Part shown: positions 1 through 32,250 of the stretch, piece after piece
How positions within the stretch are numbered: the stretch's first letter is position 1
Layout of the letters: every line of letters begins with the position of its first letter
Origin: Planctomycetota bacterium
Lineage (GTDB): Bacteria; Planctomycetota; Planctomycetia; Planctomycetales; Planctomycetaceae
Direction of reading: 5' to 3'
Assembly: GCA_018242565.1 (NCBI GenBank)
Contig: JAFEBR010000006.1
Span: 1 to 32,250 of the forward strand
DNA length: 32,250 nucleotides
Notes under the pieces: generated by a model
Seen by the model: the letters and a program-made list of their open reading frames with translations, nothing else
The model's database searches: none
Told to the model about the DNA's origin: nothing
Translations under genes and position numbers: made by a program

Positions 1-307
1 ATGTGCGAATCCTTTCGAGGTCATGCACGAAATTCTATCAGGCTCAGGAAATTGGGGAGAGAGCATTTTGCGGCGGCGGAACGTGTGAGAGAGGCCGGTG
101 ACGAGGTGGTGGCGGAATCTCTGATTCACTGGCCGAGTGAACCGGCTGGCAGCAGGTTCCCGACGATTTGCAGAGAGGCACGCAGGGCCTAAAATCTCGG
201 TCCGCGGTGGCTGGTGGTCACTGACCGGTCGTCCTCATCCGGCGGATCGCGGCCGTGAATTCCTGGTTCCTCACATCGTTGCTCACGACTTGTCTTCTGC
301 GAAACCC
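1..307. other. Upstream region without a supportable gene
   Basis: A 63-codon frame starts at base 1 and the frame of the next gene is open from 137, but neither stretch resembles a known protein and no ribosome binding site sets a start. I treat it as the leader of the epimerase-like gene or the tail of something outside the window. Confidence 0.4.
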
Positions 308-1654
308 ATGACAGCGCACGCTCAATTCCCTGGTTCCCGACGTTCCCTCACATTGTTGTTGTGGCTGACGGCTGCGCTGTCGCTTGCGAATTGGTGCGCG
401 GCCGCCGATTTGACGCACCCGGCGAAAGCCACCCTGCGGGAATCGTCCCGGCAGTGTCGGCAGATTCTGAAGACGAGTGTGATCGACTTCTATCTGCCGG
501 CGTGTCTCGACCGCACCCACGGTGGTTACCTGGAATGGATGGAAGCTGACCGGTTCGTCGCACAAGGTGAGAAGTTCCTCACCCTGCAGGCCCGCCAGAT
601 CTGGTTTTTCAGCACCCTGGCGAGTCGGGGGGTGGAAAAGGAGTCGGCTCTCGCCGCTGCCCGAACCGGCTTTGAATTCCTGCAGGCGAAATTTCGGGAC
701 CCGACGCACGGCGGCTACTATGCCAAGGTCTCTGATGCCGGGGAGCCTCGCGACAAGCGGAAGCATGTCTACCTGAATGCCTTCGCACTGTATGCCTTGT
801 CGGCGTACTACCGGGCCACCAACGCCCCCGAGGCCCTGGAAGCAGCGCAGGCCCTGTTCCAGACCCTTGAGAAAAAAGCCCATGACGCCGGCCGCGGCGG
901 GTATCTCGAGTTCTTTGAGGAAGACTGGCAGCCGATTCTCGATCGAAACGTGCAGTCGTTCATCGGGCCCGGCGGGACGAAGACTTTCAATACGCATTTG
1001 CACGTGATGGAGGCGTTCGCCGAGTTGTATCGCGTCTGGCCCGATCCGCTCGTGCGGCAACGGTTGGACGAGTTGATCCTGGTGAATACGCAGACGGTGC
1101 GGTTGCCAGCGTTTGGGTGCAATGTGGATGCGTTCACCCTGGAGTGGGAACCGCTGCAGACTCCGCAAAACCTGCGGGCCAGTTATGGACACGATATTGA
1201 ATGTGCCTGGCTCGTGCTGGATGCCAGTCGTACGCTGGGGCATTCGCCGAAGCTCTTGCGGGGCTGGGCCGAAGGGTTGGTCGGCTACAGTCTGCGACAT
1301 GGTTTCGACCGTCAACAGGGCGGGTTCTTCTATACCGGGGCGCTGGGGAAACCGGCCGATGACACCACCAAGACATGGTGGGTGCAGGCGGAAGGCTTGG
1401 TGGCCTTGCTGGAGATGTATCGGCTGACCGGTGAGCCCCTGTACTTCGACAAGTTTCAGAAAACCCTGCAGTTTGTGGCGCAGCACCAGGTCGCCCCGGG
1501 GGGCAGTTGGTGGGCGTCCTGCGATGCCGCGGGCAAGCCTCTGAACTCCATCAAAACGTCGATGTGGCAGGGAGCGTACCATAATGGTCGCGCGATGCTG
1601 TTGTGCATCGACCTGCTCGAGGAACTGGCGGAAGGACGTCGGCCGACACCCTGA
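308..1654 (+). CDS. Secreted N-acylglucosamine 2-epimerase (AGE) family protein
   Basis: The 448-residue protein belongs to the (alpha/alpha)6-barrel AGE/cellobiose 2-epimerase superfamily, whose members interconvert N-acetylglucosamine and N-acetylmannosamine or epimerise glucose units. Visible family features are repeated HGGY/RGGYLEF/QGGFF turns, the THLHVMEAFAELYR helix, YGHDIECAW with the catalytic-type His, and WWVQAEGL. Family length is about 390-420, so the excess is N-terminal. The frame is open from 137, but the ATG at 308 is chosen because it is followed at once by a basic stretch and a hydrophobic segment ending in CAAAD, a convincing signal peptide. No clear Shine-Dalgarno is seen. 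Most AGE enzymes are cytoplasmic, so export is unusual. With the sialidase-like gene at 3230 it suggests amino-sugar or host-glycan breakdown; the exact substrate cannot be read from the sequence. Confidence 0.85.
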   Translation: MTAHAQFPGSRRSLTLLLWLTAALSLANWCAAADLTHPAKATLRESSRQCRQILKTSVIDFYLPACLDRTHGGYLEWMEADRFVAQGEKFLTLQARQIWFFSTLASRGVEKESALAAARTGFEFLQAKFRDPTHGGYYAKVSDAGEPRDKRKHVYLNAFALYALSAYYRATNAPEALEAAQALFQTLEKKAHDAGRGGYLEFFEEDWQPILDRNVQSFIGPGGTKTFNTHLHVMEAFAELYRVWPDPLVRQRLDELILVNTQTVRLPAFGCNVDAFTLEWEPLQTPQNLRASYGHDIECAWLVLDASRTLGHSPKLLRGWAEGLVGYSLRHGFDRQQGGFFYTGALGKPADDTTKTWWVQAEGLVALLEMYRLTGEPLYFDKFQKTLQFVAQHQVAPGGSWWASCDAAGKPLNSIKTSMWQGAYHNGRAMLLCIDLLEELAEGRRPTP

Positions 1655-1839
1655 TGGGGGGCGCGCGCTCGCTGGCACGGAAATCTGTGGTCGTGGAATT
1701 TCCCGCCAGGAATTTTCGGACGGCAGCCTGTGAGGGCGGGCACTGGCCGGTATATTAAGGGCCGTGAATGTGTGTGCCGACCCGTCGGTCGTTGCGTCGT
1801 CGTCCGGAGCGCCGGACACCTTTCGTCAGGAGTTCTGAA

Positions 1840-3216
1840 ATGCCTGTCGTTCTCAATCGACGCCAGATGTTGCGACAGGGGCTGTCCGTGCTGGGCGGGC
1901 TGTCGTTGCCGGGGTTGCTCAGGCTGCGTGCGACCGGGGCGGAACCGGCGCCGCGTCGGACCGCGCTCATTCTGGTCTGGTTGCCGGGCGGGGCCAGTCA
2001 TCTCGAGACGTATGATCCCAAGCCGGGAGCGACCAACGAGTACCGCGGACCGTTCGCCACCATTCCGACGGCGGTTCCAGGCATCCAACTTGGCGAACTG
2101 TTGCCCCACCACGCCCGGGTGGCTCAGCGGTTTTCGCTGCTGCGGTCGCTGGTGCACACTGGATTCTGTCATCAGCAGGGGACTCAGCAACTGCTGACGG
2201 GACATCCCGTTCGCGAGCTGAAACAGAAGCCCGATGACCCCGACCTGTTGTCGATCGCGCATTACCTGCGGCATGACGCGGCCCGTGAGTTGCCAAATTA
2301 CGTGGGGATTCCCGCCATCAATTATGGCGGTCCGGCGTATCTGGGGGGCGCGTATGAACCATTCACCATCTCGGGAGACCCGAACGCACCGCAGTTCCAG
2401 GTTCCCAACATCACGCTGTCGAGTGACGCCGAACAGGCCCGCATCCTGTCGCGGGTCGCCTTGAGCCGGCAATTCGACCGGTTCTCGCGAGCGGTCGATC
2501 AGCGAGCCACCATGGGGGCGGTCGATGCGTTTGATGTGCAGGCGCTGTCGCTGCTCACGGGGACTCGCGCCCGCGAAGCGTTTGACCTGTCGCGCGAAGA
2601 CGCCGGCACGCGCGAGCGGTATGGTCGCAACTCGTGGGGGCAGCAATTGCTGATGGCTCGTCGGCTGGTCGAGGCGGGCATCGACCTCGTGACTGTTCAG
2701 TTGGGTGGTCCATTGTGCGGGCGGGTTGGCAATTGGGACGACCATGCGGTCAACCATCACGTCTTCGACGCCCTCAAATACCGCTGCCAGTTTTTCGATC
2801 AGGGAGTCGCCGCGCTGATTGAAGACGTGTTTGCCCGCGGCCTCGATCAACGCACCCTGATTGTCGTCACCGGGGAATTCGGGCGGACCCCCAAAATCAA
2901 CTATCAGCCCAGCACGGGTGGCGGAATCGGCAGCGGTGCGACGGGAACGGTTCAGCCCGGGCGCGATCACTGGCCCTCGGCGACATCGCTTCTGTTCGCC
3001 GGTGGCGGAATTCCGGGGGGACAGGTGATCGGAGCGACCGACCCGCGGGGCGAACAAGTCGTTGATCGGCGGGTGACGACGGGAGATTTTCTGGCGACAC
3101 TGTACCGCCACCTGGGGATCGACGCCGAGCGGATTTCGGTGACCAACTTCGCGGGTCGACCGGTCCCGATTCTGCCCTATGGCGGACGGGCGATACCGGA
3201 ACTGACCTCTGGATGA
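1840..3216 (+). CDS. DUF1501 family protein with Tat-like signal
   Basis: This 458-residue protein is a member of DUF1501, a family abundant in planctomycetes and related in fold to alkaline phosphatase/sulfatase enzymes; its reaction is not established. The start is the ATG at 1840, with AGGAG at 1828-1832. A start at 1768 would add an Arg-rich stretch without sense. The N-terminus NRRQMLRQGL followed by a hydrophobic GGLSLPGLL segment is a Tat-type signal peptide, so export to the periplasm is likely. Family landmarks are LVWLPGGASHLETYDPKP near the start, the VVTGEFGRTPKIN metal-site-like motif, and the GRDHWPSATSLLFAGGGIPGG block near the C-terminus. It lies 186 bp after the epimerase and 13 bp before the sialidase-like gene, so co-transcription with the latter is likely. 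Confidence 0.92.
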   Translation: MPVVLNRRQMLRQGLSVLGGLSLPGLLRLRATGAEPAPRRTALILVWLPGGASHLETYDPKPGATNEYRGPFATIPTAVPGIQLGELLPHHARVAQRFSLLRSLVHTGFCHQQGTQQLLTGHPVRELKQKPDDPDLLSIAHYLRHDAARELPNYVGIPAINYGGPAYLGGAYEPFTISGDPNAPQFQVPNITLSSDAEQARILSRVALSRQFDRFSRAVDQRATMGAVDAFDVQALSLLTGTRAREAFDLSREDAGTRERYGRNSWGQQLLMARRLVEAGIDLVTVQLGGPLCGRVGNWDDHAVNHHVFDALKYRCQFFDQGVAALIEDVFARGLDQRTLIVVTGEFGRTPKINYQPSTGGGIGSGATGTVQPGRDHWPSATSLLFAGGGIPGGQVIGATDPRGEQVVDRRVTTGDFLATLYRHLGIDAERISVTNFAGRPVPILPYGGRAIPELTSG

Positions 3217-3229
3217 AACGAGGGGCGAG

Positions 3230-4399
3230 ATGAATCTGAGACAGAACCTGGTGTGCGTGATTGTCGTGGGCGCAGTCGCCTGTTTGAGTGGGCCCCCGGC
3301 CGTTGTCGCTCAAGAGGCCGGAGCCCCGCCGGGTAAAACCATCGTGACCGTGGCCCGCAGCACGCGCGACGTGCCCCGCAAAGGGGAAGGGGATGTCATT
3401 GAGTTGCGGGACGGGCGCCTGCTGCTGATCTATATGGAGTTTTCTGGCGATGGCAGTGATTTCGCCAAGACCCGGTTCGTCGCCCAGGAGTCGGCGGATG
3501 GGGGGCGCACGTGGGCCCGGCATCGAGTGATCACCGAAACGGCACCGAATGATCTCAACGTGTATTCACCCAATCTGATCCGAGGCCAGGATGGCAGCGT
3601 GCTGCTGCTGTTCATGCGGCAACATCGTCCGGGTGAACTGACCAACCATGTCTGGAAATCGACCGACGAAGGCCAGACGTTTACGCCGCTGGCCGAGTTT
3701 GTGCCTCGGCAGGATCTGGCACTCTGCAATGCGACGGTGAAACGGCTGGCCTCGGGACGCCTGCTGTTGCCCGCCAGTCCGCCGGCGCCGGGCAAACCGG
3801 CGGCCACCGGTCCCTATGTGGCCACCGCGCTGTACAGTGACGATGATGGCGCGCACTGGAAAGTCTCCCCATCGCCCATCGCGTTGCCGCTGCGCGGGGC
3901 CATGGAACCGCATGTCGAGCAGACCGCCGAAGGGCGCATCCTGATGGTCATGCGGAACCAGTTGGGCAAACTGCATCTGTCGGAATCGACGGATGATGGT
4001 GCGACCTGGAGTGAAGCGCGGGCGACCGAGCTGACGTCCCCCGAGTCGTGTCCCGAGCTGACGCGCATGCCTGGCTCCGCCGATCTGCTGTTGATCTGGA
4101 ACAATTCGTACGATCCGCAGTTCCGCTCGCACTATGGCAAACGCAGTCCCCTGACGGCTGCCATTTCGCGGGACCACGGAAAGACCTGGCAGCATGTCCG
4201 CAATATCGAAGACGATCCCCGTCGGGCCTTTTCGAATCCGGGGTGCCGGTTTACGAAAAACGGTCAGGCCATCCTCAATTATTGGACGTGCGAATATCTG
4301 CCGGACTGGTCCATGCAGGACATCATCGACCAGCGCGTGGCCATCATCGAGAAGGCCTGGTTTTACGGTCCCTCCAGCGAAACACAGATACCCAAATGA
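3230..4399 (+). CDS. Secreted sialidase-like BNR/Asp-box protein
   Basis: This 389-residue protein has a signal peptide (hydrophobic LVCVIVVGAVACL, then VVAQE) and a six-bladed sialidase-type propeller. At least five Asp-box (S-x-D-x-G-x-x-W/F) turns can be read: SADGGRTW, STDEGQTF, SDDDGAHW, STDDGATW and SRDHGKTW. Planctomycete proteins of this type are usually annotated as exo-alpha-sialidase; they would cleave terminal sialic acids or related sugars, although true sialidase activity is often untested. The start at 3230 has GAGGGGCGAG just upstream. The gene follows the DUF1501 gene by 13 bp, and its TGA overlaps the ATG of the next gene (ATGA at 4396-4399), so translational coupling is likely. 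Confidence 0.88.
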   Translation: MNLRQNLVCVIVVGAVACLSGPPAVVAQEAGAPPGKTIVTVARSTRDVPRKGEGDVIELRDGRLLLIYMEFSGDGSDFAKTRFVAQESADGGRTWARHRVITETAPNDLNVYSPNLIRGQDGSVLLLFMRQHRPGELTNHVWKSTDEGQTFTPLAEFVPRQDLALCNATVKRLASGRLLLPASPPAPGKPAATGPYVATALYSDDDGAHWKVSPSPIALPLRGAMEPHVEQTAEGRILMVMRNQLGKLHLSESTDDGATWSEARATELTSPESCPELTRMPGSADLLLIWNNSYDPQFRSHYGKRSPLTAAISRDHGKTWQHVRNIEDDPRRAFSNPGCRFTKNGQAILNYWTCEYLPDWSMQDIIDQRVAIIEKAWFYGPSSETQIPK

Positions 4400-5775
4400 G
4401 CCGTGCCGATTTCAGAAGTTCCTTCTTGCTGCTGGTGTGCCTGGGTTCTGTCTGCTGTGGCGGGCGCATGCAGGCCGCCGATCCGTCGTCGTCCGTCGTG
4501 CGGGATATCGCGACGCACCGCGAGTTGTTTGTCGATCGCTTTCTGATCGATCGCCTGGATCAGGTCGCGCTGAAGTTGCATGAGCCTCAACTGGCGCCCC
4601 CGATGACCGAACCCGCCGACAACCTGGAATATGGGACGGTCATTCGCGATGGCGACCTGTTTCGTCTGTACACCCGCGATGGACGGGGGGCCAAATTCGA
4701 TGGCGACGCACCGGAAGTCACCCGCTACTGTGAAAGTCGCGACGGGATTCACTGGACCCGGCCCAAGCTGGGTTTGTACGAAATCGATGGCAGCCGTGAC
4801 AACAACGTGATTCTGCACGAGTCGCCGTTCTGCCACAATTTTGCCCCGTTTCTCGATGCCCGCCCGGGTGTTCCCGCCGACGAACGCTTCAAGGCCCTGG
4901 CGGGGACAGTGAAATCGGGGCTGGTCGCTTTTCTCTCGGGCGACGGCATTCACTGGCGCAAGCTGCGGCCCGAACCGGTCATCACTTACACGCACGAATA
5001 CGCGTTCGATTCGCAGAACGTGGCCTTCTGGTCGGAAAGTGAAGGACAGTATGTCTGCTATTTCCGGCATTTCCTCGATAAGCAGTGGCGTTCGGTCTGC
5101 CGCACCACCTCGCGTGATTTTGTGACCTGGACCACGCCCGTGCCGTTGCGGCCGAACTTTCCTGGCGAGCATCTCTATACCACCCTGACTCAGCCGTATT
5201 TCCGAGCGCCGCAGATCTATGTGGCCACCCCCACCCGGTTTCACCCGGCTCGTGGCGAGAGCACCGATATCCTGTTCATGACGGCGCGCGGCGACAGCCC
5301 GTTTGATCGCACGTTCCGCGAGGCGTTCATCCGCCCGGGACTCGATCCCGCCCGCTGGGGTAATCGTTCCAATTACGCCGCCTGGAATCTGGTGCAGACG
5401 GGACCCACGGAGATGTCAATTTACACGACGCCGTTTCGGCGGTTCACGCTGCGACTCGATGGTTTGGCGTCAGTCCATGCGGGAGCCGACGCGGGGGAAA
5501 TGCTCACACACCCGCTGCGATTTTCCGGCAAGGAACTCGTCATCAACTACGCCACGAGTGCCGGGGGCAGCGTGCAGGTGGAACTACAACGGGCCAATGG
5601 ACAGCCGATTCCCGGTTTCACGCTGGCGGATTGTCGCTCTCTGACTGGTGACGCGATTGAACAAGTCGTGTCTTGGAAAAACGGGAGCGGACTGGCCGAG
5701 TTGGTGGGAGAACCGGTGCGCTTACGGTTCAAGCTGTTGGAAGCCGACGTGTTCGCCTTGCAGTTTCGGCCCTGA
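4396..5775 (+). CDS. Secreted GH32/GH43-like five-bladed propeller protein
   Basis: This 459-residue protein starts at the ATG overlapping the previous stop codon. The frame is open further upstream, to 4048, but that part is antisense-free shadow of the sialidase-like gene. It has a signal peptide (SSFLLLVCLGSVCCGG, then QAAD). After it comes RELFVDRFLIDRLDQVALKLHEP, an opening typical of a large planctomycete family annotated as glycosyl hydrolase family 32 N-terminal-like or hypothetical. Propeller-like segments follow (YCESRDGIHWTRPKLGL, FLSGDGIHWRKL, TSRDFVTWTTP), then a beta-sandwich-like C-terminus (LVINYATSAGGSVQVELQ). The substrate is unknown, but its coupling to a sialidase-like protein points to extracellular glycan degradation. 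Confidence 0.8.
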   Translation: MSRADFRSSFLLLVCLGSVCCGGRMQAADPSSSVVRDIATHRELFVDRFLIDRLDQVALKLHEPQLAPPMTEPADNLEYGTVIRDGDLFRLYTRDGRGAKFDGDAPEVTRYCESRDGIHWTRPKLGLYEIDGSRDNNVILHESPFCHNFAPFLDARPGVPADERFKALAGTVKSGLVAFLSGDGIHWRKLRPEPVITYTHEYAFDSQNVAFWSESEGQYVCYFRHFLDKQWRSVCRTTSRDFVTWTTPVPLRPNFPGEHLYTTLTQPYFRAPQIYVATPTRFHPARGESTDILFMTARGDSPFDRTFREAFIRPGLDPARWGNRSNYAAWNLVQTGPTEMSIYTTPFRRFTLRLDGLASVHAGADAGEMLTHPLRFSGKELVINYATSAGGSVQVELQRANGQPIPGFTLADCRSLTGDAIEQVVSWKNGSGLAELVGEPVRLRFKLLEADVFALQFRP

Positions 5776-5863
5776 GCCCGGCGACGGTTTGGGGGGACAG
5801 GAACTTCAGGGACTGGTGCGCGGCGTGCCTGCGGTTGCTTTGGTGCCGAATCGCCGCAGCGGG

Positions 5864-7435
5864 TCAACCGATGCGATAGGTCTGCCTCAAGTCCTCGGCG
5901 ACCCGGTGCAGTGCCGTCAGTTTCTGCTCGGCGACCTGGGCCGTATTCACCGGGTTGTCGGCGAACGTCGCGAACCCGCAATCGGGATTCAGCAGCACGC
6001 GCTGGGGGCCAAATAGCTGTAGTGCCCGCTCGGCTTTCTGGCGAATCGCATCGACGGGTTCGACAGTTGTGGTTTTCGGGTTGATCACTCCCACGCCGAT
6101 TCTCAGCCTTTCGGGGAGACGCGCCAGCACTTCGAGTTCGCCCGCCCGGGGCGTACAGAGTTCGAGCATCACCGTGCCGACCTGAATCTGCTGCAGATAA
6201 GGGAGCAGCGGCACGTAATTGCCCGTCAGGGCCACGCTTTCGTCGCGCGACCAGTTGCCCCGGCAGATATGTAAAGCGGTGCGTTCCACTGGGGCCTGTG
6301 CGATGACCTGGTTCAGTAAGGTCCAGGCGAACTCCAGTTCGGTGGCCGGGTCACGTCGGGCTCCCAGGGCACCGCACATGAAGGTGCGGTTTTGCCGGGC
6401 GGGATGGAAGACGACTTCCGTCAGCACCTTCTAATCAACCTCCACCACCGAGACTCCCGCCGCCAGCAGAGCGAACAATTCTTCTCGCAGCACACGCACG
6501 ATGTCCGCTGCCAGCGCCTCGCGCGAGGCGTAAGCCCGATCCGAAATGCATTCCATCCACATTGTCCGAGTCAGCAGGTACGGGCCGGGCAAGGCGACTT
6601 TGACCGGCTGCGTCGAAATCGAGCGGACGAACCGCGCCTCATCGACCGCCAGCGGCCGACTGCGTCCCAGGGGGCCGAAGACGGCGGGGTGTCGTACGGT
6701 TTCCGCCGGTACGTCGAGCGACCGCAATTCACGCTCGAACTCGGCTGGATCCTCGACGTAGGGAAGCAGGTCGGTAATGGGAATCAACTGGCAGTTGTCG
6801 AGAATGCCCCCCACGAAACTCGCATAGCTGTCACGCCGTTGCTCGCCATCGGTCACGACATCGACACCGGCCCGTTCCTGCGCGGCGACGCACAGTCGCA
6901 CGGCGTCATTGGCGGCCTCTTGAAAGTCGGCTTCGGACATCCGGCCGGAGACGTGCTCGTGCATGGCCGTCAGCATCCAGCGCGGCCGGGGCCAACTGCC
7001 GATGCCCATGACCGATAAGGGACGAATGGCGGGGGCCGGTGCCGCGTCTGGCAGTCGCTCGGGAATCGTGATGGCCCGGGGGCTGGCCGGTAAGGGCATA
7101 GCGGTGCGGGCTGAATCCGTGACCTTGGCTGCGGGAACGCTGTCGCCGGCGGTGGGGCGCCCGGTGAAGGGGCCGGTGAAGGGGCCTTTGCTGACCAGAA
7201 AGCTTCGCTGCTCTCCCTCGCGGACGCACGAGAGCAGTTCGTTGCGGGTCATGCGGCACCACGCCGGCAGGTCTTCTTCGACCGACGATTCCTGCGATTT
7301 GATCTCGAGCAGTTGCCCCGGTTGCAGCGGGTCAATGTGCTTGCGGATCAACAGCAACAGGCCGTTGCCGCAGTCGAGCGTGCCGCCGTCGAACGACACG
7401 GCGGCGGGCCAGGAATGGCGCGGGACATACTGCAT
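5864..7435 (-). pseudogene. TusA-like / cobalamin-independent methionine synthase core fusion, interrupted by in-frame TAG
   Basis: Read from the ATG at 7435, the frame has 523 codons with a single TAG at 6431-6433 (codon 335). Both sides are in the same frame, so this is a nonsense codon, not a frameshift. Residues 13-70 are a TusA-like sulfurtransferase domain (LDCGNGLLLLI with Cys22; EDLPAWCRMT with Cys60). A Pro/Ala-rich linker follows, then from about residue 138 a MetE C-terminal-like (UROD/MetE) TIM barrel starting MGIGSWPRP. The usual zinc ligands are all present after the stop: His389 and Cys391 (HICRGNW), Glu425 and Cys486 (NPDCGF). A product ending at 334 would lack them. In relatives the stop site normally reads Asp-Glu-Pro; here it is GAT-TAG-AAG. 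The gene follows the DsrE-like gene by 70 bp. It may be a recent pseudogene, an assembly error, or a readthrough case. Confidence 0.75.
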
Positions 7436-7505
7436 GACTGGTGCACCGAGGCTTTCTCAAATCCGCGTGGGCGACATGCACCCGGGGCGCGGAGCGATCG
7501 GCGAT

Positions 7506-7868
7506 TTAGAACGAGACCGAGGCGGCGTCGTCCGAGAGAAACTCGACGAGACGGGCCCCGCCCACGATGGTGGCTCCGGCGACGAGTTTCTTTTCGTCCA
7601 GATTGCGGCGTTTGAAGCAGGGGGAGCAGACAAAAATCTGGCCTCCGCCGGCGGCGAAGTTGGCCATCAGTTCCTTCAGCGGGGCGAAACCGGCTTCGTG
7701 GATGTCGTCGGCGTAGCCTTGTTCAGCCAGTCGGACCCCTTCGGCCATCAGGAAGACCATGGTTTCCTTTTCGGAACCGAGGGCCGCATTGGCGATGACG
7801 AATCCGACCGTGGCTTTGTCCGTGTCATTCTTGGCATAGGTCTGGGTGACGCAAAATTTTCCGGCCAT
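7506..7868 (-). CDS. DsrE/DsrF-like sulfur-relay family protein
   Basis: This 120-residue cytoplasmic protein has the size and pattern of the DsrE/TusD-like fold: VTQTYAKNDTDKATVGFVIANAALG at the N-terminus, then ETMVFLMAEGVRLAEQGYADDI, and FVCSPCFKRRNL, which carries two cysteines in the position used by family members to bind persulfide sulfur. The start at 7868 is preceded by GAGGAAG on the coding strand. It lies between two TusA-like partners, 18 bp after the stand-alone TusA-like gene and 70 bp before the TusA-MetE fusion, which is the expected context for passing sulfur between small carriers. The final acceptor is not known. Confidence 0.85.
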   Translation of the reverse strand: MAGKFCVTQTYAKNDTDKATVGFVIANAALGSEKETMVFLMAEGVRLAEQGYADDIHEAGFAPLKELMANFAAGGGQIFVCSPCFKRRNLDEKKLVAGATIVGGARLVEFLSDDAASVSF

Positions 7869-7886
7869 GAGAGCTTCCTCGCGAGG

Positions 7887-8120
7887 TCAATGGGGTTTAC
7901 GTTCGAGCACGAATTCGGGGGGGGGCGCACTGAGCAGCCGATGTCCCGTCATGCGGCACCACGCCGGCAAATCCTCAGGCACGCCGGGGTCGTGGGCAAT
8001 GAGCACGAATTGGGTACCGCCTGGTAAGGGCTTCAGACGCTGGCGCAATTCCAAAATCAATTCGCCACAGCCCATCTGACCGGCATCCCACCGCAGGGGA
8101 GTAGCGTTCTCGGCTGTCAT
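7887..8120 (-). CDS. TusA-like sulfur carrier protein
   Basis: The 77-residue protein has the length of TusA. It carries the persulfide cysteine in GQMGCGELILELRQRL and a second Cys in EDLPAWCRMTGH, which corresponds to the DIPGFC region of E. coli TusA. The usual Cys-Pro motif is Cys-Gly here, as in the TusA part of the fusion protein downstream, so both belong to one TusA subfamily. I chose the ATG at 8120 because GGAAGG lies at 8127-8132 on the coding strand; an upstream GTG at 8153 has no such site. First gene of the minus-strand sulfur-relay operon. Confidence 0.8.
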   Translation of the reverse strand: MTAENATPLRWDAGQMGCGELILELRQRLKPLPGGTQFVLIAHDPGVPEDLPAWCRMTGHRLLSAPPPEFVLERKPH

Positions 8121-8763
8121 GTCGTGCCTTCCGTCAGATTCATTTCGTGTCACTCTTCGTCAGTGTATCGCAGCGCCCGAAAGTTCTGAAGGATTGGAAT
8201 TCATGAATCGCGATCAACGTGTCTCGATCGGACGCAGTCAGAGGACTCGTGTGTCACATTCGCCAGGTTGAAAACGAAAGAAATTCTGGATGAAGACTGG
8301 CTGTTCGTGGTTGGCGTCCGGCCGTTGACATGGCGAACCGCCGTGCCGTAGACTTCGGGCGTATGAATCGGGCTGGCAACTTCGGGATGGAAACACTGTG
8401 CACAGAAGCATTCTTAACCTGATGGATCTCCGGTGGCAGGCGCGCTGCGTCTCGCCGGGGTTCACCTGAATGCGTTCTGCCCTCTAACTGCGTGCCAGTT
8501 GTTCTCAACTTCTTTCTGGCTGCTCCGCGCCCCTGATTTTTGGCGTGGAGTGCATCTGGCCTCCCTGTGCCAATACCGGCTCGACCGGATGCTGATGCCC
8601 TGTCGCGGGTGATTCCGCGGCGTGCCAGAAATTTCGCAGACCTCGGCTGACCCGTGCTGGTCAGACTGGCTTCGCTCAGGGCGGGTTCCCCAGGTATCCC
8701 GCCGTTTCGCAGAGAATGTGCGTCTTCAAACCGAATTCCGTCTCCCCTCGACTGGAGAATCTT
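8121..8763. other. Divergent intergenic region
   Basis: About 640 bp between the minus-strand sulfur-relay operon and the plus-strand DUF1559 gene. Frames on either strand look like noise. A weak promoter-like pair facing the DUF1559 gene is present: TTGACA at 8325-8330, an 18-bp spacer, and TAGACT at 8349-8354. This would leave a leader of about 400 nt. I see no RNA gene or repeat. Confidence 0.35.
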
Positions 8764-9723
8764 ATGAAATCTCAGCGTACCCTGGTTCGTACTCCCCTGC
8801 GTCACTCGGTTGCTAGCCCGCGCGCCGCGTTCACGTTGATTGAACTGCTCGTCGTGATTGCGATTATCGCCGTGCTGGTCTCGTTGTTGTTGCCGGCCGT
8901 GCAGCAGGCCCGCGAGGCGGCTCGCCGCAGTCAATGCGCCAACAATCTGAAAGAGCTTGGCCTGGCGATCCATAATTTCGAAGAGGTACAGAAATCACTC
9001 CCCTCGAGCCGGATGGGACCGCAACATGCCACCTGGTTTGTGCAGATCCTGCCCTATATCGAACAGCCGGCGCTGTACAATCAATGGGACCTGAGTCGTC
9101 CGTATTACCTGCAGACGGCCGCTGTTCAGACGGCGCAAGTGCCGGTCTTTTACTGTCCGTCCCGGCGTTCGAGTCTGCTCAGCACCCAGTTCGAGGTGTC
9201 CAGCACCGGGGTGCCGGACACGAATCTGTACCCGGGGGCCATGGGGGACTACGCCGCCAATGGTGGTCAGTTCGCCGGTTCCATCGTCGATAATCCGCTG
9301 TGTAACGGCGCCATGTGCCAGGCGAATTCGCAGGTGAGCGGAAGTCAGATTGTGTCGACGACTTCGCGCACCAAAATGCGGGATTTTACCGACGGCACGA
9401 GCCAGACGTTTCTGGTGGGAGAAAAGCATGCCCCTGTGACGCGCTGGGGGCAGAGTGGTCCGACCTGGGGTGACGGAGCGATCTTCAATGGAGATTACCC
9501 CCGCAACTACAACCGGATCGCCGGCCTTCCCAAGTTCAATCTGGGACAAGGACCGAATGACCTCTCGGGGCCGTTCCATTGTAAATTCGGCAGCGATCAC
9601 ATCGGGATCTGCCAGTTCCTGTTCACCGATGGCCACGTCGCTTCGCTGAATAATTCGGTCGATCTGGATCTGCTGAATCGTCTGGCGGTTCGCAACGACG
9701 GTCGTGTGGTGGGAGATTTCTAA
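8764..9723 (+). CDS. DUF1559 pilin-like secreted protein
   Basis: This 319-residue protein has a type IV pilin/pseudopilin N-terminus: a short basic leader, then FTLIELLVVIAIIAVLVSLLL, with prepilin-peptidase-type cleavage expected before Phe and a single transmembrane helix. The conserved PAVQQAREAARRSQCANNLKQ/KELGLA block follows. The C-terminal DUF1559 part ends with HIGICQFLFTDGHVASLNNSVDL and NDGRVVGDF. Planctomycetes carry dozens of such proteins, and their role (surface or periplasmic fibre-like structures) is not settled. The start is the ATG at 8764 with GGAGA at 8754-8758. An upstream in-frame ATG at 8716 would place 16 extra residues before the leader. The lipoprotein gene starts 2 nt after its stop. 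Confidence 0.93.
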   Translation: MKSQRTLVRTPLRHSVASPRAAFTLIELLVVIAIIAVLVSLLLPAVQQAREAARRSQCANNLKELGLAIHNFEEVQKSLPSSRMGPQHATWFVQILPYIEQPALYNQWDLSRPYYLQTAAVQTAQVPVFYCPSRRSSLLSTQFEVSSTGVPDTNLYPGAMGDYAANGGQFAGSIVDNPLCNGAMCQANSQVSGSQIVSTTSRTKMRDFTDGTSQTFLVGEKHAPVTRWGQSGPTWGDGAIFNGDYPRNYNRIAGLPKFNLGQGPNDLSGPFHCKFGSDHIGICQFLFTDGHVASLNNSVDLDLLNRLAVRNDGRVVGDF

Positions 9724-9725
9724 CC

Positions 9726-10313
9726 GTGAACAGGCTGCTGCGCGGGAAATGCCTGGCCTGGCTGGCCCTGCTGTGCCTCGGCTGCGCTCCGGCCGCCGAG
9801 GTGGTGGACGATACGCCTCCACCAACCAGGGTCAGTACCGATTTCGCCCGACTGCCGGAACTCCTGGAAGGAATTACAGGATCGGGCCAGGTCGTGTTGT
9901 ATGAAGGTCTCCCCAGTCCATTCTGGGAGCCGCAGTTGCGCGACCAGGAACTCAACAGTGCCGACACGCGGCTTGTGCAGGGGCACCGGGTCTACGACAC
10001 GCCGCAAGACCCGTCGGCGGCCGATGGACCAAAGTTGACGGAGATCCTGTCGAGCAGCCAGAGCTATGCGCCGCTGGTTTCGGGAAGTCCGAAAACGTGT
10101 GGGGAATTTAATGTCGAGTTTTGTATCGAGTTCACCCATGGTTCAAAGATCACCCAGGTCCTGATTTGCCTGGAATGTGGCGAAGTGCTGCTCTTCGGCC
10201 CGGCGGGGGAACTTCATTGCCGGCTGTCGCCGGAATCCCTGAAGCTGTTGCCCCCCTTGTTAAAGCCCTATGAACAGGGGGAGAAAGGGGAGAATCCGTA
10301 TTCGAAAAACTGA
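9726..10313 (+). CDS. Hypothetical lipoprotein
   Basis: The 195-residue product starts with GTG at 9726, two bases after the DUF1559 stop. It has a short signal peptide ending in the lipobox LCLGC (Cys20), so the mature protein is likely lipid-anchored. The middle part contains KTCGEFNVEFCIEF and QVLICLECGEVLLFGP, with four cysteines that could pair or bind a metal. No family is recognised. Placement after a DUF1559 gene is common for small planctomycete lipoproteins and suggests a shared surface structure. Confidence 0.75.
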   Translation: MNRLLRGKCLAWLALLCLGCAPAAEVVDDTPPPTRVSTDFARLPELLEGITGSGQVVLYEGLPSPFWEPQLRDQELNSADTRLVQGHRVYDTPQDPSAADGPKLTEILSSSQSYAPLVSGSPKTCGEFNVEFCIEFTHGSKITQVLICLECGEVLLFGPAGELHCRLSPESLKLLPPLLKPYEQGEKGENPYSKN

Positions 10314-10479
10314 TTTCTGGTCGCACGCGAGAGTCGTGGCTCGATGGCGGCTGGAAACGCCACTGGTCGTTCCCGCGTGACCTGCGGAAGGGGCGGCGGC
10401 CGCTTTTGTTTCTTCCGATTCGGCAGTCGCGGGACTGGTTTGGGACGGGTTCGGCGATGGCCTCTGGTGAAATCGCAGG

Positions 10480-10509
10480 TTGACGTCGTTTGCGTTGTGC
10501 CGTTACAAT
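10480..10509 (+). promoter_or_regulatory. Sigma70-like promoter of the fwd operon
   Basis: TTGACG at 10480-10485, an 18-bp spacer, and TACAAT at 10504-10509, each one mismatch from consensus. Transcription would begin near 10516, about 45 nt before the fwdD ATG. Confidence 0.6.
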
Positions 10510-10560
10510 CCACTCATACAAATTGGCTCCCCGTTGACTCCCGCCTGATTGCCGTAAATT

Positions 10561-10896
10561 ATGAGCAGTAAAAGGTTTGTGCTGAATGCGGCACGATCAT
10601 CCCGGCAGGGGGCGCTCATCAACGTCGGAAAAGATTCCGATGAATATCAAGAGCTCACCAACTCGATGACGATGGCCGCCGAAGACATGGCGGAAATTGG
10701 ACTGGCGGAAGGTCAGTTCGCGATTGTTCGTACCGAGTTTGGCGAAGCCCGTTTTAAGTGCCAGTCGGGAAAGATCCCTCTCGGTATGATATTCATTGCT
10801 TACGGTCCGCCGACCTGCCGCTTGATGGGTGGCGATACCGATGGCACGGGCATGCCGACATCCAAGGGTTGGCAGGTCGAAGTTGTGCCGGAGTGA
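10561..10896 (+). CDS. fwdD: Formylmethanofuran dehydrogenase subunit D (molybdopterin dinucleotide-binding domain)
   Basis: This 111-residue protein matches FwdD/FmdD, the small subunit that completes the binding pocket for the bis-pterin Mo or W cofactor of the FwdB catalytic subunit. The diagnostic segment is at residues 71-107: IPLGMIFIAYGPP, then MGGDTDGTGMPTSKGWQVEV, close to the archaeal pattern with YGPW and TDGTGMPDFKG. Methylotroph Fhc complexes have no FwdD, so its presence argues for a redox-active complex here. It is the first gene of the operon, and the start at 10561 has only a weak ribosome binding site. Confidence 0.88.
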   Translation: MSSKRFVLNAARSSRQGALINVGKDSDEYQELTNSMTMAAEDMAEIGLAEGQFAIVRTEFGEARFKCQSGKIPLGMIFIAYGPPTCRLMGGDTDGTGMPTSKGWQVEVVPE

Positions 10897-10942
10897 TGTG
10901 GCGAAAACGATCGTGATGGCGCTTGCACCGGGAGTAGAGAAC

Positions 10943-11104
10943 ATGTCGTTAGAACATCAGCAGGACGAAACGGTCGATCCGCTGCAGGATCATTTCTCGA
11001 TCGAAGGCGACCAGACGGGGTTGCCTGCCTGGACGGAAGTCGCCGAGGGACGCTTCATGCCGCGGCGCGTCCGAGGCAGTTTCCCCGGCCGGGCCCTGGG
11101 TTGA
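10943..11104 (+). CDS. Small hypothetical protein within the fwd operon
   Basis: A 53-residue frame starts at ATG 10943 with GGGAGTAGAG just upstream (10928-10937). It is acidic at the N-terminus (EHQQDETVDPLQDHFSIEGD) and basic at the C-terminus (RFMPRRVRGSFPGRALG). The good ribosome binding site, the position between fwdD (46 bp before) and fwdB (111 bp after), and the charge-patterned tail favour a real gene. No known domain or cysteines are seen. It could be an assembly or maturation factor, but nothing in the sequence shows that. Confidence 0.6.
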   Translation: MSLEHQQDETVDPLQDHFSIEGDQTGLPAWTEVAEGRFMPRRVRGSFPGRALG

Positions 11105-11215
11105 GTGTTCACCGTTCGGTCATCCGGTTCGGATGACAGTGTTTGCCGCGAAATCGAAAAGTAATCTCGAACAGCCTTTGTCGTTAACCTCTGCCTCAGC
11201 TCAGTGAGTCCGACT

Positions 11216-12556
11216 ATGTCGCTTCAGGTTATTGAAAACGCCACCTGTACCTTCTGTGGCTGCGTCTGTGATGACATTCAACTGCATCACGACGACATGC
11301 GGATCCACAAGGCGAATCACGCGTGCGTGCTGGGGACGGCCTGGTTCTTGAACCACACGGCCGAGAAGAAGTATCCCGTCGCACTCGTGGACGGCCGCGA
11401 GGCGACACTGGATGAAGCGATTGAAGCCGCCGCGACGCACCTGCACGCGGCCGACATGCCGCTGGTGTACGGCATGAGCAACACGACCTGCGAAGCCCAG
11501 AAGCAATGTGTGGCGCTGGCCGACCAGCTTGGAGGGCTGCTCGACAGTCACACGTCGTTGTGACACGGTCCTACCGAAATCGCCGCCCAGTTGGGTGGTA
11601 AAGTCACTTGTACGCTGGGCGAAGTCAAACAGCGGGCGGATTTCATCATTTATTGGGGAGGAAATCCGGCGGAGTGCCATCCCCGGCACTTCACCAAATA
11701 CACCATCATGCAGAAAAGCCGGTTCTTGCCCCGTGGGCGCAAAGACCGAACGATGGTGCTCGTCGATATCCGGGAAACCAAGAGCGCCAAGGCCGCCGAC
11801 ATTTTTCTGCAGATTCGGCCCGGTAAAGATTTTGAACTGATTACCATTTTGCGAGCCCTGATTAAGGGGCAGCCGGTCGCGGACGAACAGATCGCCGAGA
11901 CGGGGCTGAGCCGGGCCGTCGTGGACGACCTGATCGCCCGCATGAAACGGGCGAAGTTTGGGTGCATGTTTTTCGGGATGGGTTTGTCGATGACTCGCGG
12001 CAAGCACATGAACAGCGCGGCGCTGCTGTGCCTGGCCGCGGAAATGAACGCCTTCACCAAGTTCGTGGCGATGCCGATGCGCGGCCACGGGAATGTGACC
12101 GGCGCCGACGTCATCATGCGCTGGCAGACCGGCTTTCCGTTCGGCATTTCCTTCAATCGCGGTTACCCGCGGTACAACCCAGGCGAATTTTCGACGGTGG
12201 ATGTCCTGGTTCGCGGAGACTGCGACGCGGCGTTCATCATCGGGGCCGATCCCGGGGCGACCATGCCGCAACCGGCTATCGATCATCTGGCCCGCATTCC
12301 CACAATCGTGCTCGACCCGCACGTGACGCATACGAGTCGGATTGCCCGCGTGCATATCACGACCGCGCCGCAGGGAATTGCCGCGCCGGGAACCGCCTAC
12401 CGCATGGATGAGTTGCCGATGCCGCTGAAGCCGGCGCTGAAATCGCCGTATCCCAGTGATGAAGAAGTTGTTCGTCGAATCAATGAGGCGATTGCCCGCA
12501 AGCCGTTCTGGCTGCCGGACGGTCGCCAGCCCCAGATGGTCGCCACGCTTGGCTGA
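11216..12556 (+). CDS. fwdB: Formylmethanofuran dehydrogenase subunit B, selenocysteine-containing (TGA at 11561-11563 read as Sec116)
   Basis: The frame from ATG 11216 to 12556 has 446 codons with one internal TGA at codon 116; both sides are in the same frame. FwdB is the Mo/W-pterin subunit that interconverts CO2 and formate before formyl transfer to methanofuran. Residues 11-37 hold CTFCGCVC plus HAC, the [4Fe-4S] cysteines. The TGA lies in H-T-S-L-TGA-H-G-P-T, exactly the metal-ligating Cys/Sec-His-Gly-Pro site of FwdB and of formate dehydrogenase FdhF; Cys118 is the ligand in the archaeal enzyme. Downstream landmarks are intact: WGGNPAECHPRH, RGHGNVTGAD (289-298) and the active-site region NRGYPRYNPGE (from 314). 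A SECIS-like hairpin follows the TGA. An ATG at 11216 is preferred to a GTG at 11204. Without Sec insertion the product would be a useless 115-residue fragment. Confidence 0.85.
11561..11606 (+). promoter_or_regulatory. Candidate bacterial SECIS element in fwdB
   Basis: A seven-pair stem, GCCGCCC (11582-11588) with GGGUGGU (11593-11599), including two G-U pairs, closes a four-base loop AGUU (11589-11592). The loop starts 25 nt after the UGA and has G as its second base followed by U. As I recall the bacterial consensus, this fits: loop 16-37 nt from the UGA and a G in the first two loop bases. In addition UGAC (11561-11564) pairs perfectly with GUCA (11603-11606) as a lower stem that includes the UGA, as in E. 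coli fdhF. Confidence 0.7.
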
Positions 12557-12559
12557 AGT

Positions 12560-14203
12560 ATGATACGAATTACGGGTGGCAAAGTTTACGATCCCGCCAA
12601 TGGCATCGATGGCGAAATCAAGGATCTGTGCATCGACGACCATGGGAAGTTTGTCGCTTCGGTGTCGGGTGGACGGACGATTGATGCCACTGGCATGATC
12701 ATCTTCCCCGGTGGGGTTGACGTCCATACGCACGTCGCTGGCGGGGCCATTAATTTTGCCCGGGCGATGACCCCCGAAGATCACCGTCGTACTCAGGCCT
12801 TCATGCGCACCAAGACTCGTCGCAGCGGGCTGGGGGGCATGGCGCCGACCACCTTTGCGACTGGCTATCTTTACGCCGGCATGGGGTGGACGACGGTCAA
12901 TGAAGCCGCCGTGCCGGTGCTGTCCGCCCGGCACACGCACGAAGAACTGGCCGACATCCCAATTGTGGACAAGGCCTCGCTGACCTTGATGGCCAACAAC
13001 GAGATCATGCTCGACCTGCTGGAGCAGGGGGAGTTCGAGCGGGCCAAGCAGGTCGTGGCCTGGTATCTGTGGGCCGCGAAATCGTATGGCATCAAGGCGG
13101 TCAGTCCGGGCGGCGTGGCCGCCTGGAAGTGGGGCAAAGACGCCAAGCAGTTGACGTCTCCGATCGCCGGTTACGACAAGCTCACGCCGGGAGATATTGT
13201 CACCCAGCTCGCCCGGATCTGCGATGAGATGGGTTTGCCCCATCCCATGCACCTGCACTGCAACAACCTGGGGGCGCCCGGCAATATTGCCACGACGCTC
13301 GACACGTTGAAGCACCTCGAAGGCCGGCGGGCGCACATCGCCCATTCGCAGTATCATGCCTATGGTGGCGATGGCTGGGACACAATGCGGTCGGAAACGA
13401 CGCAGCTCGCCGAGTATTTCAATACGCATCCCGGCATTACCACCGACGCGGGGGCGGTCGTGTTTGGCGACACGGTCACGATTACCGCGGACGGTCCCTG
13501 GCAGCACCTGTTGTATAAGCTCACCGGGCGCAAGTGGGGCAATCTGGATGTGGAAAACGAAACGGGCTGCGGCATTGTGCCGTACACCTATCGCCCGAGT
13601 AATCTCGTCAACGCGGTGCAGTGGGCCTGCGGGCTCGAATTGCTGCTGCTGATTCGCGATCCTTGGCAGGTGTTTCTGTCCACCGACCACCCCAATGGCG
13701 GCTGCTTCTGGCGCTATCCCGAGATCATTCAACTGCTGATGAATGCGGATGTGCGCAAGGAATGCCTGCAGAAAATTCCGGATCGCATCAAAAGCAGCAT
13801 GGTCCTGCCGGAAATCACTCGCGAATACACGCTGTCAGAGATCGCCGTGGCGATGTCGGCCGGTCCGGCTCGGGCCCTGGGGCTGAAAGAAAAGGGGAAC
13901 CTCGGGCTGGGTTGCGATGCCGATCTGGTCATTTACGAGTCGGACCCCGACGTTTTGAAGATGTTCGGCCACCCGCGATATGTGATTAAGGCGGGCGAAG
14001 TCGTCATTGAAGACGGCGACATTCGCGAAGCCCCGCAGGGGAAGGAGTTCCTCGTGAAGCCGGCTTACGATCCGGCGACCGACGAATTCATGCGCCCGCT
14101 GTTTGAAGATCATTACACGATGTCGTTTGAAAACTACCCTGTCGAATTTGAGCGGCTTGAGCATCCCGAGCTGCGCGACTGCATCCCCGTTACCGAGCGC
14201 TAG
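12560..14203 (+). CDS. fwdA: Formylmethanofuran dehydrogenase subunit A (amidohydrolase)
   Basis: The 547-residue protein is the FwdA/FhcA subunit, a dihydroorotase-like amidohydrolase with a binuclear metal site. In archaea it condenses formate, made in FwdB and passed through a tunnel, with methanofuran; in Fhc complexes it hydrolyses formylmethanofuran. Visible metal-site residues are His56 and His58 (DVHTHVAGG), Lys179 (GIKAVSPGG, the likely carboxylated lysine), His231/His233 (MHLHCNN), the HIAHSQYHAYGGDG block and Asp376 (STDHPNGG). Length is close to the family norm of about 550-570. It starts 3 bp after fwdB and has AAGT only weakly as a ribosome site, so coupling to fwdB translation is likely; Sec readthrough in fwdB would therefore also matter for fwdA expression. 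Confidence 0.95.
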   Translation: MIRITGGKVYDPANGIDGEIKDLCIDDHGKFVASVSGGRTIDATGMIIFPGGVDVHTHVAGGAINFARAMTPEDHRRTQAFMRTKTRRSGLGGMAPTTFATGYLYAGMGWTTVNEAAVPVLSARHTHEELADIPIVDKASLTLMANNEIMLDLLEQGEFERAKQVVAWYLWAAKSYGIKAVSPGGVAAWKWGKDAKQLTSPIAGYDKLTPGDIVTQLARICDEMGLPHPMHLHCNNLGAPGNIATTLDTLKHLEGRRAHIAHSQYHAYGGDGWDTMRSETTQLAEYFNTHPGITTDAGAVVFGDTVTITADGPWQHLLYKLTGRKWGNLDVENETGCGIVPYTYRPSNLVNAVQWACGLELLLLIRDPWQVFLSTDHPNGGCFWRYPEIIQLLMNADVRKECLQKIPDRIKSSMVLPEITREYTLSEIAVAMSAGPARALGLKEKGNLGLGCDADLVIYESDPDVLKMFGHPRYVIKAGEVVIEDGDIREAPQGKEFLVKPAYDPATDEFMRPLFEDHYTMSFENYPVEFERLEHPELRDCIPVTER

Positions 14204-14210
14204 TCTCGCC

Positions 14211-15023
14211 ATGCCGATCACATTCCATCTCAAACGACCGCCGACGGTCCCCCTCGAGGCAGAGGTTCTGTCGCCCGACGTCGTAGGCAGTCTGACCAAT
14301 TCCGAGATCCGCTCGCTGACCGTGTACCATGGCAAGCGCCAGTTGCCGTTGAGTGAGTTTTTTGACGTCGAGGGTGAACAGAGTGATGACCTGGTGTTCC
14401 ACGGCGCCCTGAACAAGGTTCGCTGGGTGGGGCGTGCCATGAGCCGGGGGAGCATCACCGTGCATGGTGACGTCGGGATGCACCTGGGCGCGCACATGTC
14501 CGGCGGCCGGATTGAAGTTCATGGCAATGCCAGTGACTGGGTCGGCGGTGAGATGAAAAAGGGGCTGATCCACGTGCATGGCAACGCGGGTGGACAAGTC
14601 GGGGCGGCGTATCGGGGATCGAATATCGGAATGAAAGATGGCGTGATCCTCGTCGATGGCTCGGCCGGGCTGGAAGTCGGCATGCGGATGCGCCGCGGGA
14701 CGATCGTCATTGGCGGGCCGGCTCGCGATTTTGTCGGGCTGCAGATGAAAGGGGGCACGATTGTGCTGCTGTCGGGGGCTGAAATTCGGACCGGCGCCTG
14801 GATGAACCGCGGCACCATCATTTCTCTCCAGCCGCTGCAACTGATGCCCACCTTTGCCTGCAGCGGGGTGCAGAATCCCGTATTCGTGAATCTCTATTCC
14901 CGGTTTCTGCAGTCTTGGGGAATTCACCTCCCGTTCGCGGCCAGCGAAGGGGTTTATCGGCAATACCGTGGCGATCTGGCCGTTTCGGCCAAGGGTGAAA
15001 TTCTGATCTGGCAGCCGGCTTAG
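14211..15023 (+). CDS. fwdC: Formylmethanofuran dehydrogenase subunit C
   Basis: This 270-residue protein is the FwdC/FhcC subunit, a right-handed beta-helix related to the GXGXG domain of glutamate synthase. It holds the assembly together and, in archaea and Fhc, helps bind the cofactor between subunits. The repeated turns are clear from about residue 80 to 190: GSITVHGDVGMHLGAHMSGG, IEVHGNASDWVGGEM, IHVHGNAGGQVG, ILVDGSAGLEVG and IVIGGPARDFVG. The start is the ATG at 14211, seven bases after the fwdA stop; the frame is open upstream only as shadow. No formyltransferase gene (ftr/fhcD) follows; the operon ends at a hairpin. Confidence 0.94.
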   Translation: MPITFHLKRPPTVPLEAEVLSPDVVGSLTNSEIRSLTVYHGKRQLPLSEFFDVEGEQSDDLVFHGALNKVRWVGRAMSRGSITVHGDVGMHLGAHMSGGRIEVHGNASDWVGGEMKKGLIHVHGNAGGQVGAAYRGSNIGMKDGVILVDGSAGLEVGMRMRRGTIVIGGPARDFVGLQMKGGTIVLLSGAEIRTGAWMNRGTIISLQPLQLMPTFACSGVQNPVFVNLYSRFLQSWGIHLPFAASEGVYRQYRGDLAVSAKGEILIWQPA

Positions 15024-15035
15024 GCCGGGCGCGGT

Positions 15036-15052
15036 GGACTCCTCGGGAGTCC
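15036..15052 (+). terminator. Candidate terminator hairpin after fwdC
   Basis: GGACTCC (15036-15042), loop TCG, and GGAGTCC (15046-15052) form a perfect seven-pair stem 13 bp after the fwdC stop. Only two T residues follow directly, so intrinsic termination would be weak or helped by Rho. Confidence 0.5.
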
Positions 15053-15250
15053 TTCATCAGGCCCGCACGGGTTCATCCGCGCTGCCGGTTCCTGACGCCG
15101 GATCCGTGAATTGCTTTTCGCATCCGACCTGGCAGGTCTTCTGCTGCCAAGGGGCCGCGCTCGGTTGATCCCTGAATGCGTCTGGTATGGCGGGGCGATT
15201 GTGCCGCAGGGGATGAGATCGGGTCGCCTCTCGTTTGGAATCGGCCATCT

Positions 15251-15279
15251 TTGAGAATTTCGGAAAAAATTCTCAGAAT
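15251..15279 (+). promoter_or_regulatory. Inverted-repeat operator overlapping a candidate promoter of the ECF sigma operon
   Basis: TGAGAATTT (15252-15260) and AAATTCTCA (15267-15275) are perfect nine-base inverted copies with a six-base spacer. The dyad coincides with TTGAGA (15251-15256) and CAGAAT (15274-15279) spaced by 17 bp, a plausible sigma70-type promoter. A repressor bound here would block it. The start codon is about 150 bp downstream. Confidence 0.4.
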
Positions 15280-15429
15280 TCCTGTCATCAATCGGCCGCG
15301 CGGGTTAAGTGTAAGTGCGGCGTGTGTCTGTTGCGTTTCGCCGCAAGTTACCGGAAACCGCTGGTTGCCGAGCGCATCGCGGTCCGGGATGGCGGAGCTC
15401 CCGCGTGGGGCGTGGAATGGACGTGTGAT

Positions 15430-15954
15430 ATGGACGAACAGATTCGACAGGCGACGCGGCATTGGACACTGGCCCAACCGGTGGTGTCCGCGTTCATCCT
15501 GTCGCTCGTCCGCGATTTTTCGGCCCGCGATGATGTTCTGCAAGAGACGGCGGTCGCCGTGATTGAGTCGTTCGATCGTTACCAACCCGATCGGCCGTTT
15601 GTGGCCTGGGCCCTGGGAATTGCGCAGAACCAGGTCCGGCTGTACGTTCGCCGCCAGCACCGAGAACGGCTGGTCTTCGATGACGCTCTGGTGGCGCAAC
15701 TGGCGCAGGTTTTCGAAACCCTGCCCTCCGAGCCACGAACCGCGTTGGGGTATCTGCGGGAATGTCTGGGACACTTAGAGAACAAGGCTCGTGAGTTGTG
15801 CGAATTGCGTTACGGACGCGATTTGCGGCCTGCTGAAATCGCCGACACGGTGGGGATGTCGGCCAATGCAGTCGCCAAGGCTTTGCAGCGGATTCGCGAT
15901 CAGTTGCGTGCGTGCATTGAACGGAAGTCGGTCGTGGAAGGGAGTTCGCTATGA
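15430..15954 (+). CDS. ECF-type RNA polymerase sigma factor (planctomycete type)
   Basis: The 174-residue protein has the two-domain layout of extracytoplasmic-function sigma factors. Region 2 runs from about residue 15 to 75: VSAFILSLVRDFSARDDVLQETAVAVIESFDRYQPDRPFVAWALGIAQNQ, with the DDVLQET and FVAWALGIAQN core-binding and -10 motifs. Region 4 is near the C-terminus: CELRYGRDLRPAEIADTVGMSANAVAKALQRIRDQL, a helix-turn-helix for the -35 element. The ATG at 15430 gives normal family length. Its TGA overlaps the ATG of the next gene (ATGA at 15951-15954), the classic arrangement for a sigma factor and its membrane regulator. It probably directs transcription of the sulfatase genes downstream and of itself. 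Confidence 0.9.
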   Translation: MDEQIRQATRHWTLAQPVVSAFILSLVRDFSARDDVLQETAVAVIESFDRYQPDRPFVAWALGIAQNQVRLYVRRQHRERLVFDDALVAQLAQVFETLPSEPRTALGYLRECLGHLENKARELCELRYGRDLRPAEIADTVGMSANAVAKALQRIRDQLRACIERKSVVEGSSL

Positions 15955-16937
15955 CGTCTGGTTCTCCGGAACAGATCTGGCGTTATCTCGATGGCGAAAT
16001 GAGTGCCGACGAAGAGAGTCAATTCCAGGAATGGCTGCGTGCCTCGTCCGACAATGCCCGCGAATTTGCTCAAATCACCCTGTTGCACGATCGGTTGCGA
16101 ACGGAACACCTGCTCGATGCGGTGGTTTCGAGTGCCGCGCACGAATCTGCGGCCACCGCCGTGGTGGTCCGCCGACGGTCGCGTCCACTGGCATTCCTCG
16201 GGAGTCTGGCCGCTGCCGGAGCGGTGCTGCTGCTGCTCTGGCTGGGAATCGGCCGCACAACGGTTTCGGCCGCCAGTGAACTGGATCGCCTTCTGCGAGC
16301 CCAGAGCCAGGGGCCGGACAAAACATATGAAATTACGGTGGAGCGGGTGGCGGCACCCAGTCCGCGGCACACTGAGCGTGACCAGGAACACCGACCCCCG
16401 AAACCGTCGATCGACGGGGCGCTGTTGCACATTCGACAGGGAAATCAGTTCGTCCTCGTGCGCCAGTTGCCGAATGGCCAGCAGTTTCTCACGGGTTGTA
16501 ACGGGCAGGTGAGTTGGGCCATTCGGCCCGAGGGCCCGGTGCGAGTGAGCCAGGATTTATCGAGATTCAATCGGGATGTCCCGGGGCATGAGCAGGGCAT
16601 GCCGTTGTTTGACGTGGAGCATGATCTGGAACAGTTGCGAACCGCGTATGACGTGCAGTTACTGCCGGTGGAGAACGGTGATGATGCCGCGAGCGAGCAG
16701 GAACCCACTCGGTTGATCGTGGCCGTCAAAAAACGGGGATATCGCGGTCCACAGCGCGTGGAAATTGCCTATGCTGTTCGCTCGGGGCGGATTCACCAGT
16801 GGCGATTTGTCGATATGCCCTACGGTCCGGAACGCCTCACGTTGCGTCTGACGCTGACGGATGAAGCCCATCTGGGGCCGGCCTTCTTCGATCATGCCAC
16901 CCATCATGCCCCCGATCGCACCATTGCAGAGGAGTGA
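15951..16937 (+). CDS. Membrane anti-sigma-factor-like protein
   Basis: This 328-residue protein is coupled to the sigma factor gene. The N-terminal cytoplasmic part (residues 1-75) reads IWRYLDGEMSADEESQFQEWL, the short helical pattern of anti-sigma/FecR-type regulators, without the zinc-binding HxxxCxxC motif. One transmembrane helix spans residues 79-100 (PLAFLGSLAAAGAVLLLLWLGIG). The remaining 225 residues would be periplasmic and have an outer-membrane-lipoprotein-sensor-like beta-rich character (ITVERVAAP, LLHIRQGNQFVLVRQLPNGQQFLTGCNGQVSW), perhaps the sensor. I assign it from context and topology; no single named family is certain. Confidence 0.75.
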   Translation: MTSGSPEQIWRYLDGEMSADEESQFQEWLRASSDNAREFAQITLLHDRLRTEHLLDAVVSSAAHESAATAVVVRRRSRPLAFLGSLAAAGAVLLLLWLGIGRTTVSAASELDRLLRAQSQGPDKTYEITVERVAAPSPRHTERDQEHRPPKPSIDGALLHIRQGNQFVLVRQLPNGQQFLTGCNGQVSWAIRPEGPVRVSQDLSRFNRDVPGHEQGMPLFDVEHDLEQLRTAYDVQLLPVENGDDAASEQEPTRLIVAVKKRGYRGPQRVEIAYAVRSGRIHQWRFVDMPYGPERLTLRLTLTDEAHLGPAFFDHATHHAPDRTIAEE

Positions 16938-16940
16938 ACC

Positions 16941-17669
16941 ATGAGAGACTTTCGGCGCATCACGTTGGCTCTGCTGTCCGTACTGGCGCTTGGGTACTGG
17001 GCTGTTGGCCAGGACCGCAAGGGGGCGGCCAAAGACAAAGTTCGTAAGCCACAGATGAGCGATACGATCAAGGCCAATATGTACGCCGACAACTGGTTCA
17101 TGCTCTACATCAATGGCGAACTGGTCGCCGTCGATTCCATCAAGTTCATTCCGCACAATGTGGTGTCGGTCGATATTCTACCCAGTTACCCCATGACGAT
17201 TGCCGTGCTGGCCAAAGATAACGCCGATCCGAAAACCGGTATGGAGTATGCGAATACGAATATCGGCGACGCCGGGTTCGTTTTGAAATTTGGTGACGGT
17301 ACGGTGACGAACGCGCGCTGGAAAGCGAAACGGTTTTCCTGGGGGCCCATCGATCACGACACGAAAAATCCGCGGGTCGAGAACCTGCCCCTACCCGACA
17401 ACTGGTATGCCGTCGATTTCGACGATTCGGCGTGGGGATTTGCCCGCGAATACACCGAAGACCAGGTGGGGCCCAAACCGCCGTTCTATGAACATGATTT
17501 CCAGGGGGCCCGCTTCATCTGGACAGACGACATTGAACTCGACAATACGGTCATCTTCCGCTTCGTCGTGAAATCGCCGCCGGACGGTAAAGCACGCCCC
17601 GATTTTTCCAATCTGAACAACTTGGTTCCTGACCAACCGCCGCGGGGCGGAAAGAAAAAGCCTCGCTGA
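16941..17669 (+). CDS. Secreted protein of unknown function with galactose-binding-like segments and basic tail
   Basis: A 242-residue exported protein (signal peptide ITLALLSVLALGYWAVGQ). It starts 3 bp after the previous stop, with GAGGAG at 16929-16934. The body reads MYADNWFMLYINGELVAVDS, then GDAGFVLKFGDGTVTNARWKAK and PLPDNWYAVDFDDSAWGFAREY, then ARFIWTDDIELDNTVIFRF. This is the arrangement of galactose-binding-like (carbohydrate-binding) folds seen in many extracellular proteins, with a W-containing sugar-contact-like DDSAW. The end is a Gly/Lys/Arg tail (PRGGKKKPR), like those of both sulfatases in this operon. Function is not known. Confidence 0.8.
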   Translation: MRDFRRITLALLSVLALGYWAVGQDRKGAAKDKVRKPQMSDTIKANMYADNWFMLYINGELVAVDSIKFIPHNVVSVDILPSYPMTIAVLAKDNADPKTGMEYANTNIGDAGFVLKFGDGTVTNARWKAKRFSWGPIDHDTKNPRVENLPLPDNWYAVDFDDSAWGFAREYTEDQVGPKPPFYEHDFQGARFIWTDDIELDNTVIFRFVVKSPPDGKARPDFSNLNNLVPDQPPRGGKKKPR

Positions 17670-17696
17670 TCGTTCCCCTTTCGGAGACTGGCTCAC

Positions 17697-19085
17697 ATGA
17701 AATTCCTGATCGGAGTTCTGGCAATACTGGCCGGGGTACCGGCGGTCGCCGCCGATCGTCCCAACATCATTTTGATGCTGGCCGACGACCAGGGCTGGAA
17801 TGGCCTGTCGGTTCGCATGCATCCCGATCGGGCGGAATCGCGAGGCGACATGTACCACACACCCCACCTGGAGCGCCTGGCGGCACAGGGGATGCGGTTT
17901 TCTCAAGCGTATGCCCCGGCGCCGGTCTGTTCGCCATCGCGGATCAGTATTCAGACAGGGCGCAGTCCCGCCGCACTGCATTGGACCAAAGCGGCCCCTC
18001 CCGAAGCGGGGCACAAGCTCAGCGAACCCCGCAACATCAAGCAGATTGCGGATCGCGAAGTCACGATTGGCGAGTTGTTGCGCCGGGCCGGGTACGCGAC
18101 GGCGCATTATGGAAAATGGCACATCAACGGCGGCGGTCCCGGACAGCACGGGTATGACGAATCCGATGGCGACACGGGCAACGAGCAGGCGTTTGAGTTC
18201 AAGGATCCCAACCCGGTCGATATTTTCGGCATGGCGGAGCGTGCCGAACGGTTCATGGCGAAATGCGCCCGCGCCGGCCAACCGTTCTACATTCAGTTGT
18301 CGTGGAATGCGCTCCATGCTTCGCAAAACGCGCTGCAGGCCACACGCGCGAAATACGAACAGAAGCTGGGGGCCCGAGATTCCAAGCGAGCGGACGTCGC
18401 GGCGATCACCGAGGATCTTGATACCGGCGTCGGTCGGGTACTGGATTCCATCGAACGCCTGGGGCTGACGGGCAACACGTACGTCATTTACACGTCTGAC
18501 AACGGTGCCGGCGGTGGAAAAAAGCTCCTGCACGGTGGTAAAGGCGACGTCTATGAAGGAGGGATTCGCGTCCCGTTGATCGTCCGCGGGCCGGGGGTCA
18601 AACCGAACTCGTTCTCGAGCACCCCTGTGGTGGGTTACGACTTTCTCCCCACGTTTTGCGAGTGGGCCGGGTTGCCTCGGTCGGCGGTGCCTGCCGAAGT
18701 TGAAGGGGGCAGTTTTACGGCGCTGCTGGCCCAGAACGGCCAGGGGGCTGTCCAGCGCCCCCGCGAAGAACTCGTGTTTCATTTTCCACACTACCAGGGA
18801 GACACACCGCACTCGGCCATCCTGCTGGGCAACCTGAAGCTCATGCATTTCTACGAAGATGACCGTTACGAACTCTACGACCTCGGCCAGGATCTCAGCG
18901 AACGCCATAACATCGCCGCGGAACGCCCTGCCGAGACACGCCGGTTGAGTGAACGGCTGCAAAAGTACCTGGCTGCGGTTGATGCCCAACTCCCCCCACC
19001 GAACCCGGATTTTGATCCCAATCGTCCGGCAGAACCGCGGAAACGTGGGGGCAAAAACAAGCCAGAGAAACCCCGAAAATCATGA
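17697..19085 (+). CDS. Secreted formylglycine sulfatase
   Basis: This 462-residue exported protein (signal peptide FLIGVLAILAGVPAVAAD) is an arylsulfatase-type enzyme that hydrolyses sulfate esters, here likely on polysaccharides. Asp30 and Asp31 in LADDQGWN are metal ligands. Cys78 in CSPSRISIQTGR is the residue converted to formylglycine. YGKWHING has the usual Lys and His, and SDNGAGGGKK gives the remaining metal ligands and a Lys. GGSDNG-type C-terminal features and LYDLGQDLSERHN are typical. GGAG lies at 17683-17686. The C-terminus carries NPDFDP and then a Lys/Arg-rich tail. A formylglycine-generating enzyme must act in trans; none is seen in the window. Confidence 0.94.
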   Translation: MKFLIGVLAILAGVPAVAADRPNIILMLADDQGWNGLSVRMHPDRAESRGDMYHTPHLERLAAQGMRFSQAYAPAPVCSPSRISIQTGRSPAALHWTKAAPPEAGHKLSEPRNIKQIADREVTIGELLRRAGYATAHYGKWHINGGGPGQHGYDESDGDTGNEQAFEFKDPNPVDIFGMAERAERFMAKCARAGQPFYIQLSWNALHASQNALQATRAKYEQKLGARDSKRADVAAITEDLDTGVGRVLDSIERLGLTGNTYVIYTSDNGAGGGKKLLHGGKGDVYEGGIRVPLIVRGPGVKPNSFSSTPVVGYDFLPTFCEWAGLPRSAVPAEVEGGSFTALLAQNGQGAVQRPREELVFHFPHYQGDTPHSAILLGNLKLMHFYEDDRYELYDLGQDLSERHNIAAERPAETRRLSERLQKYLAAVDAQLPPPNPDFDPNRPAEPRKRGGKNKPEKPRKS

Positions 19086-19148
19086 CCGGATCTGCCCGGC
19101 ATGAGCTGTCTGGCACCGCACCCGATGAAGATCCTGCAGGAGAACGTG

Positions 19149-20933
19149 ATGTCCAGATGGTGCCTTCGTGTTTGTGTTCTATGCTGCCTGACCAGTCAGC
19201 AGTTGTCCTGGGGACACCCGGGACCCGGGCACTCGAAATCGAAGTCGGGCAGTCTCCCCACTTCGTCCTCCGGGCGCGACTGGTCAAACTCCCGGACGGC
19301 GACGGTTGAAGCCGGTTCGTTTGTCATGGCGCGCGAGGGGATTGTGCAGATTCGTCGTGCCGATGATTCGCTGATGACGCTGCCCCTTCGTGAATTGAGT
19401 CCGGAAGACCAGGAGTTTGTCATCCGCCGCATGGAAAAGATTCGTGAAGCTGTGGAAGAGCCGGTCAGGCTGGCGCAGGCTGGTCGACGCGGCGGAGCGA
19501 CTGATCGTTCGGCCGCCCCGTTGATCGCTGAGCACTTCGAGCCCTTCGTGAAACTGCAGGCGATTCAGACCCGCTGGGACGAACGGTATTTCTATGTCGA
19601 GTCCAACGGTATTCCCGCCCACCAGATGATGGTCGGCATCACCTCCTGGCAGCAGCAAGTGCCGCTGCCGCAGAAATATGTGGGTGACAATGCCTGGCAG
19701 ATTCCTCTGCATCCGCAACCGGCGCAGAGCCCAGCGACGACCAAGAATCGATTTCTTCGCGGTGCAATCGCGATCGCGGTCAACGGAATCCCGATTTTTA
19801 ATCCTCTGAATAATCGCGGCGACGACGCTTATCTGTTTGGTGAACTCGACGAGTTCGGCGGTCATTGTGGTCGGGCCGATGACTATCACTATCACATCGC
19901 CCCCGTGCACCTCGAAAAGACCGTTGGCGCGGGGAAACCCATTGCTTACGCACTGGATGGTTATCCGATTTACGGTTATCAGGATCCGAAAGCACCTGAC
20001 TTTGCCCCACTGGACAGCCTCAATGGCCACAAGGATGCCAAGGGGAATTATCATTATCACGCCACGAAGACCTATCCGTATTTGAACGGGGGCTTCTTTG
20101 GCGAGGTGGTAGAGAAAGAAGGGCAGGTCGATCCGCAGCCCCGCGCCGAACCGTTACGCCCCTCACTGCCTCCGTTGCGTGACGCCAAAATCGTCGGCTT
20201 CGAAGAAGTTCGTGCGGGCAGTTATCGCCTGACGTATGAGGTGCAGGGGAAGCGTGGCACGGTCAGCTATCAACTGTCGGACAATGGTGCCGCCTCGTTC
20301 GAATTTGTCGATCCCCAGGGGCGCAAGTCCACACAAACGTATTCGCCGAAACGTCGTGGGCGGGGAGACGCCCCCGATCGGCCAGGCGACCGCCCGCCAC
20401 CGCGCGGAGAAAAGCCGCGGCGAAAGGACGGTCGCACAGGTCAGGCTCAGCCCGCCGCCGTCGGGGCCGATGCCGACATCGCCCGACTGGTAGTCAGCAG
20501 TTCGTCGGTCGATGAACAGGGAAGGCTGTCGCAGGCTTGTACCTGCGATGGCAAGTCCGAGTCCCCCGCAGTGACCTGGAAGGAGGCTCCGGCGGGAACC
20601 AAAGCGTTTGCGCTGAGCTTGTGGCATACCGCACCCGATCAGGAGAAGTCGTATTGGGTCGTCTACAACATTCCAGCAAAAACGACGAGTGTGGCCCAGA
20701 ACAAGAAGCCTGAAGGCACGATCGGGCTCAATGATCGCCGTCGGGCCGAGTTTGACCCCATGTGCTCGCGCGCTCCGGGCCTGAAAACGTACCACATCAC
20801 CGTCTTTGCGCTCTCTCAGAAAATCGAGCTGGCGCCCGAGAACGCCACCCGGGCCAACCTGCTGGAAGCCATTCGGGGGCGAGTCCTGGCGGAAGGGACC
20901 CTCGATTTTCAATATGAACGAAAGGCCCCGTGA
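19149..20933 (+). CDS. SHD1 / YHYH / PEBP multidomain secreted protein
   Basis: The 594-residue protein starts at ATG 19149, with AGGAGA at 19138-19143; the in-frame ATG at 19101 has no ribosome site. The N-terminal hydrophobic stretch (RVCVLCCLTSQQLSW) is a likely signal peptide. Domains in order: residues 52-90, an SHD1-like strand pattern (GSFVMAREGIVQIRR... LPLRELSPEDQEFV). Residues about 130-330, a YHYH domain with two YHYH motifs (246-249 and 301-304) and GHCGRADDYHYH, LDGYPIYGY. Residues about 400-445, a basic linker. Residues about 450-590, a PEBP/YbhB-like domain (SPAVTWKEAPAGTKAFALSLWH, YWVVYNIPA, FDPMCSRAPGLKTYHITVFAL). YHYH and PEBP proteins are often encoded side by side; here they are fused. 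The gene sits between two sulfatases and its TGA overlaps the next ATG by one base. Confidence 0.88.
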   Translation: MSRWCLRVCVLCCLTSQQLSWGHPGPGHSKSKSGSLPTSSSGRDWSNSRTATVEAGSFVMAREGIVQIRRADDSLMTLPLRELSPEDQEFVIRRMEKIREAVEEPVRLAQAGRRGGATDRSAAPLIAEHFEPFVKLQAIQTRWDERYFYVESNGIPAHQMMVGITSWQQQVPLPQKYVGDNAWQIPLHPQPAQSPATTKNRFLRGAIAIAVNGIPIFNPLNNRGDDAYLFGELDEFGGHCGRADDYHYHIAPVHLEKTVGAGKPIAYALDGYPIYGYQDPKAPDFAPLDSLNGHKDAKGNYHYHATKTYPYLNGGFFGEVVEKEGQVDPQPRAEPLRPSLPPLRDAKIVGFEEVRAGSYRLTYEVQGKRGTVSYQLSDNGAASFEFVDPQGRKSTQTYSPKRRGRGDAPDRPGDRPPPRGEKPRRKDGRTGQAQPAAVGADADIARLVVSSSSVDEQGRLSQACTCDGKSESPAVTWKEAPAGTKAFALSLWHTAPDQEKSYWVVYNIPAKTTSVAQNKKPEGTIGLNDRRRAEFDPMCSRAPGLKTYHITVFALSQKIELAPENATRANLLEAIRGRVLAEGTLDFQYERKAP

Positions 20934-22387
20934 TGCGAATGCTCTGCCTGCGATCCGTGCTGCTGGTTGGATTGTGCCACTGCTGCTTGCTATTCGGTGC
21001 AGCCACGGCGGAGGCCGGTGCATCCACCCGACCTCCCAATATCGTGTTCATTCTGATGGACGATATGGGCTGGCGCGACGTCGGGTTCATGGGAAATGCC
21101 TTTGTCGAAACACCTCATATTGATCGATTGGCGAAGAACGGATTGGTCTTCACCCAATCGTATTCCGGGGCCCCGAACTGTGCCCCCACGAGAGCCTGTC
21201 TGATGTCGGGGCAGTATCCCCCCCGCCACGGGATCTATACGGTGGTCGATCCACGTCAACCCCCTGGTTCTCCCTGGCACAGACTGCTGGCGGCCGAGAG
21301 TTTGTCCGAACTGAATCCGCGGGTGGTCACGATTGCCGAGGCCTTGCAGTCGGGTGGGTATCAGACAGGCTTTTTCGGGATGTGGAATCTGGGACGCGGT
21401 CGGAGCGGACCTGTCACTCCGGGGGGACAGGGATTTCAAACGGTGGTTTTCCCCGAGAACCTGGGGTTCGCGAAGGATGCTTATGCCACGGAACGTGGCG
21501 AGTATCTCAGCGATCGCCTGACCGACGAAGTCTTGAAATTCATGGATGCCGCACGCGAGCAGCCGTTTTTTGTGTACCTGGCCGATCATGCGGTACACGC
21601 CCCGTTTCAGCCGAAGCCCGCTCTGCTGGAGCACTTCGAACGCAAGGGGAGCGCCGGCAAAGATCGGCGTGATGATCCAGCCTATGCTGCGACCATCGCG
21701 GCTGTCGATCAGAATGTCGGACGCATCATGGAAAGACTGGCGAAGCTGGGCCTGGCGGATGAAACCATCGTGGTCTTCACGTCAGACAATGGAGGCACAC
21801 CGCAATACACCGCGCCCCTGCGAGGCAGCAAAGGCGAACTGTATGAGGGGGGCATTCGCGTGCCCCTCGTGGTTTCGTGGCCGGGCCTGAAATCCGCGGG
21901 AACGCGTTGCGATTTTCCCGTCCAAACGATTGATTGGTATCCCACCTTGCTGGAATTGGCCGGACTCTCGCCCCCTGCGGGACAAGAACTGGATGGAGTC
22001 AGCCTGGTTCCGATCTTGCGTGGCCTGCCACGACTCTCGCGGACACAGTTGTTCTGGCATTTCCCCTGTTACGTCGGGAAAGCCACGCCTGCAAGCGCCA
22101 TTCGTGACGGCGATTTTAAGCTGATTGAGTTCTTCGAGAATGGGGGACGCCGCGAATTGTATGACCTGCGCAACGATCCTCATGAAGAACACGACCTGGC
22201 GGCTTCGCGGCCTGAAAAGGCACAATCTCTGTACGGGAGTTTGCAGGCCTGGCAACGCGCGACAAGTGCCGCACTGCCGCGTGGCGACAATCCGGATTTT
22301 GATCCCCGGGCGGAACGTCCCCGCGGGAATCGGCCCGCCGAAGGTGGAGGCCGGCGTGGAAATGGCAAAAAGGGAAAGCCCAAATAG
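20933..22387 (+). CDS. Secreted sulfatase-family protein with altered active-site motif
   Basis: This 484-residue exported protein (signal peptide LRSVLLVGLCHCCLLFGAATAEAG) follows the YHYH-PEBP gene with a one-base overlap. Metal ligands Asp43/Asp44 (LMDDMGWRD) and the formylglycine Cys83 in CAPTRACLMSGQYP are present, as are SDNGG and the GSKGELYEGGIRVPLVV block. The usual GKWH motif, however, reads FFGMWNLGR (residues 147-155): Lys is Met150 and His is Asn152. In well-studied sulfatases these two residues contact the sulfate or the leaving group, so activity may be reduced or the substrate unusual. The C-terminus has NPDFDP and a long Arg/Gly/Lys tail (GRRGNGKKGKPK), matching the first sulfatase. 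Confidence 0.9.
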   Translation: MRMLCLRSVLLVGLCHCCLLFGAATAEAGASTRPPNIVFILMDDMGWRDVGFMGNAFVETPHIDRLAKNGLVFTQSYSGAPNCAPTRACLMSGQYPPRHGIYTVVDPRQPPGSPWHRLLAAESLSELNPRVVTIAEALQSGGYQTGFFGMWNLGRGRSGPVTPGGQGFQTVVFPENLGFAKDAYATERGEYLSDRLTDEVLKFMDAAREQPFFVYLADHAVHAPFQPKPALLEHFERKGSAGKDRRDDPAYAATIAAVDQNVGRIMERLAKLGLADETIVVFTSDNGGTPQYTAPLRGSKGELYEGGIRVPLVVSWPGLKSAGTRCDFPVQTIDWYPTLLELAGLSPPAGQELDGVSLVPILRGLPRLSRTQLFWHFPCYVGKATPASAIRDGDFKLIEFFENGGRRELYDLRNDPHEEHDLAASRPEKAQSLYGSLQAWQRATSAALPRGDNPDFDPRAERPRGNRPAEGGGRRGNGKKGKPK

Positions 22388-22445
22388 TGTGCCCCGTTTC
22401 CGGAGACCGTGAGTTTTTTCCCGGGCCGCCCGCCGGACACGCTGA

Positions 22446-22856
22446 TCACATGCCGTGCTGGCGTAAGAGTTGCACGACCCTCTCGCGATTCATTTGAAAA
22501 GCTTCCCAGACCGATTCGCACCATTCGTCGATGGCCCGGTCTCGGTCGGGCCCAGGAGGAGCGGCCAGCACATGCAGGGCCGTCATGTCACCTCGGTCGT
22601 CAGGCAACTCGAAATCGGGCCACGTATGTTTCTGTTTTCCCAGGTCCATGTGAACGCGTTGCACGTTTCGTCCGGTAAAGCCGCGTTCGACATGCAGATA
22701 CAGGCCAATCAGCCCGAACGTCAGGGCGATGGGTTTTGTCTGCCGGTCGGCATGCTGCACCGCGAAGGCATCCACGACATGCTGGTGGATGAACGACGGA
22801 TGCCAGTGCGACAGGGTGTAACAGCACAATTCGTGATAGGCCTCGAGATCGGTCAT
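22446..22856 (-). CDS. DUF5946 family protein
   Basis: The 136-residue soluble protein starts at ATG 22856 (an in-frame GTG lies at 22865). It reads YHELCCYTLSHWHPSFIHQHVVDAFAVQHA, then PIALTFGLIGLYLHVERGFTGRNVQRVHM, and ends in DEWCESVWEAFQMNRERVVQLL. This His-rich pattern matches the small cytoplasmic DUF5946 family as I remember it; the function is unknown. His and Cys in YHELCC and SHWH could bind a metal. It lies 28 bp after the end of the larger secreted protein gene on the same strand and is convergent with the sulfatase operon. Confidence 0.75.
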   Translation of the reverse strand: MTDLEAYHELCCYTLSHWHPSFIHQHVVDAFAVQHADRQTKPIALTFGLIGLYLHVERGFTGRNVQRVHMDLGKQKHTWPDFELPDDRGDMTALHVLAAPPGPDRDRAIDEWCESVWEAFQMNRERVVQLLRQHGM

Positions 22857-22883
22857 GGCACCCACGATCTTAGCGACTGGCGT

Positions 22884-24248
22884 TCATTTCGGCTTCGCTG
22901 AGACGAATTCCAGGTCCACCGTGTCTCCCGCGTGCCCCTGGGCCACCGGATCGAACCGGAGTCGGCGGATGACACCCCGATATTGCGGATGCTGGGCCAG
23001 GTGGACTTCGTAGGTGCGCATCTGGCCGTCGGGAATGACCGGGATGGACACGGTTTGTTTCCCGGAAAAACCGGGGGTTGCCGCTGTTTCCCAGAATAAC
23101 TCGGCGGTATTTTGCCGTGTTTTCCAGGCCCCGCGAATGAAGAGTCGGGGGACGTCTCGGGCCTGCCAGTGACCTTCGGGACCGATCAACTGCGGATCGT
23201 CGCGTTCCAGTTGCAGATGCCAGTGGCCTGCGAACGGAGTGCCAGAGTCTGGCACGTTGACGGTCCACCAGTGCTGACGATTGTGAGTGAAGCGGTCGTC
23301 CGGACCGGTGACTTCTGGACGCAATTGCCTGGCGACCGCCCGAATGTTGGGTAAGGTGTCGAGGACCAGTACGTAACGATATTCGTAGACGATATTGTGA
23401 TCGAGGATTTCTTGCCGGATCGGGGCCAGGTAGCCGGTGGAGTCATCGCGGGGGCCGCCCGCAGTTTGGGAGCCATAGAAGCCCCCCAGGAATCTCACGA
23501 CCCCTGGGTGAATCAGCCCCAGGCCCCAATCGTGTTCGTCCACCAGAGCGGCCCAGTGCTCGGTGGCGAAAAACGTATTCCAGTGTGGCCGGCCGTCGAC
23601 GGCCGGTTTCTTGGGAATCTCTTGGGTGGCCTGATCGGTGAACGGATCGTCACCCGTATAAGTGAGCAGGCGGTGGAGTTTGCCGATCGTATACAGTGCC
23701 GGTAATTCCTGATCGAGTGCCGGATAAGTGATCTGGTCAGACCGGCGATTCGTGAGGCGGTTGCGAACCTGTGCCGTGCGGCCGGACAGAGAGATCCAGG
23801 TTTCAAAAATGCACTCCGCCGCGACGTTCCGCAAGGCCCACTGTCGGGGAATCGACTTGACGTACAGCACCTTTCCATCATTCGTGGTTTCTACGATTTC
23901 TGATGCATGTCCATAGACGTCGCCCGCACTGACGGGGTTCCAGGGCCAGTCCTTCCAGGCGGGATGTGCCATGCCAAAGGGTTTGGGGCCGGCATAGTAC
24001 GACTGGCCGATCCAGCGTCCGAAATCGTGCACGTTGACAACGTTTTCGCCCGTCTGTGCGTCGGCCAGGTAGCCAATGCTGCCACCGCGGCTGAGATCGA
24101 CCCCCAAACGAATTTGACCATTGTCGAGAAACGATTGATTTGAATCACTCTGTTTCCGGATCGTTGGTTCCTGGGCGCTGGTCTGTCCCGGATCAATTCC
24201 GAGGACCACGATCACGATCGCCAGGTGCCAGTGTCGCCAACTTTGCAT
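22884..24248 (-). CDS. Secreted protein of unknown function
   Basis: The 454-residue product has a signal peptide (HWHLAIVIVVLGIDPGQTSAQEP). No family is recognised. The body is rich in beta-type segments and aromatic residues: IRLGVDLSRGGSIGYLADAQTGENVVNVHDFGRWIGQSYYAGP near the start, then a long middle with TRHW-like aromatic stretches (TEHWAALVDEHDWGLGLIHPGV, YEYRYVLVLDTLP), and a C-terminal sandwich-like part (FAGHWHLQLERDDP, MRTYEVHLAQHPQYRGVIRRLRFDP). The layout, with a conserved opening that describes a surface or face (GGSIGYL), recalls carbohydrate-active beta-sandwich proteins, but this is only a resemblance. It is intact and full length. Confidence 0.75.
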   Translation of the reverse strand: MQSWRHWHLAIVIVVLGIDPGQTSAQEPTIRKQSDSNQSFLDNGQIRLGVDLSRGGSIGYLADAQTGENVVNVHDFGRWIGQSYYAGPKPFGMAHPAWKDWPWNPVSAGDVYGHASEIVETTNDGKVLYVKSIPRQWALRNVAAECIFETWISLSGRTAQVRNRLTNRRSDQITYPALDQELPALYTIGKLHRLLTYTGDDPFTDQATQEIPKKPAVDGRPHWNTFFATEHWAALVDEHDWGLGLIHPGVVRFLGGFYGSQTAGGPRDDSTGYLAPIRQEILDHNIVYEYRYVLVLDTLPNIRAVARQLRPEVTGPDDRFTHNRQHWWTVNVPDSGTPFAGHWHLQLERDDPQLIGPEGHWQARDVPRLFIRGAWKTRQNTAELFWETAATPGFSGKQTVSIPVIPDGQMRTYEVHLAQHPQYRGVIRRLRFDPVAQGHAGDTVDLEFVSAKPK

Positions 24249-24378
24249 GGATGTACTCGCTGAAAATCACATTGGCCGTGATCAGCCCCCTGTGGACTGA
24301 GGGGAGCCTGAACCGAACCGTTTAAAACCACTGAAAATCTCCCGGCACTTCACCGCCGGCCGGTGGGCCTGCGTGCCG

Positions 24379-24870
24379 TCAGATTCCGAGGTCGATGCTG
24401 CTGGAAACCAATCGCATGCTGCCATCCCTCATCAGCGTGTGCACGCCACCCGGATGATAGCGGCCGGCGGTAAAGACCGTACAGGTCGAGTGGGTGATCG
24501 CGAGGCCCAATCGACTGCTGGTGAAATCGCAGGCGTAAGTTCTACCTGACAGTGCGCAGGAGATTGCTGTATCGGCGGGGATGTGGGTGAGAACCCGGAG
24601 TCCAAAATGATGCCGTTCACCCATTGGTCATGCCCGATGTTCGGTGTCTTACTGTCTCTCAGCGTCAGAACCATCCGCAGGCGCGGCCGGCAGAGGAATG
24701 TTCAGGCCTGTCGGATTCAGGCCACCGCACAAGACCGGCTGACAGGCCTGCACTTCGGCAGCGGCGGCTGTGTTGCTCATGCCGTCGCCGATGCCTCTGG
24801 CTGCCGTCGGTAAATTGTCGAGAATGTTTGGCCGCGTTAATTCACAGAAGGTTTTGGCGTGGCACACCAC
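24379..24870 (-). pseudogene. DUF1559 pseudogene, C-terminal remnant with frameshifts
   Basis: Three DUF1559 pieces occur in order but in two frames. From 24870, IGDGMSNTAAAAEVQACQP resembles the IRDGTSNT-AAEV motif. In a different frame near 24640, PNIGHDQWVNGIILDSGF resembles the GHTEWVDG-GF segment. Back in the first frame, TYACDFTSSRLGLAI and GRYHPGGVHTLMRDGSMRLVSSSIDL are the family C-terminus. At least two frameshifts and two stops separate them. No pilin-like N-terminus is seen between 24900 and 25076, so the 5' half is lost or too diverged to see. Confidence 0.75.
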
Positions 24871-24935
24871 GGCCTGCCACCGGATTCGCCCACCGTTGGC
24901 CCGTTCTCGACGGGGAACAGCCAGCCAAGGTGATG

Positions 24936-24965
24936 GCCTTGCGTCGGCGGCCGCCGACGCAAGGC
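24936..24965. repeat. 30-bp perfect palindrome
   Basis: The two 15-base arms (24936-24950, 24951-24965) are exact reverse complements with no spacer. The left arm begins GCCTTGCGTC and continues GGCGG. It lies 112 bp downstream of the lipoprotein gene (stop at 25077) and beside the DUF1559 remnant. It could act as a terminator for the minus-strand operon or be a REP-type dispersed element. Confidence 0.7.
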
Positions 24966-25076
24966 TTTGCCAATTGGTCCCTGCGTTTGCTGGCGGATAA
25001 AGACGTAAACTGGCAGGAGCGGCTGGCGAGGTTTGGGCGGTCGGGGCGACAGGTTCGTGGTTGGCGTCAGGTCGAG

Positions 25077-25526
25077 TCAGCGGCTGGATTCCCCCGGGAT
25101 ATTCAGGTTCAACTCCTGCTGGGATTCACTCCAGGTGATACGCAACGGTGAAGTCTCTGGCTGCTGGTATTCCGCTGGAATCGTCAGCGGAGACCCGGCG
25201 GACTCCACTGTGAATACGTATTCGCCGTCCTTAAGCCAGAGTGAGCCCTTGGCCTCATTAGTGAAGAGTTCGAATGCTCCGTCTTGGTCAGTGATTCCAA
25301 AACCCAGTTTGGCCAGCGGTTGTTCCGCGGAGTCGAACACGGTGACATGCATATCGCTGGCGGGTTGACCGGCGATCTGTAAGGTTCCAATGGTTCCGCC
25401 GGGAGTGGGCTGCGGGCCGCCACAACCCAGACTCAGAACGATCAAACCCAGCCACCAGTGCCGTGCCGGCAATTTCCAGCACCTGTTCGGCCCGGGATTC
25501 ATCGTGGGTACGAAATGTGGCTTCAT
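25077..25526 (-). CDS. Lipoprotein with carboxypeptidase-regulatory-like domain
   Basis: This 149-residue protein starts at ATG 25526, which overlaps the stop of the PepSY gene (ATGA, 25523-25526). It has a long N-region and a lipobox LSLGC (Cys35). The mature part is a beta-sandwich of the carboxypeptidase-regulatory/transthyretin-like type common in planctomycetes: GTLQIAGQPASDMHVTVFD, FGITDQDGAFELFT, GEYVFTVESAGSPLTIPAEYQQPETSPLRITW and ELNLNIP. Its coupling to a PepSY protein suggests a job in the same envelope process. The long frame upstream of 25526 is only the shadow of the PepSY gene. Confidence 0.82.
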   Translation of the reverse strand: MKPHFVPTMNPGPNRCWKLPARHWWLGLIVLSLGCGGPQPTPGGTIGTLQIAGQPASDMHVTVFDSAEQPLAKLGFGITDQDGAFELFTNEAKGSLWLKDGEYVFTVESAGSPLTIPAEYQQPETSPLRITWSESQQELNLNIPGESSR

Positions 25527-26935
25527 TTTGCCTCCCGAGGTGCGGCGACCGTCAGCCCCAGCCAGAGGCTGACGGGCGGAATGCGGGTCAGTACGACCCG
25601 CTCGACGATCAGAACGAGACATAAAGTCAGGGCAAACAGGGGGAGATAAATGCCCAGCGCTATCACCGCGCCGATCAAACCCCATGACAGTCGCGGACTG
25701 GCCAGGGGGGGTGGTGCTCCCAGGACTCCCTGGTCCCGGCGACGCCACCATAAGATGACACCGCTGATCGATAAGACAATCAGTCCCAGTGCCGCGATCA
25801 GGCCCAGCAATTGATTGGGCCAACCAAACAACTGTCCTTCGTGAGCGGCGATGCAGGTCCCCACAATGCGATCGACAAGGTGGCGGTCGCTGAAGTTCTC
25901 GCGGCGGACGATTTCGCCGGTTTGGCCATTCACGGTAAGGTCAACGCGCAACGGGCGATTCGCCGCATTCGACTTGGCGGACCAATTCGCCGAATCACCG
26001 GCGGGGGCGGCGACGATGACCGGAGGCGCCAATGCCAGTGGTTGAACGGTGGCGACGACTCGGTCCAGGGGTGTGAGGTCAGTGGGCATGCCCGATTTGC
26101 GGCGTCTCCGATTTCCGCCGCCCGTGTGGCCGGCGTGTTCACCGCCTCCGCCGGCCTGTGTTCCACCAGCGGCAGGCGGGCGTTCACTCCCGGTCGTCCA
26201 GTCTTGCTTGGCGACAGCAGTTCCTGTGAGTTGTCGGACACCTTTGAAATAGCCACCCCAGAATTTGGCCCAGGGCAGACCGGTCGCCAGCAGAAACAGG
26301 ACAAGCAGCGAAATCCAGATTCCGGTGACGCTGTGAATGTCCCGCCAGAGGATTCGTGATCCCATTCGTAATCGTGGATAGAGGATCCCCCCCAGGCCCC
26401 TCAGACTTCTGGGCCACCACAGGCACAGTCCGGTCAAGATCATGACGATCGTCCAGGACGAGGCGATCTCCACCAGATTTGAGCCTCGATCTCCGAGCAG
26501 CAGTTCACCATGCAACTTGAACATCTGCCGCATAAACCGGGAATCCTCGGGAAGGGAATGCAGTATCTCGAGAGATTGCGGATGCACGTAAACGCGGTAG
26601 GTCGTCTCTTGTTGCTGAACAAGTACTCTGGCGGCGGCTTGCGGTGAAGCGGGAATCTCGTAGCCAACTGCTTTTGAATCAGGAAAGGCGGCAATCGCCG
26701 CTGTGACTTGCGCTGATGGGGGCGCTGGCGTTCCCGTCAGGTCGAGATGGTCGTAGGCATAATCCTTCCAGGCTTCGATCTGCGGTTTGAAGAGGTAAAT
26801 CGCGCCACTGATCGACAGGATGATGACAAAGGGAAAAGTGAACAGGCCCGCATAAAAATGCCAGCGCCAGATCGCCCGGTAATCAGGCCAGGCGGGCCCG
26901 GTCTGAACCGGTTGTGCAGCAGGGGAACTCGACAT
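25523..26935 (-). CDS. PepSY-associated transmembrane protein
   Basis: The 470-residue inner-membrane protein belongs to the PepSY-TM family, known next to siderophore receptors and in reductive iron uptake. Four hydrophobic segments are visible: FYAGLFTFPFVIILSISGAIYLF (residues 27-49), SSWTIVMILTGLCLWW, GIWISLLVLFLLATGL and LLGLIAALGLIVLSISGVILWW, with further helices at the C-terminus. Conserved histidines that may bind haem occur in WRWHFYAG, KLHGELLLG, WRDIHSVTG and AAHEGQLFGW. A PepSY-like periplasmic part (RVDLTVNGQTGEIVRRENFSDRHLVDRIV) follows. A Gly/His/Arg-rich insertion (GGGGEHAGHTGGGNRRRRKSG) lies in the middle loop. Confidence 0.88.
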   Translation of the reverse strand: MSSSPAAQPVQTGPAWPDYRAIWRWHFYAGLFTFPFVIILSISGAIYLFKPQIEAWKDYAYDHLDLTGTPAPPSAQVTAAIAAFPDSKAVGYEIPASPQAAARVLVQQQETTYRVYVHPQSLEILHSLPEDSRFMRQMFKLHGELLLGDRGSNLVEIASSWTIVMILTGLCLWWPRSLRGLGGILYPRLRMGSRILWRDIHSVTGIWISLLVLFLLATGLPWAKFWGGYFKGVRQLTGTAVAKQDWTTGSERPPAAGGTQAGGGGEHAGHTGGGNRRRRKSGMPTDLTPLDRVVATVQPLALAPPVIVAAPAGDSANWSAKSNAANRPLRVDLTVNGQTGEIVRRENFSDRHLVDRIVGTCIAAHEGQLFGWPNQLLGLIAALGLIVLSISGVILWWRRRDQGVLGAPPPLASPRLSWGLIGAVIALGIYLPLFALTLCLVLIVERVVLTRIPPVSLWLGLTVAAPREAK

Positions 26936-27018
26936 CGAGACTCAATCTGTGAATGCAGGGTTGGGTGACGTAGGAATCTAATTCTGAATTTGGATGCAGG
27001 ATTCGGGGCGGACAGATA

Positions 27019-27053
27019 ATCCCTCTCCAGGCACTTGGGTCCCGGAGAGGGAT
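27019..27053 (-). terminator. Candidate terminator after DUF1559 gene
   Basis: Ten-base arms (27019-27028 and 27044-27053) pair perfectly around a 15-base loop. On the minus strand the hairpin lies 22 bp after the DUF1559 stop and is followed by TATCTGT, only moderately T-rich. Confidence 0.5.
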
Positions 27054-27074
27054 CACAGGGAACCAGAACCTGGA

Positions 27075-28199
27075 TTAAAATTCTCCGATCACTTCACCGC
27101 CGTTGGCGCTATGCAGCGCGCGGTGAGTCCCTCCGTTGATACTGGCGGACAGCAATCGGACCGAGCCATCGCACATCAGCACGTTCGCACCGCCGGTATG
27201 GAAGCTCCGCGGACCGAAGAAGCCAGTGAAGTGGACGACGAGGTCCGGGATCTTACTGTTGGGCGAGGTGTACCCGTTGGTCATGGAACTGCACGCTCCG
27301 GCTGCCGCCCACGAAACTCCTCGGCCTCGCAGGGCCGTGCTGCCGGCTCCGCGCCAGCCTGTCATCGTCGGCCAAACGGCCGTCAGATCGGGGTTGGAGA
27401 TCATGCCGGAACCATTCACGAACGATGACCAGGCTCCCCCGGACGGGGCCAGGCCCTGTGTGGGCTGCAGCGCCGAGTTGACGCCGGTGGAACCGTTTAA
27501 CGTGTATTCATACGGCCATTGCGGCGTCGTCCCGGCGGGCAGCGTCATATCCGCACCGACACTGCGTACGGTTTCGCTCATGGCGACCGTGTTCGATGCC
27601 CCATCGGTGATATTGCTGACTCGCACGCGCGAGTTTTCATAGATGATGCCGTCGGTCTTCCAGCGGAGGTCGTAGTTGACGCCCGTACCGCTGCCGTAGC
27701 TGATCATGTAATTGAGACCGGCGTAGATGTAGCCGGTGCCAGTTTCGGTGTTCAAAACTTCGGCCGGGTCCGTGGGACACAGGAAGACCGGGACAATCGT
27801 GGCAAATGAGCTGGCAAACAGCGGATTCGGCGCCAGCGCGTTGTAGGGGCCTGTAAACGCCGGTTTGGTGAAATCGAGCGTGGACTGCAGATTCACCTGG
27901 TCGAGGTGCGGCAGCAGGCGGGCCTGGGCCGAGAAGCCCTGCACGTTCGGAATGTAATTCTGGGCATTGGACATCGGAAACGCAGCAAATGTCGATTCGT
28001 AATTCAGCAGCGCCAGCCCCAGTTGTTTGAGGTTGTTCTTGCATTGCGTCTGCCGTGCCGCCTCGCGCGCCTGCTGCACGGCTGGCAGCAGCAGCGACAC
28101 GAGGACGGCAATGATGGCGATCACCACGAGTAATTCGATCAGAGTGAACCCGCGCCTGCGGCTTCGGTTGGGGTAAACGAGAATGGATGGTGTAAACAT
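27075..28199 (-). CDS. DUF1559 pilin-like secreted protein
   Basis: This 374-residue protein starts at ATG 28199, with AAGGAAC eight bases upstream on the coding strand. It has a basic leader (NRSRRR) and the pilin-type segment GFTLIELLVVIAIIAVLVSLLL, followed by PAVQQAREAARQTQCKNNLKQLGLALLNYE. The C-terminal part contains ISNITDGASNTVAMSETV and FHTGGANVLMCDGSVRLLSASI, and ends with NGGEVIGEF. It is a complete member, longer than the one at 8764. It follows the Cys-rich protein gene and precedes the PepSY gene, with about 140 bp to the latter and a hairpin between them, so the pair may be only partly co-transcribed. Confidence 0.93.
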   Translation of the reverse strand: MFTPSILVYPNRSRRRGFTLIELLVVIAIIAVLVSLLLPAVQQAREAARQTQCKNNLKQLGLALLNYESTFAAFPMSNAQNYIPNVQGFSAQARLLPHLDQVNLQSTLDFTKPAFTGPYNALAPNPLFASSFATIVPVFLCPTDPAEVLNTETGTGYIYAGLNYMISYGSGTGVNYDLRWKTDGIIYENSRVRVSNITDGASNTVAMSETVRSVGADMTLPAGTTPQWPYEYTLNGSTGVNSALQPTQGLAPSGGAWSSFVNGSGMISNPDLTAVWPTMTGWRGAGSTALRGRGVSWAAAGACSSMTNGYTSPNSKIPDLVVHFTGFFGPRSFHTGGANVLMCDGSVRLLSASINGGTHRALHSANGGEVIGEF

Positions 28200-28449
28200 G
28201 CAAAGTTCCTTGGATGAAAGTTCATGGAAGAATGTGAGAACGCCGTGAAGTAACAAAGCAGTACCCCGTCGGCACTCGAATCGCTCGGACTGCGGCACAC
28301 GGTGGCGCGCTCATGCCTTCTGTGACAACGCCGCTGTGGAGAGCGAGTCTGTGGAAGAGTTCATGAGCGCGCGACTCATGAGCCGCGTGACGTCGAACAG
28401 CAGCACGCCACCCGACGGCCGACCCTCGTCGCCGTTCAGGGATTCCTGC

Positions 28450-29088
28450 TCAGGTGGCAAGCCGGGGCGGCGGAACGGGCGGCGCCAGATCACACTGTGT
28501 TGAGAGTTCGGAGCGCAGGATCGTCATTCCAACCATCTGCCAGTCGGGATGATACGATTCTGCAGGTGGGACCGGTCCGACTTCCATGAGCCGGACTGCC
28601 AGCGGAGTGAGCCCTCGGCACCCGCGGACCTGGTCCGTAAGTACCATACGATATGGACGAGAATGTTCGTCAGGCGCCACACGATTTGTGGGTTCCGGCG
28701 CGGGCCCGGTCATTGGTTTCGCCACGGTGCGAGATGAGTGCTGCAGGCGCGAGTGCACGCGCGGCGCGGGTTTCGGGGTTTCGCAGCGGGTCGCTGAGTG
28801 GTCGTCGGAGTGGCTGGGGGCGGTCTCTACTTCGGCGCAACAGGTTGATGTCTGCGGCTGATCGGGCGTTGCGTCGCCCTTTCTGGGGAAACAGCAGCAC
28901 GACCGAGCACAATCGGCCGCTGACAGACATCCGCAGGCGCGATGTTGGCACGGGAAAGGGCGCGAAAGATCTTTGACCGGACCGACGGGGACCGTCAGCG
29001 GCAGATTGCCCAGCAGCAGGAGGCACGTGATCGCGGCAGCGATTAACCGGCGGACGGTGTTTTGATTTCGTCGGAGTCGGAATGCCAT
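28450..29088 (-). CDS. Cys-rich secreted protein of unknown function
   Basis: The 212-residue protein has an N-terminal hydrophobic segment (RLIAAAITCLLLLGNLPL) acting as signal peptide or anchor, then a dense Cys cluster, CQHRACGCLSAADCARSCCCF, and a second pair in TSTCCAEVE. The rest is Pro/Arg-rich without a clear fold. Similar signal-peptide-plus-Cys-cluster proteins occur in planctomycetes, often near envelope or metal genes, but no family name or function is established to my knowledge. The gene at 30270 has the same layout. A role in metal binding is inference from the cysteines. Confidence 0.65.
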   Translation of the reverse strand: MAFRLRRNQNTVRRLIAAAITCLLLLGNLPLTVPVGPVKDLSRPFPCQHRACGCLSAADCARSCCCFPRKGDATPDQPQTSTCCAEVETAPSHSDDHSATRCETPKPAPRVHSRLQHSSRTVAKPMTGPAPEPTNRVAPDEHSRPYRMVLTDQVRGCRGLTPLAVRLMEVGPVPPAESYHPDWQMVGMTILRSELSTQCDLAPPVPPPRLAT

Positions 29089-29270
29089 AACAATTCGATT
29101 TCCGTTGGCTTCCGCAAACGGAATCTGGATTCAACGACTCGCTCTCCACGCGACCCACACTAAGTGAGGTGCGTAGAGGGCACAAGTCGCGTTCGTTGTT
29201 TTCCCAAGTTCAACACAACCGGCGGCGGGGCAGTCTCTCGCTTGAGAATGCTGCCCGGCGCTCGCGGGAC

Positions 29271-30200
29271 CTACTGTGACTTCGGCTTCAATTGGTGTGA
29301 TAAATCGTATGCCGAGATTCGATTTGCGGTGAGTTCCGGCACAATCAACAGGTTCTGCTCACGGATAAATTCAATACCACCCACGCCGGCCTCGAGTTCC
29401 AATAGCACCCGCGGTTCCCGCTGCTCCGTCAGATGAAAGATCCGGCCGCTGGAAAAGTCTGATCCGATCCAGCCCCGGGCACCGTCGGAGACGACGCCGT
29501 ACAAGTTGCCCAGTGGGTTCGACAATGCCTGCGGTGTCCGGCCGTCCAGAAGATAAAACTTGCCGGGAACTTTGGTGGTGTAGTCGGTTGTGAGTCCCCA
29601 GGCGGCAACGACCAGACGATTCTGATCGACGCAGAGGCCGGCCGGAGATTCCAAGAATCCCCCCTGTTGAAACACGGTCGGTCGTCCTTCGTGCAAGGCG
29701 TGAATCGTCGAAGTCAGCATGTCGGCGACGTATACCCGTCCATCGCGACGGGCGGCAACTCCGGTCAGAAACCTGGCCCCCGGGATTTCGTGACAACGCG
29801 GGATTTCGCCCGTCGCGATGTCGATTTCATGGACTCGATCAATATCGCTTACCCACAGCGTCTTGCCGGTACGGGCCAGCCCCTTGGGGGCGTCGAGTCG
29901 GTTCACCCAATCGCTGTCCTGCATTTTCCCGGCGACACTGATCCGGGAGATGACTCCGATTCCGTCTTTTTCGTCCCCTTCGCCGCTGATTTGCGACACG
30001 AAGATCGTTTGCGTGTCGGCGTCGTACAGTGCGTGCGAAGGGGCCGCGATACGTTCCGTGATTTTCCAGACAGGCGCTGGCGGTTCGACCGCAGTCGCGA
30101 GCGAAGAAACTGTCACTGTGGCCAGTGCAGTCGAGAAAATCCACGCGAAACCCAATGTCCTCGGCTGGCGCGCGCGGCGCAGCCTGTCTGGGTCGCTCAT
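29271..30200 (-). CDS. Secreted SMP-30/gluconolactonase-like beta-propeller protein
   Basis: This 309-residue protein has a basic N-region and a signal peptide (GFAWIFSTALATVTVSSLATAVEPP). A six-bladed propeller follows with repeats such as APSHALYDADTQTIFVSQISGEGDEKDGIGVISRIS, LDAPKGLARTGKTLWVSDIDRVHEIDIATGEI, GVAARRDGRVYVADMLTSTIHAL, SPAGLCVDQNRLVVAAWGL and LYGVVSDGARGWIGSDFSSGRIFHL. This is the SMP-30/gluconolactonase/LRE-like fold. Whether it hydrolyses lactones or only binds a ligand cannot be told. It stands between two Cys-rich secreted proteins on the same strand. Confidence 0.82.
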   Translation of the reverse strand: MSDPDRLRRARQPRTLGFAWIFSTALATVTVSSLATAVEPPAPVWKITERIAAPSHALYDADTQTIFVSQISGEGDEKDGIGVISRISVAGKMQDSDWVNRLDAPKGLARTGKTLWVSDIDRVHEIDIATGEIPRCHEIPGARFLTGVAARRDGRVYVADMLTSTIHALHEGRPTVFQQGGFLESPAGLCVDQNRLVVAAWGLTTDYTTKVPGKFYLLDGRTPQALSNPLGNLYGVVSDGARGWIGSDFSSGRIFHLTEQREPRVLLELEAGVGGIEFIREQNLLIVPELTANRISAYDLSHQLKPKSQ

Positions 30201-30269
30201 GAGCAGGCTCCCCCAATGTCAGTGCAGACAGACACGCCGATCAGGCGTGTCCAGAAACGTCCGTAGAAG

Positions 30270-30752
30270 TCAGACTGCGGACGTTCTGGGTGGGGGAGTT
30301 TCTGGTGTGCGCACGGGTTCGGTGATGCGCTGCGGCGGTGTCTGGTTCAACCGCGAGTGAACTTGCAGGTGGACGAATTGAACCGTGGCGGCTGGCAGCT
30401 TGGGCTGTGTGGCCAGCACCAGGACCGGATCGGAACCGTCTCCGCAAGCACAGCGAGCGGAGACACCGATGGGGGCTGCTTCGGCCATGCGCTTCTGGCA
30501 ACAGGGAGGCAGGTTCTTCTGGGGAGCCTTTCGAGTCGATTGGGCCAGCGCCTGACCGCAACCACAGTTCCGAGTGCCCGGCTTTTGACCGCAACAACAC
30601 ACGGCCCGTCCTGAAACCTGGCAACAGGTTCCACCGGTTGCCGAGACGAGCGTCACCGGCCAACCGATATTTCCCATCGTGAACAGCAGCAGACTGACCA
30701 GCGCCACAATGCGCTGTCGGCAGATTCGGTTGCTTGGGAAAAATCGGGACAT
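30270..30752 (-). CDS. Cys-rich secreted protein of unknown function
   Basis: The 160-residue protein begins at ATG 30752 (an upstream in-frame ATG at 30788 adds 12 polar residues). A signal-type helix (RIVALVSLLLFTMGNIGWPVT) is followed by Cys clusters: GGTCCQVSGRAVCCCGQKPGTRNCGCGQ, then PPCCQKRMAEAA and ARCACGDG. About fifteen cysteines lie in some 75 residues, and the C-terminal half is Pro-rich. It shares its layout, not its sequence in detail, with the protein at 28450. Metal binding or disulfide-rich structure is likely; the function is unknown. Confidence 0.65.
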   Translation of the reverse strand: MSRFFPSNRICRQRIVALVSLLLFTMGNIGWPVTLVSATGGTCCQVSGRAVCCCGQKPGTRNCGCGQALAQSTRKAPQKNLPPCCQKRMAEAAPIGVSARCACGDGSDPVLVLATQPKLPAATVQFVHLQVHSRLNQTPPQRITEPVRTPETPPPRTSAV

Positions 30753-30848
30753 ACTGGAATCGTAGGGGCCGTCTGGTGGCGATTGCAAGCAAGTCGCGGA
30801 ATTTCGGTTGCCACCGGCAGGTGCTGCTGTTCTGGTTCTGCTGACGCG

Positions 30849-32250
30849 TCAACCGTATCCGGCCCGACGGCGGAGTGACCATTCCAAGGCCAGCAACAGC
30901 AGGATGACGCTCCACAACCAGGGGGTATCCCACAGTGGTTGGCGGAAGGTGATTGTTTCTCCCGGATCGGCTTTCAACTCGGTCATCAGGTATTCAATGT
31001 CACCGGGAAAACGCAAAACGCGGCCTCCGGTGGCACTGGCGAGTTGTTCCAGGATTTCCGGTTTCGGCTTCGGTTGTCGGAATTCGTGCAGGTCGGGCAG
31101 AATCTGAATCTTGGCCGTTCCCCGCCCCACCTCTTTCCCCCCCTTGCGGGCGATGACTTCCACCTCGCGTGTATAAACGACGGCGGAACCGGCACCTGTG
31201 GTATCGCTGCCGCTGCTGAGGGGCGGGGGCTCAAGTTGCCCGGTGTACGATTTCGCATTTGCTGCGGCCACCAGGGTAGTTCCTTCCGTTGCGACTGCAT
31301 GGTCGGTGGCATGAGATTGCCCAGCGGCGGTTCCGGCCGAGGCAGGGACCTTCACCTTGGCGATGAGTTCATAGGCGACGGTCGTCTGGAGCTTGTCATC
31401 ATACGCCCGGGCCGTCACCCCAATGGGGTCGCCCGCCCGATAAATGACTCGATCCGTCTCGACCTCCACACGTTTGTTTCCCACGGTCGAATTTTCGCAC
31501 AGCCAGCGCACGAGGTTTCGCCAGAACCGACGGAAATAGCGATTGTCGTTGACCCCCCAGCGAGATTCGAAGAATTGCCCCCAATCGGCCGTGGTGTCCG
31601 GAGCGAAGGCGAAGGTCCGTCCGCGGCCGTAGGGTTGCGCGGCGAAAATCGGCATGCTCGCTCCGATGTTCGGGATCGGCTCGACCGAATACGCCAAAGC
31701 GGTCGCCGCGGGCTTGAGACGCTGCATGTAGTTCGTACCCAGAAACGGCGGAATGGCGGCGAGCACGCGGCGGTTCTCTTGGGGATCTTCAACGATACGC
31801 CAAATGGGGTGAGATTGCGCCTCTTCCGGAATTTTCACATGGAACTGGTAGCCAATGAAGCCCCGTCCCAAAGCGCCCCCCGCCATGTCCACCGGAATCA
31901 GTTGATCCCAGACGGTCTGGTCCCAGCCCCCGGCGCCAAAACTCGTGTGTCCACCCACCATGACGAAACCACCGCCCCGCTCGGCGACCAGTTCGACGGT
32001 CCAGTCGAGTTGCTCTTTGGTGAACGAATTCAACTTGATGTCGCTGCAGATGACGCAATCGTACTGCAGCAGTTCTTCGCGGGTGGCGGGAAACCCCCGA
32101 ATCTGGTCGCCCACGCGTGACAGTCGCGGCCGGTCGGCATATTGAGCATCAGCGACCATCGAGAGGCATTCGATGTCCTTATCTTCCTGCAACGCGTCGT
32201 GCACCCAGTGGTATTCGTTGGCAGGCGTTCCTTCCATGTAAATGACTTTG
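30849..32250 (-). CDS. GATase1-like/ThuA-like membrane protein, 5' end outside window
   Basis: The frame stays open to the window edge, where codons before the internal ATG at 32237 read KVIYMEGTPANEY, matching the KVLYVEG-P-EY motif found in the middle of large planctomycete membrane proteins with VWA and glutamine-amidotransferase-like domains. The visible 467 codons cover the GATase-like domain (YDCVICSDIKLNSFTKEQLDWTVELVAERGGGFVMVGGHTSFGAGGW, then PIFAAQPYGRGRTFAFAPDTTADW), a C-terminal beta-rich part, and a last transmembrane helix (PWLWSVILLLLALEWSLRRRAGYG). The missing N-terminus would normally hold further helices. The Cys and His of a working amidotransferase are not seen, so a binding or structural role is more likely. 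Confidence 0.78.
   Translation of the reverse strand, partial: KVIYMEGTPANEYHWVHDALQEDKDIECLSMVADAQYADRPRLSRVGDQIRGFPATREELLQYDCVICSDIKLNSFTKEQLDWTVELVAERGGGFVMVGGHTSFGAGGWDQTVWDQLIPVDMAGGALGRGFIGYQFHVKIPEEAQSHPIWRIVEDPQENRRVLAAIPPFLGTNYMQRLKPAATALAYSVEPIPNIGASMPIFAAQPYGRGRTFAFAPDTTADWGQFFESRWGVNDNRYFRRFWRNLVRWLCENSTVGNKRVEVETDRVIYRAGDPIGVTARAYDDKLQTTVAYELIAKVKVPASAGTAAGQSHATDHAVATEGTTLVAAANAKSYTGQLEPPPLSSGSDTTGAGSAVVYTREVEVIARKGGKEVGRGTAKIQILPDLHEFRQPKPKPEILEQLASATGGRVLRFPGDIEYLMTELKADPGETITFRQPLWDTPWLWSVILLLLALEWSLRRRAGYG

Follow-up and report, generated by a model that had tools for sequence, protein, structure and literature searches.

A probable selenocysteine-containing formylmethanofuran dehydrogenase subunit in Planctomycetota and its apparent exchange with a cysteine form among close relatives

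The fwdB gene of a Planctomycetota bacterium (contig JAFEBR010000006.1), located in the 32,250-nt stretch of DNA analyzed here (hereafter the window), contains an in-frame TGA, which raises the question of whether this codon ends the protein or is read as selenocysteine (Sec). Under the standard code, the gene is divided into two ORFs of 119 and 321 amino acids. When read through, it encodes a 446-residue product with one internal TGA, at codon 116 (HTSL-U-HGPTEIAAQ). In NCBIfam searches, this product matched TIGR03129 (formylmethanofuran dehydrogenase subunit B) with 494-498 bits for a cut-off of 327.8, and residues 8-425 covered positions 1 to 420 of the 421-position model, that is, its full length. 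The [4Fe-4S] cysteines C11, C14, C18, and C37 were all intact, and the putative U116 is followed by H117, as expected together with the N-terminal cysteines for the FwdB/FmdB family. A phmmer comparison with PDB sequences aligned residue 116 with Cys118 (SVCHGPS) of Methanothermobacter wolfeii FwdB (5t5i_B) and with a non-standard residue, X, in the SVXHGPS motif of 9sfi_Q, which is consistent with Sec in the latter. According to a 2024 review (PMC11656701), subunit B of these enzymes ligates the Mo/W through a Cys, which can be Sec; the other ligands are a sulfido group and four dithiolene sulfurs. We relied on these PDB sequence alignments because an AlphaFold model of FwdB, built with ten close sequences, was unusable (pLDDT 39.5). 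An earlier note on this DNA had described a single TGA at the Cys/Sec metal-ligand site of an otherwise open frame, intact iron-sulfur cysteines and two conserved halves, and had predicted that automatic annotation would split the gene; the read-through, the alignment with 5t5i_B, the full-length family match, and the two standard-code ORFs bore out each of these points. The features of the operon are presented in Table 1.

Table 1. Features of the fwd operon, in positions of the window.
Feature	Position	Strand	Evidence
fwdD, molybdopterin-dinucleotide-binding subunit predicted to complete the FwdB cofactor site	10561..10896	+	PF01568 Molydop_binding; NF042908
fwdB, probable selenoprotein, Sec codon 116, 446 aa	11216..12556	+	TIGR03129, 498 bits
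Probable UGA selenocysteine codon (116), Mo/W ligand position	11561..11563	+	TGA conservation; alignment with 5t5i_B and 9sfi_Q
SECIS-like hairpin GCCGCCC-AGUU-GGGUGGU, loop 11589-11592	11582..11599	+	Fold, synonymous constraint, kept pairs
fwdA, amidohydrolase subunit (formyl-carrier condensation/hydrolysis)	12560..14203	+	TIGR03121, 665 bits
fwdC	14211..15023	+	TIGR03122, 266 bits

To examine the codon in relatives, we used a sample of 150 genomes from the same family and a species-level collection of genomes, which supplied 72 named loci. A homologue with 70-100% identity and exactly one TGA was found in 28 of the 150 family genomes. In total, the clade yielded 98 informative loci with 75 distinct coding sequences, a count that includes some genomes twice and leaves aside the fragment L119, which ends short of codon 116. 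In every one of these loci, the codon was TGA and there was no other internal stop. This uniformity excludes chance or a sequencing error as the origin of the TGA. The loci carry the labels Pirellulaceae/Pirellulales, Gemmataceae, Isosphaera, Fuerstiella, and others, and one of them belongs to the complete genome of an isolate (L104, strain K23_9, CP036526.1). A phylum-wide sample added six members from distant families in other classes, all with TGA. The nearest homologues outside the clade, a sister group designated Cys-A (53-61% identical), have TGC or TGT at codon 116. The alternation of TGA with TGC/TGT proposed earlier as a check was therefore observed between the Sec clade and its sister clade, but not inside the Sec clade, where the codon is always TGA. 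One Cys-A genome (G019) was considered as an independent case of Sec and rejected, as its frame is open, codon 116 is TGT, and its TGA is the end stop. Within the Sec clade, 26% of the differing codons downstream of the UGA changed the residue vs 37% upstream, the downstream changes being mostly synonymous.

Some labels in this collection call for caution. Contigs titled Candidatus Kuenenia stuttgartiensis (L100, L111, L125) carry Sec-fwd operons 73-83% like those of Pirellulales/Gemmatales, and the names of these metagenome-assembled genomes appear doubtful. Locus L120 (QHWF01000065.1), labelled Acidobacteria gp6, has a Sec-fwdB match at 8001-9128 (74%) with fwdD, and upstream of it fae and an MfnD-like ATP-grasp gene. 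Either the genes left Planctomycetota by transfer, or the bin is misplaced.

We then investigated the presence of the Sec machinery in the genome, which is a 1252-contig assembly. A tRNA-Sec with anticodon TCA (UCA) was identified (71 bits), and contig C873 harbored selB (328.8 bits, joined), selA (493 bits), and selD (387 bits), so that the four genes whose presence the earlier note had proposed to verify (selA, selB, selD, selC) were all found. Among the family genomes, selA exceeded its cut-off in 27 of the 28 with Sec-fwdB vs 38 of the 122 others (Fisher p=7e-11, a test that ignores phylogeny), and the 28th (G005) has a piece of selA at a contig edge. The sel genes were also found within 10 kb of the Sec-fwd operon in L073 and L114/L130, and selD lies approximately 1 kb downstream of fwdC in L116. 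When this genome was searched for formate dehydrogenases, the sole TGA-bearing match was fwdB itself, so that none with an internal TGA was detected.

In bacteria, the consensus SECIS is a hairpin directly downstream of the UGA with a G opening a small apical loop. The predicted fold following codon 116 contains a hairpin of 7 bp (18 nt long) that starts 18 nt after the UGA, with an AGUU loop whose G is 27 nt after the UGA. It fits this consensus, with which it was compared directly. The lowest synonymous variation of fwdB was observed in codons 121-130, the four best 7-codon windows having a relative entropy of 0.40-0.48 vs a gene mean of 0.90. CAG 125 and TTG 126 were invariant in the 75 distinct sequences, while TTG represents 22% of the Leu codons elsewhere. 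The third positions of Ala 123, Ala 124, and Gly 127 were nearly only C or U, which pair with an opposite G, and L117 presented a compensatory U-A pair in place of the C-G or U-G of the other sequences. The hairpin was part of the minimum free energy fold of 68 of the 75 sequences vs 24% of synonymous shuffles. Total folding energy was rejected as evidence (z -1.46 here, mean z -1.16), as two control windows were about equally low, and an Rfam search of the operon, hairpin included, matched no RNA family; the case rests on the local hairpin and the synonymous constraint. From its position and constraint, we infer that the hairpin is probably a bacterial SECIS.

The gene is part of an operon with the order fwdD-fwdB-fwdA-fwdC, often with ftr in front. 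The fwdD product matched PF01568 with 28.7 bits, above the gathering score, and the FwdD model NF042908 with E=4e-18, under the cut-off of that exception-level model. The fwdC ORF is listed from 14103, and its start is likely the ATG at 14211 because the family match begins at residue 39. We examined the surroundings of Sec-fwdB in the 75 loci, of which several are truncated by the end of a contig: 66 had fwdD on the upstream side, 61 had fwdA and 57 had fwdC on the downstream side, and 22 had ftr nearby, mostly immediately upstream. Elsewhere in the genome, ftr and mch were over their cut-offs and fae reached 115.9 bits (cut-off 118); in L120, fae is approximately 7 kb upstream of Sec-fwdB. 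Because of these pathway genes, we assign the predicted Sec-FwdB enzyme to the H4MPT/formyl-carrier C1 pathway. Near the operon, we recognized no electron-transfer subunit (FwdF/FwdG-like).

Of note, a block at 5864-10313 of the window contains a TusA-MetE fusion gene, DsrE, TusA, a DUF1559 pilin-like gene, and a lipoprotein gene. The block recurs, rearranged, beside the Sec-fwd operon in L114/L130, there with selD-selB-selA, and in very few of the 75 loci overall. One weaker match, limited to TusA-MetE, was found in L094. We dropped TusA/DsrE/MetE as a functional partner of the operon since the linkage is limited to the window and one genome (L114/L130). The TusA-MetE gene (5864-7435, minus strand) carries an in-frame TAG at 6431-6433, and its uninterrupted relative in L130 (8868-10445) has Glu at this position. 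A second recoding event was rejected, the codon being TAG and not TGA and the relative having Glu, and the gene is either a pseudogene or affected by an assembly error in this genome.

Could the TGA of fwdB be explained without Sec? Lone in-frame stops in draft assemblies often turn out to be errors, and the neighboring TusA-MetE gene does carry an in-frame stop, which would suit a nonsense mutation or sequencing error in an fwdB pseudogene. However, the same TGA comes from many separate assemblies, the complete isolate genome included, with purifying selection persisting past it and with the synonymous constraint strongest directly after it. The conserved TGA already refutes this reading, to which we attach practically no probability. 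Alternatively, UGA could be a true stop followed by re-initiation, for example at TTG 126 (11591), to give a two-piece FwdB deprived of its metal ligand. TTG is a possible start codon and this one is invariant, but by eye no ribosome-binding sequence precedes it, and the constraint that extends to CAG 125 and to the pyrimidine-ending codons 123, 124, and 127 fits base pairing rather than a start codon. Moreover, the Cys-A proteins are unsplit with Cys at the position, and re-initiation leaves the association with selA unexplained. We therefore consider it very unlikely. Decoding of UGA as Cys or Trp, through a changed code or a suppressor tRNA, would agree for Cys with the residue of the sister clade. 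Yet TGA serves as the ordinary stop of fwdB and of other genes in the window, and the genome encodes both a UCA-anticodon tRNA-Sec and the full sel gene set, which makes this explanation more improbable still.

The remaining alternative concerns function, namely that the protein is a scaffold of the FhcB type in a non-redox, formate-making formyltransferase/hydrolase complex, in which Sec would be incidental. FhcB is a homologue of FwdB from the same H4MPT/methylofuran pathway, the methylotroph protein being a scaffold without Mo/W cofactor (PMC10100899), and Planctomycetota have FhcB-like proteins as well (B-type, 26-47% identity). At the search sensitivity used, fwdD, fwdA, and fwdC were not detected around the B-type homologues examined, whose ligand position is Cys, Gly, Ser, Phe, or a gap. 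In contrast, where fwdD was seen, this position was always U or C, and the Cys-A fwdB adjoins fwdD and fwdA in most loci examined. Such a distribution would follow if fwdD were the mark of the redox form and the B-type proteins belonged to a hydrolytic Fhc complex. An FhcB would have lost the Mo/W ligand and cofactor, whereas the Sec clade always has U at the ligand position and retains FwdD and the Fe-S cysteines; were the Sec incidental, it would not persist in every relative. A scaffold role is thus unlikely, if less so than the three explanations above, and the operon together with fae, mch, and ftr indicates a predicted redox formylmethanofuran dehydrogenase rather than a cofactor-less scaffold. 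Several FhcB-type homologues (L152/L188 of G001, L190, L191, L192, L194, L195) have Gly or Ser at the former ligand position, an apparent decay of the site in loci whose fwdD search was negative or that the search did not cover.

Taken together, the codon, its conservation, the machinery, the hairpin signal, the operon, and the pathway genes, all read from sequence, make it very probable that the gene encodes a Sec-containing FwdB, the Mo/W catalytic subunit of a bacterial formylmethanofuran (or methylofuran) dehydrogenase, with UGA codon 116 read as Sec. We infer Sec insertion itself, as well as the metal, the direction, and the electron acceptor. SelB carrying Sec-tRNA(UCA) would bind the hairpin just 3' of the UGA in the fwdB mRNA and deliver Sec in place of termination. 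FwdB and FwdD would hold a bis-PGD cofactor between them, with Sec116 as a ligand of its Mo or W. FwdB would interconvert formate and CO2, while FwdA, the amidohydrolase, and FwdC would exchange formate with the formyl carrier. Since ftr, mch, and fae are in the genome, the complex would most likely run oxidatively, as the final step of H4MPT-linked formaldehyde/C1 oxidation.

To determine how the Sec and Cys forms are distributed, we compared their occurrence in the 150 family genomes. Sec-fwdB was present in 28 and Cys-A in 65, and both co-occurred in a single genome vs 12 expected (p=4e-7, ignoring phylogeny), in which the Cys-A copy is truncated. Five genus groups hold both forms, each in different species, and selA was found in 32 of 64 Cys-A genomes. 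The two forms appear to be functional substitutes. In the maximum-likelihood tree, the Sec clade was monophyletic (100/100) and sister to Cys-A (88/82), and the archaeal FwdB, including the Sec-like 9sfi, formed a separate clade (100/100); the tree gives no direction of change between Cys and Sec. Directly downstream of the Sec-fwd operon, L130 has a truncated Cys-A-type fwdB and a second fwdA (15256-16167 and 16337-17998), which may be the remnant of a replaced Cys operon.

A selenium-dependent FwdB was reportedly described by Vorholt and colleagues in 1997 from Methanopyrus kandleri, and archaeal FwdB exists as Sec and Cys isoenzymes. The archaeal Sec enzymes have Sec at the same ligand position and the same subunits (FwdD, A, B, C), but they belong to the separate clade, and their Sec and Cys isoenzymes coexist whereas the Sec and Cys-A forms alternate between species. 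SECIS placement also differs between archaea and bacteria, and the hairpin found here, inside the coding sequence right after the UGA, has the bacterial arrangement. With the bacterial Sec formate dehydrogenases (FdhF/FdnG), the protein shares the Mo/W-bisPGD superfamily, the U-H-x-P motif, and a bacterial SECIS-like element downstream of the UGA. However, those enzymes fuse the cofactor-closing domain, which here is the separate FwdD, and our FwdB is far under the cut-off of the formate dehydrogenase model.

In bacteria, Kim et al. (2016; PMC4807772) reported an fmdB selenoprotein in Rhodopirellula sp. P2 and in a Lake Washington fosmid. The earlier note was thus mistaken in stating that no Sec version had been described in a planctomycete, and the basic discovery of planctomycete Sec-FwdB is not new. 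As far as its published description goes, on which our comparison is based, that study predicted planctomycete/bacterial Sec-FwdB from UGA, homology, and SECIS, with the order fmdD-fmdB-fmdA-fmdC also seen here, and presented a few bacterial cases and a tree. Relative to that description, the phylum-wide fixation of Sec, the synonymous constraint and SECIS-like signal, the association with selA, and the Sec/Cys exclusion between close relatives are new. Elsewhere in the literature, Sec-FwdB is treated as a methanogen trait in a review (PMC13188914), one study found no bacterial FwdB (PMC7331816) and a later one did (PMC10100899), and fwdD has been stated to be absent from Planctomycetes (PMC5020050).

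The Sec-fwdDBAC operon is conserved across several planctomycete families and classes, and standard annotation breaks its fwdB in two, so that the annotation of about a hundred genomes is corrected here. By implication, many planctomycetes could interconvert CO2 and the formyl carrier by redox chemistry, and the matched Sec and Cys enzymes would allow the benefit of selenium at a Mo/W site to be tested. We give somewhat better than even chances to a broader proposal, in which Planctomycetota as a phylum rely on a redox formylmethanofuran dehydrogenase for the final step of H4MPT-linked C1 oxidation. The Sec form of this enzyme would be fixed in one ancient lineage, and close relatives would have exchanged it, gene for gene, for a Cys form or the reverse. 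If true, these bacteria would provide, within a bacterial Mo/W C1 enzyme, a natural series of Sec/Cys exchanges, and the Fwd complex may be a main client that keeps the Sec machinery in genomes without a Sec formate dehydrogenase.
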